From: Streptomyces armeniacus
GTDB lineage: Bacteria > Actinomycetota > Actinomycetes > Streptomycetales > Streptomycetaceae
DNA length: 64,000 nucleotides
Direction of reading: 5' to 3'
Assembly: GCF_003355155.1 (NCBI RefSeq)
Contig: NZ_CP031320.1
Location: 6,446,287 to 6,510,286 of the forward strand
Position numbers and translations under genes: made by a program. Positions 1 to 64,000 of the stretch are shown piece by piece. Under the pieces are notes generated by a model that was not told the DNA's origin, ran no database searches, and saw only the letters and a program-made list of their open reading frames with translations. The first letter of the stretch is position 1. Each line of letters begins with the position of its first letter.

Positions 1-863
1 AGATAGTCCATGATCGCCGAGAACCCGGCAAAGACCGCGGGAGCGGAGCTGCCCACGCTCCAGGTGCGCGAGCTCGCCTTGGTGAGCCGGTCGTGGCCGA
101 GTTCCGCGAGCCTGGGCGAGAGGTAGGTGAACGCGTTCCCGCGGTCCCCGAACATCTTGTACGGCGCGATGTTGACGCCGTCGACTCCCCACCCCTGGGC
201 GTCGAGGACGCCGTGCGGCGCGTACTGGACCGCGTCCACGATCACGTGAACGCCGGGGTTCTTCTCGCGGACCGCCTCGACCAGTGCGGGGATGTCCGTG
301 ATGGCACCGGTGATGTTCGAAGTGGCGATGACCGAGACGAGGGAGGTCTCGGCGTCGACCAGTTCGGCGACCGCCGAGGGGTCGATGCCGCCGGTCGTCC
401 GGTTGGGCGCGGCCGTACGGAGTTCCTGTCCCGTGCGCCGCGCGTACTGCTCGCAGGCGTCGTAGGACGAGGGGTGTTCGAGGGCGGTGGTCACGATGTT
501 GGTGCCGGGGACGTTCTCGGTGATCGTCCGTACCAGAACGAACATCGCCTGCGACGCGGTCGCGGTGGGCAGGAGCGCGCCGTCTGGCGCACCTCCGAAG
601 AAGGCCAGGAGGTCGGACTCGCCCTGCTGCTCGATCCGGGCCAGGTCCCGGGCGACTTTGCCGGGGCGTGAGGGGGCCTCGGGGAAGAGGGAGATCTCCA
701 GCGCGCGTTCGGAGGCCGCCCGTAGCCGGAGCGAGCCGCCGGAGTTCTCGAAGAAGAGGCGGCTCGTGCCGCGCGCGTCGTGTTCCAGGTGCGCGAACTG
801 GCCTCGTACGTACCGCATGGTCTCCGGTGCGAAGGCCTCGGCGTCGTGGGTGGTGAGGGTCAT
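1..863 (-). CDS. Class V aminotransferase / cysteine desulfurase-like protein (partial, C-terminus off window)
   Basis: This gene reads leftward and runs off the window edge; about 287 N-terminal residues are visible. It is a pyridoxal-phosphate enzyme of the class V aminotransferase fold. The translation shows the class hallmarks in order: an ENSGG segment near residue 40, a TALEHPSS stretch, an aspartate in the VDAVQYAPHG motif, and the candidate Schiff-base lysine in NIAPYKMFGDRG. The substrate cannot be told; cysteine desulfurase-like and kynureninase-like members share these motifs. The ATG at 863 has no Shine-Dalgarno sequence, and a TATGCT -10 box ends 7 nt before it, which fits a leaderless mRNA. 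The fold is secure, the exact activity is not. Confidence 0.85.
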   Translation of the reverse strand, partial: MTLTTHDAEAFAPETMRYVRGQFAHLEHDARGTSRLFFENSGGSLRLRAASERALEISLFPEAPSRPGKVARDLARIEQQGESDLLAFFGGAPDGALLPTATASQAMFVLVRTITENVPGTNIVTTALEHPSSYDACEQYARRTGQELRTAAPNRTTGGIDPSAVAELVDAETSLVSVIATSNITGAITDIPALVEAVREKNPGVHVIVDAVQYAPHGVLDAQGWGVDGVNIAPYKMFGDRGNAFTYLSPRLAELGHDRLTKASSRTWSVGSSAPAVFAGFSAIMDY

Positions 864-870
864 ACGCGAG

Positions 871-901
871 AGCATACTCTCATCTGAGATGAATCTATCA
901 A
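871..901 (-). promoter_or_regulatory. Promoter with embedded inverted repeat upstream of the aminotransferase
   Basis: On the minus strand TTGATA (901-896) and TATGCT (876-871) are separated by 19 nt. Between them lies the palindrome TCATCTCAGATGA (892-880), a 6-bp dyad around one base, placed where a repressor would block polymerase. The start codon follows the -10 box by 7 nt, so transcript and coding sequence probably begin together. The sites are seen; regulator binding is inferred. Confidence 0.4.
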
Positions 902-1082
902 TCTTGTGGCAGATCGCACCAGCGGCCGCCGGAAGGGCGGCGGGTGCGAGCGGCCGCGTGTACGGAGGTCACCGCAACTCGCAGGCGTGGCAAGGGTCTT
1001 CCGGAGTGGGCCCGGCCCGCTTCCCTCGCCCAGAGGGTGTGAGCGGGGCTGTTAGAGTGGGCCAGAGCTGACCAGCGTCGTA

Positions 1083-1132
1083 GCTGCCGACTTGTCAACA
1101 GAAGGTCGTCGGTTCGAACCCGGCAGGCGGCT
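1083..1132 (+). tRNA. tRNA 3'-end fragment (pseudo-tRNA, probably Thr-TGT derived)
   Basis: Only the 3' half of a tRNA is recognisable. A perfect T-arm (GTCGG at 1108-1112, TTCGAAC loop, CCGGC at 1120-1124) is followed by an acceptor strand AGGCGGC (1125-1131) and discriminator T. An anticodon-loop-like CTTGTCAA sits at 1091-1098 and a variable-loop-like AGGTC just before the T-arm. There is no D-arm and no GCCGCCT 5' acceptor strand at the expected place, although GCTGCC at 1083-1088 can pair with 1126-1131. tRNA 3' ends are the usual attachment sites of actinomycete integrative elements, so this may be an att remnant. It is not a functional tRNA by inspection. Confidence 0.45.
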
Positions 1133-1188
1133 CGAGCAGACGGTTCGATCCGTCTGAGCCGCTTCCTACGGGCGGCTTGATCCTTCCG
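1133..1188 (+). terminator. Hairpin pair between the tRNA fragment and dedA
   Basis: CAGACGG/CCGTCTG (around 1138-1157) makes a 7-bp stem with a TTCGAT loop, and AGCCGC/GCGGCT follows immediately. There is no U-run, so termination is only a possibility. The remaining intergenic DNA (898-1080) holds nothing else recognised. Confidence 0.3.
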
Positions 1189-1208
1189 TGCGACCAGGAG
1201 ACTGCCCG

Positions 1209-1961
1209 GTGACCGTTCTCGCGCTCGGGCCAAGCTGGCTCGACCCGGACTACCTGATCCAGACCTTCGGGCTGATCGGCATCCTCACCATCGTGTTCGC
1301 CGAGTCGGGCCTGCTGATCGGGTTCTTCCTGCCGGGCGACTCGCTGCTGTTCACGACCGGACTGCTGGTCACGACCGGCCAGTACCTGCACTACCCGCTG
1401 TGGCTGGTGTGCCTGCTCATCGTGATCGCGGCGGTGGCCGGCGACCAGGTGGGCTATCTCTTCGGCCGCAAGGTCGGCCCCAGCCTCTTCAAACGGCCAG
1501 ACTCGCGCCTCTTCAAGCAGGAGAACGTGGAGAAGGCGCACGAGTTCTTCGAGAAGTACGGCCCCAAGTCGCTGGTGCTGGCGCGGTTCGTGCCGATCGT
1601 GCGGACGTTCACGCCGATCATCGCGGGCGTCAGCCGGATGAACTACCGCACCTTCGTGATCTTCAACGTGGTCGGCGGCATCCTCTGGGGCGCCGGTGTC
1701 ACGCTGCTGGGCGCCAGCCTGGGGAAGGTCGACTTCGTCCACGCACACATCGAGAGCATCCTCATCCTGATCGTGCTGCTGTCGGTGCTGCCGATCGTGA
1801 TCGAGTACCTCCGTGCGCGGCGCTCCTCCGCGAACGCCGCGGCAGCGGACACCTCGGCGAACGCGGCCGGGGACGGCAGCGGCCCGGACGGCGCGGGCCC
1901 GCCCCAGGGAGGCACGGGCGGCCGGAAGTCGCGGCGCAAGGGACGGCACGCCATACGCTGA
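1209..1961 (+). CDS. DedA family membrane protein (VTT/SNARE-associated domain)
   Basis: Integral membrane protein of the DedA family (about 250 aa), a group implicated in flipping or transport of undecaprenyl and other phospholipids and in membrane homeostasis. The hydrophobic N-terminal half contains the family signatures FLPGDSLLF, GDQVGYLFGRKVG and a re-entrant segment ending in ARFVPIVRTFTPIIAGVSRM, whose acidic and arginine residues are conserved. Two more membrane segments follow and the C-terminal 45 residues are a hydrophilic Ala/Gly-rich basic tail. The GTG at 1209 is chosen because AGGAG (1196-1200) lies 8 nt upstream; an ATG at 1188 would add seven residues without a ribosome site. 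Confidence 0.9.
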   Translation: MTVLALGPSWLDPDYLIQTFGLIGILTIVFAESGLLIGFFLPGDSLLFTTGLLVTTGQYLHYPLWLVCLLIVIAAVAGDQVGYLFGRKVGPSLFKRPDSRLFKQENVEKAHEFFEKYGPKSLVLARFVPIVRTFTPIIAGVSRMNYRTFVIFNVVGGILWGAGVTLLGASLGKVDFVHAHIESILILIVLLSVLPIVIEYLRARRSSANAAAADTSANAAGDGSGPDGAGPPQGGTGGRKSRRKGRHAIR

Positions 1962-2086
1962 CGCGGCGCGCGTGCGTACGGAGGCGCGTACGGACGGCGG
2001 CGTGAGTACGGCGGCGTACGTGCGGAGGTCTGCGTACGGTGCGCGCGTACGGGTGGTGCGTGCCGCCGTCGGGAACGGCCGCCAGG

Positions 2087-2524
2087 TCAGGACCAGTCGC
2101 GGCCCGAGCGGCCCCGCTTCACATCCGCGCGGCGCTTCTTCTCGCGCAGCCGCCGCTCGTTGATCCCCTTCGGAATCTTCCGCTTGCGGCGCTGCCGCGG
2201 CGGCGGGGCGGTGGCCTCCGCGAGCAGCGCGGCCATCCGTACGGCCGCCGTCTCGCGGTTGCGCCACTGCGAGCGGTGCTCGGAGGCGCGGACGGTGAGC
2301 ACGCCGTCGGTCAGGCGGCCGGAGAGCCGTTCCAGGGCGCGGGCCTGCCACACGGGCGGCAGCGACTCGGTGCGGGCGAGGTCGAGGCGGAGCTCCACCG
2401 CGCTGTCCGTGGTGTTGACGTGCTGCCCGCCGGGCCCCGAGGACTTCGTGAAACGCCAACTGAGCTCGGCCTCCGGGAGGGAGACCGAGCCGCGGATGAA
2501 CCAGGGCCCGGACATGTGCCCCAT
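2087..2524 (-). CDS. arfB: Alternative ribosome-rescue factor ArfB (YaeJ/ICT1-type peptidyl-tRNA hydrolase)
   Basis: ArfB releases peptides from ribosomes stalled on truncated mRNAs. This 145-residue protein has the release-factor catalytic loop SGPGGQHVNT with the GGQ triplet at residues 32-34, followed by the RF-1-like domain, and ends in a basic tail (RKRKIPKG to the C-terminus) that in the family enters the empty mRNA channel. Length and architecture match bacterial ArfB rather than full release factors, which carry a codon-recognition domain. Two starts are possible, 2524 and 2515; a GAGGCGGG sequence precedes the first. It is convergent with nothing close and stands divergent from terD. 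Confidence 0.92.
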   Translation of the reverse strand: MGHMSGPWFIRGSVSLPEAELSWRFTKSSGPGGQHVNTTDSAVELRLDLARTESLPPVWQARALERLSGRLTDGVLTVRASEHRSQWRNRETAAVRMAALLAEATAPPPRQRRKRKIPKGINERRLREKKRRADVKRGRSGRDWS

Positions 2525-2693
2525 GATCCCGCCTCAAACGGCCGCCGTCATCCGCTTTCCCGCGGGGGCGGGACGGATCGCGGGCAAAGAACGTAAAGAA
2601 ACCAGGAACCCGCCCCTGCCCCGGCTGCGTTGTGGAGGGTGAGAGGGTGAAGGATCTGAACCCGCTGACACGCACACAGAGAAGGGCATCCCC

Positions 2694-3269
2694 ATGGCTG
2701 TAAGCCTGTCCAAGGGCGGCAACGTCTCGCTCACCAAGGAGGCACCTGGCCTCACCGCCGTCACGGTCGGCCTCGGCTGGGACGTCCGTAGCACCACGGG
2801 CACCGACTTCGACCTCGACGCGAGCGCCATCGCCGTGAACGCGCAGGGCAAGGTCCACTCGGACCAGCACTTCATCTTCTTCAACAACAAGGCCACCCCG
2901 GACCAGACGATCGTGCACTCCGGTGACAACACCACCGGTCAGGGCGAGGGCGACGACGAGCAGATCAACGTCAATCTGCAGGGCCTCCCGGCCGAGATCG
3001 ACAAGATCGTCTTCCCCGTGTCGATCTACGACGCGGAGACCCGCAGCCAGAACTTCGGCCAGGTGCGGAACGCGTACATCCGCGTCGTCAATCAGGCCGG
3101 CGGCACCGAGATCGCCCGCTACGACCTGAGCGAGGACGCCGCCACCGAGACCGCCATGGTCTTCGGCGAGCTGTACCGCAACGGCGCCGAGTGGAAGTTC
3201 CGCGCGGTCGGCCAGGGTTACGCCGCCGGTCTCGCGGGCATCGCCCAGGACTTCGGCGTCAACATCTGA
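2694..3269 (+). CDS. TerD family calcium-binding stress protein
   Basis: A 191-residue TerD-fold protein. It opens with [20 protein letters not shown] and continues through the family blocks [37 protein letters not shown] and [10 protein letters not shown]; the acid-rich loops are the calcium sites known in this family. Single-copy TerD paralogues are abundant in streptomycetes and are linked to stress and differentiation; no terB, terC or other tellurite genes are adjacent, so tellurite resistance should not be assumed. Start ATG at 2694. A strong hairpin terminator closes the unit at 3313-3343. Confidence 0.92.
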
Positions 3270-3312
3270 CGCGGCAGGTCTGACGCGGGCCCGGCCCGCC
3301 TCGTAACGCAGT

Positions 3313-3343
3313 CGGCGGCGTCCCCAACGAGGGGGCGCCGCCG
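3313..3343 (+). terminator. Intrinsic terminator of terD
   Basis: A 13-bp stem (3313-3325 with 3331-3343, all paired including one G-T) around the 5-nt loop AACGA. It lies 43 nt after the terD stop. No long U-run follows, as is common in streptomycetes. It also separates terD from the convergent toxin gene. Confidence 0.75.
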
Positions 3344-3415
3344 AGTCGTTGAGAGGCGCTGCTGTCGAGAGGCGCTGTTGTAAAGGGCGCTCCGGGGAGA
3401 GCCGGACGCCGGGGT

Positions 3416-3793
3416 TCAGGTCACCAGGCGCGTACGCAGCTCGGCCGCGACGGCCGACACGTCCGCGCGCCCCTGCTTCGCCGCCTCCACCAGATCGGCG
3501 AAGGTCTCCGCGTCCGGCAGGGCCTTCGCGCCCGCCACGCGGAGGTACGAGCGGGTCGCGGCGGCGGCGTAGAACTCGTTCATCGGTGATTCCAGCGGCG
3601 GGCAGACCGCCAGCGTGTGCAGGAACGCAGCGGCCCGCCAGGCTATGTCCGGCTCCGGCTGGTCCGCGACGAGCACGAGGTCGTTCTGATGGCGGGCGAC
3701 CGCGGCCACCACCCCCGAGGGGTCCCAGACAGTGGGGTCGGAGGGGAGGTGCTGCGCAAGTGCGCTCCACGCCCACTCCATTGTGATCTTCAC
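3416..3793 (-). CDS. Doc/Fic-like toxin component of a toxin-antitoxin pair (catalytic motif degenerate)
   Basis: A 125-residue protein that resembles streptomycete proteins annotated as Fic-family toxin component: the sequence AVARHQN, a helical segment around AWRAAAFLHTL, and the AAAATRSYL block correspond to the helices that flank the Fic motif in Doc. The catalytic signature HxFx(D/E)GNKR itself is not present; the matching place reads PPLESPMNEF. If the assignment is right, AMP-transfer or kinase chemistry of the Doc type is doubtful. The GTG start at 3793 overlaps the TGA of the upstream antitoxin gene (GTGA), so the two are translationally coupled, which is the main contextual support. 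Confidence 0.6.
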   Translation of the reverse strand: MKITMEWAWSALAQHLPSDPTVWDPSGVVAAVARHQNDLVLVADQPEPDIAWRAAAFLHTLAVCPPLESPMNEFYAAAATRSYLRVAGAKALPDAETFADLVEAAKQGRADVSAVAAELRTRLVT

Positions 3794-3993
3794 AGTCCGA
3801 ATCGCTCCTGGAAGTAGTCCCAATGCTCGGCGAACTCGTCGACTCCGGCGAGGAACCTCGCCCTGTCCTCGTCCAGCTCCCGCTTCGTCGCTTCGGTGAT
3901 CAGCGCGGTGACCGTGGTGCCCTGCTCCGCCGCGCGAGCCTTGAGGCGCTCGTGGAACTCCTCGTCCAGGCGGATCGTGACGTGCTTCGACAT
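3790..3993 (-). CDS. Ribbon-helix-helix antitoxin
   Basis: A 67-residue protein starting MSKHVTIRLDEEFHERL, which is the beta-strand and first helix of a ribbon-helix-helix DNA-binding domain; AEQGTTVTALITEATK forms the second helix. The C-terminal 25 residues (FLAGVDEFAEHWDYFQERF) are acidic and aromatic and would be the toxin-binding tail. It precedes and overlaps the Doc-like toxin gene by 4 bases, the usual antitoxin-first order with probable autoregulation. The ATG at 3993 is preferred over an upstream in-frame ATG at 4095 because homology-like sequence begins only here. Confidence 0.75.
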   Translation of the reverse strand: MSKHVTIRLDEEFHERLKARAAEQGTTVTALITEATKRELDEDRARFLAGVDEFAEHWDYFQERFGL

Positions 3994-4158
3994 GCGATCA
4001 CCGTACAGCGCCGCTGCTGTACGCGCCACGGCAGCCGCCGGCGCCCCGCGTCGAGCTTGGATCCCTGCCGGAACGCTAGTCGGCGACGACGCCATGTCGC
4101 AAGCCGATCACCCCAAGTCAACCCCACTGTGCGGCCGCTGTCGTGACACCATCGCGTC

Positions 4159-4659
4159 GTGCTCGACATCGGCTATTCCCTGTCCCCCCGCTTCCCCGAC
4201 CCGCCGCAGACGGACTACCGCACGGCGGACGTACGGACCCTGCGGCACGATCTGTTCTGCGGCGACATCCACATCGCGGACACGGAGAGCGGCCGCGAAC
4301 TGTCCACAGCCTGGGGATGGTTGCCGGTGCTCGACTTCGGGTGGGCGCTGTGCGACATCGTCGAGGAGCTCGGCCCCGGCGGCCCGCCCGCGGCGCAGGG
4401 TGCCCAACCCCGCCGCGCCGAGCTGGACTTCACCGAGACCACCGACTGCCTGCTGTTCGAGGAGCGGCGCGGCCGGGTGGAGATCACCGCGGACTGGCAG
4501 TACGTGGACGACCCGCCGCTGGTGTTCCCGTACGCGACGGTGCGCCGCGAGGCACGGGACTTCCTGCACGACCTGATCGCGGATCTCGCCGACATGCACG
4601 AGGGCCTGTCGGAGAACCCGGCGGTGTGGCAGCTCCAGGCGCGCTTCCCCCGGGTCTAG
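4159..4659 (+). CDS. Conserved hypothetical protein, 166 aa
   Basis: Not recognised. The protein is soluble, acidic and tryptophan-containing, with no signal peptide or membrane segment. It has an internal segment DSTAWGWLPVLDFGWAL-like in character (residues about 45-65), a beta-rich centre (LLFEERRGRVEITADW) and a helical, acidic C-terminus (DFLHDLIADLADMHEGL). The pattern recalls small streptomycete proteins of unknown function. The GTG at 4159 has no clear ribosome site. Its stop codon TAG is part of the CTAG sequence into which the neighbouring IS481-type element inserted, so the last codon is original but the 3' flank is not. Confidence 0.65.
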   Translation: MLDIGYSLSPRFPDPPQTDYRTADVRTLRHDLFCGDIHIADTESGRELSTAWGWLPVLDFGWALCDIVEELGPGGPPAAQGAQPRRAELDFTETTDCLLFEERRGRVEITADWQYVDDPPLVFPYATVRREARDFLHDLIADLADMHEGLSENPAVWQLQARFPRV

Positions 4660-4660
4660 G

Positions 4661-5728
4661 TGTGTTGTCTCGGGACGTTGGTGACACGCGGGCCGGGTTG
4701 TTGAACAGGTGAGGGCCTTCTGGGTTCGGTGTGGATTGCGACATCTACCGCCGACCGCCAGGAGGCCCTCGTGTCCCACCGTAATGCCCCGCTGACCCCG
4801 ACCGGCAGGCTGCGTCTGGCCCGGTGTGTTGTGGACGACGGCTGGCCGCTGCGGCGGGCCGCGGAACGCTTCCAGGTCAGCCATACCACTGCCATGCGCT
4901 GGGCCAACCGCTACCGGCAGCTGGGCGCGGCCGGGATGCACGACCGCTCCAGCCGCCCTCACCACAGCCCGCGCCAGACCTCTGCCACGGTCGAGCAGCA
5001 GGTCCTGCACCTGCGGCGCGAGCACCGGATCGGGCCGGTACGGCTGGCCGCCCGCTGCGGCATAGCCGCCTCCACCGCCCACCGCATCCTCATCCGCCAC
5101 CACCTGCCCGCCCTGTCCACGCTGGACCGCGCCACCGGCGAACCCGTGCGCCGCTATGAACGCTCCCGGCCCGGGGAACTGGTCCACATCGACGTCAAGA
5201 AACTCGGCCGTATCTCCGACGGCGGCGGCCACAAGGTCCTCGGCCGCGCAGCCGGCCGGGCCCACCAGGACCGCCGCAACGGGACCGGATACGCCTACCT
5301 GCACACCGCCCTGGACGACCACACCCGTCTCGCCTACACCGAAGACCTGCCCGACGAGAAGGCCGCCACCTGCGCCGGCTTCCTGACCCGGGCCGCCGCC
5401 TGGTTCACCGCCCGCGGCGTGACCATCGAGCGGGTCATCACCGACAACGCCTGGGCCTACAGCAAGAACACCTGGCGCACCACCTGCCACGACCTGGGCA
5501 TCAGCCCCCGCTGGACCAGGCCCTGGAGGCCTCAGACCAACGGCAAGGTCGAACGCTTCCACCGCACCCTGCTCGAGGAATGGGCCTATCAGCGGCCCTA
5601 CACCTCAGACAGCGAACGGCAGGCAGCGTTTCCCGACTGGCTCGACTGGTACAACTACCACCGACCCCACACCGGCATCGGCGGCCACCCACCAGCCAGC
5701 CGCATCACCAACCTGTCCGAACAACACA
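4661..5728 (+). mobile_element. IS481-family insertion sequence, complete
   Basis: A 1.07-kb element with one transposase gene. Imperfect terminal inverted repeats begin TGTGTTGTCTCGGGACGTT at 4661 and, read from the other end, TGTGTTGTTCGGACAGGTT at 5728. The tetranucleotide CTAG lies just outside each end (4656-4659 and 5730-5733), matching the NCTAGN target preference known for IS481. Both CTAG copies double as stop codons, for the upstream gene and for the transposase itself. No frameshift is visible, so it may be active. Confidence 0.85.
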
Positions 5729-5733
5729 GCTAG
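4771..5733 (+). CDS. IS481 family DDE transposase
   Basis: A 320-residue transposase. The N-terminus is a helix-turn-helix (LRRAAERFQVSHTTAMRWANR) that binds the ends. The rve/DDE core supplies aspartate in GELVHIDVKKLG, aspartate in ERVITDNAWAYS and glutamate in NGKVERFHRTL. Near the C-terminus WYNYHRPHTGIGG PPASR is the family tail. The GTG at 4771 follows AGGAGG (4760-4765) by 5 nt. The stop TAG (5731-5733) is not encoded by the element: it comes from the flanking CTAG target sequence, a known economy of this family. Confidence 0.93.
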   Translation: MSHRNAPLTPTGRLRLARCVVDDGWPLRRAAERFQVSHTTAMRWANRYRQLGAAGMHDRSSRPHHSPRQTSATVEQQVLHLRREHRIGPVRLAARCGIAASTAHRILIRHHLPALSTLDRATGEPVRRYERSRPGELVHIDVKKLGRISDGGGHKVLGRAAGRAHQDRRNGTGYAYLHTALDDHTRLAYTEDLPDEKAATCAGFLTRAAAWFTARGVTIERVITDNAWAYSKNTWRTTCHDLGISPRWTRPWRPQTNGKVERFHRTLLEEWAYQRPYTSDSERQAAFPDWLDWYNYHRPHTGIGGHPPASRITNLSEQHS

Positions 5734-5868
5734 TCTTCTGAGTCGGGAATTCTGTTCAGATAGCTGGCGAGGCGTTCGAGGATCTCGTCTGCGGTCTTGG
5801 TCCACACGTAGGGCTTGGGGTCGGTGTTCCATGCGGTGATCCAGGCACGGATGTCTACCTCGAACACC
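5730..5868 (-). pseudogene. IS630-family transposase, C-terminal remnant
   Basis: Read on the minus strand, about 45 codons encode FEVDIRAWITAWNTDPKPY followed by VWTKTADEILERLASYL and end at a TAG inside the same CTAG used by the IS481 element. This is the typical C-terminal end of IS630-type transposases. The rest of the gene is absent; at about 5868 the similarity stops and a second, oppositely oriented transposase tail begins. It is a dead fragment. Confidence 0.7.
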
Positions 5869-5988
5869 GAGCGAACCGCAGCCCTGGCAAACTTCCTCCA
5901 CACCTACAACCACCACCGCTGCCACACCGCACTCGACGGACACCCGCCCATCACCCGCGTCAACAACCCTGCGGGTCAATACACCTAG
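5869..5988 (+). pseudogene. IS481-family transposase, second C-terminal remnant
   Basis: The plus strand encodes about 38 codons, TERTAALANFLHTYNHHR then CHTALDGHPPITRVNNPAG, ending in a TAG that is again part of a CTAG (5985-5988). This is the tail of a second IS481-type transposase, different in sequence from the intact copy next door. Its 5' part is missing, cut at the junction with the IS630 remnant. It marks an older insertion at the same locus. Confidence 0.7.
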
Positions 5989-6021
5989 GCCGTGCCTTCA
6001 AGTCCCGCCGCGGCCGTGCGG

Positions 6022-6756
6022 CTAGCGGACCGGCCAGGGTGCCGCTGTCTCCTGGTCCGTGGTGGCGCCCGCGTACACCGCGCACGCGTCCGTCAGCGGC
6101 TCCAGCAGCGTCAGCGGCTCCGGGAGGGTCGCGCCGGGGACCGGCGGGCGTACCCAGCGGACCACCGCGTCGGGGCCCTCGCCGGGCAGCCGGGCCGGGG
6201 GCACGAGCACGTAGCTGCCGCGGCAGTGCCAGCGCAGGCCCGGATGCTCGTCCATCGTCTCCGGGTGGCAGTCCAGCTCGCACGGCCACCACTCGTCCTC
6301 GTCCTCCGGGGTGCCGCGGGTGGCGGTGAAGAACAGCATCCGGTCGCCGCCCGAGAGCGCCACGGGGCCGGTCTCGGTACCCTCCGTGTCCAGCCGCTCC
6401 AGCGCCATGCGGCCCGCCTCCGCGGGCACGTCGAGGACGTCGTGCGCACGGCCGGTGGCGGTGATGAAGTTCGCCTGCGGCTGGCCCTGCGCCCAGCGGG
6501 TGATCTGGTCGGGGTCGGTGGTCGCCTGCGTCTGCCAGGCGAACGAGACGGGGTGCCGCCCGGGGGTGGGGCAGCCGATGCGTACACAGGAGCAGCCGTA
6601 TCCCTCCGGGTACGCGGCGGGCGCGAGCGGGAAGCCCGCTCCGGCGGCGGCCCGCAGCAGATCCTCGCGGGCCGCTTCGCCGCCCGCCCCGGCGGTACCG
6701 CCGCCGGTGCGGGCACGGCGGCGCAGCCACTGGGAGAATCTGCTCTCGCGTTCCAT
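6022..6756 (-). CDS. Bifunctional DNA primase/polymerase (Prim-Pol) domain protein
   Basis: A 244-residue protein resembling the short streptomycete relatives of the archaeo-eukaryotic primase N-terminal domain. The region after residue 45 (AAYPEGYGCSCVRIGCPTPGRH, then WQTQATTDPDQI and NFITATGRAHDVLDVPAEAG) follows the Prim-Pol pattern of a CxxxGCxxPGKHP-like stretch and a hydrophobic strand ending in aspartate. No helicase domain is attached, so a replication role is uncertain; such stand-alone copies are often plasmid-derived. Its stop codon also lies in a CTAG, next to the cluster of IS remnants. Confidence 0.7.
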   Translation of the reverse strand: MERESRFSQWLRRRARTGGGTAGAGGEAAREDLLRAAAGAGFPLAPAAYPEGYGCSCVRIGCPTPGRHPVSFAWQTQATTDPDQITRWAQGQPQANFITATGRAHDVLDVPAEAGRMALERLDTEGTETGPVALSGGDRMLFFTATRGTPEDEDEWWPCELDCHPETMDEHPGLRWHCRGSYVLVPPARLPGEGPDAVVRWVRPPVPGATLPEPLTLLEPLTDACAVYAGATTDQETAAPWPVR

Positions 6757-7082
6757 CTATCCCCTCACTCTCCCGACCAGGGCGGCGTGGCTCCGGATGT
6801 GTCGAGGGTACGCAGCGGCACGCCGGTGCATCACCGAATCCTCGGACACGGGTAACCGTCGTCCAGTCTCCTCCTCCGCACGGGCGAACGCGCACCCGGG
6901 TGGCATACGGGCGGCACGGAGACGACGTACAGAGGGCGCACGGGCGGCGCGCGGGGGGCGTACGGGGGCGTCCGGGCGGCGCCCGTGGATCTTTCGCCGG
7001 TTCAGCCGGTTCAGCGGCGAACCCGCGCCGGACAGTGGACGATGTCTCCGACAGTGCACGGCGATCCCGTGAGGAGCTCTCG
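6757..7082. other. Divergent intergenic region, 326 bp
   Basis: It separates the leftward Prim-Pol gene from the rightward dimethylargininase gene and so should carry both promoters. A tandem CCGGTTCAG pair is seen near 7000-7017. I see no RNA gene, convincing operator or further coding sequence. Confidence 0.4.
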
Positions 7083-7892
7083 TTGTTCAGTTCCCGCCGC
7101 TATCTGATGTGCCCACCCGAGCACTTCCGCGTCACGTACTCCATCAACCCCTGGATGGACCCCGGCAAACCGGTGGACCTGCCCCTCGCCGTCACGCAGT
7201 GGGAGCATCTGCGCGACCGCTACCGCGTCCTCGGCCACACCGTCGAGGAGCTGGAGCCGCAGCCCGGCCTCCCGGACATGGTGTACGCCGCGAACGGCGC
7301 CCTCGTCGTCGACGGCCGCGTGCTCGGCGCCCGCTTCGCGTACCCGGAGCGTACGGCCGAGGCCGCCGCCCACCTGGCCTGGTACCGCGGGCACGGCTAC
7401 GAGGACGTACGCGAACCCGAGCACATCAACGAGGGCGAGGGCGACTTCGCCGTCACCCCCTCCTGGCTGCTCGCCGGGCGCGGCTTCCGCAGCAGCCCGC
7501 TGTCACACGGCGAGGTACAGGAGTTCTTCGGACGCCCGGTGATCGGCCTCGACCTGATCGACCCGCGCTACTACCACCTGGACACGGCGCTGTGCGTCCT
7601 CGACGACACGGTCGACGGCGAGGTCATGTACTACCCGGAGGCGTTCTCGCCGGGCAGCCGCGCCGTCCTCGCCCGGCTGTTCCCGGACGCGCTGATCGCG
7701 ACGGAGGCGGACGCACGGGCGTTCGGCATGAACGCGGTGAGCGACGGCCACCACGTACTGCTGCCGCAGACGGCACAGGGCCTGTTCGAGCCGCTGCGCG
7801 AGCGCGGCTACGAGCCGGTCGGCATCGACCTCGGCGAACTGCTGAAGGGCGGCGGCAGCGTGAAGTGCGTGACCGCGGAGCTACGCGGGTAG
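7083..7892 (+). CDS. Dimethylargininase / amidinotransferase-family hydrolase
   Basis: Cytosolic enzyme of the guanidino-modifying superfamily, most like N(G),N(G)-dimethylarginine dimethylaminohydrolase, which turns methylated arginines into citrulline and methylamines. The 269-residue product has the substrate loop EPQPGLPDMVYAANGAL, acidic HINEGEGDF, the catalytic histidine in YYHLDTALCVL (about residue 165) and the nucleophile cysteine in GGGSVKCVT (about residue 262). The TTG at 7083 is chosen because GAGGAG (7071-7076) lies 6 nt upstream; ATG at 7107 would leave no ribosome site. Arginine deiminase or ornithine-metabolising relatives are the alternatives. Confidence 0.85.
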   Translation: MFSSRRYLMCPPEHFRVTYSINPWMDPGKPVDLPLAVTQWEHLRDRYRVLGHTVEELEPQPGLPDMVYAANGALVVDGRVLGARFAYPERTAEAAAHLAWYRGHGYEDVREPEHINEGEGDFAVTPSWLLAGRGFRSSPLSHGEVQEFFGRPVIGLDLIDPRYYHLDTALCVLDDTVDGEVMYYPEAFSPGSRAVLARLFPDALIATEADARAFGMNAVSDGHHVLLPQTAQGLFEPLRERGYEPVGIDLGELLKGGGSVKCVTAELRG

Positions 7893-7948
7893 CGCGGCCC
7901 CCTCCGTCTGCGGGCCTCGGCCTTACACGGTCCCACGGCCTTACGGCC

Positions 7949-9040
7949 CTACGGCTGGGGCGGCGGCCACTCCGCGCCCCAGCCGGTGTCGCGCGCGGCC
8001 CGGTACACCGGGCCCTGGCGCTTGCTGACCGTCACGCGGCGCAGCCCGTCCCCGGCGGTGCACAGGTCCAGCAGCACCTGGCCTTTGCGCAGCTGCGGCT
8101 TGCGTACGACTCGGGAGGCGGCCGGTTCGCCCGGTGCGCCCGTGTCGGGGCGTACGGCCGCCGGGCGCACGGCCGCCACGTAGCTGAACTTCTCGTCCTC
8201 GTACGCGAGCGAACCGCCCTTCACCTGCCGGTGCAGCGACGAACGGCTGACGCGCGCCGCGAAGTGGCACCAGTCCTCGCCCGGCGTGATGGGGCAGCGG
8301 TCGCTGTGCGGGCAGGGGGCCAGCACGGTCAGGCCGGCGCCGGTCAGCACGTCACGGGCCGCGCGGACGCGCAGGTAGCCGTCCGGGGTGCCGGGCTCGA
8401 CGACCACCACCGCACGACCGGTCCCGGCCGCGCCCGCGACGACGGCGCGGCGGTCGGCGTCGGTGAGCTCGCCGAGGACGTACGAGACGGTGACGAGGTC
8501 GGCACGGTCGGCGTCGGCGCGGTCGGCGTCCGCGTCCGCGCCGCCGTTCGTGAGCCTGCGCGGCCGCCACTCGGCGGCGCGGAGGGCGGCCGAGTCGGAC
8601 GCCGCGGCCAGCTCGCGGCCGAGGTCGAGGGCCGGGGCGGCCCAGTCGAGCACGGTGGTCTTACGCGCCGGTCCGTCCGCACCGTCGCCCCAGACCCGGG
8701 CTGCCGCCCAGACGGCCGCGCCGGTGCCACCACCGATGTCGAGGTGCGACGCCGGACGCCAGCCGGGCACCCGTACGGCGAACGCGTCGAGCGCGGAGGC
8801 GGCGGCCTCGAAGGTGGCGGGCATCCGGTAGGCGGCGTACGCCACGACATCCGCGCGGTCGCGCAGGACGGGGGCGCCGGTGGGGGTGTCGCCGCGGTAG
8901 TGGCCGATCAGCCGCTCCACGGCGGCGGCGGCCTGCCGTGGCGGCAGCCCGTCCAGAAGGGCGTCCAGCGCGGCACGCAACTGCTGGTCAACGGCCCGCG
9001 CGGGGGCCGCCGCGGCGGCCGGATGCCTGACATGATCCAC
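7949..9040 (-). CDS. Small ribosomal subunit Rsm22-family methyltransferase
   Basis: A 363-residue protein of the Rsm22 family, S-adenosylmethionine-dependent methyltransferases associated with small-subunit rRNA in mitochondria and found widely in bacteria. The SAM motif I appears as HLDIGGGTGAAVWAAA (about residues 100-115). Near the C-terminus the cysteine-rich stretch CPHSDRCPITPGEDWCHFAARV followed by RSSLHRQVKGG is characteristic and in homologues holds an iron-sulfur or zinc site. It is the last gene of a leftward set after the serine hydrolase, 187 bp downstream. rRNA modification is inferred from the family. Confidence 0.85.
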   Translation of the reverse strand: MDHVRHPAAAAAPARAVDQQLRAALDALLDGLPPRQAAAAVERLIGHYRGDTPTGAPVLRDRADVVAYAAYRMPATFEAAASALDAFAVRVPGWRPASHLDIGGGTGAAVWAAARVWGDGADGPARKTTVLDWAAPALDLGRELAAASDSAALRAAEWRPRRLTNGGADADADRADADRADLVTVSYVLGELTDADRRAVVAGAAGTGRAVVVVEPGTPDGYLRVRAARDVLTGAGLTVLAPCPHSDRCPITPGEDWCHFAARVSRSSLHRQVKGGSLAYEDEKFSYVAAVRPAAVRPDTGAPGEPAASRVVRKPQLRKGQVLLDLCTAGDGLRRVTVSKRQGPVYRAARDTGWGAEWPPPQP

Positions 9041-9227
9041 CCGGGCAGTCTAGGCGCTCCGCCCAGGCCCCTCTCCGCCGGAGGCAACGGCACCACGTGC
9101 GCAAGCGCACGCATTCCTCCCGCCGCCGCGGCGGCGCGCCACCACACCGAGAGCCCGGCGGAATCACGAGGGGCCGCAACACCCACGTACGGCCAGGACA
9201 CAGACGCACGGCTACGGCACACACACG

Positions 9228-10469
9228 TCACAGCACCGCCCTCGCCAGGCGCGTGGCCGCTGCCGCACGTGGGGTGGAGTCCGGGGGGCGGCGGACCGGG
9301 TGGACCGTGTTGGCGAGCAGGATCAGGAACGTGTCGGTGACCGGGTCGAGGACCAGGCTCGTGCCCGTGAAGCCCGTGTGGCCCGCCGCGCGCCCGTCGC
9401 TCAGGGGGCCCGCCAACTCGCCCATGAACCACGGCTGTCCGACGCCGAAGCCCAGCCCCGGCGGTTCGAGGAGCCGGGCCACCGACGACGGGGCGAGGAT
9501 GCGCGCCGGCCCGTACGCGCCGCCCGTCAGCAGCGTGCGGCAGAGCACCGCGAGGTCGCCCGCCGTGCTGAACAGCCCGGCGTGGCCGGCGACGCCGTTC
9601 AGGGCGTGGGCGTTCTCGTCGTGTACGCGGCCCCGCAGCATGCCCCGGTCCATCTTCGCCCAGGGCTTGCGCTGGTCCTCGGTGGCGGCGATGCGGGGGC
9701 GCCAGCCGCGTGGGGGCCGGAAGCGGGTGCGGGTCATGCCGAGCGGGCGCGTGATCCCCTCGCGTATGAGGGCGTCGAGCGGGCGCCCGGTGACGAGTTC
9801 CAGCACGCTCTGGGCGAGGAGCAGGTTGAGGTCGGAGTAGCGGTACGCGCCGCCGGGCGGGGTGAGGGGCTCCTCGGCCCAGACGCGTTCCATGCGGGTC
9901 TTGGGTTCGTGGTCGTACAGCGGGAGTTCGGGCCGGAGCCCGGAGGTGTGGGTGAGCAGGTGCTGGAGCGTCAGACCGTGCTCGGGCACCTTTAACGCGG
10001 CGAGCCCGAGACCGCCGAGCCCGGCGTCCCCGCCCAGGCCGGCCGCGCCACCCGCACCGCCCGCACCCGCGCCCGCGCTCCCGATCCCGCCGGCCGCCGT
10101 CCGCGCGTACGACGTGATCGCCCGGTCCAGCTCCACCGTCCCCCGTTCGGCCTGCTGGAGCACCGCGACCGCCGTGAACAGCTTCGTGAGCGAGGCGAGG
10201 TCGAAGACCGTGTCGGGCCTGGCGGGCACCCACTGCTCGCGGGGCAGTTCGACGCCCAGCCCGCGCTCCGGGTCGTACGAGGCGTAGCGCACGGCCCAGC
10301 CCGCCGCGTGTTCGACCGCCACGTACGGGCCGCGCCCCGCCAGCACCACGGCGCCGGAGCACCAGGTGCCGGGCAGCGCGTCGATGTCCGCGGTGAGTCC
10401 GGCCAGTTCCGCCGCCCGCAGGCCGGCCCGTTCAGGTGAGGCCGCGTGCCTCAGTCTCGCGTACGCCAT
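9228..10469 (-). CDS. Class C beta-lactamase-fold serine hydrolase
   Basis: Serine hydrolase of 413 residues with the penicillin-binding/esterase triad: SLTK at 93-96 (nucleophile serine and general-base lysine), the tyrosine motif in YRYSDLNLLL, and HTGFTG near the C-terminus in place of KTG. No signal peptide is seen, so a cytoplasmic esterase or peptidase is likelier than a true lactamase. A 45-residue glycine/alanine-rich insert (about 120-165) separates the first motifs from the core. The ATG at 10469 lies inside the 3' end of the exporter gene, an overlap of 19 bases, suggesting coupled translation. Confidence 0.85.
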   Translation of the reverse strand: MAYARLRHAASPERAGLRAAELAGLTADIDALPGTWCSGAVVLAGRGPYVAVEHAAGWAVRYASYDPERGLGVELPREQWVPARPDTVFDLASLTKLFTAVAVLQQAERGTVELDRAITSYARTAAGGIGSAGAGAGGAGGAAGLGGDAGLGGLGLAALKVPEHGLTLQHLLTHTSGLRPELPLYDHEPKTRMERVWAEEPLTPPGGAYRYSDLNLLLAQSVLELVTGRPLDALIREGITRPLGMTRTRFRPPRGWRPRIAATEDQRKPWAKMDRGMLRGRVHDENAHALNGVAGHAGLFSTAGDLAVLCRTLLTGGAYGPARILAPSSVARLLEPPGLGFGVGQPWFMGELAGPLSDGRAAGHTGFTGTSLVLDPVTDTFLILLANTVHPVRRPPDSTPRAAAATRLARAVL

Positions 10470-11905
10470 GGTCGGCAGAGTGCCACGAAACAGGCCGCGG
10501 CCAGGAGCAGCGAGGCGAGCTGGACGATTGCCATGGGTACGGCGGTGTGCTCGCCGGCGATCCCGACGAGCGGCGACGTGATGGCGCCGATGAGGAACTG
10601 CGAGGTGCCCAGCAGCGCCGAGGCGGAGCCGGCGGCGTGCGGAGTGCGCATCAGGGCCTGGGAGTTGGCGTTGGGCAGGATCAGCGCCATGCCGGACATC
10701 AGCACGAACAGCCCGGTGGCGACGGGCAGCAGGCCGGGCCGCCCGAAGACGCCGGTGGTCATCAGCAGCAGGGAGACGGCCGCGGACAGCACGACGCACA
10801 GCCCGAAGGCGATCACCTTGTCCAGCGGCACGCGGCCGACGAGGATCTTGCCGTTGATCTGGCCGACGGCGACCAGCCCGATGGAGTTCGCCATGAACAG
10901 CAGGCTGTACGTCTGCGGCGAGGCGCCGTAGATCTCCTGCATGACGAACGGCGAGGCCGCCACGTACGCGAACAGCCCGGCGAAGGTGAAGGCACCCGCG
11001 AGGAGGTAGCCGGTGAAGACGCGGTCGCGGAACAGGCCGCGCATGGTGTGCAGGGCGGCCGGGACACCGCCGCTGTGCCGCTCGCCCGGTGGCAGGGTCT
11101 CGGGCAGCCAGCGCAGCACGATGAAGGTCAGCAGTACGCCGATGCCGGTGAGGATCAGGAAGACCCCGCGCCAGTCGGTGAAGCGCAGCACCTGGCCGCC
11201 GAGTACGGGCGCGAGGATCGGTGCCACGCCGGAGATCAGCATGAGCGTGGAGAAGAAGCGGGCCATGGCGAGCCCGTCGTACAGGTCTCGGACCACGGCG
11301 CGCGCTATGACGATGCCCGCGGCGCCGCAGAGGCCCTGGAGCAGCCGGAACAGCGTCAGCGTCTCGATGGTCGGCGCGACCGCGCAGGCGGCGCTGGCCA
11401 GCACGTATCCGAGCGAGCCGATGAGCAGCGGCCTGCGGCGGCCGAACCGGTCGCTCATGGGGCCGACGACGAGCTGGCCCACGGCGAGGCCCAGCAGGCA
11501 GGCGGTCAGCGTGAGCTGGACGGTGGCGGCCGGGGTGTGCATGGCGCCGCCGACGTCCGGGAGCGCCGGAAGGTACATGTCCATCGAGAGCGCGGGCAGG
11601 GCGGTGAGGCTGCCGAGGATGAGGGTGACCATGAGCCCGGCGCGCCGGCGCGGTGTGAACGGCGGTACGGACGGGGAGCTCTGGCCTGGTTTCCCGGGCT
11701 GGCCGGGTCCCCCGGAGTGAGCGGGGTGGCCGGGCTTCCCGTGCTGGCCGGGCTTCCCGTACTGCTGACCGGCTTTGCCGGTCTGGGTGCCGGTTGCGGC
11801 GGAGGCGCGGGGGGCGCCGGAAGCGCCGCGGGCGCCGGGGACGGTGGCGGGGTGTTCGGGAGTCGTAGGGAGTACGGCCGGACTAGAAGGGCCGGGGTCG
11901 GTCAT
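10451..11905 (-). CDS. Bcr/CflA family multidrug efflux transporter (MFS)
   Basis: A 484-residue drug:proton antiporter with 12 predicted membrane helices. Helix 1 carries the Bcr/CflA pattern SLTALPALSMDMYLPALP, and the MFS loop 2-3 motif appears as GPMSDRFGRRRPLL. A charged, glycine/proline-rich cytoplasmic tail of about 90 residues precedes helix 1 and contains collagen-like GKPGQ repeats, an odd feature for this family. The ATG at 11905 has GGAGAGG just upstream. The gene is followed, with overlap, by the serine hydrolase. Substrates are unknown; chloramphenicol and bicyclomycin are typical for the family. Confidence 0.88.
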   Translation of the reverse strand: MTDPGPSSPAVLPTTPEHPATVPGARGASGAPRASAATGTQTGKAGQQYGKPGQHGKPGHPAHSGGPGQPGKPGQSSPSVPPFTPRRRAGLMVTLILGSLTALPALSMDMYLPALPDVGGAMHTPAATVQLTLTACLLGLAVGQLVVGPMSDRFGRRRPLLIGSLGYVLASAACAVAPTIETLTLFRLLQGLCGAAGIVIARAVVRDLYDGLAMARFFSTLMLISGVAPILAPVLGGQVLRFTDWRGVFLILTGIGVLLTFIVLRWLPETLPPGERHSGGVPAALHTMRGLFRDRVFTGYLLAGAFTFAGLFAYVAASPFVMQEIYGASPQTYSLLFMANSIGLVAVGQINGKILVGRVPLDKVIAFGLCVVLSAAVSLLLMTTGVFGRPGLLPVATGLFVLMSGMALILPNANSQALMRTPHAAGSASALLGTSQFLIGAITSPLVGIAGEHTAVPMAIVQLASLLLAAACFVALCRPWRTRD

Positions 11906-11987
11906 GCACCTCTCCAGGAGATTGTTAACGGCAGACACATTCTCCCAGCAAAACCTGCCCCGGCCCACCCGATTCGCCGGTCAGGGA

Positions 11988-13616
11988 TCACGCGTCCTTG
12001 AGACCTGGGTCACCCGCGCGGGACGTGAAGGACCGCGCCGTGCTGATGGTGCCGCCCGGTGAGGTGACCTTCGAGACGATGCGGTAGTCGGCCCGCAGCT
12101 GCTGCCGGTCCATCGTGACCAGCAGGTATCCGCGCCGCCCGTCGAAGTACTTCATGTGCGGGTTCGCCTTGAGCATCACTTCCCAGTCGTCCGGACGCTC
12201 GGCGCCGTCCATGCCGCTGGCGAGGGACGTGGTGACCAATTCCACGCCGAGTGTGCGGGAGTCCGGCTTGTCGTAGTCCTCTTTGATGTCCATCGCGTAG
12301 TGGACGTGGACGTCACCGGAGAGGACGACGAGGTTCTTGACGCCGGCCGTACGGGCGCCGTCCAGCACCCGCTTGCGGTTGCCGGGGTAGCCGTCCCAGG
12401 CGTCCATGGAGACCGGGGAGGGCTCCTTCACCTGGTTGCGCCGGCGGGCGAAGATGATCTGCTGCGGGAGGACGTTCCACAGGGCGTCGGACGCCTTCCA
12501 GCCGTCGATCAGCCAGCGCTCCTGCTCGGCGCCGGTCACCGTGCGGGAGGGGTCCTCGGATTCGGGCGTGGGAACCTGCCAGCCGTCGCCGTTGGCCTGG
12601 TCGTCGCGGTACTGCCGGGTGTCGAGCACGTCGAACTGCGCCAGCTTGCCGTACCGCAGCCGCCGGTACAGCTGGAGGTCCGCGCCCTTGGGCTGCTGCG
12701 GCTTCCGCAGCGGCATGTTCTCGTAGTACGCGCGGTACGCGGCTGCCCGGCGTACGAGGAACTTCTCGGCGCTGCTGCCGTCCTCGGGGACCTCGTCGGC
12801 GTAGTTGTTCTCGGTCTCGTGGTCGTCCCACGTCACGACCCACGGGTGTGCGGCGTGCGCGGCCTGCAGGTCCTTGTCGGCGTGGTAGAGCGAGTAGCGG
12901 AGACGGTAGTCCTCGAGGGTCATCGTCTCCTTGTTGAAGTGCGCGGGGAGGACGACGTCCTTGTACGCGCGTGCGCCGCCCGCGGAGTCCACGGCGTACT
13001 CGTACAGGTAGTCGCCCAGATGGAAGACCACGTCGAGGTCTTCCGCGGCGAGGTGCTTCAGGGCCGTGAAGTAGCCCTGGTGGTACGCCTGGCACGAGAC
13101 GGCGGCGAAGCGCAGCGACTCGACCTCTGCGTCGGCGGCGGGCGCCGTACGCGTACGGCCCACCGGGCTGGTCCACTCGCCCACCGTGAAGCGGTAGTAG
13201 TACGTCTGCCCCGGCTCCAGTCCGTCCGGCTCGACGTGGACGGCGTGGTGGAACTCGGGGTGCGCGACGACCTGCCCCGAGCCGGCCGTGAGGAAGAAGT
13301 CCTCGTCCTCGGCGATCTCCCACTCGACGGTCACGGGCTCGGCGGGGAGTCCGCTGTCCGCCTGGTACGGCTCGGGCGCCAGTCTGGTCCAGAGCACCAC
13401 GGAATCGGGCATTGGATCACCTGATGCCACACCTAGGGTGAAGGGTTCCTTTTCGATTCTCATAGGATTAAGTGTGGACACGGCGTGGGCGGTATTGGGA
13501 AGGTTCGTGCCGAAAGCCAGTGCGAGTGCTGCACCGGATACGGTCAGAAACCGGCGGCGGCCCAAGTGGCGGGCGGCGGCACGGAGTTCGTGGTCGGCGC
13601 TCACTGGTTGCGTCAT
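11988..13616 (-). CDS. phoD: Alkaline phosphatase D (PhoD), Tat-exported
   Basis: Secreted phosphodiesterase/phosphomonoesterase of 542 residues. The twin-arginine signal RRRFLTVSG (residues 20-28) and the AHA cleavage site (43-45) direct folded export, as known for PhoD. An N-terminal fibronectin-like domain (FTLGVASGDPMPDSVVLWTR) is followed by the metallophosphatase core with VSCQAYHQGYFTALKH, FHLGDYLYEY, TWDDHETENNYA and LSGDVHVHYAMD, which supply iron and calcium ligands. Phosphate-starvation control by PhoP is known in streptomycetes; I did not identify PHO boxes. The ATG at 13616 lacks a clear ribosome site. Confidence 0.93.
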   Translation of the reverse strand: MTQPVSADHELRAAARHLGRRRFLTVSGAALALAFGTNLPNTAHAVSTLNPMRIEKEPFTLGVASGDPMPDSVVLWTRLAPEPYQADSGLPAEPVTVEWEIAEDEDFFLTAGSGQVVAHPEFHHAVHVEPDGLEPGQTYYYRFTVGEWTSPVGRTRTAPAADAEVESLRFAAVSCQAYHQGYFTALKHLAAEDLDVVFHLGDYLYEYAVDSAGGARAYKDVVLPAHFNKETMTLEDYRLRYSLYHADKDLQAAHAAHPWVVTWDDHETENNYADEVPEDGSSAEKFLVRRAAAYRAYYENMPLRKPQQPKGADLQLYRRLRYGKLAQFDVLDTRQYRDDQANGDGWQVPTPESEDPSRTVTGAEQERWLIDGWKASDALWNVLPQQIIFARRRNQVKEPSPVSMDAWDGYPGNRKRVLDGARTAGVKNLVVLSGDVHVHYAMDIKEDYDKPDSRTLGVELVTTSLASGMDGAERPDDWEVMLKANPHMKYFDGRRGYLLVTMDRQQLRADYRIVSKVTSPGGTISTARSFTSRAGDPGLKDA

Positions 13617-13808
13617 ACGGCCGAGTGCAACGGACCGGGGCGGCGTCTCGTTGGCGCGTACGCGACAGACGTATGACCATCGGATGGCGACTGACCGCGC
13701 GACTGCCTGCGCGAGTGGCTGCGCGACTGACCGCGCGTCGGGCCGGACGCCGGGCCGGACGGCGACGGGCCGCCCGTCGGCCGGGGGCCGTTCGCGTACG
13801 CTGCGGCC

Positions 13809-14621
13809 ATGGCGGGAGAGGACAGCGCGCCGCGTACGGGTGGCGCACCGGGCGGCACGGCGGGAGGCGCCGGCGCGCCCGTGAACGCGGTGGTCACCGG
13901 GGCCGGTTCGGGCATCGGACGCGCGGTGGCGGTGGCACTCGTGGAGGCGGGCTGGCACGTGACGCTCGCCGGACGGCGGACGGCACCGCTCGAGGAGACG
14001 GCGGCGCTGGCGGGGAGGGGCAGCTCGACGGCTGTCGTATGCACGGATGTCACTGATCCAGAATCAGTCACCGCGCTGTTCCGCGCCGTTCGGGAGCGAC
14101 ACGCGCGAGTCGATCTGCTGTTCAACAACGCGGGCTCGTTCGGGCCTCCGCATCCCCTCGAAGAGCTGGCCTACGAGGACTGGCAGAACGTCGTCCAGAC
14201 CAATCTCACCGGGGCTTTCCTGTGTGCGCAGGCGGCGTTCCGGCTGATGAAGGAGCAGGACCCGCGGGGCGGACGCATCATCAACAACGGCTCGCTTTCC
14301 GCCCATGTGCCTCGCCCCCATTCGGTGGCATACACCGCGACGAAGCACGCCGTGACCGGCCTGACCAAGTCGCTCTCGCTGGACGGACGCCCGTACGGCA
14401 TCGCCTGCGGGCAGATCGACATCGGCAACGCCGCCACGGACATGACGGCCCGTATGCAGACGGGCATCCGGCAGGCCGACGGGAGTACGGCCGTCGAGCC
14501 GGTGATGGACGCGGCGGACGTCGCCCGGACGGTGCTGCACATGGCGGCACTGCCGCTGGAGGCGAACGTGCAGTTCGCGACGGTGATGGCGACGGCGATG
14601 CCGTACATCGGTCGCGGCTGA
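13809..14621 (+). CDS. Short-chain dehydrogenase/reductase
   Basis: A 270-residue classical SDR. The dinucleotide motif TGAGSGIG is at residues 30-37, after a 25-residue Gly/Ala-rich leader; NNAG follows in [10 protein letters not shown], and the catalytic tyrosine and lysine are in [10 protein letters not shown], preceded by the serine in NNGSLSAH. The C-terminal part ([16 protein letters not shown]) is typical of a common streptomycete SDR subgroup of unknown substrate. The ATG at 13809 has no Shine-Dalgarno sequence; TACGCT ends 6 nt before it, consistent with a leaderless transcript. Confidence 0.9.
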
Positions 14622-14822
14622 GCCGGGCCCCTGCCTTGCCGTCGCCTGCGGCGGGTGGTGCCGACGGGTTGGCGCCTGGGCCACGGCCCGCAACCTTCTG
14701 GTGCAGGGGCGGGGCCCCGCTCCCCGGCCCACGCGGGCCGGTCGTGGGCCGCGGGAGCCCGCGGCGCCGCCCGGCGCAAGAAAGGCCGGAATACATCCCC
14801 TCCGCGCCGCGGTTCACCGGCC
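14622..14822. repeat. Extragenic region with large inverted repeats
   Basis: GCCCCTGC (14627-14634) pairs with GCAGGGGC (14703-14710), enclosing further GC hairpins, and GGGGCCCCG follows at once. The composition resembles streptomycete extragenic palindromic DNA. It lies between two same-strand genes and may act as the SDR terminator. Confidence 0.45.
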
Positions 14823-15725
14823 ATGACGATCAACGGTGGACAGACGGACACGGCGGTGCTGCGCTACACCGCCTTCTCGCGTACCCCGGACGGCGGTAAC
14901 CCGGCCGGAGTGGTGCTGGACGCGCGCGGGCTGAGCGACGAGCGGATGCTCGCCATCGCCGCTGAGGTGGGTTACTCGGAGACCGCCTTCCTCACCCCTC
15001 CCCCGGACGGGCTCGCGGGCGCCGTGCCCGGACGGGCGTTCACCGTCCGGTACTTCAGCCCCGTCGCCGAGGTCCCCTTCTGCGGGCACGCGACCGTCGC
15101 CGCCGCCCTCGCTCTCGCCGAGAGCTCCGCCGGGCCGGGCGAGCTGCTGTTCGCGACGCCCGCCGGAACCATCCCGGTGGCCGTCACCCGGAACGAGGAC
15201 GACGGCTTCCGCGCCACGCTCAGCAGCGTCGAGCCGCACTCCATGCCCGTCGACGACGCCGACCTCACCGAGGCGCTGGCCGCGCTCGGCTGGCGGCGGG
15301 ACGAGCTCGACCCCGTCGTGCCGCCCCGGCTCGCCTTCGGCGGCGCCCGGCACCTCGTACTGGCCGCGGGCACGCGGGAGCGGCTGGCCGCGCTCGACTA
15401 CGACTTCGCGCGGCTGAAGGCGCTGATGCTCCGGCTGGACCTGACCACCCTCCAACTGGTGTGGCGGGACCCGGCGTCGGAGAGCGGCACCGTGTTCCAC
15501 GTACGCGACCCGTTCCCGGTCGGCGGTGTGGTGGAGGACCCGGCGACAGGCGCGGCCGCGGCGGCGTTCGGCGGGTACGTACGGGAGCTGGGCCTCGTGC
15601 CGGAAGCCGCTACGCTCACTCTCCACCAGGGCGACGACATGGGGCGCCCCGGCGTCCTCACCGTCGAGCTGCGCGCGGGCGACCCGCGGGTGCACGTCTC
15701 GGGCGCGGGGACCCGTATCGGCTGA
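14823..15725 (+). CDS. PhzF family isomerase/epimerase-like protein
   Basis: A 300-residue PhzF-fold protein (diaminopimelate-epimerase superfamily). It has the two-lobed pattern with catalytic-type glutamate in VGYSETAFL (residue 53), the first-lobe block SPVAEVPFCGHATVAAA, and the second-lobe block DPATGAAAAAFGGYV. PhzF itself isomerises trans-2,3-dihydro-3-hydroxyanthranilate in phenazine synthesis, but no other phz genes are present, so this is a stand-alone homologue of unknown substrate. ATG at 14823. Confidence 0.88.
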   Translation: MTINGGQTDTAVLRYTAFSRTPDGGNPAGVVLDARGLSDERMLAIAAEVGYSETAFLTPPPDGLAGAVPGRAFTVRYFSPVAEVPFCGHATVAAALALAESSAGPGELLFATPAGTIPVAVTRNEDDGFRATLSSVEPHSMPVDDADLTEALAALGWRRDELDPVVPPRLAFGGARHLVLAAGTRERLAALDYDFARLKALMLRLDLTTLQLVWRDPASESGTVFHVRDPFPVGGVVEDPATGAAAAAFGGYVRELGLVPEAATLTLHQGDDMGRPGVLTVELRAGDPRVHVSGAGTRIG

Positions 15726-15846
15726 CGGCCCGGCACCGGCACCCGCACCGGCCCCGCGAAGGCACCGGTGAAAGAGGGAGCGGAACGGGCAGCAGCCAGG
15801 GCAACGACGGCAGCGCGCACGTACGCACCGAAGGGACGGTTCCGAG

Positions 15847-17019
15847 TTGAGCGGCGACCCCGGCTTCAGCAACTACCAGAACGAGATCTACCTCCACGGT
15901 CTCGAGGACCGCCACCCGCCCTTCACCACCGACTTCACCGCGCTCGAGGCGTCCGCGCGGGAGCGGCTGGAGCCGGGCCCGTTCTGGTACGTGGCCGGTG
16001 CCGCCGGCTCCGGTGCCACCGACCGCGCCAACCGCGCGGCGTTCGACCGGTACCGGCTCGTCCCGCGCATGCTGACCGGCGCCACCGGCCGCAGCCTGCG
16101 GACGACGGTGCTGGGCGGCGAACTGCCCGCGCCGGTGCTGCTCGCGCCCGTCGGCGTCCAGTCGATCGTGCACCCGGACGGCGAACTCGCCACCGCGCGC
16201 GCGGCGTCCGCCCTCGGGCTGCCCTCCGTGCTGTCCACCGCCTCGTCGCACACCCTTGAAGAGGTGGCGGAGGCGGGCGGCGACGGGCCGCGCTGGTTCC
16301 AGCTGTACTGGCCGAACGACGACGACGTGTGCGCCTCGATACTCGGCCGCGCACGCGCCGCCGGGTACAGCACGCTCGTCGTCACCCTGGACACCTGGAC
16401 TCTCGCCTGGCGCCCGCACGACCTCGACCGCGCGTATCTGCCGTTCATCCGCGGCATCGGCACCGCCATCGCGTTCTCCGACCCGGCGTTCCGCGCGGGG
16501 CTCGCGAAGTCGCCGGAGGAGGACCTGATCTCGGCTGTGCTGCGCTGGGTGCCGATGTTCACCGGCACCGACAAGACGTGGGACCGGCTGCCGTTCCTGC
16601 GCGCGCACTGGGACGGGCCGATCCTGCTGAAGGGCATTCAGCACGCCGACGACGCCCGCCGCGCCGTCAACGCGGGCATGGACGGCATCGTCGTCTCCAA
16701 CCACGGCGGCCGCCAAGTGGACGGCGCCGTCGCCGCCCTCGACGCGCTGCCCGCGATCGCCGAGGCGGTGGGCGACCGTACGGAGGTCCTGTTCGACTCG
16801 GGCGTACGGACCGGCGCCGACGTGCTCAAGGCCCTGGCGCTGGGCGCGAAGGCGGTGCTGCTGGGCCGCCCGTACGCGTACGGGCTGGCGCACGGCGGCG
16901 AGGACGGCGTACGCCACGTGCTGCGCGGCCTGCTCGCGGACCTCGAGATCACGCTGGGTCTGACCGGCCACCGGTCGCCCGCGGAACTGTCCCCCGACGA
17001 CCTGTGGCGGGAGCGGTGA
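15847..17019 (+). CDS. FMN-dependent alpha-hydroxy-acid oxidase, lactate 2-monooxygenase-like
   Basis: A 390-residue TIM-barrel flavoenzyme that oxidises L-2-hydroxy acids. Family marks are WYVAGAAGSG near the N-terminus, APVGVQSIVHPDGE, STASSHTLEEV, QLYWPNDDDV, and the active-site segment SNHGGRQVDGA with its catalytic histidine, followed by DSGVRTGADVLKALALGA for phosphate binding. The insertion around ARPHDLDRAYLPF-like sequence and the N-terminal NYQNEIYLHG fit lactate 2-monooxygenase rather than glycolate oxidase. The predicted TTG start at 15847 follows GAAGGGACGG at a longish distance; an alternative start cannot be excluded. Confidence 0.87.
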   Translation: MSGDPGFSNYQNEIYLHGLEDRHPPFTTDFTALEASARERLEPGPFWYVAGAAGSGATDRANRAAFDRYRLVPRMLTGATGRSLRTTVLGGELPAPVLLAPVGVQSIVHPDGELATARAASALGLPSVLSTASSHTLEEVAEAGGDGPRWFQLYWPNDDDVCASILGRARAAGYSTLVVTLDTWTLAWRPHDLDRAYLPFIRGIGTAIAFSDPAFRAGLAKSPEEDLISAVLRWVPMFTGTDKTWDRLPFLRAHWDGPILLKGIQHADDARRAVNAGMDGIVVSNHGGRQVDGAVAALDALPAIAEAVGDRTEVLFDSGVRTGADVLKALALGAKAVLLGRPYAYGLAHGGEDGVRHVLRGLLADLEITLGLTGHRSPAELSPDDLWRER

Positions 17020-17195
17020 CGCTGCGCGCCACACCCGTCCGCTCGATCGGGTGAGCGGACTCTCGATCGCTTGAGCGGGGCCCATTCCGGCCAATCCCTC
17101 GTCGGTTTCACGCAGCGTTCACATGACGACTTGCAAAGTGTCATCAGGCCTTGGACACAATGGAGATCGCTGTCGACGACCCCGGAAGGCGGAAG

Positions 17196-17561
17196 ATGCC
17201 ACGCAGAGCGATCGTCGTGTTCGTCAACGCCGTCGCGGTCCTGCTGTCCGTCCTGCTGGCCGCCGACACTGCGGCGGCCCAGGTCGTCCCCGCCGTCAAG
17301 AGCAGCGCAGTCACCACCCAGGACACCCGTTCCGTACCGGCGGCGGAGACCGACGCCATGCCGGACGACTCCCAGTCACGCCGCCGAGCGCGCGCCCAGG
17401 CCGGCACCCCGGCCCTCGTCATGAGTTCACTGCCCGTGTGCGGTTGCCAATTCCGGCTGCCGCAGACGACCGTCAAGACACCCGCGTGCGCGGGAAGCAA
17501 GGGGCTGCCGAGGGAGAGATCCGTGGGCGTCCAGGTGCTGCACCAGACGTTCCGCTGCTGA
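17196..17561 (+). CDS. Small putative secreted protein
   Basis: A 121-residue product with a convincing Sec signal: MPRRAIVVFVNAVAVLLSVL followed by LAADTAAAQ, giving basic, hydrophobic and AxA regions. The mature part is low in recognisable features and has cysteines at CGC, CAG and the very last residue. No family is recognised. GGAAGGCGGAAG precedes the ATG at 17196. A possible promoter TTGCAA (17131-17136) and CACAAT (17156-17161) is spaced at 19 nt. Coding potential is plausible rather than proven. Confidence 0.5.
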   Translation: MPRRAIVVFVNAVAVLLSVLLAADTAAAQVVPAVKSSAVTTQDTRSVPAAETDAMPDDSQSRRRARAQAGTPALVMSSLPVCGCQFRLPQTTVKTPACAGSKGLPRERSVGVQVLHQTFRC

Positions 17562-17831
17562 TCCCCGGCCCCCGGGGGCGGCCCCGCCCGCCCCGTCCTT
17601 CCGTACGGTGCCTCCGCGCCGTACGGCGGCTCCGTACCGCACCACCGTGCCGTACCGCACGGCGGACCGGCGCGTACACGTGCCCCTGTCCGTAACGCCG
17701 AACTCGACGCTACGAACCGACCCCCCGCGCAGACACACCCCGCGGCCCCGCCGGGCCCGCCCGCACAGGCGGTGCCGGTGGCGGGCCGTGGGCGGGTGCC
17801 CCCTGCGCAGAGGGGGATGGAGGTGACCCCC
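17562..17831. other. Intergenic region before carbonic anhydrase
   Basis: About 270 bases rich in short CCGTACGG-type palindromes, with no gene, RNA or strong terminator recognised. The only clear signal is the ribosome site GGAGGTGA at its right end. Confidence 0.35.
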
Positions 17832-18488
17832 ATGCAGTCCTTCATCCACCACGCACGCGACTTCCACTCCCGGGTGATCAGCCGCGCCGACGAACGCGAG
17901 ACCTTCGGGCGGCTGGCACACGGCCAGTCCCCCGAGGCCCTGTTCATCACCTGCTCCGACTCGCGGGTGGTGCCGAGCATCTTCACCGGGGCCCGTCCCG
18001 GACAGCTCTTCGAGCTCCGTACGGCGGGCAACGCGGTCCCGCCGTACGGCGCTGCCGAGCGGCCCAGCGGTGAGGCCGCGACCATCGAGTACGCGGTGTG
18101 CGTGCTGCAGGTGCCCGACATCGTGGTGTGCGGGCACTCGCACTGCGGTGCCGTCGGCGCGTGGGTGCGCGGCGACGACCTGGCGGCGGTGCCGGCCGTC
18201 CACGGCTGGCTGACCAGTCAGCTCGCAGAGCCCGCCGTCCTGACCCGCGGCCACGGCGGAAAAGGGGAAACGAGGCAAGCAGACGCGGCGGAGGAAGCGG
18301 ACGAGCCCGACGTGTCCGCCGCCGTACAGCGCCACGTACGCGCCCAGTTGGAGCGGCTGCGCGGTTACCCGCACATCGCGGAGCGCGAGGCGGCCGGCCA
18401 ACTGCGGCTGCACGGCTGGTTCTACGCGGTCGACACCGGCCTCGTCCTCGAGCACCACGCCGGGACTGATGTGTTCCTCCCCCTCTAG
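17832..18488 (+). CDS. Beta-class carbonic anhydrase
   Basis: Zinc enzyme that interconverts CO2 and bicarbonate. The 218-residue protein shows the beta-class ligands: cysteine 41 with the Asp/Arg dyad in ITCSDSRV, then histidine 102 and cysteine 105 in CGHSHCGAV. FELRTAGNAVP is also conserved. A charged insert (residues about 140-165) is unusual. The ATG at 17832 is fixed by the near-perfect ribosome site GGAGGTGA 5 nt upstream. A SulP transporter starts 90 bp downstream on the same strand, a pairing that points to bicarbonate uptake and hydration. Confidence 0.93.
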   Translation: MQSFIHHARDFHSRVISRADERETFGRLAHGQSPEALFITCSDSRVVPSIFTGARPGQLFELRTAGNAVPPYGAAERPSGEAATIEYAVCVLQVPDIVVCGHSHCGAVGAWVRGDDLAAVPAVHGWLTSQLAEPAVLTRGHGGKGETRQADAAEEADEPDVSAAVQRHVRAQLERLRGYPHIAEREAAGQLRLHGWFYAVDTGLVLEHHAGTDVFLPL

Positions 18489-18578
18489 GTCTCTCTGGGC
18501 CCTTTGGGCCCTTTAGTCCCTTCTGCGCGCCGCCGCCTCCCCCGCCACCCGACGTACGCAACACCCCCCGGAGAACTG

Positions 18579-20105
18579 ATGACCAAACTCAACCCGTTGC
18601 GGAGCCCCGGCACGCTCCGGGCCGACCTCACGGCGTCACTCGTCGTCTTCCTCGTCGCGCTGCCGCTGTGCGTCGGCGTCGCCGTCGCGTCCGGCGTGCC
18701 CGCCGAACTCGGCCTGATCACCGGCATCGTGGGCGGACTCGTCACCGGTTTCCTGCCCGGCAGCAGCCTCCAGGTGAGCGGCCCGGCCGCCGGCCTGACC
18801 GTGCTCGTCTACGAAGCGGTCGAGACGTACGGGCTCGGCGCGCTCGGCGTACTGGTCCTGGCCGCCGGCCTGCTGCAGCTGCTGATGGGCGCGCTGAAGC
18901 TGGGCCGCTGGTTCCGGGCGATCTCGGTCGCCGTCGTCCAGGGCATGCTCGCGGGCATCGGCCTGGTGCTGATGGCCGGTCAGGTCTACGCGCTCGCCGA
19001 CCGTTCGGCGCCCGGCAGCGGCATCGAGAAGCTGACCGGACTGCCCGGCCTCGTCGCCGACACCGCGGGCTCCGGCACCGCGCTGACCGCCGCCGGGGTC
19101 GGGACGGCGACCGTCCTGCTGCTCGTGCTGTGGCCGAAGTGGCCCGCGGGCGCGAAGGTGCTGCCCGCGCCGCTGGCCGCCGTCGCCCTGGCCACGGCGG
19201 TGACCGTCGCGTTCGACCTGCCGATCGCCCGCGTCCGCGTCACGGGCCTCGTCGAGGCCGTACAGCCGCCGGGACTCGACGAGTTCGGCGGCCTGGCCAC
19301 GACCGGAATGATCGGCACCGTCCTCGCCTTCACGCTCATCGCCTCGGCCGAGTCGCTGTTCAGCGCGGCCGCGGTGGACCGTATGCACGACGGGCCCCGT
19401 ACGGACTACGACAAGGAGCTGCGGGCACAGGGCGCGGGCAACGCCGTCTGCGGCGCCCTCGGCGCCCTGCCGATGACGGCGGTCATCGTCCGCAGCTCCG
19501 CCAACGTCTCGGCGGGCGCCCGTACGAAGGCGTCGCGAGTGCTGCACGGCGTGTGGCTGCTGGCGTTCGCCGCGGCGTTCCCGGCGGCGCTGGAGGTCAT
19601 CCCGGTGGCGGCGCTGGCGGGCGTGCTCGTACACGCGGGCTGGAAGCTGATGCCCGTACGGGACTTCGGGCCGCTGTGGCGCGAACACCGGGCGGAGGCC
19701 GTGGTGCTGGCGGTCACGGCGGTGTCGATCGTCGTCACGAACATGTTCGAGGGCGTGCTCATCGGGCTGCTGATGTCCGTCGTCAAGACCGCCTGGGAGA
19801 TCTCGCACGTGCACGTGGAGACGGAGGACCCGGGCGCGGGCCGCCCCGTACGCGTCCACGTACGCGGCAACGCCACCTTCCTCCGGCTGCCGAAGCTGCA
19901 GGACCAGCTGGACACGCTGCCCGCCAACCGTACGGTCGAACTCCACCTGGGCGGGCTGCGGCACATGGACCACGCGTGCGGACTCGCCCTGTCCACCTGG
20001 GAGGAGCGGCACAACCGCACGGCGGCGCGGCTGTCCGCGGAACGGGAAGGGGAAGGCACGGAGATAGCGGCGGAACACCCTCTGCCGGACCGCTCGCCCT
20101 CCTAG
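18579..20105 (+). CDS. SulP family inorganic anion transporter
   Basis: A 508-residue membrane protein with 10-12 helices. The SulP signature region PLCVGVAVASGVPAELGLITG opens the transport domain, and ESLFSAAAVDRM plus GALPMTAVIVRSSANVSAGA are the conserved central motifs. A short C-terminal STAS domain follows (about residues 410-490). Located directly after carbonic anhydrase, it probably moves bicarbonate, by analogy with BicA-type carriers; sulfate is the alternative. The ATG at 18579 has GGAGA 5 nt upstream. Confidence 0.9.
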   Translation: MTKLNPLRSPGTLRADLTASLVVFLVALPLCVGVAVASGVPAELGLITGIVGGLVTGFLPGSSLQVSGPAAGLTVLVYEAVETYGLGALGVLVLAAGLLQLLMGALKLGRWFRAISVAVVQGMLAGIGLVLMAGQVYALADRSAPGSGIEKLTGLPGLVADTAGSGTALTAAGVGTATVLLLVLWPKWPAGAKVLPAPLAAVALATAVTVAFDLPIARVRVTGLVEAVQPPGLDEFGGLATTGMIGTVLAFTLIASAESLFSAAAVDRMHDGPRTDYDKELRAQGAGNAVCGALGALPMTAVIVRSSANVSAGARTKASRVLHGVWLLAFAAAFPAALEVIPVAALAGVLVHAGWKLMPVRDFGPLWREHRAEAVVLAVTAVSIVVTNMFEGVLIGLLMSVVKTAWEISHVHVETEDPGAGRPVRVHVRGNATFLRLPKLQDQLDTLPANRTVELHLGGLRHMDHACGLALSTWEERHNRTAARLSAEREGEGTEIAAEHPLPDRSPS

Positions 20106-20117
20106 GGCGGCAGACGA

Positions 20118-20528
20118 CTAGGCGCAGGACGGGCACAGCCCGCGGTACGTGACCTCCGCCTCGGACACCGTGAAGCCGAACCGCTCCTCCTCCGGGAGGT
20201 CGGCCAGCGGATCGGCGGCGGGGTGGACGTCGCGGATCGTGCCGCAGCGGGAGCACACCAGGTGGTGGTGCGGGAGGTGCGCGTTGGGGTCGTAGCGGCG
20301 GGCCCGGCCGTCGGTGGAGACCTCGGTGACCTCACCGAGGGAGACCAGCTCGCCCAGCGCGTTGTAGACGGTCGCCCGGGAGATCTCCGGCAGCCGCTGC
20401 GCCGCGCGGGCGTGCACCTCGTCGGCGGTGAGGTGCACGTGGTCGCCGTCGAGGACCTCGGCGACAACACGCCGCTGGGAGGTCATCCGCCAGCCGCGCT
20501 CTCGCAGTCGCTCCAGCAGGTCGCTCAT
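20118..20528 (-). CDS. furA: Fur family metalloregulator (FurA/CatR-like)
   Basis: A 136-residue Fur-family repressor. The winged helix includes RMTSQRRVVAEVL and ISRATVYNALGELV; the metal region has HLPHHHLVCSRCG and a second cysteine pair in GLCPSCA, the structural zinc site of peroxide- and iron-sensing members. It is divergent from katG with a 388-bp gap. In streptomycetes a Fur-type regulator (FurA, CatR, FurS) controls the adjacent catalase-peroxidase and itself, so the same role is likely here. The ATG at 20528 has AAGGTGA upstream. Confidence 0.9.
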   Translation of the reverse strand: MSDLLERLRERGWRMTSQRRVVAEVLDGDHVHLTADEVHARAAQRLPEISRATVYNALGELVSLGEVTEVSTDGRARRYDPNAHLPHHHLVCSRCGTIRDVHPAADPLADLPEEERFGFTVSEAEVTYRGLCPSCA

Positions 20529-20621
20529 ATCGGTTCACCTTTTCAGGTCCGGCGGGACACCCGCGGTTCGCTCTCGCTGCGGATGTCCTGGGGCCGAGTG
20601 GATATGGATTTGGCCCGCTTC

Positions 20622-20649
20622 TTGACTTGGATTCTGTCCATCGTAGGAT
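20622..20649 (+). promoter_or_regulatory. Probable sigma-70-type promoter of katG
   Basis: TTGACT (20622-20627) and TAGGAT (20644-20649) are separated by 16 nt, a good match to the housekeeping consensus. Initiation just downstream leaves a leader of about 260 nt before the katG ATG. The leader contains a perfect GCCCGGC/GCCGGGC hairpin (20810-20826). The spacer or flanks probably hold the Fur-type operator, which I cannot delimit. Confidence 0.6.
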
Positions 20650-20664
20650 CGGTTCCGGTAATAG

Positions 20665-23148
<2,484 letters not shown>

Positions 23149-23235
23149 GCCGGGCCGTACGGCCTGAGCCGTACGGTCTCGCCTGGTCCGGCCTCGTACG
23201 GCTGACCGCTCCCCTCGGGTGACACCGGGGGGAGC

Positions 23236-23658
23236 GGCAGACGAGCCGTGCTGTAAGCCGGATTCTGTTCCGGGCGGACCTCGCGGTCCGCCCGGAGGCG
23301 GCCATCCATCTACGATCGCCGTCGCCGGCGACCTCCAGCGGTCTACCCGCGGACTCGGGCGGGCCGCCCTCGAACATCCGCGCAGAGCCACCGCCCCGTA
23401 CGGGACGCGGCCCCATCTTGACCTTGCTCCAGGTGGGGTTTACCGAGCCGGCCAGGTCACCCTGGCCGCTGGTGGTCTCTTACACCACCGTTTCACCCTT
23501 ACCGGGTGCCTCGCGGCCCCGGCGGTCTGCTTTCTGTGGCACTTTCCCGTGGGTCGCCCCAGGTAGGCGTTACCTACCACCCTGCCCTGCGGAGCCCGGA
23601 CTTTCCTCGGCGGAATCCTCGCGGATTCCGACGCGACCGCCCGCACGACTCGTCTGCC
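23236..23658 (-). ncRNA. rnpB: RNase P RNA (rnpB), bacterial type A
   Basis: The catalytic RNA of RNase P, which trims tRNA 5' leaders. On the minus strand the 5' end GGCAGACGAGTCGTGC pairs with the 3' end GCACGGCTCGTCTGCC to form helix P1. Near the 5' end is the universal GAGGAAAGTCCGGGCTCC, followed by GGGTGGTAGGTAACGCC, and further on GGGTAAGGGTGAAACGGTGG-like and GGTGTAAGAGACCACC segments, AACCCCACCTGGAGCAAGG, and the tail GAATCCGGCTTACAGC. The length of about 423 nt fits streptomycetes. Exact ends are estimated from P1. Confidence 0.95.
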
Positions 23659-23773
23659 GTGCCTCCATCGTACCCGGGTGATCAGCCTGGCCCGGACCTG
23701 CCCGCCGGCGCCCGTAGGCTGCGGGCACAGGACAACCGGAACGACCGGAACACGTGAACGTGAGGAGAAGCAG

Positions 23774-24571
23774 GTGCTCGTGCTGTTGCCGCCGTCCGAG
23801 GGGAAGGCCACGGTGAGGTCGCGTACCAGGCTGGACCTGGGGGCGCTGTCGCTGCCCGGTCTGACGGACGCGCGCGCGGCGGTGCTCGGGAAGCTGGTCG
23901 CGCTCTGCTCCGGCGACGCGGAGAAGGCCCGCGAGACGCTCGGCCTGAGCGAGGGCCTGCGCGGCGAGGTGACGAAGAACGCGGGCCTGCCGACCGCACC
24001 CGTACGGCCCGCCGGCGAGATCTACACAGGCGTGCTCTACGACGCGCTCGGCCTGGCCACCCTGAGTCCGGCCGCGAAGCGGCGCGCGACGCGTTCGCTG
24101 CTGGTCTTCTCCGGGCTGTGGGGAGCGATCGGGATCAAGGACCCGATCCCGGCGTACCGCTGCCCCGCCGGCGTCAAGCTGCCCGGCGTGGGCGCGCTGG
24201 GCGCGCACTGGCGGCGGCCGCTGGCTCAGGTGCTGCCGGAGGCGGCGGGCCGCGGGCTCGTCCTGGACCTGCGCTCCTCCGCGTACGCGGGCATGTGGCG
24301 GCCGGCCGGCGAGCTGGCGGAGCGTACGGCGACGGTACGGGTGCTGCAGTCGACAGTCGTGGACGGCGTCGAAAAGCGCAGCGTGGTCTCGCACTTCAAC
24401 AAGGCGACCAAGGGGCGGCTCGTACGCGACCTGCTGGAGGCGGGCGCGGCGCCGCGCGATCCGGCGGCGCTGGCGGTCGCGCTGAAGGAGCTCGGTTACG
24501 CGGTGGAGGGCTCGGCGCCGGAGCGGGCGGGCACGCCGTGGCAGCTGGACGTGATCGTGACGGAGCTCTGA
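23774..24571 (+). CDS. yaaA: YaaA family peroxide-stress protein
   Basis: A 265-residue member of the YaaA (UPF0246) family, which in E. coli limits free iron and DNA damage under peroxide stress. The N-terminal LPPSEGK motif is diagnostic, and [33 protein letters not shown] and [13 protein letters not shown] follow in the usual order. The GTG at 23774 is fixed by GAGGAG (23762-23767). It lies two loci from katG, an oxidative-stress neighbourhood, but with rnpB between on the other strand, so there is no shared operon. Confidence 0.9.
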
Positions 24572-24664
24572 GCGGGGCCGCGGACGCGGGGAGCCGTACG
24601 TACTCCATTGCAGTGAACGCAACGCACGTTGCGTAGGGCGCCGCACGGCGGGAGGATGTGCCGC

Positions 24665-25321
24665 ATGACCGCCCCCGCCGCGCCGTCCTCGCCGCCGCCC
24701 ACGCCGTCCGTACTGGACCTCGCCCCCGTCATCCCCGTCGTCGTCCTCGACGACGCCGCCGACGCGGTGCCCCTGGCCCGCGCGCTCGTGGCGGGCGGGC
24801 TGCCCGCGATCGAGGTGACGCTGCGTACGGACGCGGCGCTCGACGCGATCCGCGCCATCGCGGCGGAGGTCCCGGAGGCGGTGGTCGGCGCGGGCACCGT
24901 CCTCACCCCCGAGCAGGTACGGGCGACGGCGGACGCGGGCGCGCGGTTCCTCGTCAGCCCCGGCAGCACGGAACGGCTCGTGGACGCGATGCAGGCGTCG
25001 GAACTGCCGTTCCTGCCGGGCGTCTCGACCGTCTCCGAAACGCTCGCGCTCCTCGAACGCGGCGTCGCGGAGCTGAAGTTCTTCCCGGCGGAGGCGGCGG
25101 GCGGCGTCACGTTCCTGAAGGCCATGGCCGCACCGCTGCCGGGGGCGCGGTTCTGCCCGACCGGCGGGATCAGCCTGGCCACCGCGCCGGACTATCTGGC
25201 GCTGCCCAACGTGGGCTGCGTCGGCGGCTCCTGGATGCTGCCCGCCGACGCCCTGGCGGAGAAGGACTGGGCGCGGGTGGAGCGCCTGTCGGCCAAGGCG
25301 GCGGCCGTACGCCCCGCTTGA
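24665..25321 (+). CDS. eda: 2-keto-3-deoxy-6-phosphogluconate (KDPG) aldolase
   Basis: Class I aldolase of 218 residues cleaving KDPG or KDPGal to pyruvate and a triose phosphate. Glutamate 50 in PAIEVTLRT is the acid/base residue and lysine 138 in [10 protein letters not shown] forms the Schiff base; CPTGGIS binds phosphate. No edd or sugar kinase is adjacent, so the pathway is unclear; the Entner-Doudoroff route is uncommon in streptomycetes and sugar-acid catabolism is as likely. ATG at 24665, with GGGAGG 9 nt upstream; 24656 is an alternative. The stop codon is the first triplet of an 18-bp tandem repeat. Confidence 0.88.
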
Positions 25322-25372
25322 GGCGTACGGCGCGCCTGAAGCGTACGCCGCGCCTGAGGCGTACGGCGCGTG
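25319..25372. repeat. 18-bp tandem repeat, three copies
   Basis: Units of TGAGGCGTACGGCGCGCC at 25319, 25337 and 25355, with one or two mismatches each. The first TGA is the stop codon of the aldolase gene, and each later copy begins again with TGA in the same phase. GTACG palindromes recur within every unit. Confidence 0.8.
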
Positions 25373-25385
25373 CCGCGGCTCGTGG

Positions 25386-26609
25386 TCAGCGCAGGTGGCC
25401 GGTGTCGTTGAGGAGGCGGAGCGACGCGTTCCCGTCCGCGTAGTACGCCACCGCCGAGATCGACGCCGCCGACAGTTCCATCCGGAACAGCGCCTCCGGC
25501 GGGGCGCCGAGCGCCAGCCGGGCGAGCGTCTTGATCGGCGTCACGTGCGTGACCAGCAGCACCGTACGGCCCGGGTAGCGGGCGAGCAGCTTGTCGCGGG
25601 AGAGCGCGACCCGGCGGGCGACGGCCGTGAAGCTCTCGCCGCCGCCGGTCGGTTCGGCCTTCGCGGACGACAGCCAGGCCGACAGGTCGTGCGGGTGCCG
25701 CTCGCGTACCTCGGCGAACGTCAGGCCCTCCCACGCGCCGAAGTCCGTTTCGCGCAGCCCCTCGTCCGTCCGTACGTCCAGCCCGAGGCGCTCCGCGACG
25801 ACGGCCGCCGTGTCGCGGCAGCGGCGCAGCGGCGAGCTGACGACGGCCTGTACGGTGCCGCGCGCCGCGAGCGCGGCGGCGACGGCCTCGGCCTGGCGGC
25901 GGCCCACAGCGGACAGTTCGGGGTCGGCGCCGCCGCTGCCCGAGAAGCGCTTCTCGGGGGTGAGCGCGGTCTCGCCGTGCCGCAGCAGGACGAACGTGGT
26001 GGGCGGCCCTAGGTCGGGGCCCCAGCCGGCGGGCGGCGCGGCGGGCTTGGCCGCTGCGGCCGGCTCGGCCGCGTCGGGTTCCGTGCCGGCGGCGCCCACG
26101 GCGGTCGCGCCGCCAGGGCCGCCGGCGCCGCCCGCGCCGCCCGCGTCCAGCTCCGCCGTGGAGGCGGCCGGTGACCACCGCTCGCCGCGCTTGCCCGCGT
26201 CCATGGCCTCGTTCGCGAGCCGGTCCGCGTGCTTGTTCTTCTCCCGCGGAATCCACTCGTAACGCACCGAATCCGGCGGGAAGATGCCCTTCGCCTCGGC
26301 CGCCAGCGGCCGCATGTCCGCGTGCTTGATCTTCCAGCGGCCCGACATCTGCTCGACGACGAGCTTCGAGTCCATCCGCACCCGTACGGTCGCCGCCGGG
26401 TCCAGCTCGTACGCCGCCCGCAGCCCGGCCACCAGGCCCCGGTACTCGGCGACGTTGTTCGTCGCGCGCCCGATGAACTCCGCGGCCTCCACCAGCGTCG
26501 CGCCCGTCACCGCGTCCTTCACCACCGCGCCGTACCCGGCGGGGCCGGGGTTGCCGCGGGAGCCGCCGTCCGCCTCGACGAGGAAGCTGCGGGCCGCCGT
26601 CGCCGCCAT
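25386..26609 (-). CDS. Bifunctional RNase HI / phosphoglycerate-mutase-like acid phosphatase
   Basis: A 407-residue fusion. Residues 5-145 form RNase HI with its acidic residues in VEADGGSRGNPG, NNVAEYRGLVAGL and VRMDSKLVVEQM, which degrades RNA in RNA-DNA hybrids. An Ala/Gly linker (about 165-205) leads to a histidine phosphatase domain with FVLLRHGETALTPEKRFSG and VVSSPLRRCRDTA. In actinobacteria this fusion has RNase H activity plus alpha-ribazole-phosphatase-like activity linked to cobalamin synthesis. The ATG at 26609 overlaps the stop of the preceding gene (TGATG). Confidence 0.94.
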   Translation of the reverse strand: MAATAARSFLVEADGGSRGNPGPAGYGAVVKDAVTGATLVEAAEFIGRATNNVAEYRGLVAGLRAAYELDPAATVRVRMDSKLVVEQMSGRWKIKHADMRPLAAEAKGIFPPDSVRYEWIPREKNKHADRLANEAMDAGKRGERWSPAASTAELDAGGAGGAGGPGGATAVGAAGTEPDAAEPAAAAKPAAPPAGWGPDLGPPTTFVLLRHGETALTPEKRFSGSGGADPELSAVGRRQAEAVAAALAARGTVQAVVSSPLRRCRDTAAVVAERLGLDVRTDEGLRETDFGAWEGLTFAEVRERHPHDLSAWLSSAKAEPTGGGESFTAVARRVALSRDKLLARYPGRTVLLVTHVTPIKTLARLALGAPPEALFRMELSAASISAVAYYADGNASLRLLNDTGHLR

Positions 26610-27352
26610 CAGAGGCCGGACTCGGGCGTACGGACCAGGATGCGGCGGCAGTTCTCGCACCGCAGGACCGCGTCCTCCGCCGCCTCCCGCACGTCGTTGA
26701 CCTCGGTGATGTTGAGCTCCAGCCGGCAGCCCTCGCAGCGCCGCTGGAACAGCTTGGCCGCGCCCACACCGCCCTGCTGCTCGCGGATCTTCTCGTACAG
26801 CTTCAGCAGGTCGGCGGGGAGCGCACCGGCCACGACCTCGCGCTCCTTCGTGGCCATCCGCACCTCGTGGTCGATGGACTCCAGCGCCAGATCGCGGCGG
26901 CCCTCCGCCTCGGCGGTCCGCTGCTGCACGGACTCGACCCGCTCGGTCAGCTCCGCCGCCCGCTCCTGCGCGGACTCGCGGCGCTCCATGACCTCCAGGA
27001 CCACGTCCTCCAGATCGCTCTGCCGCTTCGCCAGCGAGGCGATCTCGCTCTGCAGGCTCTCCAGATCCTTGGGGTTGGTGACCATGCCCGAGTCCAGCCG
27101 CTGCTGATCGCGTGCGGCGCGCTGGCGCACCTGGTCGACGTCCTGTTCCGCCTTCGTCTGCTCGCGGGCGGTGTCGCTCTCCTCGGTCTGCGCGGCGACC
27201 AGCAGGTCGCGCAGCTGGCTGAGGTCGGCCTCCAGGGTCTGGATCTCCTCGTGCTCGGGCAGGCTGCGGCGCTTGTGCGCGAGCTGCGACAGACGCGTGT
27301 CGAGATCCTGTACGTCGAGGAGGCGGATCTGATCGGCGGGCGCGGCGTTCAG
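26609..27352 (-). CDS. Coiled-coil protein with C4 zinc ribbon
   Basis: A 247-residue protein: a long antiparallel coiled coil (about residues 10-190, heptads such as DLSQLRDLLVAAQ and AERVESVQ-type repeats) followed by a zinc ribbon with cysteine pairs CEGC and CENC. The function is unknown; in actinobacteria it sits, as here, between nif3 and the RNase H fusion. No ATG, GTG or TTG is available at the conserved N-terminus. A CTG at 27352 has GGAG 7 nt upstream and overlaps the nif3 stop (CTGA), so CTG initiation with coupling is proposed. It in turn overlaps the next gene by TGATG. Confidence 0.85.
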   Translation of the reverse strand: MNAAPADQIRLLDVQDLDTRLSQLAHKRRSLPEHEEIQTLEADLSQLRDLLVAAQTEESDTAREQTKAEQDVDQVRQRAARDQQRLDSGMVTNPKDLESLQSEIASLAKRQSDLEDVVLEVMERRESAQERAAELTERVESVQQRTAEAEGRRDLALESIDHEVRMATKEREVVAGALPADLLKLYEKIREQQGGVGAAKLFQRRCEGCRLELNITEVNDVREAAEDAVLRCENCRRILVRTPESGL

Positions 27353-28212
27353 TTGGGGGCTCCAGTGGTGTTCGGTGTGGCTGTGGCGGACGGCGCCGCG
27401 TGGGCGGTCCAGGGGTCGGTGACCGTACGGGAGACGTGCGTGCGCAGGCCCCACCCGTTCCGGTCGGAGATCGCGTCCAGCTGTGCGGCCGCCTGCTCGC
27501 ACCACGGCCACTCGGTGGCGAAGTGGGCGGCGTCGACGAGCGCCAGCGGCGACTGCTCGCGTGCCTCGGAGGCGGGGTGGTGCCGCAGGTCGGCGGTGAC
27601 GTACGCGTCCACGCCCGCGGCCCGTACCTCCGCGAAGAGGCTGTCGCCGGAGCCTCCGCAGACCGCGACCGTACGCACCGTACGCGCGGGATCGCCCGCC
27701 GTACGGACGCCCTGCGCGGTGGCGGGCAGCGCGGCGGCGGCGCTCCGGGCGAACTCCTCCAGCCGTACGGGCCGGTCGAGTTCGCAGATCCGGCCGAGCC
27801 CGCGGCGGCCCGCGGGGTCGTCCGGGTCGGGCACGAGCGGCCCCACCACGCGCAGGCCGAGCGCGCCCGCGAGGGCGTCGGAGACGCCGGGGTCGGCGCG
27901 GTCGGCGTTGGTGTGGGCGACGTGCAGCGCGACGTCGTTCTTGATCAGCGTGTGCACGACGCGGCCCTTGAACGTGCCGGCGGCCACGGTGGTCGTACCG
28001 CGCAGGTACAGCGGGTGGTGCGTGACGAGCAGCTGGGCGCCGAGCGCGACCGCCTCGTCGGCGATCTGCCGCACCGGGTCGACGGCGAACAGGACCGTGG
28101 TCACGTCCGCGTCCGGGTCGCCGCAGACCGTACCGACCGCGTCCCACTGCTCGGCGCGCTCGGGGGGCCACAGGGCGTCGAGCGCGCGGATGACATCGGA
28201 GAGTGCGGGCAC
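27349..28212 (-). CDS. Nif3-like dinuclear metal-centre protein
   Basis: A 287-residue member of the NIF3/YqfO/YbgI family, hexameric toroids binding two metal ions. The metal residues are visible in LLVTHHPLYL and in AHTNADRA, and the C-terminal LALVDAAHFATEW supplies the others. Some members are called GTP cyclohydrolase I type 2, but the in vivo reaction is unsettled. The GTG at 28212 is chosen from the conserved start (ALSDVIRALDAL). It is the first gene of the coupled trio with the zinc-ribbon and RNase H genes. Confidence 0.9.
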   Translation of the reverse strand: MPALSDVIRALDALWPPERAEQWDAVGTVCGDPDADVTTVLFAVDPVRQIADEAVALGAQLLVTHHPLYLRGTTTVAAGTFKGRVVHTLIKNDVALHVAHTNADRADPGVSDALAGALGLRVVGPLVPDPDDPAGRRGLGRICELDRPVRLEEFARSAAAALPATAQGVRTAGDPARTVRTVAVCGGSGDSLFAEVRAAGVDAYVTADLRHHPASEAREQSPLALVDAAHFATEWPWCEQAAAQLDAISDRNGWGLRTHVSRTVTDPWTAHAAPSATATPNTTGAPN

Positions 28213-28284
28213 GGGTGAAAGGCTACCTTCCACCCGTGCCCGCACGTCGAGCCGTCATACGCGGTTGCCGGGCCGGGGCGCGGG

Positions 28285-28352
28285 CCGGGCTCGGACCGGC
28301 GCGGGGACCGGGCTCGGACCGGCGCGGGGACCGGGCTCGGACCGGCGCGCGG
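28285..28352. repeat. 23-bp tandem repeat, about three copies
   Basis: Copies start at 28285, 28308 and 28331; the first two are identical and the third diverges at its end. The unit begins CCGGGCTCGGACCGGC. It ends at a GCGGGC-rich hairpin (about 28347-28365) that could terminate the lipoprotein gene reading leftward. Confidence 0.75.
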
Positions 28353-28365
28353 GCCCGCCCGCGGG

Positions 28366-29436
28366 TCACTTCACCAGGTGGCGGCGCAGGTCGCCGAGCA
28401 CGCGCTCGGCGGCGGTGACGCCGAGGCCCAAGTACCAGGTCTCGTCGTCGACATCCTCGGCCTGACCCGCCTTGACCGCGCCGAGGTTCTTCCAGAGCGG
28501 GCTGTCCTGGGCCTTGTCGCGGTCGGTGGCCTTGGGGTCGCCGTAGGCGCCGGTGAAGATCCAGTCGGCGTCGGCCTCGTCCATGCGCTCGGGGCTGATC
28601 TCGGTGGCGAGATCGTAGACCTGCTGGTTCTTCGGCCGGGGCAGGCCCGTGTCCTTGAGGATGGTGCCGATGAAGGACGCGCCCGCGTACAGCCTGATGG
28701 TGTCGGGCATGTAGCGGACCATCGAGACCGTCGGCTTCTTCCCGTCCTCGCTCTTCTCCGCGATGTCCTTGCCGAGCTGCGCGGCCTTCTTCTCGTACGC
28801 CGCGAGCTTCGCCTGGGCCTGCGGCTTCCTGCCGAGGGCGGAGGCGTTGAGGAGGTAGTTCTCCTTCCAGGTGAAGCCGGGGCGGATCCCGAAGACGGTG
28901 GGCGCGATCTGCGAGAGCTGCTCGTACTTGTCGGCGGCGCGCAGCTGGGTGCCCAGGATCAGGTCGGGCTTGAGGGCCGCGATGGCCTCGAGGTTGAGGT
29001 TGTTGATCGTGCCGACGCTCTTGGGCTTGCCCGCCTGGTCCTCGAGATAGCTCGGCACGGCGTTGTCGCCCTCGGTCGGCGCGAGGCCGACCGGCTTGAC
29101 GCCGAGGGACACGGCGTTGTCGAACTCGCCGACGTCCAGCACCACGACGCGCTTCGGCCGCTCCTCGATCTCCGTCTCGCCCATCGCGTGCGTGACGGTG
29201 CGCGGCCACTCGCCGGGCTTGGCGTCGCTGCCGAACGACGCGGTCTTCCTGGCCGCTTCGGCGAACTCCTCACCGCCCTGCGCGACCTTGTCCTTGCCGC
29301 CGCTGCCGCCCTTGGACTTCCCTCCGCCGCTGTCCGAGGAGCCACAGGCGGTGAGGGTGAGGACGGCGGCGAGCGGGAGCGCGACGACTGCGGCGGCGCG
29401 GGTACGGCGGCGGGTGCCGTGCGTGCGTATCAGCAT
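28366..29436 (-). CDS. Iron-siderophore type ABC transporter substrate-binding lipoprotein
   Basis: A 356-residue lipoprotein that captures ferric siderophore for an ABC importer. The signal has a basic start and lipobox LTAC (cysteine 31), followed by a Gly/Ser/Lys linker. The periplasmic-binding fold (type III, FepB/FhuD class) shows RVVVLDVGEFDNAVSLGVKPVG, IAALKPDLILGTQL and WIFTGAYGDP. No permease or ATPase is adjacent, so it works with a transporter encoded elsewhere. A near-perfect iron box lies 108 nt upstream, indicating DmdR1 repression in iron-replete cells. Confidence 0.9.
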   Translation of the reverse strand: MLIRTHGTRRRTRAAAVVALPLAAVLTLTACGSSDSGGGKSKGGSGGKDKVAQGGEEFAEAARKTASFGSDAKPGEWPRTVTHAMGETEIEERPKRVVVLDVGEFDNAVSLGVKPVGLAPTEGDNAVPSYLEDQAGKPKSVGTINNLNLEAIAALKPDLILGTQLRAADKYEQLSQIAPTVFGIRPGFTWKENYLLNASALGRKPQAQAKLAAYEKKAAQLGKDIAEKSEDGKKPTVSMVRYMPDTIRLYAGASFIGTILKDTGLPRPKNQQVYDLATEISPERMDEADADWIFTGAYGDPKATDRDKAQDSPLWKNLGAVKAGQAEDVDDETWYLGLGVTAAERVLGDLRRHLVK

Positions 29437-29543
29437 GGGTGAGCTCCGGGGACGAGCGGGGGCGAACGGGGAACGAGCGGGAACAGGCGGAATCAGCGGG
29501 GAACAGGCGGGGGCCGGCGGGGACAGGGGAATTACCCATTCAC

Positions 29544-29562
29544 TTAGGTTCCCCTAACCTTA
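29544..29562 (-). promoter_or_regulatory. Iron box (DmdR1/DtxR-type operator)
   Basis: The 19-bp sequence TTAGGTTCCCCTAACCTTA is almost a perfect palindrome and closely matches the known streptomycete iron-box consensus (TTAGGTTAGGCTAACCTAA). It precedes the siderophore-binding lipoprotein gene by about 108 nt. Confidence 0.8.
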
Positions 29563-29700
29563 CCGTGGCCCCCGCAGCACACAGACCCCGCCCCTTTCAG
29601 CAGAACCGTTACAGCACCATCCTTATGTGTGAAGGCCCTCAACTCGCGTTGTTCGTCTGGAAGTGCGAGCCCTAGCGTCGTCGCTGGAGGTGATCGCGTC

Positions 29701-31398
29701 ATGACTGTCTGTGCAATCGAGATGGCCACAGGCGACGGAGGCGACAGAAGCGACAGAGGGCCCGGCAACAGGGCCGCGGGGCGCGCCGGTTGTGTGATCT
29801 CGGCCGACGGCGCGTACGCCGCACGGCTCACGCTGGCACCCGGGACGGCGCACGGGTGGTACCCGGAGCGGTGGACGCTCGACGGCCCGGAGCCGTACGC
29901 CGTGCCGCTCCCCGGCGGCCGGCCCGAGCACCCCGCCAGCCAGGTGCTGCCGCTCGCCGACGGGCGCGTGCTCATCGCCCGCCGCGTGGAGCGCAGGCAC
30001 CAGCTCGCGCTGCTCTACCCCACGGGGCCCGGCACCGGCGAAACGCCCCTGGGCGGCATCGACTCGGAGCGGCTGACGCTGCTGCCGCCCGCCCCCGGCG
30101 GGCAGCTCGCGTACGCCCTCGTGCCCGGCGCGCACTCCACCACCGTCTGGCTGGTGGCGGGCGGTGCCTACGGCCCGCAGCAGGTGGCCGCCGTCTCCGG
30201 CCGCTGCACCGGCGGCGTGTGGCTGGACCGGGAGGGCCGGCTGCTGGTGGTCGACCGCACCGAGCGCGGACCCGGCGCCCGTACGACCACCAAGGCCGTC
30301 GCCGTCGACCTCGGACGCGGCGGCGAGACCAGCCCGCTGCTCCAGATCGCCGAGGACAGCGACGACCGGCTGCTGCTGGCCGACCCGGACAGCGGGCTCC
30401 TGCTCGTACGGTCCGACGCGCCCACGCCCGGCGAAGGGCGGCTCGGCTGGGGCGTGCTGGGCAGCCACCGGCCGGTGCGCTTCCCCGAGGCGCTGCGGCC
30501 GGAGGGCGTCCGGCTGACGCCGTTCGCCGTGCAGCCCGGCCACGCGCTCCAGCCGGAGAACTGCGCGGTGGCGCTGCGCGCGGAGGGCCCGAACGGGACG
30601 TGGATCGCCGTGTGGCGGCCCGGACAGCGGACGCTGCGCCATGTCGCCGCGCCCGACGGGTGGTTGAGCTGCGCGGGGCTGTGGACGGCGGACGGCGAGC
30701 TGCGGCTGCCGTACGTCACGGCGCAGACGACGTGCGGGGTCGCGCGGGTACGGGCCGGTGCCGGCGGGCCCGAACCGGGCGGCGGCAGCGCGGACTTGGG
30801 CACGGACACGGGCACGAGGGCGCTTACGGGCGCGGGTGGCGGCCCCGGCGCCGGCCTGCGGCTGCCCGCCGGGGCCTTCCGTACGGTCGCCGTGGCGCGG
30901 CGGCAGGGCACCGCGGGGCCCGCGGACGTGGCGCTGGGCCGGGTGGAGGCGGTGACCGCGGAGGCCGTCACGCGTACGGACACGGACACGCGTACGGGTG
31001 CGGACGCGGACGCGCGGGCTCGTACGAGACCGGGCACGGTCACCGTCACGGCGGCCGGCACCGCGACGGCCGCCTCTGAAGCGGAGGTTGAGGCGCGGGC
31101 CGAGAGCCGGAGCCGGAGCCAGGTCGAGGCCCAGGCCCCGGCCCAGGCCGACACCGGAGCCGGTGCCACCCCGCCCGGCGGGCCGTTCCCCTGGACCCGT
31201 TCCCCCGATTCCCCCCGAGGTCCCAGGCTCAGAAGGCGTTACGCCACCAGCTCCCCGAAGGACTCCTCCTGGTCCTGGCCGAAGCTGAGCACGTCGTCCT
31301 CGCGCAGCCGGCGCAGCGAGCGCCAGATGCTGCTCTTCACCGTGCCGACGCTGATGTTCAGTATGTCCGCGATCTCCGGATCCGTCCGGCCCTCGTAG
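29701..31398 (+). CDS. Hypothetical protein, 565 aa, overlapping sigQ antisense
   Basis: Not recognised. The first 370 residues are soluble and rich in short beta-strand-like GG/LV repeats (for example GGVWLDREGRLLVVDR), suggesting a propeller-like fold, but no family motif is seen. A low-complexity tail follows, rich in Thr, Asp, Ala and Arg (about residues 400-510). The last 53 codons are antisense to the end of sigQ (31239-31398); their composition (Ser/Arg-rich) looks like read-through, so the true or ancestral stop may have been earlier. The ATG at 29701 has GAGGTGA 7 nt upstream. Confidence 0.6.
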   Translation: MTVCAIEMATGDGGDRSDRGPGNRAAGRAGCVISADGAYAARLTLAPGTAHGWYPERWTLDGPEPYAVPLPGGRPEHPASQVLPLADGRVLIARRVERRHQLALLYPTGPGTGETPLGGIDSERLTLLPPAPGGQLAYALVPGAHSTTVWLVAGGAYGPQQVAAVSGRCTGGVWLDREGRLLVVDRTERGPGARTTTKAVAVDLGRGGETSPLLQIAEDSDDRLLLADPDSGLLLVRSDAPTPGEGRLGWGVLGSHRPVRFPEALRPEGVRLTPFAVQPGHALQPENCAVALRAEGPNGTWIAVWRPGQRTLRHVAAPDGWLSCAGLWTADGELRLPYVTAQTTCGVARVRAGAGGPEPGGGSADLGTDTGTRALTGAGGGPGAGLRLPAGAFRTVAVARRQGTAGPADVALGRVEAVTAEAVTRTDTDTRTGADADARARTRPGTVTVTAAGTATAASEAEVEARAESRSRSQVEAQAPAQADTGAGATPPGGPFPWTRSPDSPRGPRLRRRYATSSPKDSSWSWPKLSTSSSRSRRSERQMLLFTVPTLMFSMSAISGSVRPS

Positions 31399-32039
31399 TA
31401 CCGCAGCACGAGCATCGTGCGCTGCAGTTCGGGCAGGCGGGCCAGCGCCTGCCACAGCACGGCGCGGAGTTCGGTGCCGCGCATCGCGTCGTGGTCGGCG
31501 GAAGGCGTCTCCGGGAGCTCCTCCGTCGGGTACTCGTTCAGCTTGCGCCGGCGCCACGCGCTGATGTGCAGATTGGTCATGGTGCGCCGCAGGTAGCCCC
31601 CGACGGCGGCCTTGTCGGTGATCCGGTCCCAGGCGCGGTACGTCGAGAACAGCGCGCTCTGCAGCAGGTCCTCGGCCTCGAAGCGGTCGCCGGTCAGGTG
31701 GTAGGCGGTGGCGTACAGGGAGGCCCGGCGCTCGCGTACGTAAGCTGTGAACTCAGCTTCCGAGACGCTGCCCCGTTCGTCCCCCGTGGCCTCCCTGTAC
31801 TCGCCGTTCCCCCGTGTCCCCCCGCGAGCCTCTCCCCCGAGGCCCTCCACCGCAGCGATGTGCGATGGACGCTTACGCCCGGTGCCGCGAGCGCACCCCC
31901 GCCCGCCCACAGCACCGGACTTCTCCGCGATCCGGACAGCGGCCTCACCCGTGGACGCGTTCCGCGCCGCGGGAACCGCGGGGGTGTGCAGACGCGTGTG
32001 AATCACTGCGCTGGTCGGTGTCCTGTGCAGTGCGTTCAT
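31239..32039 (-). CDS. sigQ: SigE-family ECF RNA polymerase sigma factor SigQ
   Basis: A 266-residue extracytoplasmic-function sigma factor. After a 90-residue basic, Ala/Gly-rich extension, region 2 (ASLYATAYHLTGDRFEAEDLLQSAL) and region 4 (LPELQRTMLVLRYYEGRTDPEIADIL, then SVGTVKSSIWRSLRRL) are complete. Position and divergence from afsQ1 match SigQ, known as a target of AfsQ1 that opposes its activation of antibiotic synthesis. The ATG at 32039 is favoured by GAGGGAGG upstream; a GTG at 31766 is the alternative start if the extension is not translated. Confidence 0.9.
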   Translation of the reverse strand: MNALHRTPTSAVIHTRLHTPAVPAARNASTGEAAVRIAEKSGAVGGRGCARGTGRKRPSHIAAVEGLGGEARGGTRGNGEYREATGDERGSVSEAEFTAYVRERRASLYATAYHLTGDRFEAEDLLQSALFSTYRAWDRITDKAAVGGYLRRTMTNLHISAWRRRKLNEYPTEELPETPSADHDAMRGTELRAVLWQALARLPELQRTMLVLRYYEGRTDPEIADILNISVGTVKSSIWRSLRRLREDDVLSFGQDQEESFGELVA

Positions 32040-32123
32040 GTCGCGCCTCCCTCGTGGAGCTGCCGGTCGCTTGCTCGTGGGGAATACATTGCCGAGCCAG
32101 TTTCATGACGGGGTCGCCCGAGT

Positions 32124-32139
32124 GTCACAGGCCTGTCAC
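32124..32139. promoter_or_regulatory. AfsQ1 box in the sigQ-afsQ1 intergenic region
   Basis: GTCAC (32124-32128), six bases AGGCCT, and GTCAC (32135-32139) reproduce exactly the published AfsQ1 pattern GTnAC-n6-GTnAC. It lies 85 nt upstream of the sigQ start and 94 nt upstream of afsQ1, so it can serve both divergent genes. Confidence 0.85.
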
Positions 32140-32232
32140 AGGGGCAGGCGCCTCCTTCCCCCGCCGTTCTCCGGGCCCTCCGCGCACTTGCCCGGACCGC
32201 GCGGTCGAAGTCGGAGGGGGCCATGGGACAGA

Positions 32233-32919
32233 ATGGCGCGCGTGGCTTTCCTGTTGCTGATCGAGGATGACGACGCTGTCCGTACCGCCCTGGAGATGAG
32301 TCTGACCCGCCAGGGCCACCGCGTGGTGACCGCCGCGTCGGGCGAGGACGGCCTGAAACTGCTGCGCGAACAGCGTCCGGACCTGATCGTGCTCGACGTG
32401 ATGCTGCCTGGTATCGACGGCTTCGAGGTGTGCCGGCGCATCCGGCGCACCGACCAGCTGCCGATCATTCTGCTCACCGCGCGCAGCGACGACATCGACG
32501 TGGTCGTGGGCCTGGAGTCCGGCGCCGACGACTACGTCGTCAAGCCGGTGCAGGGTCGCGTGCTGGACGCCCGTATCCGCGCGGTGATGCGGCGCGGCGA
32601 GCGGGAGGCGAACGACTCGGCCTCCTTCGGCTCGCTCGTCATCGACCGGTCGGCGATGACCGTCACCAAGAGCGGCGAGGATCTGCAACTGACGCCCACC
32701 GAGCTCCGGTTGCTGCTGGAGCTGAGCCGGCGGCCCGGCCAGGCGCTGTCCCGGCAGCAGCTGCTGCGGCTGGTCTGGGAGCACGACTACCTCGGTGACT
32801 CGCGGCTCGTCGACGCCTGCGTGCAGCGGCTGCGCGCGAAGGTGGAGGACGTCCCCTCGTCCCCGACCCTGATCCGTACGGTGCGCGGAGTCGGCTACCG
32901 GCTGGACGCGCCCTCGTGA
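32233..32919 (+). CDS. afsQ1: Response regulator AfsQ1 (OmpR family)
   Basis: A 228-residue response regulator that binds DNA when phosphorylated by AfsQ2. The receiver has the acidic pair in LLLIEDDDAVR, phospho-acceptor aspartate about residue 55 in LIVLDVMLPG, threonine in ILLTARSDD and lysine in DDYVVKPVQG. The winged helix (LQLTPTELRLLLELSRR, RTVRGVGYRLD) is of the OmpR/PhoB type. In streptomycetes AfsQ1 responds to nitrogen conditions, notably glutamate, and activates antibiotic genes and sigQ. ATG 32233 or GTG 32242 are possible starts. The stop overlaps the afsQ2 GTG. Confidence 0.95.
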   Translation: MARVAFLLLIEDDDAVRTALEMSLTRQGHRVVTAASGEDGLKLLREQRPDLIVLDVMLPGIDGFEVCRRIRRTDQLPIILLTARSDDIDVVVGLESGADDYVVKPVQGRVLDARIRAVMRRGEREANDSASFGSLVIDRSAMTVTKSGEDLQLTPTELRLLLELSRRPGQALSRQQLLRLVWEHDYLGDSRLVDACVQRLRAKVEDVPSSPTLIRTVRGVGYRLDAPS

Positions 32920-34511
32920 GCGACGCTCCCTCCGGCCGGCTGCGCGGCCGGATGCTGGGCATCCTCCCGACCCTGCGGCTGCGACTCGTCGTGGTCTTCG
33001 CGCTGGTGGCGCTGACGGCCGCCGTGTCGGCGTCCGGCATCGCGTACTGGCTGAACCGGGACGCCGTCCTCACCCGCGCCCAGAACGCCGCGCTCAACGA
33101 CTTCCGCAAGGCCATGGAGGACAGCGCCGGGCAGCTGCCGCGCAAGTTCGGCTGCGACGAACTGCAGGACGCGGCGGTCCGCATGTCCGACTCCACGCAG
33201 AGCTACGAGGTGGTGCTGCTCGGCACGGACCGCGACGGCAACCGCTGCAACGTGAGTTCCGACACGAACGACTTCACGATCGAGGACGTGCCCGCCGAGC
33301 TGAGCCGGGCCGTCGACAAGAAGCGGCCGGTCGACGACGCGAACGACTACCCGTACCACCTCTACTGGCAGCGGATCACCAAGGGCGAGGAGCCGCAGCT
33401 GGTCGGCGGCGCCAAGCTGATAGGCGAGCAGCCCACGCCCACCGGCTACATGCTCAAGTCGCTCGCGCCCGAACGCGACGACCTCAACTCGCTCGCCTGG
33501 TCCCTGGGCATCGCCACCGGCCTGGCCCTGATCGCCGCGATGCTGCTGGCGCAGGCCGCGGCCACGACGGTGCTGCGCCCCGTACGGCGGCTCGCGGACG
33601 CCGCGCGGCGGCTGGGCGAGGGGGAGCTGAACACGCGCCTGAAGGTGTCCGGTACGGACGAACTGGCGGACCTCTCCCGTACGTTCAACCGGACCGCCGA
33701 GTCCCTGGAGAAGCGGGTGGCGGGGCTGAGCGCGCGCGAGTCGTCGTCGCGGCGGTTCGTCGCCGACATGTCGCACGAGCTGCGGACGCCGCTGACCGCG
33801 ATCTCCGCGGTGACCGAGGTGCTCGAGGAGGAGCAGGACAACCTCGACCCCATGATCGCGCCCGCGGTCGGGCTGGTAGTCAGCGAGACGCGGCGGCTCG
33901 GCGACCTGGTGGAGAACCTGATGGAGGTCACCCGCTTCGACGCCGGAACGGCCAAGCTGGTGCTGGACACCGTCGACGTCGCGGACCAGGTGACGGCCTG
34001 CATCGACGCGCGCGCCTGGCTCGACGCCGTCGAACTGGACGCGGACCGCGGCATCATGGCGCGGCTCGACCCGCGCCGGCTCGACGTCATCCTGGCGAAC
34101 CTGATCGGGAACGCCCTGAAGCACGGCGGCTCCCCGGTGCGGGTGTCCGTACGGACCGGCTGGTCGCAGACGGGCGAGGCGCAGCTGCTCGTGGAGGTCG
34201 CCGACCAGGGGCCGGGCATCCCGGAGGACGTGCTGCCGCACGTGTTCGACCGCTTCTACAAGGCGAGCGCGTCCCGGCCGCGTTCGGAGGGCAGCGGCCT
34301 CGGGCTGTCGATCGCCCTGGAGAACGCGCACATCCACGGCGGTGAGATCACGGCGCGCAACGCCCAGGAGCCGGACGGCGGCGCGGTGTTCACGCTGCGG
34401 CTGCCGCGGGACGCCAGCGGCCTCGCGGCGGCGGGCGAGGACCGCGACACCGACCGGGACGGCGGCGACGACGGGGACGACGGGGACGAGAACAAGGGGA
34501 ACGAACGATGA
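32916..34511 (+). CDS. afsQ2: Sensor histidine kinase AfsQ2
   Basis: A 531-residue membrane sensor. One membrane helix near residues 20-45 and a second near 193-215 enclose an extracytoplasmic sensing domain of about 145 residues. A HAMP linker follows, then the phosphorylated histidine (about 287) in FVADMSHELRTPLTA and the ATPase boxes ANLIGNALKHGG, VADQGPGIPED and SGLGLSIA. The C-terminal 30 residues are almost all Asp, Glu and Gly. GTG at 32916 overlaps the afsQ1 stop; the ATG of the next gene overlaps its own stop, so three genes are coupled. Confidence 0.95.
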   Translation: MSDAPSGRLRGRMLGILPTLRLRLVVVFALVALTAAVSASGIAYWLNRDAVLTRAQNAALNDFRKAMEDSAGQLPRKFGCDELQDAAVRMSDSTQSYEVVLLGTDRDGNRCNVSSDTNDFTIEDVPAELSRAVDKKRPVDDANDYPYHLYWQRITKGEEPQLVGGAKLIGEQPTPTGYMLKSLAPERDDLNSLAWSLGIATGLALIAAMLLAQAAATTVLRPVRRLADAARRLGEGELNTRLKVSGTDELADLSRTFNRTAESLEKRVAGLSARESSSRRFVADMSHELRTPLTAISAVTEVLEEEQDNLDPMIAPAVGLVVSETRRLGDLVENLMEVTRFDAGTAKLVLDTVDVADQVTACIDARAWLDAVELDADRGIMARLDPRRLDVILANLIGNALKHGGSPVRVSVRTGWSQTGEAQLLVEVADQGPGIPEDVLPHVFDRFYKASASRPRSEGSGLGLSIALENAHIHGGEITARNAQEPDGGAVFTLRLPRDASGLAAAGEDRDTDRDGGDDGDDGDENKGNER

Positions 34512-35119
34512 GTGCGCGCCGCGGCCGCCTCGCGCGGCTCGCCGCGACCACGCTGGCGCTCGGTACGGCGGCCACGCTCCTCGGCGGCTGCGGTATCCGC
34601 TCCACCTCGGTGCCGGTGGACGCCGGTGCCGCGCCGTCCCGGGTGGCCTGCATGATCCCCGGCGGCGGCGAGACACGCGCGGTCCCGGACGGCGCGGCGG
34701 CACGCGTCTACCTGGTGTGCGGCTCCCGCGTGGCCCCCGTGCACCGGCTCGTACGGCTCCCCGAGAAGCGCCCCGACTTCGTACGCGCCCTCCTCGACGA
34801 GCTCCAGGACCCGCCGGGCCCGGAGGAGGAGTCGGCGGGCTTCGAGAGCGCCGTACCGCGTGACCTCAAGATCACCGAGGGCCGGGACGGCGACCCCGAG
34901 AACGCCCTGCGGCTGAGCACACCGCTGGACAAGCTGCCGCGGTACGCCCTGGCGCAGATCGTGTGCTCGTACGCGGACACCGGCATCGCCGACGACGACG
35001 GCACCGTGGTCCTCGGCGGGCCCGCGGACGACACCGCGCACCCGCTGCGCCGGTACGAGTGCGACACGGCGCTGCGGAGGAGCCCGGAAGCGGCGGAGAC
35101 CGCCGGAACCACCGTGTAG
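34508..35119 (+). CDS. Small lipoprotein of the afsQ operon
   Basis: A 203-residue exported protein with lipobox LGGC (cysteine 28). The mature domain has no recognised family; it includes paired cysteines and the segment LDKLPRYALAQIVCSYADTG. It begins by ATGA overlap with afsQ2, as in the conserved afsQ locus of streptomycetes where a lipoprotein gene follows the kinase. A role in modulating AfsQ2 sensing, like CseA for CseC, is inference from position only. Confidence 0.8.
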   Translation: MSARRGRLARLAATTLALGTAATLLGGCGIRSTSVPVDAGAAPSRVACMIPGGGETRAVPDGAAARVYLVCGSRVAPVHRLVRLPEKRPDFVRALLDELQDPPGPEEESAGFESAVPRDLKITEGRDGDPENALRLSTPLDKLPRYALAQIVCSYADTGIADDDGTVVLGGPADDTAHPLRRYECDTALRRSPEAAETAGTTV

Positions 35120-35202
35120 CGGGTCACACCCGGCAGCGGAACCGCACGCACGGGGCCGGCGTCCTTTTCCCCGTGCAGCGTCATGGCCACAGCGGCGTTC
35201 CC

Positions 35203-35739
35203 GTGTCCCGTATCCGTGCAGCAGGTGCCGCCCTGCTCGCCGTGCATCTGCTGGTGGTCGGGTGGATGACGCTGCGTCCGCGCTCGGTGCCCTGGGTCTG
35301 CCCGACCAACCTGCATCCGTTCGCCACCATCCGCGCCGACCTGGACGGCGGGCCGCAGGCCGCGCTGGAGGGCATCGGCGGCGAACTGCTGCTGCTGGCG
35401 CCGCTGGGCGTGCTGCTGCCGCTGGCCGCGGGGCAGCTGCAGCGGCGGCTGCCGGGGACGGCGCTGCGTACGACGCTGGCGGGCGTGCTGATCGCGCTGG
35501 GCCTCGCACTCGTACAGACGGGCGTGCCGGGCCAGGTCGTGAACATCGACGCGATCATGCTGAACGCCGCCGGCGTGGGCCTCGCGCACGTACTCCTCTA
35601 CCCGCTGCTGCGGTCGCGGCTGCGGCGCGGCGGCGCGAACGGCCGCGGTGGCCGCAAGGACCAGATGCGGGTCAGTCTGCGGGATGAGGGCGCTCAGGGT
35701 CCGACCCCGAGAGCCCCCAGGGTCGGGATCGCACCCTAG
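35203..35739 (+). CDS. VanZ-like membrane protein
   Basis: A 178-residue membrane protein with four to five helices. It has the VanZ-family features: WMTLRP near the N-terminus, NLHPFATIR, then LLLLAPLGVLLPL and VNIDAIMLNAAGVGLAH, in which the acidic residue after N is conserved. VanZ-like proteins are common and are usually unrelated to glycopeptide resistance; no van genes are present. The GTG at 35203 is the best in-frame start, with only a weak ribosome site. The last 30 residues are basic and hydrophilic. Confidence 0.8.
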   Translation: MSRIRAAGAALLAVHLLVVGWMTLRPRSVPWVCPTNLHPFATIRADLDGGPQAALEGIGGELLLLAPLGVLLPLAAGQLQRRLPGTALRTTLAGVLIALGLALVQTGVPGQVVNIDAIMLNAAGVGLAHVLLYPLLRSRLRRGGANGRGGRKDQMRVSLRDEGAQGPTPRAPRVGIAP

Positions 35740-35815
35740 TCCGACGACTCGCCGGCGGGGCGTGCCTACGGTGGAAGCACAGCCGGCCACCCGCGACACC
35801 GAAGGAGTCCACGCC

Positions 35816-36016
35816 ATGTCGACCGCGCTTGCCCGCCCCCGTGACAACCGGATGATCGGCGGTGTGTGCGCTGGACTGGCACGCCGCTTCGGCACCACCC
35901 CGACCACGATGCGGGTCATATTCGTGGCCTCGTGCCTGCTGCCGGGCCCGCAGTTCCTGCTCTACCTCGCGCTGTGGATCTTCCTGCCGAACGACCAGGA
36001 GCGCACGTCCTGGTGA
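35816..36016 (+). CDS. PspC-domain small membrane protein
   Basis: A 66-residue PspC-type protein: an amphipathic start with MIGGVCAGLARRFG (the family signature) and one hydrophobic helix, VIFVASCLLPGPQFLLYLAL, ending WIFLP. PspC proteins sense or stabilise the envelope; the full-length phage-shock role cannot be assumed for so short a copy. AAGGAG lies 8 nt before the ATG. It is downstream of the afsQ-VanZ series but separated by 76 bp. Confidence 0.9.
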   Translation: MSTALARPRDNRMIGGVCAGLARRFGTTPTTMRVIFVASCLLPGPQFLLYLALWIFLPNDQERTSW

Positions 36017-36063
36017 CGGCGGCGGGCCGCGCCCGGCGGACTGCCTGTGCCGGTGCGCGGCCC

Positions 36064-36161
36064 GTGCGTGACGCGCCGTACGTGATGCGCGGTACGTGAC
36101 GCGCCGCAGGTGATGCGCGGTACGTGACGCGCCGCAGGCGATCCGCCGTACGTGATGCTGC
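36064..36161. repeat. 14-bp tandem repeat array, seven units
   Basis: Seven consecutive 14-bp units of pattern GTRCGTGAYGCGCS start at 36064, 36078, 36092, 36106, 36120, 36134 and 36148. A further related unit lies at 36169-36182 and overlaps the 3' end of the small secreted-protein gene. Units alternate between GACGCGCC and GATGCGCG endings, so adjacent units can pair and the array could fold into a run of hairpins between the two convergent genes. Confidence 0.85.
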
Positions 36162-36182
36162 TCGGCTGGTGCGTGATGCCGC

Positions 36183-36557
36183 TCAGCCGAGGGGCAGGCC
36201 GCCCGTCGGCAGGCCGCCGCCACCGGTGAGCTGGCCGACCAGCGGCAGGCCGCCCAGCAGCTCGCCCGCGTTGTCCGTGGAGAGGTTCCCCAGCGGACCG
36301 CCCTGCTCCGAGCTGTTCTCGGCGAGCCGCTCCTTCGACACGACGTCCTCCGGGGTCGTCGGCACCTTCCCGATCGCGCCCTCGCCGAACAGCGCGTTCT
36401 GCACGGGAGCGGTGTCCTGCACCAGGCCGTTGACGACGCCGTGCACGGGGGCCAGCGGACCCGACAGGTCGGCGGCGGACGCGGGACCGGAGCCCGCGGC
36501 GACGAACGCGGCGCCGAGCGCGGTGACGCCGAGGGTCTTGATGGTTGCCTGCTTCAT
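36183..36557 (-). CDS. Small secreted protein, Gly/Leu-rich
   Basis: A 124-residue exported protein. The Sec signal MKQATIKTLGVTALGAAFVA ends with ASA-A about residues 26-29. The mature part carries NALFGEGAIGKVPTTP and a Gly/Leu/Pro-rich C-terminus (LLGGLPLVGQLTGGGGLP). It resembles small cell-surface proteins found throughout streptomycetes, but I cannot assign a family; it lacks chaplin cysteines. GAGGGA precedes the ATG at 36557. It is convergent with the PspC-like gene across the 14-bp repeat array. Confidence 0.75.
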   Translation of the reverse strand: MKQATIKTLGVTALGAAFVAAGSGPASAADLSGPLAPVHGVVNGLVQDTAPVQNALFGEGAIGKVPTTPEDVVSKERLAENSSEQGGPLGNLSTDNAGELLGGLPLVGQLTGGGGLPTGGLPLG

Positions 36558-36693
36558 GAGTACGTCCCTCAGTGGTGGTGGCTTGGGCAGCTCTGGGAAC
36601 GTAGCCACACATCCTGATCGGTCACAAGCAGGTCAAAACGACCGAGCCGGGCGTGTCACCGCCGCGCCCCGGCCGCTCCGCGACCGTGCCGCC

Positions 36694-37923
36694 TCAGCTC
36701 TGGGACTCGCCGGAGCCGCTGGTCAGCGGCGGTTCCGGGGCCGCGGCGTGGAACAGCCACTCGGCCTTCAGCTCGGCGTACCCGGGCTTGATCACTTCAT
36801 TGATCATGGCGAGCCGTTCATCGAAAGGGATGAACGCGGACTTCATCGCGTTGACGGTGAACCACTGCATGTCGTCGAGCGTGTACCGGAACGTCCGCAC
36901 CAGGTGCTCGAACTCGGTGCTCATGCTGGTGCCGCTCATCAGCCGGTTGTCGGTGTTCACCGTCGCCCGGAAGTGCAGCCGCCGCAGCAGCCCGATGGGG
37001 TGCTCGGCGTACGACGAGGCCGCGCCCGTCTGCAGGTTCGACGTCGGGCACAGCTCGAGCGGCACACGCTTGTCCCGTACGTACGAGGCGAGGCGCCCGA
37101 GCTTCACCTCCCCCGACCTGGCGGCGGAGACGCCGGACGGGCCGCCCTCGTCGCCCTCACCGGAGTGGGCGCCGTCCGGGACGTGGATGTCGTCGATGAT
37201 GCGCACGCCGTGCCCCAGCCGGTCGGCGCCGCACCACTGCAGCGCCTGCCAGATGGACGGCAGCCCGAACGCCTCGCCCGCGTGGATCGTGAAGTGGTTG
37301 TTCTCGCGCTTGAGGTACTCGAACGCGTCCAGGTGCCGGGTGGGCGGGTAGCCCGCCTCGGCGCCCGCGATGTCGAAGCCGACGACGCCCAGGTCGCGGT
37401 AGCGGTTGGCGAGTTCGGCGATCTCCAGGGCACGGGCCGCGTGCCGCATCGCGGTGAGCAGGGCGCCCACGCGGATACGGTTCCCGGCGGCGCGGGCCCG
37501 CCGCTCGCCCTCGCGGAAGCCCTCGTTCACGGCCTCGACCACCTGCTCCAGGGTGAGCCCCTTCTCCAGGTGCTGCTCCGGCGCGTACCGGACCTCGGCG
37601 TACACCACACCGTCCGCGGCCAGGTCCTCGGCGCACTCGGCAGCCACCCGGGCCAGCGCGTCACGGGTCTGCAGCACGGCGCAGGTGTGGGAGAAGGTCT
37701 CCAGATAGCGCTCGAGGGAGCCGGAGTCGGCCGACTCACGGAACCACGTCTCGAGCCGGTCCGCGTCATCGGGCTCCGGAAGGCCCTCGTAACCGGTCTC
37801 GCGCGCGAGCTCGATGATCGTGGCCGGACGGAGACCGCCGTCGAGGTGGTCGTGCAACAGCGCCTTCGGGGCGCGGCGGATCTGCTCCGTGGTGGGGATG
37901 GTGATGGGGGTCTCGCTCGTCAT
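36694..37923 (-). CDS. add: Adenosine deaminase
   Basis: Zinc hydrolase of 409 residues converting (deoxy)adenosine to inosine. The metal site begins with [10 protein letters not shown] (histidines 24 and 26); TIHAGEAFG supplies the next histidine and the catalytic glutamate, [11 protein letters not shown] the catalytic histidine, and NTDNRLMS the aspartate pair. A charged insert ([14 protein letters not shown]) near residues 250-270 is unusual. In S. coelicolor the add gene sits near the nucleoside operon; here that neighbourhood is retained but split by the Tn3-family element inserted 65 bp upstream of the start. Confidence 0.95.
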
Positions 37924-37987
37924 TTCCGTACTGTAGCGCCTACGCGCGTAGATCGGCAGTGCGATATCGGGCCACCGCCGTACGTCC

Positions 37988-37992
37988 GTGTA
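37988..37992. repeat. 5-bp target duplication GTGTA, left copy
   Basis: GTGTA directly abuts the left terminal repeat of the transposon and recurs at 46484-46488 next to the right repeat. Tn3-family insertion creates exactly such 5-bp duplications. Confidence 0.9.
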
Positions 37993-38030
37993 GGCCCTGT
38001 CCTCCCGAAGCTGCCGCGAAGTGACAAGTA
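37993..38030 (+). repeat. Left terminal inverted repeat of the Tn3-family element
   Basis: The 38-bp end, from GGCCCTGTCCTCCCGAAG to GTGACAAGTA. It differs from the right end only at bases 8-9 (TC against CT). The resolvase stop codon lies 3 bp inside it. Confidence 0.95.
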
Positions 38031-38032
38031 AC

Positions 38033-39040
38033 TCAGCGTGTTGTTAGGGCCTTGGCTTCTGTGCGCGGTTGAGGAACCTCGCTGCTGGTGAGGGCGGCGA
38101 AGTCGGCGTGGGCCTGTTCGACGGCTTCGGGGTACGCCTTGCGCTTGGCGTGTTCGGCGAGCGCGCGGTAGATGCTGGCGACGGAGGGGTTCTGCCCCTT
38201 GCGCTTGCCGGTGGGGATGAACAGGTCGGGCTGGATCTGCTCGACGGACTCGCCGAGCGCCCGCCTGCGGAGCACGGTGTGCAGCATGTCGTCGGTGATG
38301 ACGGGTGGTCGGCCGCCATGCTTGCCCTTGCGGGCCGCGGTGTCGAGCCCTTCCAGCGTCGACTCCCGGATGTTCTCCCGCTCGGTCTCCGCCATCGCGG
38401 CGAAGAACGCGAACAGCAGCTTGCCCGGGCCGGTGGGGTCGTAGATGCCGGGCAGTGGTCCGGCGAGCATCTCCAGGATGAGGCCGTGGGCGGTGAGGTG
38501 GTCGGCGAGCGCGGTGAGTTCGGCGGCGTCGCGGCCGAGCCGCTTCATCTCGTACACGGTGAAGATGACCCGGCAGTGCGGGGCGTGCGCCTTGACCTCC
38601 CGCGCGGTCTTCAGCGCCTCCTCGAACTGGGGGCGGACCCGGACGCGGGTGCTGATCTTCTCGCTGAAGATCTTGTCCCTGGGGATGCCGTGCTTGCTGA
38701 GCGCGTCGAGCTGGGAGTCGAGTTCCTGCCCGAGGGTCGAGCAGCGGGCGTATCCGATGCGGATGTCCGCGCTCGGCAGGTCCGGGTCGATGGGCGTCGG
38801 CGGCGGGGTGCCGGGGCGCCACGGCCGGCCCGGACCCCGGTCGGCCGGGGTCGGGATTCGCAGCGCCTTCTTGAGCCGGGGCACCATCGTGAAGCGGCGG
38901 GTGTGGTAGGCGGAGGCGACCGCGCCGCCGCGTGAGCGGCAGGGCGAGCCGGGCTGCGCGTCACACTTCGGACAGGCGTGCTATTCGACGTCGTCGGCGT
39001 CCGACCGGTCGGTTGGGGAAGGCTGCTGAGGGTCCGTCAT
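38033..39040 (-). pseudogene. tnpR: Tn3 serine resolvase TnpR, interrupted by an amber codon near its start
   Basis: The full reading frame begins at ATG 39040 (MTDPQQPSPTDRSDADDVE), hits TAG at codon 20 (38981-38983), then continues in the same frame with a zinc-finger-like CPKCDAQPGSPCRSRGG. Reinitiation is possible at ATG 38887, giving 284 residues. The serine recombinase core is intact: IGYARCSTLGQELDSQLDAL with the nucleophile serine, YEMKRLGRDAAEL and FFAAMAETERENIRE, followed by a C-terminal helix-turn-helix. Catalysis may survive, but the N-terminal cysteine module would be lost unless the codon is read through. One base change (TAC to TAG) would explain it. Confidence 0.75.
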
Positions 39041-39082
39041 GAGCCCGGATTCTCGCACAATGCAAGTCTCAGAAGGGGGTCC

Positions 39083-39117
39083 AACCGTTCTTTGAGTGAG
39101 AACGGGTTCCGAGAACC
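39083..39117. other. Candidate res (resolution) site dyads
   Basis: Two overlapping dyads lie just upstream of the resolvase gene: AACCGTTCT with AGAACGGGTT (39083-39108, one bulge) and GGTTCCGAGAACC (39105-39117). A GGGTCTGGCGACCC-like dyad follows near 39137. Resolvase-binding res sites of Tn3 elements normally occupy this position. Assignment is by position and symmetry only. Confidence 0.4.
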
Positions 39118-39849
39118 GATTCGAGGTTCCCGGGGGTCTGGCGACCCATTATCGATCTTGCTCGGGCAAAGGACCGTTTGTGAGAGTAACCCCGCGTACA
39201 GCTCTGGCCGTTGCTTGCCTTCAGTGAAGATCACCAGCGGTCGGCGGGCACGACCCCGGCCATCCGTTCGAGCTTCGCAAGCAGCAGCTTGCAGTCGGCG
39301 CCGCGTCGTGCGGTCCGCCGAGCGGCTGATTGCGGTACGCGCCGCGCTTGACCGACCACAGCCCGCGCCACACCGCATACGGCACCATCGCGTCCTCCCA
39401 CCGGATGTGGCCGAGCCAAGGCCCAGCCGCCGCAGCGCCGCCGTGGTGGCGGACAGAGGTTCAGAGATGGGTTCTGCGCGTTCACCGTGCTTGTAGCAGG
39501 CCAGAGCGGCGATGGAGAAAGCGGCGCTGGAACGTCCCCGCACCTGGATGACGGGTGTGCGTCCGCGTCGGGCCCAGGTCCGTGCGGTGAGGAGGTGGTC
39601 AGATCGGCGCGAGTGTCTGGGACGTTCCCGCGGAGGATTCACCACCCAGATCCACCTCGTCGCGGACGGACGATGCCGACCCCTCGCCCTCGTCCTGACA
39701 CCCCCTCATCCGCCCCTGCGAACTCACGAGCGACGGCGTAGTGGGCAGGCCGTCGCCCGAGACGAAGCGACGGACTGCCCTCTCACGCCTCTCCGGTGCG
39801 GCAACGTGAGAGGCGGGCGAGTTCGGCACTGTTTCTCGGATCGCGGGCC
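39118..39849. other. Remnant-filled stretch within the transposon
   Basis: No intact gene. On the minus strand about 39480-39610 encodes ARTWARRGRTPVIQVRGRS and AAFSIAALACYKHGERAE, an IS630-type transposase internal fragment. On the plus strand about 39626-39705 encodes GRSRGGFTTQIHLVADGR and CRPLALVLTP, an IS5-type transposase fragment. The rest is unrecognised. The stretch is a small graveyard of insertion sequences between the resolvase and the passenger operon. Confidence 0.6.
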
Positions 39850-41043
39850 TCAGGCGGGAATGAGGCCGTGGGGGTCGATGATGAACTTCTCGGACGCTCC
39901 CGCGTCGAAGGTCGCGTAGGCGTCGGGGGCGTCGTCGAGGCTGATCACCTTCGTGTTGAGCATGGCGCTCAAGTAGGGCATGCGGTCCCACAGGATCGCC
40001 ATCATCAGCTCGCGGTTGTAGTGCATGATCGGTGCCTGCCCGCCGGTGATCCGCGGCGACTTGATCCAGGCCGTGCCGAAGTCGAGCGGGTACGTTCCCT
40101 CTTGCTCGGCCTTCGACTTCGCGAGCGGGTCGGCGCCGTAGACGCCGATGACTCCGGTGGCTCCGCCCGCGCGGGTGGCGTCGATCACCTGGTTGATAGC
40201 GTAGGCCGGGTCCATGTCCTCGGCCTCGCGGCCGATGCCGTGTGCCTCGGTGCCGACGTAGTCGACTGCACAGTCGACCATGGGTTCGCCCAGGATGGCC
40301 TCGATCTGGTCGGTGAGCGCTGCGTCCTGGCTCAGGTCGATCGTCTCGCAGCCGTTCTTCTTCACCAGCTCCAAGCGGTCCTTGTGGTAATCGCCGACGA
40401 TGATGCAGGACGCCCCGAGGAGGCGCGCCGCTGCTGCGCCGCAGCGACCGACCGGGCCGGCGCCGGCGAGGTACACGGTCGAGCCCGGCTTGGCACCGGC
40501 CTCCATGAGACCGTGGAACGCGGTGGGCAGGATGTCCGAGAGCAGCGCCAGGTCACGGATCTTGGCCATGGCCTGGTCCCTGTCCGGGAAGCGCAGGAGC
40601 TGGAAGTCGGCGTACGGGACGAACAGGTACTCGGCCTGGCCGCCGGTCCAGTCGCCCAGGTTGAAGCCGTACGCTCCGCAGGCCACCTTGGGGTTCGTGG
40701 TCTCGCAGACCTCGGTCCGGCGCGCCCTGCAGTTGCGGCATCGGCCGCAGGCGACGTTGAACGGGACGGAGACGAGGTCGCCCTCGCTGAGGAACTCGAC
40801 GTCGGGGCCGACCTCGATGACCTCCCCGGTCATCTCGTGCCCCACCACCATGCCCTGAGGCACAGGGAAGGACCCGCGGTAGATGTGCAGGTCGCTACCG
40901 CAGATGTTGGTGGCGACGATCCGGAGGATGACTCCGTGCGGGGCCTTCTTCCCGTTCGGCATCTGAAGCTTCGGGAAGTCCAGGGACTCGACGCGCATGT
41001 CCTTCGGGTTCTGGAAGGTGACGGCGCGGTTGCTGCTTGCCAT
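39850..41043 (-). CDS. fdhA: Glutathione-independent formaldehyde dehydrogenase (zinc alcohol dehydrogenase family)
   Basis: A 397-residue NAD-dependent enzyme that oxidises formaldehyde, or dismutates aldehydes, without a thiol cofactor. Catalytic zinc ligands are cysteine 48 in NICGSDLH and histidine 69 in VVGHEMTGEV; the structural zinc has cysteines 99, 102, 105 and 113. AGAGPVGRCGAAAA binds NAD, and the long insertion typical of the FDH subgroup (GIGREAEDMDPAYAINQVID) is present, as is the C-terminal FDAGASEKFIIDPHG. The ATG at 41043 has GAGGAGATCG upstream. It is the last gene of the passenger operon. Actinomycetes normally use a mycothiol-dependent route, so this is an acquired alternative. 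Confidence 0.93.
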   Translation of the reverse strand: MASSNRAVTFQNPKDMRVESLDFPKLQMPNGKKAPHGVILRIVATNICGSDLHIYRGSFPVPQGMVVGHEMTGEVIEVGPDVEFLSEGDLVSVPFNVACGRCRNCRARRTEVCETTNPKVACGAYGFNLGDWTGGQAEYLFVPYADFQLLRFPDRDQAMAKIRDLALLSDILPTAFHGLMEAGAKPGSTVYLAGAGPVGRCGAAAARLLGASCIIVGDYHKDRLELVKKNGCETIDLSQDAALTDQIEAILGEPMVDCAVDYVGTEAHGIGREAEDMDPAYAINQVIDATRAGGATGVIGVYGADPLAKSKAEQEGTYPLDFGTAWIKSPRITGGQAPIMHYNRELMMAILWDRMPYLSAMLNTKVISLDDAPDAYATFDAGASEKFIIDPHGLIPA

Positions 41044-41122
41044 GACGATCTCCTCTGCTGATCCACGGGGACTCGGCCGTGGGAATGCCGGATGTCATTC
41101 GGTGGCTTGCGACTTCACTCGA

Positions 41123-41680
41123 TCAGGCAGGTTGCAGTGCAGCGGCGAAGCGTTCGATGATCGCCTTGCAGAAGGCGGGGAGGTCCTGCGGGCCGCGGCT
41201 GGAGATCAGCTGGCCGTCGATCACGACCTCCTCGTCGACCACCTCGGCGCCGGCGTTGCGCAGGTCAGTACGAATGCTGGGCCAGGAGGTGAGGCGGCGA
41301 CCGCGCAGCACGCCAGCCTCCGCCAGTATCCAAGGTCCGTGGCAGATGGTGGCAACGGGTTTCCCGGTCTCCACGAACTCCCTCACGAAGGCGACGGCGT
41401 CGGGATCGGTGCGCAGCTGGTCGGGGTTCATGGTGCCGCCGGGCAGCAGGAGCGCATCGTAGTCACCCACACGGGCGTCAGCGACCTTCTTGTCCACGGT
41501 AAAGGTTCCGGCCGGGTCGATGTCCATCTGGCGCGCGTTGATCTCGCCGGTGTGGAGGGAGAGGAGTTCGGCCTGCGCTCCAGCGCCCAGCAGTGCGCCG
41601 AGAGGCTGTTCGAGCTCGACGCGCTCAACGCCGTCCGTGGCCAGGATTGCGACCTTCCTGCCGTGCAGTTCGTTGGTCAT
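41123..41680 (-). CDS. DJ-1/PfpI family protein (class I amidotransferase-like)
   Basis: A 185-residue DJ-1/PfpI-fold protein. The nucleophilic elbow ATICHGPWILAEAGV holds cysteine 113 followed by histidine, and glutamate lies in the N-terminal VERVELEQP. Relatives act as glyoxalase III or protein deglycases against methylglyoxal, as chaperones, or as general-stress proteins (YfkM/YhbO type); this sequence fits the latter group (GEINARQMDIDPAGTF, RRLTSWPSIRTDLRNAG). Lying 79 bp before the formaldehyde dehydrogenase in the same direction, it suggests handling of reactive carbonyls. GGAAGGAA precedes the ATG at 41680. Confidence 0.92.
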   Translation of the reverse strand: MTNELHGRKVAILATDGVERVELEQPLGALLGAGAQAELLSLHTGEINARQMDIDPAGTFTVDKKVADARVGDYDALLLPGGTMNPDQLRTDPDAVAFVREFVETGKPVATICHGPWILAEAGVLRGRRLTSWPSIRTDLRNAGAEVVDEEVVIDGQLISSRGPQDLPAFCKAIIERFAAALQPA

Positions 41681-41755
41681 GGTGCGTGGTTCCTTCCGGG
41701 GGAAGCTCCTATAGACCGTCAGCGGGGGACCGGTTCGGGCCCGTGCTGCCGCCGC

Positions 41756-41960
41756 TCAGCTGCCGTCGAGTTGGAGGAGGACCTTGGTCCAACCGTCCTC
41801 GCGGTGGCCGAAGTGCTGGTCGGCCTGCGGCGCCTGGTCCAGCGACAGCTCCTGGAAGACGATCCAGGACGGCTTGGACTTGCCCTGCTCGATCAACCCG
41901 CACAGCTGCCGTTTGTACGCCTTGACGTTGACCTGGCCCGTCCCCACGGTCTGGTGGGCA
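41756..41960 (-). pseudogene. Zinc-dependent alcohol/formaldehyde dehydrogenase, C-terminal remnant
   Basis: About 67 codons encode VGTGQVNVKAYKRQL, then LIEQGKSKPSWIVFQEL and FGHREDGWTKVLLQLDG before the stop. This is the C-terminal end of a zinc alcohol dehydrogenase different from the intact one downstream. The catalytic and cofactor domains are gone. It indicates that the passenger operon once had a second dehydrogenase. A 60-codon open frame just upstream (41963-42145) has no recognisable similarity and may be debris. Confidence 0.65.
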
Positions 41961-42196
41961 CATCACCGTGGACGGAGTGCCGCACGGAAAAGCCTCACCA
42001 CTTCCACTGTCTCACCCCCACAAGAGATGTCAAAAAGGGTCGAATCGCCATGCATGGCCGGTGATGTGCCGGTACCCGGCGTCGTGTATGCGGACCTGGT
42101 AATGATCCAGCCCGGTTTGTTCTTGGCGAACTGGAAAGTTTCCAACGAGCGGCCGCGCTGGGGTCTCCGCTGATCACGGCATGGCGGGGCCAGTCG

Positions 42197-42610
42197 TCAG
42201 AAGGCCGTCGCCGCAGCCTCGGCCACGGTCTGGTCCTGCTCACCGCTGCCGCCGCTGACGCCCACGGCGCCGACGATCCGGCCGCCGTGCCGCAGCGGGA
42301 CACCGCCCGCGAAGATCATGACGCGTCCGTTGTTGGATGCGTTGATCCCGAAGAACTGCTCACCGGGACCCGCGTTGGCGGCCAGGTCGGCGGTAGTGAT
42401 GTCGAAGGCCCGGGACGTGAAGGCCTTGTTGATGGAGATGTCGACGCTCCCGATCCAAGCCTCGTCCATCCGGATGTGCGCGACGAGGTTGCCGCCGACG
42501 TCGACGACGGCGATGTTGCTCGGCGGGCCGATCTCGTCGGCCTTGGCCTCCCCCGCAGCGACGACTCGCCGGGCGTCCTCCAGGGACACTGACTCCGTCT
42601 TGATGGTCAT
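42197..42610 (-). CDS. GlcG/HbpS-family haem-binding-like protein, cytoplasmic
   Basis: A 137-residue protein of the GlcG/HbpS (DUF336) fold. Family blocks are AEADEIGPPSNIAVVDVGGN-like (residues 20-40), LVAHIRMDEAWIGSVDIS, NKAFTSRAFDI and the glycine-rich VPLRHGGRIVGAVGVSGG near the C-terminus. HbpS of streptomycetes binds haem and works with a two-component system in oxidative stress, but that protein is exported; this one has no signal peptide, so cofactor binding or a corrinoid-related role is equally possible. AAAGGA precedes the ATG at 42610. Second gene of the passenger operon. Confidence 0.87.
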   Translation of the reverse strand: MTIKTESVSLEDARRVVAAGEAKADEIGPPSNIAVVDVGGNLVAHIRMDEAWIGSVDISINKAFTSRAFDITTADLAANAGPGEQFFGINASNNGRVMIFAGGVPLRHGGRIVGAVGVSGGSGEQDQTVAEAAATAF

Positions 42611-42815
42611 GGCAAGGTCCTTTCTGCTGTGGATACGCGGTTGTCGCTTGGTGTATTCCGACCCCGCGCGCCTCCGCCTACCTGGCCGAACCTCGCGTGC
42701 TCCGACGCGCACGGCAGGCCCACCCCATGACGGCCCAATCGATCGCCGGTGCGGTGATTCGGGCGCCGGCCGGGACCAGTCCGACGCGCCGGGCGTGGAC
42801 AGGGAAGTTTGGTCT

Positions 42816-43121
42816 TCAGGGGAGTTTGTGGGCGAGGACGTCGAGTTGCTCGACGGACGGCGGTTGGGCGAACAGTTCACCGGCTCGTTCCGTCAGGGCG
42901 CTGCCCAGGCGGCCGGCGAGGTGGGCCTGGCGTGCGGCGTCGTGGGGGAAGGCGTCGAAGATGGCGAAGGTGGACGGGCCCAGGCGCACGGCGAACCAGG
43001 CGACGGTGTCGGGCTCCTCCTGCACGATGGCAAGGCCGTCGCGGAGAAAGGCGGCGACCTCTTCCTCTTTGCCGGGCTGGGCCTCGACCTGTACGTGCAG
43101 CGCGACGTTGATGTTGGCCAT
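42816..43121 (-). CDS. Antibiotic biosynthesis monooxygenase (ABM) domain protein
   Basis: A 101-residue dimeric ferredoxin-like ABM protein, YgiN/quinol-monooxygenase type. Typical segments are NINVALHVQVEAQPGKEEEV, GLAIVQEEPDTVAWFAVRLG, and FAIFDAFPHDAARQAHLAG; these enzymes oxidise quinols or other activated aromatics with O2 and no cofactor, or sense them. AAGGAG lies 8 nt before the ATG at 43121. It is the first gene of the passenger operon, below a candidate promoter with direct repeats. The substrate is unknown. Confidence 0.88.
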   Translation of the reverse strand: MANINVALHVQVEAQPGKEEEVAAFLRDGLAIVQEEPDTVAWFAVRLGPSTFAIFDAFPHDAARQAHLAGRLGSALTERAGELFAQPPSVEQLDVLAHKLP

Positions 43122-43219
43122 GCGGGGACTCCTTTCAGGTGCTCGCTCGCCCGGGAGCGGCCGGGCACTGCCGTGACCGGTTGGCGTCGAACGGGTCTCC
43201 TGTACGGCCGCGCCGATGC

Positions 43220-43260
43220 CTCATTTCACCTATTTTGTCACCTTTTGCGATTTTTTTGAT
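43220..43260 (-). promoter_or_regulatory. A/T-rich promoter region of the passenger operon with AGGTGA direct repeat
   Basis: On the minus strand AGGTGACAAAATAGGTGAAAT contains two AGGTGA copies at 12-bp spacing (43229-43246), next to an A-tract (43253-43259). This is the only strongly A/T-rich patch in the transposon and lies about 110 nt upstream of the first passenger gene. A regulator-binding site is inferred. Confidence 0.4.
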
Positions 43261-43294
43261 CCAGCCGCCGGGGAGCGACGCCGGGCCCAGGTCT

Positions 43295-46200
43295 TCAGGA
43301 TGCCGACCCAGCCGCACCGTCCGTCGCCGATCGGGCGGTTTCCGCCTCGGGCGCGGTCCGGGGGCCGGGCACCGTGGCGGCAAGGGCGAGGTCGAGGTGG
43401 GAGTTCATGTCCAGCTCGAACCGGCCGTAGGGGTTCACGTGCGTCCAGAACAGCGGGGACAGGGCCCGCCGGTCGGCGTCGGTGAGCCTCTTCTGCCACT
43501 TCTCCTCGCTCAGGATGTCCTGGAGCAGCAGGGTGTTGACGTGTACCAGCGCGGACTGGAGCAGGTGCAGGGCGAGCATGGATACCTCCTGGGACTCCTT
43601 GTCGGAGCCGGTCAGGTCGCCGTCCTTGCCGTAGAACAGATCGTGGTTGGCGCTGTTCCAGTTCTCCACGACCTGGAGGCCGTCGTTGATCTCGCGGCGC
43701 AGGTCGGCGTCGGCGAGGTAGTCGCAGATGAACGCCGTACGTACCGCCCGGCCCAGCTCCTCGATCGCCCGGTACGTCGGGTGCTTGGGCCCGCCGCGGG
43801 TGAAGCGCCGCAGGACCTGCTCGGCCTCGGCGGTGCCCAGGCGCAGGGCGGTGGTGTACTTCACGATCTGGTCGTACTGCTGGGCGATCAGGTCCCAGTC
43901 GATCGTCTTGGTCGACAGCACCGGCGCCAGATGCGGCCAGGTCTCGTCCTCACCGGCCGCCGGCCGGTACAGCCGCGCTGAGCCGACGTTCTTCAGTCTC
44001 GGCAGCAGGTTGAAGCCGAGCATGTGCGCGAAGGCGAACCCGACGATGGAAGCGCCGTGGGTGTCGGTGTACTGGCGGTCGATCTCTACGTCCGTGCAGT
44101 GCCGCAGGACGCCCTCGATCATGGCCGCGACCTCGGAGGCGGAGCAGGACTTGAGCTGGGAGTAGACGCACAGCGATTTCTTCTCGACGTGCCAGTAGAT
44201 CATCACGCCGGGGCCGCGGTAGCGCTGGTGCCACTCGGTCATGAAGTTGCTGGACCAGGACCCGAACTTCTTCGAGTCCGACGCGCAGGCGGTGCCCTCG
44301 CCCCACCACGCCTGATCGCGGGCGGCGAAGGTGGCGTTGACCAGCCGGACCAGGGCGGCGCGCAGGTTGGTGCGGTTGACGAACAGGTGCCGCACGCGGC
44401 GCAGGACGGCCTCGCTCTCGCCGTGCTTGCCGGTGACCGCGACCCGCTTGATGCCCATGTTCGTGCCCAGCGCGAACAGCACCAGCAGCAGCCGGCGCCG
44501 CAGCACCGCCTTCGGGACCGCCTCCCTGGTGGCGACCGAGGCGAACTCGGACGTGAACCCGGTGGCGAACTCGGCCTCCTTCAGGATGTCGATCAGGTCG
44601 ATGGTGCCCCACCGCCGCTCGATCTCCGCCTTCAGCGCCACCAGGTTCTCCGGCTCCACCTGCTTGCCCAGCGGCGAGACCTTGATCCACGGCTCGCCGT
44701 GCTTGCGGACGATGTCCACCCCGCCCGTCGTGCCCAGCTCCAGCGCGGTGTCGAAGCGGGTCAGGGACTCCCGCAGCCGCTTCTTCAGCGCGTCGATGAA
44801 GGCGTGGGGGTCCTGGGGCTGGCGGATCGCGTCGTAGTGCACGTCGCGGTTGTCCTCGAAGTCCGGCGGCAGGTCGTCCTCCGGGTTCTGCCACCGGCCC
44901 GCGCCCGGCACCCAGATCTCCCGGCGCCGCAGCGCGTCCCGCAGCGACACCAGCACGCACAGCTCGTACGGGATGCGCTCGACCCGGCCGCGTTCGTCCA
45001 CGACCGCCTTGCGCCACTCCTCGCGTACCACCCCGGCCAGCGGGATCTTCTCCGACTCGTCGAAGAACGCGCCCTCCTTGGCGATGGGCTGGTCCAGGTA
45101 CCGCTTCAGCAGGTCAATGGCGTCCATCACCGGCCGGTAGGCGGTGTTGTTGCACTTCAGCTCCAGCGCCCCGAGCAGCGGGGACAGCATCCGCCGCCAG
45201 TGCCCCGAGTACGACGACCGCAGCACCGTACGCACCCGCGCCCGGTAGCGGGCCTCGTTCGCCGCCGCCTCCGCAGCCAGCGCCTTGAGCGTGGACTCCC
45301 CGGCCACCGGGAAGATCACCCGGCGGACCGTGCCACCCGGCTCCGCGACCGCCGCCTCCGCCAGCCGCAGCAGGATGCCCTCCTTGCCGCGCACCCGCTT
45401 GAGGTCCTTGGTGAACTCGCCCTCGACCTTCTTCTCCGCCCGCGTGTTGATCCGCTGCACCAGCTGGATGAACAGCTCCACCAGCGAGTCGGTGATCTCT
45501 GTCTGCCGCACGTGGCACAGCGCGGCCAGCAGCGTGTACCGCACCGGTCCGGCTGCCGCCCGCAGGTCCGAGGGGTACTCCTTCGACGCCCGCCCCCGCC
45601 AGGCGGCCACCAGCTTCTCCGATACGTCCCCGAACAGCTCCGGCGCCAGCTCCAGCGCGCGCACCCGCTGGAGCTTGTTCACCTCCGCTAGGAGACTGTC
45701 CAGGCCCAGCGCACCGGGGTCCGCCTTCAGCTCGGAGAAGAACGACACGCCGCCGCCCGCAGACTCCTCGCCGCCGGCGTCCTCGGCGACCAGGTCGTCC
45801 AGCCGGGACCGGGTCGCCGCCGACAGCCGGCCCACCGTGGCCGCGCAGAACCGTTCCTCGAAGGTGCTGACCGCCGACCCCACCAGGCGGGCGATACGCC
45901 CCGGCGTCGGCGGCTCCAGCCGGTCCTTGCGGCAGCGGGCCACCACCGCCTCCGCCAGCCGGTCCCTCGACAGCTCCACCCCGCACAGCTCCACCGCCAG
46001 CCACTCGGCGAGCTGGGCCTGGTCCTCCGCGGTGCACTCCCGGAACCCGAACGCGCCCCGGATCTCAACCCGGTGCCGCTTGATCGCCCGCCCCGCCCAG
46101 TCGTACGCCGCCAACTCCCCGGCCAGCACCTTCACCTGCTGGGCCACGTACGCCACCGCCGGCGCCGGGATCTCCTCGGCGTTCTCCGGGAACCGTGCCT

Positions 46201-46333
46201 CCACCTCGAAGAACTTCAGCAACAACGCGAACCCCAGCCGGTTCGCCCCCGACTTGTTCCGCAACCGCTCCTGGTCCTCCTCCAGCAGCGTCCAGACCTC
46301 GATCAGGTCCTCCGGCTCCCACTCCTGCCGCAC
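43295..46333 (-). CDS. tnpA: Tn3 family transposase TnpA
   Basis: A 1012-residue DDE transposase, full length for the family. The N-terminal DUF4158-type DNA-binding region ([20 protein letters not shown] onward) is followed by the DDE domain: aspartates in [14 protein letters not shown] and [16 protein letters not shown], and the glutamate in [16 protein letters not shown]. It mediates replicative transposition to a cointegrate, resolved by TnpR at res. No frameshift or internal stop is present, so the element could still move. The start lies 113 bp inside the right inverted repeat. Confidence 0.97.
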
Positions 46334-46445
46334 CCCGCGCTCCCTCCGGTCGTCATGACCGGACCAAGGTCGCCGAGCACGGCCCCCGATGAACCCAGAA
46401 GATCGAAAACGCTGACAAGCGCACCCCAGATCCGCTACAGAGAGC

Positions 46446-46483
46446 TACTTGTCACTTCGCGGCAGCTTCGGGAGAGCAGGGCC
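46446..46483 (-). repeat. Right terminal inverted repeat of the Tn3-family element
   Basis: The 38-bp mirror of the left end, from TACTTGTCACTTCGC to GGGCC. Followed immediately by the second GTGTA copy. Confidence 0.95.
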
Positions 46484-46488
46484 GTGTA
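46484..46488. repeat. 5-bp target duplication GTGTA, right copy
   Basis: Second copy of the target sequence, matching 37988-37992 exactly. Beyond it, 46489-46713 is G/C-rich chromosomal DNA with no gene recognised. Confidence 0.9.
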
Positions 46489-46713
46489 CGGCGGGTGACG
46501 GGTGCCGTACGGCGCCGGTACGTCCGCGGTACGGCGCGGCACGGGCGCCGCACGGGCCGGTTCGGGACGCGCGGGGGTGCGCGGGGGTGCGCGGGGACTC
46601 GTACGGACGTCCCTCGGGCGCCTTCCGTCACACGCTGCCGCCGGACGCTTTTGATACGTAATGGTGATCCCCGGGCACGGCCCGTACACCTCACCTTCTG
46701 TCATCGTTCTGGC

Positions 46714-47490
46714 ATGGCTCAGCAAGCGACGCCGGACCGAGTGCCGGACCGGGAAGCCAAGTTGGGGCGACCGATGGGTGAACGCCAGTCGGTCCACGGG
46801 GTCGTACTGCTGCTGCCCGGCGGCGAAGCGCGGAGCGTACGCCGCCGGTCCGCGAGGTCCGTCGCGGCGGCCCTGCCGCTGGCCCGAAGACTGGCGCGCG
46901 CCGGTCAGGACGAGTCACTCGTGACACACCTCCTCCACTACCGCTACCGCGGCTGGAACGGCACCGCCGCGCACCCGGTCACGGACACCGAATGGGCCCT
47001 GGAGGAGGTCGTACGGCGCTACGGCGACGTGTCCGTCTGCCTCATAGGCACAGACGTCGGCGCCCGCGCCGCCCTGCGCGCCGGCGGACACCCCGCCGTC
47101 AACTCGGTGCTCGCCATCGCACCCTGGCTGCCCGACCCCGCCGACGAGCCGCGCGCGATCGAGGACGAACCCGTGGCCCAACTGGCGGGCCGCCGGGTGC
47201 TGCTGGTCCACGGCACGAACGACGGACGCAGCGACCCGGAGCTCTCGTACCGGCTGGCGGAGCGCGCCAAGAAGATCAACGCGGACGTCTGCCGCTTCGA
47301 GGTGCACTCCGACGGGCACGGCCTGCACCAGCACCGCGCGGAAGTCGCGGCCCTCGCCGAGGATTTCGTCCTCGGCACGCTGTGCGGCCGCGACTTCGCC
47401 CGCCCCCTGGCGGACGCGCTGGCGGCACCGCCGCCGCTGGGTCTGCGCATGCCGTTGGCGGCGGGCTTCGGCCGCACGCTGCCCCGCTGA
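46714..47490 (+). CDS. Alpha/beta hydrolase
   Basis: A 258-residue alpha/beta-fold hydrolase. VVLLLPGGEARS gives the oxyanion-loop region, CLIGTDVGARAALRAG stands at the nucleophile elbow (the G-x-D-x-G form has aspartate where many have serine), and VLLVHGTNDGRSDPE plus SDGHGLHQH supply the acid and histidine positions. The substrate is unknown. The unusual elbow could mean dienelactone-hydrolase-like chemistry or loss of catalysis. ATG at 46714. A strong terminator overlaps the stop codon. Confidence 0.8.
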   Translation: MAQQATPDRVPDREAKLGRPMGERQSVHGVVLLLPGGEARSVRRRSARSVAAALPLARRLARAGQDESLVTHLLHYRYRGWNGTAAHPVTDTEWALEEVVRRYGDVSVCLIGTDVGARAALRAGGHPAVNSVLAIAPWLPDPADEPRAIEDEPVAQLAGRRVLLVHGTNDGRSDPELSYRLAERAKKINADVCRFEVHSDGHGLHQHRAEVAALAEDFVLGTLCGRDFARPLADALAAPPPLGLRMPLAAGFGRTLPR

Positions 47491-47516
47491 TGGGGGGGCG
47501 CGCGGCGCCCCCCATC
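47489..47516 (+). terminator. Terminator of the hydrolase gene
   Basis: GATGGGGGG (47489-47497) pairs perfectly with CCCCCCATC (47508-47516), including the stop codon bases in the stem. Another G/C hairpin, GCGCGCTGCGCGCGC, follows at once. Confidence 0.75.
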
Positions 47517-47538
47517 GCCCGCGCGCTGCGCGCGCAAC

Positions 47539-47706
47539 CAGCCCGTCCGGCACTCAGGCACGTACCCGCACAATCAAGCCCGTCCGGCGGTTGAGGACGG
47601 ACCCCGGCCCGCCCCGGACCGCACCCGCGTACGACACCGTGAACGCCCACCAGCGACCACCGCACCGCCTGGGCCGAGGGCCGTCCTCAAACACCGGACG
47701 GGCTGG
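47539..47706. repeat. Extragenic palindromic repeat, copies A to C
   Basis: Copies of a 25-29 bp unit centred on CCGTCC..GGACGG occur at 47539-47560 (partial), 47574-47600 and, inverted, 47681-47706. Related copies are at 50201-50224, 50297-50325 and 50339-50367. The unit reads GTCCTCAAACACCGGACGGG in copy C. Apart from these repeats, 47517-47836 holds no gene. Confidence 0.8.
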
Positions 47707-47836
47707 GTACGTGGCACACACAGACCGTCCCCAACCGCCCGGCGGGACAGGGATGGTGGGCCTGGAGGACCGCCCCAAGGGCCCGGCGGGGCTGCGCACA
47801 GGGGCCCGGCTCGGGTGGGTGGCGGGTGGGGCGCGG

Positions 47837-48748
47837 TTACTTCAGAAGGTGGCCCCGGCGGCCCAGCACGAAGCGTTTGAAGGACGCCACCGGCGCCGTG
47901 TCCGGATGCCCCCGCGCCCACGCGAGGCCGATCTCGCGAACGGCACGCGGCGCCGTGACCGTCAGTTCACGGACGCCCGGCCGCGGCATTGCCGGCGGCG
48001 GCAGGAGCGCGACGCCGAGGCCCGCCGCGACCAGTCCGCGGATCGTCTCCGCCTCCTCCCCCTCGAACGCGATACGCGGCCGGAACCCGGCCTCCGCGCA
48101 CATGGATTCGAGGATGCGCCGCATGCCGTAGCCCCGTTCCAGGCTGACGAAGGGCTCGTCGGCGGCCTCCGCGAGGCGGATGCGTTTGCGGGCGGCCAGC
48201 GGGTGGTCGTCCGGTACGACCAGGCTCAGCCGTTGTTCGTCCAGGCGGCGGGCGACCAGGTCCGGGTCGTCGGGGTCCGGTACGGGCGAGGTGAGGCAGA
48301 GGTCGAGTTCGCCGGTACGCAGGCGTTCGAGCATCGCGTCGCCATACGTCTGCACCAACGCGAAGCGGACGCGCGGGTGTTCGGCGCGGAAGGCCCGGAT
48401 GAGGCCGGGCACGGTCTCCCAGCCGAGGGTGTGCAGGAAGCCGAAGGCGACCTTGCCCGTGGCGGGGTCGGCGTCGGCGCGTACGGACTCGGCGGCCTGT
48501 TCGACGGCCGCGAGCGCGCGTTCCGCGGAGGCGAGGAACGTACGGCCGGCCGGGGTGAGGGAGACCGTACGGCCGCGGCGCGCGAAGAGGGCGACGCCGA
48601 GGTCGTCCTCGAGTCGGGTCACGGCGCGGCTCAGGGTGGACTGCGGCACGCCGAGTTCGTGCGCGGCACGCGTGACGTGCTCGTGCCGGGCGACGGCCAC
48701 GAAGTGGGCGAGGCGCGGGGTGAGGGCGGTGCCCCAGTCGGATGTCAC
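47837..48748 (-). CDS. LysR family transcriptional regulator
   Basis: A 303-residue LysR-type regulator. The N-terminal winged helix (residues 8-65) has LAHFVAVARHEHVTRAAHEL and QSTLSRAVTRLEDDLGVALF; the effector domain includes GFLHTLGWETVPGLIRAF, LDLCLTSPVPDP and EAETIRGLVAAGLGVALLP. It is divergent from an MFS exporter 126 bp away, the standard arrangement in which the regulator controls the neighbour in response to a transported ligand. GTG start at 48748. CTGTCA and TGACAG (48753-48758 and 48776-48781) form a possible operator dyad. Confidence 0.92.
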   Translation of the reverse strand: MTSDWGTALTPRLAHFVAVARHEHVTRAAHELGVPQSTLSRAVTRLEDDLGVALFARRGRTVSLTPAGRTFLASAERALAAVEQAAESVRADADPATGKVAFGFLHTLGWETVPGLIRAFRAEHPRVRFALVQTYGDAMLERLRTGELDLCLTSPVPDPDDPDLVARRLDEQRLSLVVPDDHPLAARKRIRLAEAADEPFVSLERGYGMRRILESMCAEAGFRPRIAFEGEEAETIRGLVAAGLGVALLPPPAMPRPGVRELTVTAPRAVREIGLAWARGHPDTAPVASFKRFVLGRRGHLLK

Positions 48749-48874
48749 GTGACTGTCATTCTCGTTGCGGTGCGGTGACAGGGACAGCGGTGCGCTGGCG
48801 TGATGCGTCAGCGGAACGATTCTGGCACTTTTCCGCATTGGACGCATGAGGCGGACGCTCGTACGGTCGTGGGC

Positions 48875-50218
48875 ATGCCTTCCGCTGATACCAAGGCGTC
48901 CACGTCCACCGGACCAGTGGGCGCCGTACCTGCCGACGCCGAGACGAGTCACAAGGCCGAGACCGCCGACGGCATCGGGCCCGGCGACACCGAGTCGACC
49001 AAGCTGCGGCCCGGCCAGGCCGGTTACCGCCGGATGAGCCTGGCACTCTTCGCCGCCGGACTCGCGGCCTTCGGGCTGCTCTACGCCACCCAGGCCCTGC
49101 TGCCCACCATCTCCGCCGACCTCGGCGTCACCGCCGACCAGGCGAGCTGGACGGTCTCCGGCGCCACGATCGGCCTGGCGGTGGCCGTTCTGCCGCTCAG
49201 CGCGCTCTCCGAACGCTTCGGGCGCCGCCGCATGATGGCCGTCTCGCTGACGGTGGCGGTGGCGCTCGCGCTGCTGCTCCCGTTCGCGCCGTCGCTGGGC
49301 TGGCTGATCGCCCTGCGGGTGGCACAGGGCGCGGCGATCGCGGGCATCCCGGCGTCCGCGATGGCGTTCCTCTCGGAGGAGGTACGGGCGAAGGCGCTGG
49401 TCGGCGCGGTCGGCCTGTTCGTGGCGGGCAACAGCATCGGCGGCATGTCCGGGCGCATCCTCACCGGCTGGGTGACCCAGGCGTGGGGCTGGCGTGCGGC
49501 GCTCGCGGCGGTGGGCATGACATCGCTGCTGTGCGCGGTGGCCTTCTGCGTACTCGCGCCCCGCGCGCGGCACTTCACACCGCAGGCGGCGAACCCGCGG
49601 GCGCTCGCCCGCACCGTACGGGGGCACCTCGCGAACTCGCTGCTGCTGCGCCTGTACGCGATCGGGCTGCTCTTCATGACCGTCTTCGGGGCGGTCTACA
49701 CGGTGATCGGCTACCGGCTGGTCGGCGACTCGTTCGGGCTCTCCCAGGGGCTGGCCGGTTCGGTCTTCGTGATCTACCTCGTGGGCACGGCCTCCTCCGC
49801 CGCGGCCGGCCGGCTGACCGCGCGGCTGGGGCGGCGCGGCGCGCTGTACCTGGCGATCGGGACGGCGACCACGGGCCTGCTGCTGTCCCTGGCCGCCAGC
49901 CTCGCCGCGGTGATCGCCGGCCTGGTGCTGATCACGGCGGGCTTCTTCGCCGGCCACGTGGTCGCCTCCGGCGCGGTGAGCCGTACGGCCACGACGGGGC
50001 GCGCGCAGGCGGCGGCGCTCTACCAGATGTCGTACTACCTGGGCAGCTCGCTGGGGGGCGCGGTCGGCGCGCTCGCGTACCGTACGGCGGGCTGGGGCGC
50101 GACGGCGGTCTTCGCGCTCGGCGCGCTGGGGCTGGCGGCGTGCGTGACGCTCTACGCGACGCGGCGCGCGGCCCGCGACGCCAGCCTCTCTGGCAGCCCC
50201 AGTCCGTCCGGCGATTGA
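48875..50218 (+). CDS. MFS transporter, YnfM/AraJ-like exporter
   Basis: A 447-residue, 12-helix major facilitator. After a 50-residue hydrophilic tail, ATQALLPTISADLGVTADQASW is typical of the YnfM/arabinose-efflux group, and LSERFGRRRMM is the loop 2-3 motif; RVAQGAAIAGIPASAMAFL is motif C-like and marks an antiporter. The substrate is unknown, probably a small toxic compound sensed by the divergent LysR protein. The stop codon lies inside a copy of the extragenic palindromic repeat. ATG at 48875. Confidence 0.9.
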   Translation: MPSADTKASTSTGPVGAVPADAETSHKAETADGIGPGDTESTKLRPGQAGYRRMSLALFAAGLAAFGLLYATQALLPTISADLGVTADQASWTVSGATIGLAVAVLPLSALSERFGRRRMMAVSLTVAVALALLLPFAPSLGWLIALRVAQGAAIAGIPASAMAFLSEEVRAKALVGAVGLFVAGNSIGGMSGRILTGWVTQAWGWRAALAAVGMTSLLCAVAFCVLAPRARHFTPQAANPRALARTVRGHLANSLLLRLYAIGLLFMTVFGAVYTVIGYRLVGDSFGLSQGLAGSVFVIYLVGTASSAAAGRLTARLGRRGALYLAIGTATTGLLLSLAASLAAVIAGLVLITAGFFAGHVVASGAVSRTATTGRAQAAALYQMSYYLGSSLGGAVGALAYRTAGWGATAVFALGALGLAACVTLYATRRAARDASLSGSPSPSGD

Positions 50219-50367
50219 GGACGGGCCGAAGCGGCCACCGGACGGTGGATGGCCACACACCGACATGGCCACCGGCACGCCGTCCGTGGCCGAGGGCCGT
50301 CCTCGAACGCCGGACGGGCTGGATTGTGGCACTCGCGGCCGTCCTCGAACGCCGGACGGGCTGGATT
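50201..50367. repeat. Extragenic palindromic repeat, copies D to F
   Basis: Copy D (50201-50224) includes the stop codon of the MFS gene. Copies E (50297-50325) and F (50339-50367) are identical 29-mers beginning CCGTCCTCGAACGCCGGAC, with a 13-bp spacer, and F ends at the first base of the deoA stop. Each can form a GTCC/GGAC hairpin. They fill the convergent gap between the MFS and thymidine phosphorylase genes and may terminate both. Confidence 0.85.
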
Positions 50368-51638
50368 CAGGCGATGCGGTCCAGGATCACCGGCGGCGGG
50401 GCCGTCGTCAGGGCGCCGATGTCGTACGCGTCGGTGAGGGCCGCCAGGGCGTAGTCGAACCTCTCCGGTGTGTCCGTGTGCAGGGTCAGCAGCGGCTGGC
50501 CCTCCGTGATCTCCTCGCCCGGCTTGGCGTGGAGTTCGATGCCCGCGCCCGCCTGCACGGGATCCTCCTTGCGGGCGCGGCCCGCGCCCAGCCGCCAGGC
50601 GGCGACGCCGACGGCATACGCGTCGAGGCGGGTGAGGGTGCCCGATGCCGGGGCCGGGATCATGTGCTGCTCGCGGGCGAGCGGCAGGGGCGCGTCGGGG
50701 TCGCCGCCCTGGGCGCTGATCATGCGGCGCCAGTGGTCCATCGCGGAACCGTCCGCGAGGGCCTTCGCCGGGTCGGCGTCGGGCAGGCCCGCGGCGTCGA
50801 GCATCTCGCGAGCCAGGGCCAGGGTGAGGTCGACGACGTCCTTGGGGCCGCCGCCCGCGAGGACGTGCAGGGACTCACGCACCTCCAGGGCATTGCCCGC
50901 GGTCAGGCCGAGCGGCGTGGACATGTCGGTGAGCAGCGCGACAGTACGTACACCGTGGTCGGTGCCGAGGCCGACCATGGTGGCGGCGAGTTCGCGGGCG
51001 TCCTCCAGGTTCTTCATGAACGCGCCGGAGCCGACCTTCACGTCGAGCACCAGGGAGCCGGTGCCCTCGGCGATCTTCTTGCTCATGATGGAGCTGGCGA
51101 TCAGCGGGATGGACTCGACGGTCCCGGTGACGTCGCGCAGCGCGTACAGCTTCTTGTCCGCCGGAGCCAGGCTCTCGCCCGCCGCGCAGATGACGGCGCC
51201 GCCGGACTCCAGGATGCCCAGCATCTCCGGGGTGCTGAGCGAGGCCCGCCAGCCGGCGATGGACTCCAGCTTGTCGAGTGTGCCGCCGGTGTGCCCGAGG
51301 CCGCGGCCCGACAGCTGGGGTACGGCGGCGCCGCAGGCGGCGACCAGCGGGGCGAGCGGCAGCGTGATCTTGTCGCCGACGCCGCCCGTGGAGTGCTTGT
51401 CGGCGGTGGGCCGGGACAGCGGGGAGAAGTCCATGCGCTCGCCCGAGGCGATCATGGCCGCCGTCCAACGGGCGATCTCGGCGCGGGACATGCCGTTCAG
51501 CAGGATGGCCATCGCGAGGGCGGACATCTGCTCGTCGGCGACGTCGCCGCGCGTGTACGCGTCGACGACCCAGTCGATCTGGCCGTCGCTGAGCGGGTGG
51601 CCGTCGCGCTTGGCGCGGATGACGGAAATCGCGTCCAT
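50367..51638 (-). CDS. deoA: Thymidine phosphorylase
   Basis: A 423-residue pyrimidine-nucleoside phosphorylase releasing thymine or uracil and (deoxy)ribose-1-phosphate. DKHSTGGVGDKITLPLAPLVA is the phosphate-binding loop, SGRGLGHTGGTLDKLESIAG the family signature, and KVGSGAFMKNLEDARELA the substrate region; the C-terminal barrel-sandwich domain (EEITEGQPLLTLHTD) is present. It is the last gene of the leftward nucleoside uptake and salvage operon. ATG at 51638, with GGAG 9 nt upstream. Confidence 0.96.
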   Translation of the reverse strand: MDAISVIRAKRDGHPLSDGQIDWVVDAYTRGDVADEQMSALAMAILLNGMSRAEIARWTAAMIASGERMDFSPLSRPTADKHSTGGVGDKITLPLAPLVAACGAAVPQLSGRGLGHTGGTLDKLESIAGWRASLSTPEMLGILESGGAVICAAGESLAPADKKLYALRDVTGTVESIPLIASSIMSKKIAEGTGSLVLDVKVGSGAFMKNLEDARELAATMVGLGTDHGVRTVALLTDMSTPLGLTAGNALEVRESLHVLAGGGPKDVVDLTLALAREMLDAAGLPDADPAKALADGSAMDHWRRMISAQGGDPDAPLPLAREQHMIPAPASGTLTRLDAYAVGVAAWRLGAGRARKEDPVQAGAGIELHAKPGEEITEGQPLLTLHTDTPERFDYALAALTDAYDIGALTTAPPPVILDRIA

Positions 51639-51705
51639 GGGACTCGGCTCCTTCGGTACGGAGGGGGCAGGGGCGGCGCGGTCAGGCGCGCGGCCCGGGC
51701 GGCGC

Positions 51706-51780
51706 GTACGCGCGGTGGGAGACGTACGCGCCGGTGGGAGACGTACGCGCCGGACGAGGGCGTACGCGCCGGACGCACGC
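51706..51780. repeat. 19-bp tandem repeat, four copies
   Basis: Units beginning GTACGCGCCGG start at 51706 (18 bp), 51724, 51743 and 51762. The first two end GTGGGAGAC and the last two drift to ACGAGGGC and ACGCACGC. They lie between cdd and deoA, inside the operon, and could fold to weak hairpins. Confidence 0.75.
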
Positions 51781-51801
51781 ACGGGCCGGAAGGCCCGGCG
51801 C

Positions 51802-52287
51802 TCAGCCGTCGCGGTCCTCACCGTCACGGTCCTCGAGGTCGAGGCCCTCGCGGTCCCCGCGCTCCTCCGCGAGGTCCGCCGCGCCGAACGCGTACGGCAG
51901 CAGCTCGGCCAGCGTCCGTACGCCGCCCGCCGTGTCGACCAGCATGCCCGGACCGCCGTGCTCCCACAGCAGCTGGCGGCAGCGGCCGCACGGCATGAGG
52001 CGTTCGCCGTGCCGGTCGCAGCAGGTGAACGCCGTGAGCCGGCCGCCGCCGGTGGCGTGCAGCGCGGACACGAGACCGCACTCGGCGCAGAGCGCGACGC
52101 CGTACGCCGCGTTCTCCACGTTGCAGCCCGCGACCGTACGGCCGTCGTCGACGAGGGCCGCCGCGCCGACGGGGAAGCCGGAGTAGGGGGCGTAGGCCCG
52201 GGACATCATGTCCCGGGCCCGGTCCCGCAGGCGGGCCCAGTCGACCTCCGGGCCGCCCGCGGGTTCGCTCGTGTGCGCGGGCGTCAT
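51802..52287 (-). CDS. cdd: Cytidine deaminase
   Basis: A 161-residue zinc hydrolase converting (deoxy)cytidine to (deoxy)uridine. Ligands and catalyst are cysteine 67 and glutamate 69 in ALCAECGLV and cysteines 100 and 103 in MPCGRCRQLL; YAPYSGFPVGAA and GCNVENAAYG bind the ribose. The 20 C-terminal residues are an acidic Asp/Glu/Arg/Gly repeat of unknown role. Its ATG at 52287 overlaps the stop of the upstream permease (ATGA), tying deamination to uptake. Confidence 0.95.
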   Translation of the reverse strand: MTPAHTSEPAGGPEVDWARLRDRARDMMSRAYAPYSGFPVGAAALVDDGRTVAGCNVENAAYGVALCAECGLVSALHATGGGRLTAFTCCDRHGERLMPCGRCRQLLWEHGGPGMLVDTAGGVRTLAELLPYAFGAADLAEERGDREGLDLEDRDGEDRDG

Positions 52288-53591
52288 GCGCCCTGGCCTC
52301 TGCGGTACGGCTTGCCGATGGTTTTCGGCACGCGTAGCCGCTGTGCGGCGAGGGACAGCACGAGCAGGGTGGTGATGTACGGGCTGGCCTCGACCAGTTC
52401 GAGCGGCACGGTGTCGGTGAGGGCGTACCAGGCCGCGGTCAGCACCGCGACAACCATGGCGACCGCGGCCGCCGTACGGGCCCCGCGCCGGTACTTCCAC
52501 ACCGCGTACCCGGCCAGCAGCAGCGCCGCAACGAGCAGCAGCGCGTGGATGGTCGGGCCGCCGCCGCGCAGCTGCGAGCCGTCCATGAAGCCGAACAGGC
52601 CCGCGCCCATGGCGACTCCGCCCGGCCGCCAGTTGCCGAAGATCATGGTGGCGAGGCCGACGTAGCCGCGGCCGCCGGTCTGGTTCTCCTGGTAGTGGTG
52701 CACGTACACCGCGAGGAACGCGCCGCCGAGCCCGGCGAGTGCGCCGGAGGTGATGACGGCGGCGTACTTGTACTTGTAGACGTTGACGCCCAGCGACTCG
52801 GCGGCGACCGGGCTTTCCCCGCAGGACCGCAGCCGCAGCCCGAACGGCGAGCGCCACAGCACGAAGAACGTGCCGACGAACAGCAGCACGGCCAGCAGCG
52901 TCACCCACGACACGTTGTCGCACCCGGCGCGCAGGATGCCCGCGGTGTCCGAGATCAGGAACCACTCGTGTTTCTCGATGGACGCCAGCCAGTCGGCCAG
53001 TCCGGGCACCGTGAACGTCGGCAGATCGTCGATCGGCGGCGACTGCTTGTCGTTGCCGCCCTGCGACGCGGCCTCGCTGCCCGGCGCGCCGAACCACAGC
53101 TTGGCGAGGAACTGGACCATGCCCAGCGCCAGGATGTTGACGGCGACACCGGACACGATGTGGTCCACACCGAAGGTGACGGTCGCGATGGCGTGGACGA
53201 GCCCGCCGAGCGCGCCGCCGAGGATGCCCGCGCCGACCGCGGCCCACGGCCCGTACTGCCAGCCGATCCAGCCGGCGGCGAAGGTGCCGAGCATCATCAT
53301 GCCTTCGAGGCCGATGTTGATGATGCCCGCGCGTTCGGACCAGAGGCCGCCCAGGCCGGCCAGCCCGATGGGCACGGCCCAGCCCAGCGCGGCGCTGTAC
53401 TGCCCGAAGCTGGTCAGGTCGTTGACGTCGGTGATGGCGCGCAGCGCGGACAGGAAGACCAGCCCGCCGGCGATGATCAGCAGCACCATCGGGTACGAGA
53501 GCTTCCGCCGCCCGGAACCGCCGGTGCCGGGCTTGTCCTTGCCTGCGCTGCTCAGCGAACTCTGGATCCTGGCAGTGATGTTCGTGCTCAT
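52284..53591 (-). CDS. Nucleoside ABC transporter permease 2 (BmpA-type system)
   Basis: A 435-residue inner-membrane permease of the RbsC-like family found in nucleoside importers (YufQ/NupQ/RnsD type). About ten helices are visible. The conserved stretch GLWSERAGIINIGLEGMMMLG and DHIVSGVAVNILALG precede the coupling-loop sequence ESLGVNVYKYKYAAVITSGALAG. A hydrophilic loop of about 50 residues (EAASQGGNDKQS onward) projects outward. ATGA overlaps at both ends link it to permease 1 and cdd. Confidence 0.93.
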   Translation of the reverse strand: MSTNITARIQSSLSSAGKDKPGTGGSGRRKLSYPMVLLIIAGGLVFLSALRAITDVNDLTSFGQYSAALGWAVPIGLAGLGGLWSERAGIINIGLEGMMMLGTFAAGWIGWQYGPWAAVGAGILGGALGGLVHAIATVTFGVDHIVSGVAVNILALGMVQFLAKLWFGAPGSEAASQGGNDKQSPPIDDLPTFTVPGLADWLASIEKHEWFLISDTAGILRAGCDNVSWVTLLAVLLFVGTFFVLWRSPFGLRLRSCGESPVAAESLGVNVYKYKYAAVITSGALAGLGGAFLAVYVHHYQENQTGGRGYVGLATMIFGNWRPGGVAMGAGLFGFMDGSQLRGGGPTIHALLLVAALLLAGYAVWKYRRGARTAAAVAMVVAVLTAAWYALTDTVPLELVEASPYITTLLVLSLAAQRLRVPKTIGKPYRRGQGA

Positions 53592-54700
53592 GCGGACACC
53601 CCCGCCTTGTCGTTCGTGCCGTTGTCCCGTGCCTGCGCGGCGAGTTCCTCGCCGACCCTGCGCTGCTGCAGGCGGAGGCCGTAGCGCCGTACGAGTTCGT
53701 AGGCGATGACGACGCACAGCACGATGACGCCCTTCATCACCTCGATGATCTCCTGGGCGTAGCCCTCCAGTTCGAGCTGGCTGCCGGTCCGGTCCAGGAA
53801 GCCCCAGAGGAGCGCGGCGAAGGCCATGCCGAGGGCGTGGTTGCGGCCGAGCAGCGCGAGCGCAATGCCGGTGAAGCCGATGCCGGTGGGGAAGTCGTTG
53901 CCGTAGTTGTACGACTCGCCCAGCAGCGTCGGCATGCCGACCAGCCCGGCGGCCGCGCCGGACAGCACCATCGAGGTGAGCACCATGCGCTTGACGCTGA
54001 CGCCGCTCGCCTCCGCCGCGGACTCGGACCGGCCGACGGCGCGCAGGTCGAAGCCGAAGCGGGTGCGGTTGATCACGAACCAGTAGACGGCGCCGACGAG
54101 CACGGCGACGACGATGAAGCCGCCGACCGGGTCCGGGTTGGTCGGGAACGTGAAGAAGTGGCTGGACTCCGGGATGTTCGGGGTGTGGAAGAGGTTGCCG
54201 TCCTTCTCCGCGAGCCGGCCTTCCTGCAGGAAGTACCCGATGAGGGAGCCCGCGGTGAAGTTCAGCATGATCGTGGTGATGACCTCGCTGACCCCGCGGG
54301 TGGTCTTCAGCACGCCGGCGATGCCGGACCAGATCGCGCCGACCGCCATCGCGACGATGATGATCACCGGGATCTGGAGGAAGCCGGGCAGCGTGAGCGC
54401 CCCGCCGACGACGGCGGCGAAGAACGCGGCGATGCGGTACTGCCCGTCGACCCCGATGTTGAAGAGGTTCATCCGGAAGCCGATGGCCACGGCCAGCGCC
54501 GAAAGGTAGTACGGGACGGCCTTGTTGATGATCCAGACCTGGCTGTCGCTCTTGGACCCGAACTCGATCATCACCTGGTAGGCGCGGAACGGGTCCTCGC
54601 CCGTGGCCGCGATGATCAGCGAGGTGATGACGAGCGCGGTGACGACGGCCAGCAGCGGCGCCGCGGCGGCGAGGATCAGCCTGTTCCTGTCGAACTTCAC
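53588..54700 (-). CDS. Nucleoside ABC transporter permease 1 (BmpA-type system)
   Basis: A 370-residue permease partner (YufP/NupP/RnsC type). It has the N-terminal helix with AAAAPLLAVVTALVITSLIIA, the family sequence AVAIGFRMNLFNIGVDGQYRIAA, SEVITTIMLNFTAG and the coupling region SAAEASGVSVKRMVLTSMVLSG. Eight to ten helices are predicted. The ATG at 54700 overlaps the stop of the ATPase gene (ATGA-type), and its own stop overlaps permease 2. Substrates should be ribonucleosides and deoxyribonucleosides, given the downstream salvage enzymes. Confidence 0.93.
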   Translation of the reverse strand: MKFDRNRLILAAAAPLLAVVTALVITSLIIAATGEDPFRAYQVMIEFGSKSDSQVWIINKAVPYYLSALAVAIGFRMNLFNIGVDGQYRIAAFFAAVVGGALTLPGFLQIPVIIIVAMAVGAIWSGIAGVLKTTRGVSEVITTIMLNFTAGSLIGYFLQEGRLAEKDGNLFHTPNIPESSHFFTFPTNPDPVGGFIVVAVLVGAVYWFVINRTRFGFDLRAVGRSESAAEASGVSVKRMVLTSMVLSGAAAGLVGMPTLLGESYNYGNDFPTGIGFTGIALALLGRNHALGMAFAALLWGFLDRTGSQLELEGYAQEIIEVMKGVIVLCVVIAYELVRRYGLRLQQRRVGEELAAQARDNGTNDKAGVSA

Positions 54701-56364
54701 TGCCGGTCCCCTCCCCCGCCCTCGCCGCGTTCGCCGTCCTCCTGGTGCTCGCCGTCCTCGTGGTGTTCGAGGTGGCCGCTGGCGGCGCCGGTCATCGCGG
54801 AACCCAACTCCTCCGGGGTGATGGTGGCGGGATCCGCGTCCGCGACCAGCCGGCCGCGGTACATCACCCGCAGGGTGTCCGACAGGCCGATCAGCTCGTC
54901 CAGGTCCGCGGAGATCAGCAGCACCGCCAGCCCTTCGCGGCGCGCCTCGCGGATCTGGTCCCAGATCTGCGCCTGCGCGCCGACGTCGACGCCCCGGGTG
55001 GGGTGCGCGGCGATCAGCAGCTTCGGGTGGTGGCTCATCTCGCGGCCGACGATCAGCTTCTGCTGGTTGCCGCCGGACAGGCTGGCCGCGGTGACCTCGA
55101 TGCCGGGCGTACGGACGTCGTAGTCAGCGACGATCCGCTCGGTGTCCGTACGGGCCGCCTTGAGGTCCAGGACCTGGCCGCGGCTGTTCGGGGTCTCGGT
55201 GACGTGGCCGAGCATCCGGTTCTCCCACAGGGGGGCCTCCAGCAGCAGCCCGTGCCGGTGCCGGTCCTCCGGGATGTAGCCGATGCCGTCCTCGCGGCGC
55301 CTGCGGGTGCTGCGGTGCGAGATGTCCTCGCCGTCCAGCGTGACGGTGCCGCGGTCCGGGTCCCGCATGCCCATCACGGCCTCGACCAGCTCCGCCTGGC
55401 CGTTGCCCTCGACGCCCGCGACGCCCAGCACCTCGCCCTTGCGGATCACCAGCGAGATGCCGTCCAGCACCGTGCGTACGGCGCCGTCGGTGTCGGTGGC
55501 GGACAGGTGCAGGCCGTCGACGGTGAGCATCGGGGTGTCCGTGACCGTCGACTCGCGGGTCTCGGGCGAGGGCAGCTCGCTGCCCACCATGAGCTCCGCG
55601 AGCTGCTTCGGCGTGGTCTCGGAGGGGTGCACGGACGCGACGGTCGTACCGCGCCGTATGACGGTGATGTCGTCGGCGACGGACAGCACCTCGCCCAGCT
55701 TGTGCGAGATGAAGATGACGGTCAGCCCCTCCGCCTTGAGCTCGCGGAGGTTGTCGAAGAGCGCCTCGACCTCCTGCGGCACGAGCACGGCGGTGGGCTC
55801 GTCGAGGATGAGCGTACGGGCGCCGCGGTAGAGGACCTTGAGGATCTCGACGCGCTGCCGGTCGGCGACGCCGAGGTCCTCGACGAGCACCTCCGGGCGT
55901 ACGGCCAGGCCGTACGCGTCGGACAGCTCCTTGATCTTCTTACGGGCGCCGCCGCCGATGCCGTACAGCTTCTCGGCGCCGAGGACGACGTTCTCCTGCA
56001 CCGTGAGGTTGTCGGCGAGCATGAAGTGCTGGTGCACCATGCCGATGCCGCGGGCGATGGCGTCGGCGGGACTGCCGAACGCCACCTTGTCGCCGTCCAG
56101 CACGATGGTGCCCTCGTCCGGCTGCTGCATGCCGTAGAGGATCTTCATGAGGGTCGACTTGCCGGCGCCGTTCTCACCGACGAGCGCGTGCACGGTGCCG
56201 CGCCGCACGGTGATGTCGATGTCGTGGTTGGCGACGACGCCCGGGAACCGTTTGGTGATGCCGTGGAGTTCGACGGCCGCCGCGCTGCCGCCGCCGGCCC
56301 CTGCGGCGCCGGCGGCGCCGGCTGCCGGCGAACCGCCTGTCGGCGGGCTGCTGCTGGAAGTGAT
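54697..56364 (-). CDS. Nucleoside ABC transporter ATPase (tandem ABC domains), unusual start
   Basis: About 555 residues with two ABC cassettes (NupO/YufO/RnsB type). The first has Walker A GENGAGKS and Walker B TLILDEPTA; the second has the degenerate ATP site of the family (GVEGNGQAELVEAV), with SLSGGNQQKLIVGRE and AAHPTRGVDVGA. The conserved protein seems to begin at ITSSSSPP, where the codon is ATC (56364), 8 nt after GAGGAG; no ATG, GTG or TTG is available there. An in-frame ATG at 56427 lies inside a perfect hairpin and would add 21 residues. The C-terminus is rich in His, Glu, Asp and Gly. Confidence 0.88.
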   Translation of the reverse strand: MTSSSSPPTGGSPAAGAAGAAGAGGGSAAAVELHGITKRFPGVVANHDIDITVRRGTVHALVGENGAGKSTLMKILYGMQQPDEGTIVLDGDKVAFGSPADAIARGIGMVHQHFMLADNLTVQENVVLGAEKLYGIGGGARKKIKELSDAYGLAVRPEVLVEDLGVADRQRVEILKVLYRGARTLILDEPTAVLVPQEVEALFDNLRELKAEGLTVIFISHKLGEVLSVADDITVIRRGTTVASVHPSETTPKQLAELMVGSELPSPETRESTVTDTPMLTVDGLHLSATDTDGAVRTVLDGISLVIRKGEVLGVAGVEGNGQAELVEAVMGMRDPDRGTVTLDGEDISHRSTRRRREDGIGYIPEDRHRHGLLLEAPLWENRMLGHVTETPNSRGQVLDLKAARTDTERIVADYDVRTPGIEVTAASLSGGNQQKLIVGREMSHHPKLLIAAHPTRGVDVGAQAQIWDQIREARREGLAVLLISADLDELIGLSDTLRVMYRGRLVADADPATITPEELGSAMTGAASGHLEHHEDGEHQEDGERGEGGGGDRQ

Positions 56365-56372
56365 GACGCACT

Positions 56373-56437
56373 CTCCTCGGGGATGAAGGAGCGGGTCGGC
56401 CTGGGACCGGCCGACCCGCTCCTTCATCCCCGAGGAG
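56373..56437 (-). promoter_or_regulatory. Perfect 29-bp inverted repeat sequestering the ribosome-binding site
   Basis: Bases 56373-56401 pair without mismatch with 56409-56437 around a 7-nt loop. In the minus-strand transcript the last six bases of the 3' arm are GAGGAG, the Shine-Dalgarno sequence of the ABC ATPase gene, paired with CTCCTC at the 5' base of the stem. A TATAAG hexamer (56451-56446) upstream would start transcription close to the hairpin. It could be a translational switch, an RNase III target, a terminator or the intercistronic hairpin of an ancestral longer operon. Confidence 0.8.
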
Positions 56438-56445
56438 CGCTGTCC

Positions 56446-56451
56446 CTTATA
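56446..56451 (-). promoter_or_regulatory. Candidate -10 box of the nucleoside operon
   Basis: TATAAG on the minus strand, about 9 nt before the hairpin. No good -35 box is seen at 16-18 nt. The position implies that the mRNA leader is almost entirely the hairpin. Confidence 0.35.
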
Positions 56452-56546
56452 ACCAACTGACGCGTCCGCCGAGAGCGTGGGTGCAGACTACTGGTAGCCA
56501 GACCCATCCCCCCGCACACCCCGCCGCGCGGAGCCGAGGAGCCTGT

Positions 56547-57451
<905 letters not shown>

Positions 57452-57455
<4 letters not shown>

Positions 57456-58330
57456 CCGCCCGCACGGCCTCCACCGCCCCCGCCGCCGCCACCACGGGTA
57501 CGACTTCCGCCCTGCACGTCGCGGACGTCACCGTCCGCTTCGCCGGCCTGGTGGCCCTGGACGGCGTCGGTTTCACCGTCGCGCCCGGCAGCATCCACGC
57601 GCTCATCGGCCCCAACGGCGCCGGCAAGTCCACCTGCTTCAACGTGCTGTCCGGCGTGTGCCGCCCCGCCCGCGGCACCGTGCGCTTCGGGGACGCCGAA
57701 CTGACCCGGCTGGCGCCGCACCGCATCGCCGCACTCGGCGTCGCCCGCACCTTCCAGAACATCGTGATGACCAGGGGCACCGTCGCCGACAACCTGATGC
57801 TCGGCAGGCACGGCCTGTCCCGCGCGGGCTTCGCCGCGACCGCGCTGCGTCTGCCGCATGCCGTACGGGAGCAGCACGCCCAGCTGGAACGCGTACGGGA
57901 GATCGCCGAACTCACCGCCCTCGACGGGCTGTTCGACACCCCCGTCGAGCTGCTGTCGTACGGCGACCGGAAGCGCGTGGAGCTGGCGCGGGCGCTTTGC
58001 CTGGAGCCGCGGCTCCTGCTGCTGGACGAGCCGGTCGCGGGCATGAACGCGGCCGAGCGCGCCCGTACGGCCGCCACCGTCCGCTCCCTGCGCGAACGGC
58101 TCGGGCTGTCCGTCCTGCTGGTGGAGCACGACATGGGCCTGGTCATGAGGCTCGCCGACGAGGTGACCGTCCTGGACTTCGGCCGCCGGATCGCTGGCGG
58201 CACCCCGTACGAGGTCCGGCAGGACCCCGAGGTCCGCCGCGCGTATCTGGGGTCCTCGGGCGCGGTGGAGGACACGTCGGGCGAGGCCGAGGACCTGGAG
58301 TCCCCCGGCGGATCGGAGCGTTCCGTATGA
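57452..58330 (+). CDS. livG: Branched-chain amino-acid type ABC transporter ATPase (LivG)
   Basis: A 292-residue LivG-class ATPase: Walker A IGPNGAGKS, the LivG-specific GVARTFQNIVMTRGTVADNLM, signature LLSYGDRKRVELARALC and Walker B LLLLDEPVAGMN. The signature has SYGDRK, a usual LivG variant. A 25-residue Ala/Thr-rich leader precedes the domain. Its ATG overlaps the livF stop and its stop overlaps the livH start (ATGA in both cases), so translation is coupled. Confidence 0.92.
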
Positions 58331-59217
58331 ACACGGCGATCGGCATCGTCCTGAACGGCCTCGCCCTCGGCTCGGTCTACGCCCTGGTGGCACTCGGCTT
58401 CGTGATCATCTTCAAGGCGTCCGGGGTCATGAACTTCGCCCACGGCTCGCTGCTCCTCCTCGGCGGCTACCTCATCGCCGTCCTCCACGAACGCGTCGGC
58501 TTCGCCGCCGCCCTCGCGCTCGCCGTCCTCGCGACCGCCCTCGTGGCCGGCGCCGTCGACCGGGTACTGCTGCGCCGTCTCGATCCGAACGCCGCCCACG
58601 TCCTGACGATCCTCACCATCGGCGTCGACATCCTCCTGATGACGGACCTGATGCGGCGCGTGGGCGGCGATCTGCTGCCGCTGGGCGATCCGTGGGGCGA
58701 CGCGGTGACCACGTTCGGCGGGATCACCGTGGCGCAGAGCCGTATCGCCTCGATCCTCGTGTCGCTGGTGGTCATCGGCGCGATCTTCGCCGTCTTCCGC
58801 TTCACCCCCTGGGGCCTGTCCCTGCGGGCCGCGGCCGAGGACCGGGAGGCGGCGGCGCTGATGGGCGTGCGGCTGGCGCGCGTACGCACCCTCGCCTGGT
58901 GTCTGGCGGGCGCGCTGGCCGCGCTCGCCGCCGTCTTCCTGGTGGCGTTCCCGTCGCCGGGGCTGGAGCGTACGACCGGGCAGATCGCGCTGAAGGCATT
59001 CCCGGCGGCGATCCTCGGCGGGATGACGTCACCGCTCGGCGCGCTGCTCGGCAGCCTGCTGATCGGGGTCACGGAGGCGCTGGTCGCAGGCTACGAGTCC
59101 GAACTGAGCGCGCTGGGCGGGGGCTTCGGCGATGTCGCACCGTACGCCGTGATGGTGCTGGTCCTGCTGGTGCGGCCGAACGGGCTGCTGGGTGCGAAGG
59201 AGTCTGTACGTGTCTGA
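58327..59217 (+). CDS. livH: Branched-chain amino-acid type ABC transporter permease (LivH)
   Basis: A 296-residue permease with about eight helices. LNGLALGSVYALVALGFVIIFK and SGVMNFAHGSLLLLGGY are the LivH opening motifs; FTPWGLSLRAAAEDREAAALMGV forms the ATPase-coupling region, and FPAAILGGMTSPLGALLGSLLIG the conserved penultimate helix. ATG at 58327 overlaps the livG stop; the livM GTG lies inside its last codons. Confidence 0.93.
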   Translation: MNTAIGIVLNGLALGSVYALVALGFVIIFKASGVMNFAHGSLLLLGGYLIAVLHERVGFAAALALAVLATALVAGAVDRVLLRRLDPNAAHVLTILTIGVDILLMTDLMRRVGGDLLPLGDPWGDAVTTFGGITVAQSRIASILVSLVVIGAIFAVFRFTPWGLSLRAAAEDREAAALMGVRLARVRTLAWCLAGALAALAAVFLVAFPSPGLERTTGQIALKAFPAAILGGMTSPLGALLGSLLIGVTEALVAGYESELSALGGGFGDVAPYAVMVLVLLVRPNGLLGAKESVRV

Positions 59218-60511
59218 CGACACCACCGCGGACGACACCACCGCGACCACCGCGGACGACACCGCCGCGGGCGAGCGGGCCGTACGGGCTGAACCGGCTG
59301 AACGGGCCGCAGGAGCCGAACGGGCCGAACGGGCCGGTGGCGTGGCACCACGGGTCTCCGACCGCACCCTCCGCACCGCCGGAGCCATCGGAGGCATCGC
59401 CCTCCTCTGCGCCCTCCCCTTCTACCTCGACGCCTTCTGGCTGCAGGTCGGCCTCTTCTCCATGGCTGCCGCCATCGGCGCCATCGGCCTCAACCTCCTC
59501 ACCGGCACCACCGGTCAGCTCTCCCTCGGCCACGCCTTCTTCCTCGCCGTCGGCGCGTACGGCTACGTGTGGCTGGCGGGCGAACCGGGCCCCGGCCTGC
59601 CGCCGCTGCTCGCGATGGTCCTCGCGGTGCTGCTGGCGGGCGCGGCCGGCGGGCTGTTCAGCCCGATCGCGGGCCGCCTGCGCGGGGTCTACCTCGGGGT
59701 GGCCACCCTCGCGCTGGTGTTCCTCGGGCACCACGTGATGGTCAACGCCGAGTCCGTCACCGGCGGCTTCAACGGCCGTTCCGTGCCGCCCCTCGAGATC
59801 GGCGGCTTCACCTTCACCTCCGCCGACCCGGAACTCACCGTGCTGGGCGTCCCGTTCGGGGCCGAGGAACGCCTCTGGTACGTGGGGCTGGTCCTGCTCG
59901 CGCTCGTCCTGTTCACCGCCCGTAACCTGCTGCACGGACGGCAGGGACGCGCGCTGGCCGCCGTACGGGACAGCGAGGTGGCCGCGGCGGTGCTGGGCGT
60001 GCCGGTGGCGCGCTACCGTTCGGCGGCGTTCGTGGTGTCCTCCATGTACGCGGGGCTGGCCGGTGTGCTGCTCGCGCTCGCGTTCCGCGGCATCGTGCCC
60101 GACCACTTCGGGCTCGCGCTGTCCATCGACTACCTCGTCATGATCGTCCTCGGCGGGCTGGGCTCCGCGGCCGGCGCCACCGCCGGAGCGGTCTTCGTCA
60201 CCGCGCTGCCGCTGCTGATGGCGCGCTACGCCGACCAGTTGCCCCTCGTCGCTCCCGCGGGCGCTGCCGGGCACCCGGTGGGTCCCACCGACGCGGCGCG
60301 CTACCTGTACGGCGCCGCGGTCATCCTCGTACTCCTCTACGCGCCCGGCGGGCTGAGCGGCCTCTTCCGGCGGCACCACGGGCGCGCCCGCGCCCGCCCC
60401 CGCCCCCGTACGGCCTCCGCCGTTCCCCGCGTACGGCGTGCCGCCGCGCCCGACCCGGCCCGGGACCGGGCCCCTGTCCCCGCCACCGAGCCCAAGGAGC
60501 AGACCTCGTGA
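59210..60511 (+). CDS. livM: Branched-chain amino-acid type ABC transporter permease (LivM)
   Basis: A 433-residue permease with eight to nine helices, an N-terminal hydrophilic extension of about 55 residues and a basic Pro/Arg/Ala tail of about 50. Family marks are AIGAIGLNLLTGTTGQLSLGHA, GVYLGVATLAL, GRALAAVRDSEVAAAVLGV and DYLVMIVLGGLGSAAGATAG. The GTG at 59210 follows GAAGGAG by 7 nt and overlaps the livH end; its stop overlaps the GTG of the binding-protein gene. Confidence 0.92.
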   Translation: MSDDTTADDTTATTADDTAAGERAVRAEPAERAAGAERAERAGGVAPRVSDRTLRTAGAIGGIALLCALPFYLDAFWLQVGLFSMAAAIGAIGLNLLTGTTGQLSLGHAFFLAVGAYGYVWLAGEPGPGLPPLLAMVLAVLLAGAAGGLFSPIAGRLRGVYLGVATLALVFLGHHVMVNAESVTGGFNGRSVPPLEIGGFTFTSADPELTVLGVPFGAEERLWYVGLVLLALVLFTARNLLHGRQGRALAAVRDSEVAAAVLGVPVARYRSAAFVVSSMYAGLAGVLLALAFRGIVPDHFGLALSIDYLVMIVLGGLGSAAGATAGAVFVTALPLLMARYADQLPLVAPAGAAGHPVGPTDAARYLYGAAVILVLLYAPGGLSGLFRRHHGRARARPRPRTASAVPRVRRAAAPDPARDRAPVPATEPKEQTS

Positions 60512-61857
60512 ACCGCACCCGCCGCACCGGCCGTACGAGCCGCACCGGCCCCCGCGCCCGTACGGTGCCCCGCGCCCGTACGAGCCGCACCGGCCCCCGC
60601 GCCAGACGCACGACCGCGGCCGTCGCCGCCCTGGCCGTCCTCGCCCTCCTCGGCAGCGGTTGCAGCACCAAGTCGGGGGAGTCCTCCGGGAGTACGGACG
60701 ACAAGGGCGTCAAGACCGGCCCCGGCGTCACCGACAAGATCGTGAAGCTGGGCGCGCTCACCGACCTCAGCGGCCCGTACGCCACCCTCGGCAAGAGCAT
60801 CGTGCAGGCGCAGAAGATGTGGGCGGAGGAGTTCAACAAGGCGGGCGGGGTCTGCGGGCGCGACGTCGAGATCGTCGTCAAGGACCACGGCTACGACGTA
60901 CAGAAGGCCGTCTCCGCCTACACCCAGCTCTCCCCGGACATCGTCGCCGTGCCCCAGGTCATCGGCTCGCCCATGGTCGCCGCCCTCCTCGACGAGGTCG
61001 AACGCGACAAGATCCTCACCTTCCCGCAGGCCTGGTCCGCCTCCCTGCTCGGCAACGAGGCCGTCCAGGTGCTCGGCACCACGTACGACATCGACATGAT
61101 GAGCGCCGTGGACTTCCTCAAGCGGAGGCAGGGTCTCGGCAAGGGCGACAAGATCGGCCACGTCTACTTCGAGGGCGACTACGGCAGCAACGCCCTCGAA
61201 GGCTCCCGGCACGCCGCGCGCGAGGCCGGGGCGACCGTGGTGCCGAAGAAGATCAAGGCCACGGACACCGATATGTCGTCCCAGGTCACGGCGTTGCGCA
61301 GCGCGAAGGTCAAGGCCATCCTGATCAGCGCGGGCCCCACCCAGACCGCCTCGCTGGTCGGCGTCGCCGCCGCGCAGGGCCTGAAGGTCCCCGTCGTCAG
61401 CAGCGCCCCCGGCTACGCCCCGCAGCTGCTCAAGACCCCTGCGGCGAAGGCCCTGGAGAAGATGCTGTACATCGTCAGCGCCGCGCCCCCGGTCAGCTCG
61501 AAGCTGCCCGCCGTGAAGAAGATGGTCGCCGCGTACGAGAAGAAGTTCCCGGGGGAACTCGTCGACTCCGGCGTCCTCTCCGGCTACAACGCGGCCGTCC
61601 TCATGGGTCAGGACCTCCAGCAGGCCTGCGAGGCCAAGGACCTGACCCGGCAGGGCGTGGTCGACGCCCACCGCTCCCGCAACGCGGGCGACACCGGCCT
61701 CGGCACCCCCCAGGACTTTTCCGACGAGAACAGGCCCGCCAGCTACGCGGACTACATCATGCGCCCGAGCAGCAAGCACGTCGGCGGCGTCGTCCTGGTC
61801 GAGGACGCGCACGAGGTGCCGGGGGCACGGCAGTTCGTCGAGGACGGCGGCGAGTGA
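60508..61857 (+). CDS. livK: Branched-chain amino-acid type ABC substrate-binding lipoprotein
   Basis: A 449-residue lipoprotein with lipobox LGSGC (cysteine 52). The type I periplasmic-binding fold shows KIVKLGALTDLSGPYATLGK, VQAQKMWAEEFNKAGGVCGR, and HVYFEGDYGSNALEGSRHAA. The signal peptide is unusually long because of an Arg/Thr-rich n-region of 35 residues produced by a 27-bp duplication. The ligand may be leucine-type amino acids, but urea, amides or aromatic acids are also carried by this family. GTG at 60508 overlaps the livM stop. Confidence 0.9.
   Translation: MNRTRRTGRTSRTGPRARTVPRARTSRTGPRARRTTAAVAALAVLALLGSGCSTKSGESSGSTDDKGVKTGPGVTDKIVKLGALTDLSGPYATLGKSIVQAQKMWAEEFNKAGGVCGRDVEIVVKDHGYDVQKAVSAYTQLSPDIVAVPQVIGSPMVAALLDEVERDKILTFPQAWSASLLGNEAVQVLGTTYDIDMMSAVDFLKRRQGLGKGDKIGHVYFEGDYGSNALEGSRHAAREAGATVVPKKIKATDTDMSSQVTALRSAKVKAILISAGPTQTASLVGVAAAQGLKVPVVSSAPGYAPQLLKTPAAKALEKMLYIVSAAPPVSSKLPAVKKMVAAYEKKFPGELVDSGVLSGYNAAVLMGQDLQQACEAKDLTRQGVVDAHRSRNAGDTGLGTPQDFSDENRPASYADYIMRPSSKHVGGVVLVEDAHEVPGARQFVEDGGE
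60532..60603 (+). repeat. 27-bp direct duplication within the lipoprotein signal region
   Basis: Identical 27-mers at 60532-60558 and 60577-60603, beginning CGTACGAGCCGCACCGGC. They repeat the residues RTSRTGPRAR, lengthening the basic n-region. Length is a multiple of three, so the frame is kept. Confidence 0.85.
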
Positions 61858-61870
61858 CGGGCGCTCCGCT

Positions 61871-61918
61871 TGACCGCCGTGCGTGCGTATTGACGGCCGT
61901 GCCCGCGTACGGCGGTCA
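61871..61918. terminator. Bidirectional terminator between the lipoprotein and Sel1 genes
   Basis: TGACCGCCGT (61871-61880) pairs with ACGGCGGTCA (61909-61918), a perfect 10-bp stem around a 28-nt loop that has its own minor pairing. It includes the stop codon of the leftward Sel1 gene and serves both convergent transcripts. Confidence 0.6.
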
Positions 61919-62542
61919 GCCGCCGGAGGCTGACCGGGCCTGCCGTACGACCGCCAGGTTGGCGGCGGCGTCCGCGTCGCCGTGGTCGGCGGCGCGCTGG
62001 AGCCAGCTCTCGGCCAGGGCGTGGTCGCCGCGTTCGAACAGCGCCGCGCCCAGGTTGAACATCGCGTCCACGTGCCCCGCGTCCGCCGCCCGCCGGAACC
62101 ACGACTCGGACGCGTCGCCCTTCCCGCCGTCGCGCAGGAGGACCCCGAGGTTGTACATCGCCCTGGGGTCCCCGCCCTCGGCCGCCCGCTGGAACCACGT
62201 CTCGGCCTCGGCGAGTTCCCCGCGCTCCTGGAGCAGCAGCGGCACGTGGTGCGTCGCCTCGGCATGCCCCTGCTCGGCGGCCCGCCGGAACCACGTCTCG
62301 GCGCCCGGCAGTTCGCCGCGCGCGTGCAGGATCTGCGCGTAGCCGTACATGGCTTCGACGTGCTGCTGGTCGGCCGCGAGTCGGCACCACACCTCGGCCT
62401 CGTCGAACGTCTCGCGCCGCTCCATCAGCAGCCGCGCCAGCCCGTACATCGCCTCGGCGTCGCCGGTGTCCGCGGCTGCCCTCAGGGCCTGTTCGGCTTG
62501 CTCGACCTGTGCGCCCTGCTCGCCCTGCTCGTCGGAACCCAT
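61916..62542 (-). CDS. Sel1/tetratricopeptide repeat protein
   Basis: A 208-residue all-helical protein made of five Sel1-like repeats of about 36 residues, each with the pattern G-A-x-A-M-Y-x-L-G-x-x-L and A-E-x-W-F-x-R-A-A (for example GDPRAMYNLGVLLRDGGKGD). A Gln/Glu-rich N-terminus precedes them. Such repeats act as protein-binding scaffolds; no partner is evident. The ATG at 62542 is likely, but an in-frame ATG at 62581 is possible and neither has a clear ribosome site. Confidence 0.85.
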   Translation of the reverse strand: MGSDEQGEQGAQVEQAEQALRAAADTGDAEAMYGLARLLMERRETFDEAEVWCRLAADQQHVEAMYGYAQILHARGELPGAETWFRRAAEQGHAEATHHVPLLLQERGELAEAETWFQRAAEGGDPRAMYNLGVLLRDGGKGDASESWFRRAADAGHVDAMFNLGAALFERGDHALAESWLQRAADHGDADAAANLAVVRQARSASGG

Positions 62543-62601
62543 GGGGCACGATGCTAGGCGGTCCGACCGCCTCATTTGCATCGCCGCCCCGACTGCGGCC
62601 G

Positions 62602-63045
62602 TCAGTGGCCGAGTTCGGCCCATACGGTCTTGCCGGGTGCGGGCTGCGGCTCGCGTTCGGCGACGCCCCAACGGGTGGCGAGCGCGGCGACAAGGAGGAG
62701 GCCACGGCCGTTCTCGTCGTCGGGACGGGGCGCGGATGCCGTACGGGGAACGCGCGCCTCCGTACGCGTGTCCGACACCTCGATACGGAGACGGCCGGGC
62801 CCGCACAACAGCCGGAGGCTGAAGTTCCGGCCCCGTACGTGTCCGTGCGTGACGGCATTTCCGGCCAGCTCCGCGACGATCAGCACGGCCGCCTCGGAGA
62901 CGGGGGAGTCGTACGGGATGCCCCACTGATCGAGCCGTACGGCGGTCAGCCGCCGCGCGAGGCGCGCACTGCGCGGAGTGGACGTGAACCGCATCCAGGA
63001 CGCGGCGTCGTTCGGAGAGAGGGGAAGAGGGATTTCGGACTTCAT
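62602..63045 (-). CDS. RsbW-like ATP-binding regulatory protein (HATPase_c_2)
   Basis: A 147-residue GHKL ATPase of the anti-sigma/serine-kinase type common in streptomycetes. The N box is in IVAELAGNAVTHGHVRG, the G1 box in IEVSDTRTEARV and the G2 region in DDENGRGLLLVAALATRWG. Many relatives stand beside XRE/DUF5753 and DUF397 genes, as here, and the group is linked with developmental regulators of the WhiJ/AbaA type. The ATG at 63045 is preferred; 63060 is also in frame. Divergent from the XRE gene. Confidence 0.87.
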   Translation of the reverse strand: MKSEIPLPLSPNDAASWMRFTSTPRSARLARRLTAVRLDQWGIPYDSPVSEAAVLIVAELAGNAVTHGHVRGRNFSLRLLCGPGRLRIEVSDTRTEARVPRTASAPRPDDENGRGLLLVAALATRWGVAEREPQPAPGKTVWAELGH

Positions 63046-63166
63046 GCCGCACACGCTCACTCACGCTCCGTAGAATGTGCATCGGCGCTGCGTGCACGTG
63101 GGTCCGTGTACGCGGCTGTACGTGCTGCGTACGCGCGGGCGCGCGGGCGGGGACAGGGGCGGGGTG

Positions 63167-63994
63167 GTGGCGGTGGCTCAGCAGCAACAGGATGACGCGG
63201 GTTCCGGGACGCTCAAGTATTTCGGCAGCCAGATGAAGCTGTTCCGGGGCCGGGCAGGCATGTCGAGAGACGAACTCGGCGACCGGCTCGGGTACTCCGG
63301 CTACACGGTCGCAAGCGTGGAGCAGGGGCGCCGCGTGCCGCAGCAGGAGTTCGTGGAACAGGCGGACGAACTGCTCGGCGCGAACGGGGTGTTGCGCGCG
63401 GGCATCCCGTTCCTGCTGGAGGCCCGCTTCCCCTCCTGGTTCGTGGACTTCGCCCTCTTGGAGGCCGACGCGGTCAGCATGCACTCGTATGAGAATCACG
63501 TGTTGCCTGGACTGCTCCAGACCGAGGCCTACGCACGGGCCGTGCACGCGGGCTACTGCCCGACGCTGGATGACGAGCAAGTGGAGCAGAGGGTGACCGC
63601 GCGACTCAGTCGCCAGGCCGTCCTGGAACGGAAGCCAACCCCGACGCTCGGATTCGTGATCGAGGAGACCGTCCTGCGTCGGCCGATCGGCGGTGCTGCC
63701 GTACTGCAAGAGCAGTTGCGGCGCCTGCTGGACTGCCAGCGGATGCGCCATGTGACGGTGCAGATCATGCCGTTGAACCGGCAGACGCACAGTGGACTCA
63801 ACGGGCCGATGGTGCTTCTGGAGACGCCTGAGCGGAAGAATCTGGTGTACATCGAGGCGCAGAGCGGGAGCTTCGTCATCTCTGACCGAGAAGAGGTGAG
63901 CGCACTGACGCAGCGGTATGGAATGCTTCGTGCGCAGGCTCTTACCCCTGAAGAGTCCGTGCGCTTCGTCGAGCAGCTGGCAGGAGAGCTATGA
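63167..63994 (+). CDS. XRE-family regulator with DUF5753 domain
   Basis: A 275-residue protein. The N-terminal helix-turn-helix (residues about 20-75) contains FRGRAGMSRDELGDRLGYSG and VASVEQGRRVPQ; the remainder is the DUF5753 putative ligand or partner domain with HSYENHVLPGLLQTEAYARA, ARLSRQAVLERKPTPTLGFV and VTVQIMPLNRQTHSGLNGP. Several GTG codons (63164, 63167, 63173) could start it. TAGAAT at 63071-63076 is a possible -10 box. Its stop overlaps an ATG that opens the next gene (ATGA), the typical link to a small DUF397 protein. Confidence 0.9.
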   Translation: MAVAQQQQDDAGSGTLKYFGSQMKLFRGRAGMSRDELGDRLGYSGYTVASVEQGRRVPQQEFVEQADELLGANGVLRAGIPFLLEARFPSWFVDFALLEADAVSMHSYENHVLPGLLQTEAYARAVHAGYCPTLDDEQVEQRVTARLSRQAVLERKPTPTLGFVIEETVLRRPIGGAAVLQEQLRRLLDCQRMRHVTVQIMPLNRQTHSGLNGPMVLLETPERKNLVYIEAQSGSFVISDREEVSALTQRYGMLRAQALTPEESVRFVEQLAGEL

Positions 63995-64000
63995 ACACCG
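63991..64000 (+). CDS. Start of a downstream gene, probably a DUF397 protein (partial)
   Basis: Only ATGAACACCG is visible. The ATG overlaps the TGA of the XRE/DUF5753 gene and GGAGAG precedes it. XRE/DUF5753 genes in streptomycetes are usually followed in just this way by a 60-80 residue DUF397 protein. The identity is inferred from context alone. Confidence 0.4.

Follow-up and report, generated by a model that had tools for sequence, protein, structure and literature searches.

A Tn3-family transposon of Streptomyces armeniacus with a probable formaldehyde-defence cargo

What does a transposon in Streptomyces armeniacus carry, and do its genes form a set that other mobile elements also carry? 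We addressed this question in a stretch of 64,000 nucleotides from contig NZ_CP031320.1 (the window, whose positions are used throughout). Our preferred answer, held with moderate confidence, is that this Tn3-family element carries a mycothiol-independent formaldehyde-defence module, and that related sets are shuffled among bacterial mobile elements.

Ends, backbone and movement of the element

The transposon spans window positions 37993–46483 (8,491 bp), with the following features:

37988..37992, unstranded: left copy of the target-site duplication, GTGTA, read directly and equal to the right copy
37993..38030, + strand: 38-bp terminal inverted repeat, tnpR side, matching the other end at 36/38 positions
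38033..38887, − strand: tnpR, serine resolvase, 284 aa (Pfam Resolvase, 93 bits)
38888..39376, − strand: backbone DNA upstream of tnpR, presumed res site
39377..39705, unstranded: backbone–cargo interval with insertion-sequence debris (plasmid matches)
39850..41043, − strand: zinc dehydrogenase/dismutase of the FdhA-Fdm superfamily, 397 aa (PDB and TIGR02819 matches)
41123..41680, − strand: DJ-1/PfpI family protein, 185 aa (TIGR01382 and Pfam DJ-1_PfpI)
41756..41941, − strand: remnant, the C-terminal 61 aa of a second, FdhA2-type dehydrogenase (DNA and protein matches)
42197..42610, − strand: GlcG/HbpS-like DUF336 protein, 137 aa (Pfam HbpS-like and PDB matches)
42816..43121, − strand: ABM-like small protein, 101 aa (PDB 2PD1, E 3.5e-26)
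43122..43257, − strand: conserved ABM 5′ leader, with the cargo–backbone junction at about 43254–43258
43295..46333, − strand: tnpA, Tn3-family transposase, 1012 aa (NCBIfam and Pfam)
46446..46483, − strand: 38-bp terminal inverted repeat, tnpA side, matching the other end at 36/38 positions
46484..46488, unstranded: right copy of the target-site duplication, GTGTA, equal to the left copy

The original prediction of a complete Tn3-family transposon holds, with its 36/38 ends, perfect GTGTA duplication and intact transposase; a serine resolvase is present as well. A separate inverted-repeat search returned the two element ends as its longest pair (42 nt, 93%). The transposase scores 834 bits on the NCBIfam Tn3 transposase model NF033527 (cut-off 500) and 423 bits on Pfam DDE_Tnp_Tn3; searching the genome with it at E 0.001 gives a single match. 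The resolvase is 93% identical to that of a Tn3-family element in S. oceani and its catalytic domain is matched over the whole length; its reading frame is short because of a stop inside an N-terminal extension that relatives have, the genes annotated in three of them being 1008–1011 nt long. Backbone similarity to locus L078 covers 38091–39376 at 90.7%. Within the adjoining debris, 39589–39703 matches Streptomyces plasmids (63 records), with an IS5 family transposase annotated in 1 of the 8 listed. At the other side of the cargo, several backbone matches end at 43258, and cargo-side matches in other genomes begin at positions from 43254 to 43193.

S. montanisoli (L035) carries the same element end to end, with 26 differences from the window copy, its own perfect 5-bp duplication (TCGTC) and flanks without match to the window. 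This second copy at an unrelated site indicates that the element has moved between species. L035 and the S. sedi relative L048 share the tnpR-side repeat without a single change, and the two flanks of the window copy adjoin, uninserted, in 15 of the 60 relatives searched. From its ends, its duplications and the copy in another species, the element is a recently active Tn3-family unit transposon. By the mechanism established for the family, TnpA would act on the 38-bp ends so that the element is copied, and TnpR would resolve the joint molecule.

The cargo genes and their likely roles

The zinc enzyme had been described as a thiol-independent, FdhA-type formaldehyde dehydrogenase, a label that now looks doubtful. 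Its nearest solved relatives are formaldehyde dismutase 2DPH (526 bits, 58.9% identity) and FdhA 1KOL (466 bits, 56.2%), both identities taken over about 394 residues. It keeps the residues aligned with the zinc ligands of these two Pseudomonas putida enzymes. It falls short of the curated FdhA model TIGR02819 (539.5 bits against a cut-off of 636.95); by comparison, L136, a chromosomal enzyme of Streptomyces, reaches 730.9 on this model. In a midpoint-rooted tree whose bootstrap had not fully settled, 1KOL clusters with 18 FdhA rows from Streptomyces and the window enzyme lies elsewhere; 2DPH joins the FdhA side (100/99), also apart from the window enzyme, on a long branch whose placement the program calls unsure. 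We therefore reject a plain FdhA on the cut-off and the tree together, and since the enzyme scores below the FdhA cut-off and apparently groups with neither solved protein, its substrate could differ. It would convert formaldehyde to formate, or to formate and methanol, without mycothiol. Since the host already encodes a formaldehyde dehydrogenase of the mycothiol-dependent kind (675 bits on TIGR03451, cut-off 513), the route supplied by the cargo would be an additional one that needs no thiol. The dehydrogenase remnant noted earlier is borne out and can be specified as the end of a second enzyme of FdhA2 type: its DNA matches genes annotated as glutathione-independent formaldehyde dehydrogenase, and it is 58% identical over 57 aa to an R. 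opacus plasmid gene.

The DJ-1/PfpI protein exceeds the TIGR01382 cut-off (161.8 against 139.05 bits), scores 173 bits on Pfam DJ-1_PfpI and has a Cys113-His114 pair that is invariant across 8 aligned proteins; on the deglycase PfpI equivalog model NF040823 it scores 126, below the cut-off of 330. It may remove or reverse carbonyl adducts. The DUF336 protein (Pfam HbpS-like, 136 bits; PDB 2A2L, 99 bits; EfgA 6BWS, 96 bits) shares its family with EfgA, a formaldehyde sensor, and may or may not be its orthologue: the join of the two in the tree is unsupported (88/5) and involves long branches. The EfgA residues K57, S114 and D121 are kept in the window protein and in 39 of 40 aligned DUF336 rows, the exception being HbpS 4BMW; their presence is thus non-discriminating, and we rejected it as proof of EfgA function. 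The ABM-like protein, which gave no Pfam match at E 0.001, owes its name to homologues annotated as antibiotic biosynthesis monooxygenase and to its match to 2PD1, itself a ‘hypothetical protein’. The DUF336 and ABM-like proteins may have supporting roles, perhaps in sensing or scavenging aldehydes.

All four genes lie on the − strand, as expected of the one-direction operon first proposed, although ‘operon’ is loose. ABM and HbpS are separated by 205 nt, HbpS and DJ-1 by 516 nt, and DJ-1 and the dehydrogenase by 79 nt. ABM and HbpS also have a conserved 5′ leader each (alignments of 10 and 8 loci, respectively), even where the gene order differs; on these grounds we rejected one tight operon. 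A promoter scan found 0 sigma-70-like sites, a terminator scan found 1 where 3.0 were expected, and Rfam at gathering cut-offs gave 0 matches across 37000–48000.

Related gene sets beyond the element

Several lines of evidence bear on whether these genes belong together. First, we surveyed 57 loci encoding close relatives of the dehydrogenase (at least 75% identity) alongside 40 controls, namely 20 loci of a 53%-identical Streptomyces FdhA and 20 chosen-position stretches from 10 Streptomyces genomes. DJ-1 lies near 31 of the 57, ABM near 30, UvrA near 22, DUF336 near 15, HPS and PHI near 8 each and MscR near 3, against 0/40 controls for each, in counts where the 57 loci are non-independent (several Streptomyces clusters are near-identical, and the panel proteins were drawn from those loci), some clade loci have more flank than the controls, and the controls are Streptomyces only. 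Within the DNA examined, 27/57 loci are without ABM and 26/57 without DJ-1. The HPS and PHI tested are both above their curated cut-offs, and the one UvrA tested, from L045, is nearest UvrA2 2VF7 (1135 bits; the second-best match, a canonical UvrA, has 705).

HPS, PHI and MscR act on formaldehyde, HPS and PHI fixing it. Their presence near clade loci and absence from all 40 controls argue against a general defence against electrophiles, or against quinones and methylglyoxal, as does the identity of the nearest solved dehydrogenases as formaldehyde enzymes. On that alternative, which we consider unlikely, the dehydrogenase would act on other aldehydes while DJ-1, ABM and aldo-keto reductases cleared carbonyls or quinones. 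It draws on an aldo-keto reductase near 13/57 clade loci (also present in 2/20 control loci), an old-yellow-enzyme-type reductase (N-ethylmaleimide reductase model) near 5/19 more distant loci, a gene annotated NADPH:quinone reductase on the same Tn3 backbone elsewhere, and the DJ-1/PfpI score above its subfamily cut-off. An FAD amine-oxidase-like gene near 9/57 loci (best NCBIfam models N-methyltryptophan oxidase and soxA, with neither cut-off reached) would fit C1 catabolism, in which the genes dispose of formaldehyde released from methanol, methoxy-aromatics or methylamines used by the host. It turned up neither in L035 nor in the S. oceani element, and a general Pfam scan recognised no C1-releasing enzyme among those ORFs of the element that it covered; we regard this explanation as improbable.

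Second, the order ABM-HbpS-DJ1-dehydrogenase recurs at L041, L044, L047 and L115, where the DNA examined holds no match to the window transposase, resolvase or end; L115 is a plasmid with other flanking inverted repeats. The module thus also exists without the element. The original prediction had named this gene order, as fixed chromosomal cargo lacking transposon ends, as evidence against it: that arrangement is observed in part, and the mobility of the window element is not undone by it.

Third, S. oceani carries a second Tn3-family transposon (10,466 bp) with related cargo, 47-bp perfect ends, a perfect 6-bp CTTCAG repeat and a Tn3 transposase only 27% identical to that of the window. HPS/PHI and UvrA were not found in either transposon. 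A flanking-repeat scan found repeats around the enzyme at 5/57 clade loci, at 1/19 and 0/12 other loci and at 0/40 controls; among repeat-flanked loci, only L035 and L078 are shown as Tn3 elements, the others being L052, L061, L115 and L121. Separately, in Nostoc (L100) a Tn3 transposase lies beside FdhA-DJ1-AKR; the DNA examined there contains two inverted repeats, but neither encloses both.

Passive hitch-hiking, in which the genes were captured by chance and bring no benefit, is at odds with the related set on a second element whose transposase is very different, and also with the constraint on the genes. With pairs of dS outside 0.02–1.5 dropped, median dN/dS against the window copy is 0.15 for the dehydrogenase (55/57 comparisons used, highest 0.68), 0.17 for DJ-1 (21/24, highest 0.24), 0.25 for DUF336 (12/13, highest 0.46) and 0.16 for ABM (7/8, highest 0.51), well below 1 for all four genes. 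The insertion-sequence debris and gene remnant inside the element would suit hitch-hiking, as would the rarity of the tnpA–cargo junction: when two candidates are scored for each genome, only 2 of 392 Streptomyces genomes show it, that of the window itself and G156 (S. sedi); we nevertheless judge it very improbable.

Formaldehyde defence remains our preferred reading. Related sets, some of them larger (UvrA repair, HPS/PHI), exist outside the element, and a set of this kind has been captured by no fewer than two Tn3-family elements whose transposases differ strongly, and also by plasmids; formaldehyde defence thus seems to be a mobile trait that bacteria exchange. What stands of the mobilised carbonyl-detoxification module first proposed is a complete, moved element with probable aldehyde-detoxification genes; the plain FdhA does not stand. 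‘Self-contained’ is doubtful, as a Pfam scan recognised no regulator among the cargo ORFs that it covered, and fuller sets at other loci also include UvrA, an AraC regulator, HPS/PHI and reductases. Repeated linkage ties the ABM-like, DUF336 and DJ-1/PfpI proteins, whose roles are unclear, to formaldehyde-type enzymes, which gives each a testable function. A probable formaldehyde defence also spreads on transposons in soil actinomycetes despite the host's own mycothiol route, raising the question of which pressure selects it.

Comparison with known systems

The window enzyme keeps the zinc-ligand-aligned residues of the Pseudomonas putida dismutase (2DPH) and FdhA (1KOL) but scores below the FdhA cut-off and appears to differ in tree group. 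Three Tn3-family elements on Streptomyces plasmids (L176, L177 and L178) share the backbone of the window element (90.6–91.9% DNA identity over 38–51% of the element) and likewise hold cargo between the resolvase and transposase genes, but that cargo is annotated differently: an alpha/beta hydrolase, PadR and quinone reductase; a GDSL esterase, ABM, methyltransferase and MarR; or an MFS transporter. Among the literature matches listed, with most subscription journals outside their scope, none is by its title or abstract an account of this cargo on a Tn3 element.

EfgA is a formaldehyde sensor of Methylorubrum extorquens with formaldehyde-contacting residues K57, S114 and D121; it shares the DUF336 family with the window protein, but efgA is reported to be without conserved gene context (PMC8153426). 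ICEPni1 of Pseudomonas nitroreducens is a mobile element that carries FdhA with UvrA and UvrB and is assigned by its authors to formaldehyde detoxification; it differs in being a 96-kb ICE of a proteobacterium that also has FrmA/FrmB, and the available portions of that account do not name ABM, DJ-1 or DUF336 (PMC7466150).

In fungi, Starship ssf clusters comprise formaldehyde-resistance genes common to several unrelated giant transposons, and some include a uvrA gene of bacterial origin (PMC11623301). Tentatively, and with less confidence than in our reading of the element itself, we suggest a bacterial counterpart of this cargo, uvrA included: a portable formaldehyde-defence module, made up of a further FdhA/dismutase clade with DJ-1, ABM-like and DUF336 proteins (the last a possible EfgA-like sensor) and in many places UvrA2-type repair, that may move as a unit between unrelated transposons, plasmids and chromosomes of different phyla. 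The Starship clusters differ in being eukaryotic, in using a mainly glutathione-dependent pathway and in having an effect shown experimentally (PMC11623301). Because the uvrA link occurs in both settings, one can test whether a shared selective cause acts in both kingdoms.

Structure and mobility of the element

As originally predicted, the window contains a complete Tn3-family transposon. Within the single 8.08-Mb contig of the source genome, 38-bp inverted repeats (36 of 38 positions matching), with GTGTA at either side, enclose a minus-strand array of tnpR, cargo and tnpA. The transposase had been called intact and, at 834 bits, clears the cut-off of 500; it is the sole TnpA match in the source genome. 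The transposon sits upstream of an adenosine deaminase gene (Pfam, 344 bits), 65 bp away from that gene's start codon. Features of this region are:

36050–36173, 3′ of the adenosine deaminase gene: GTACGTGACGCGCC-like unit repeated at 14-bp spacing
37923: start codon of the adenosine deaminase gene
37993–46483: the transposon
38888–39040: in-frame stop within the N-terminal extension carried by related resolvases, the catalytic part still open
39850–41043, minus strand: cargo zinc dehydrogenase/dismutase
47577–47704: inverted repeat, 34 nt, 88% complementary, arms 60 nt apart

The element has moved. The same element occurs in S. montanisoli (locus L035, contig NZ_JAGIQL010000090.1) at 99.69% identity end to end (26 alignment differences; 8,493 bp versus 8,491 bp in the window), flanked by its own perfect TCGTC duplication, and its flanks have no match to those in the window. 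When the joined window flanks were searched against 60 relatives, 15 had both on one contig a few hundred bases apart (genomes G007, G008, G009, G011, G014, G016, G017, G020, G021, G022, G026, G027, G031, G033 and G036), and in G002 they lie around 1.4 kb apart; among these 60, the flank join was too diverged for the exact uninserted base pairs to be recovered.

Backbone and cargo have had separate histories. A 601-base query across the tnpA–cargo junction gave some match in 253 of 392 Streptomyces genomes (two candidates scored per genome), a full match in the window's own genome only and one further match spanning the junction, in S. sedi (G156; query 171–601, 87%). The remaining matches were one-sided, covering the tnpA side, several ending at 43258, or the cargo side, starting between 43254 and 43193 and running inward. 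The same backbone occurs on plasmids with other cargo, and an S. longhuiensis plasmid carries the cargo, at 94.8% DNA identity, without this backbone. A further, partial relative in S. sedi (L048), on a contig that stops inside the tnpA region, has one end identical to the window's and cargo 96–98% alike.

S. oceani carries the enzyme (97% identical to the window's) in a different transposon, 10,466 bp long (L078, 1566–12031), with perfect 47-bp ends bracketed by perfect 6-bp CTTCAG repeats, compared with the usual 5-bp duplication; its exact edge is ambiguous because the perfect match extends 2 bp further out. Its Tn3 DDE transposase (451 bits) shares 27% identity with the window TnpA over 627 residues, and its TnpR 93%. 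The cargo includes DJ-1 (82%), DUF336 (71%) and FdhA2-remnant (72%) counterparts, two ABMs, of which one is inverted and broken across two frames and the other is 53% identical, and a 46%-identical DUF336 fragment. The different gene order and the divergence suggest that the two cargoes were assembled separately.

The cargo and its predicted function

The element's structure and mobility and the linkage of the cargo genes are shown. The most likely function of the cargo would be thiol-independent formaldehyde removal with adduct repair; we infer the enzyme's substrate and the roles of the DJ-1, DUF336 and ABM proteins. The source genome already encodes its own mycothiol-dependent enzyme, so the cargo would add capacity. 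All pairs used gave dN/dS values under 1 against the window copy, with medians of 0.15–0.25.

The enzyme (397 aa) resembles the solved formaldehyde dismutase 2DPH (526 bits, 58.9% identity) and FdhA 1KOL (466 bits, 56.2%), and keeps the residues aligned with what we take to be their catalytic and structural zinc ligands. Its assignment as FdhA proper is not supported: it falls short of the cut-off of the curated FdhA model TIGR02819, which a chromosomal 53%-identical enzyme (L136) exceeds, and lies outside the 1KOL/2DPH group in a midpoint-rooted tree. In that tree (95 distinct rows, from 109 with identical ones; bootstrap not fully settled), the enzyme falls in an actinobacterial clade of 55 rows (100/99), and a separate group of 20 rows (100/99) unites 2DPH, on a long branch, with 1KOL and chromosomal FdhA of Streptomyces. 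Among 199 Streptomyces genomes, 6, including the window's own, encode the enzyme at at least 92% identity, and 21 encode the 52–54% type. The predicted dehydrogenase remnant is a remnant, now traced to the C terminus of a second dehydrogenase, FdhA2, a type scoring around 300 bits on TIGR02819, far under the cut-off; an R. opacus plasmid has an annotated DJ1–FdhA2–ABM trio.

The DJ-1/PfpI protein retains Cys113-His114 and exceeds the TIGR01382 cut-off, and is under that of the deglycase model NF040823. The DUF336 protein is about equally close to 2A2L (99 bits) and the formaldehyde sensor EfgA (96 bits), and in a tree its join with EfgA is unsupported (88/5); its counterpart at a related Bosea locus is closer to EfgA (114 versus 90 bits). 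The ABM-like protein matched no Pfam model, and its closest solved relative is a hypothetical protein (2PD1). Upstream of both the ABM and the DUF336 gene the 5′ leader is conserved, also at loci with other gene order. A Pfam scan of the element's open reading frames recognized no regulator.

Gene neighbourhoods across bacteria

We compared 88 loci, made up of 8 plasmid regions and the best 80 among 406 related sites, covering as much as 8 kb to either side (10–15 kb around plasmid regions unless the record stopped sooner; shorter near contig ends). In this set, whose loci are non-independent and supplied the panel families themselves, the 57 loci with the enzyme at at least 75% identity have DJ-1 (31), ABM (30), UvrA (22), DUF336 (15), aldo-keto reductase (AKR; 13), AraC (11), FAD oxidase (9), LuxR (9), the formaldehyde-fixing enzymes HPS (8) and PHI (8), TnpR (8; above 90% identity in L035, L048 and L078 only), NhaA (7), MscR (3) and TnpA (2). 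At 60–75% identity (19 loci), the counts are ABM 9, DJ-1 9, UvrA 6, old-yellow-enzyme-type reductase 5, DUF336 2, AKR 2 and TnpA 1; below 60% (12 loci), UvrA alone of the panel was present (3). As controls, 20 loci around the chromosomal 53% FdhA gave AKR in 2 and nothing else from the panel, and 20 stretches from 10 Streptomyces genomes gave none. The HPS and PHI proteins scanned exceed curated cut-offs, and the sole UvrA typed, from L045, is closest to UvrA2.

Several arrangements stand out. Five loci in Brachybacterium and Kocuria (L055, L056, L060, L061 and L063) have a compact cluster of ABM, DJ-1, UvrA, dehydrogenase, HPS, PHI and LuxR-type regulator genes, with NhaA in three, a candidate formaldehyde island in Micrococcales. 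Three Streptomyces loci (L116, L045 and L050) have UvrA, AraC, PHI, HPS and S-(hydroxymethyl)mycothiol dehydrogenase near the dehydrogenase; here thiol-dependent, thiol-independent and RuMP-type routes are predicted to adjoin. At L120 (7201–8976), the C-terminal part of an NhaA-type antiporter matches a thioredoxin-like model below that model's cut-off. In the cyanobacterium Nostoc sp. MG11 (L100, 1848–10793), a Tn3 DDE transposase (477 bits) lies around 3.6 kb from an FdhA–DJ1–AKR cluster, with two more FdhA-like stretches between them; transposon ends were not found in the stretch examined. FdhA-type genes 57–58% identical to the window's occur at L102–L110 and L112–L114 (Sphingomonadaceae, Pseudomonas, Thauera, Dyella and others), 2 of these 12 remaining as distinct tree rows once identical proteins are removed; by eye, genes alongside resemble UvrB and tyrosine integrase, and these are perhaps recently spread islands.

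Formaldehyde genes on mobile DNA

In the literature searched, no Tn3 element with such cargo is described among the matches listed; in the sole paper there combining 'Tn3 family' and 'formaldehyde dehydrogenase', the terms stand in unrelated places of the available text (PMC2680597). An excerpt of a review rates formaldehyde dismutase as relatively uncommon (PMC8879981). Formaldehyde genes on mobile DNA are already known: according to excerpts of the respective papers, ICEPni1 carries FdhA, UvrA and UvrB (PMC7466150), and fungal Starships carry ssf genes with a bacteria-derived uvrA, the latter paper also citing a conjugative E. coli plasmid that confers formaldehyde resistance (PMC11623301).
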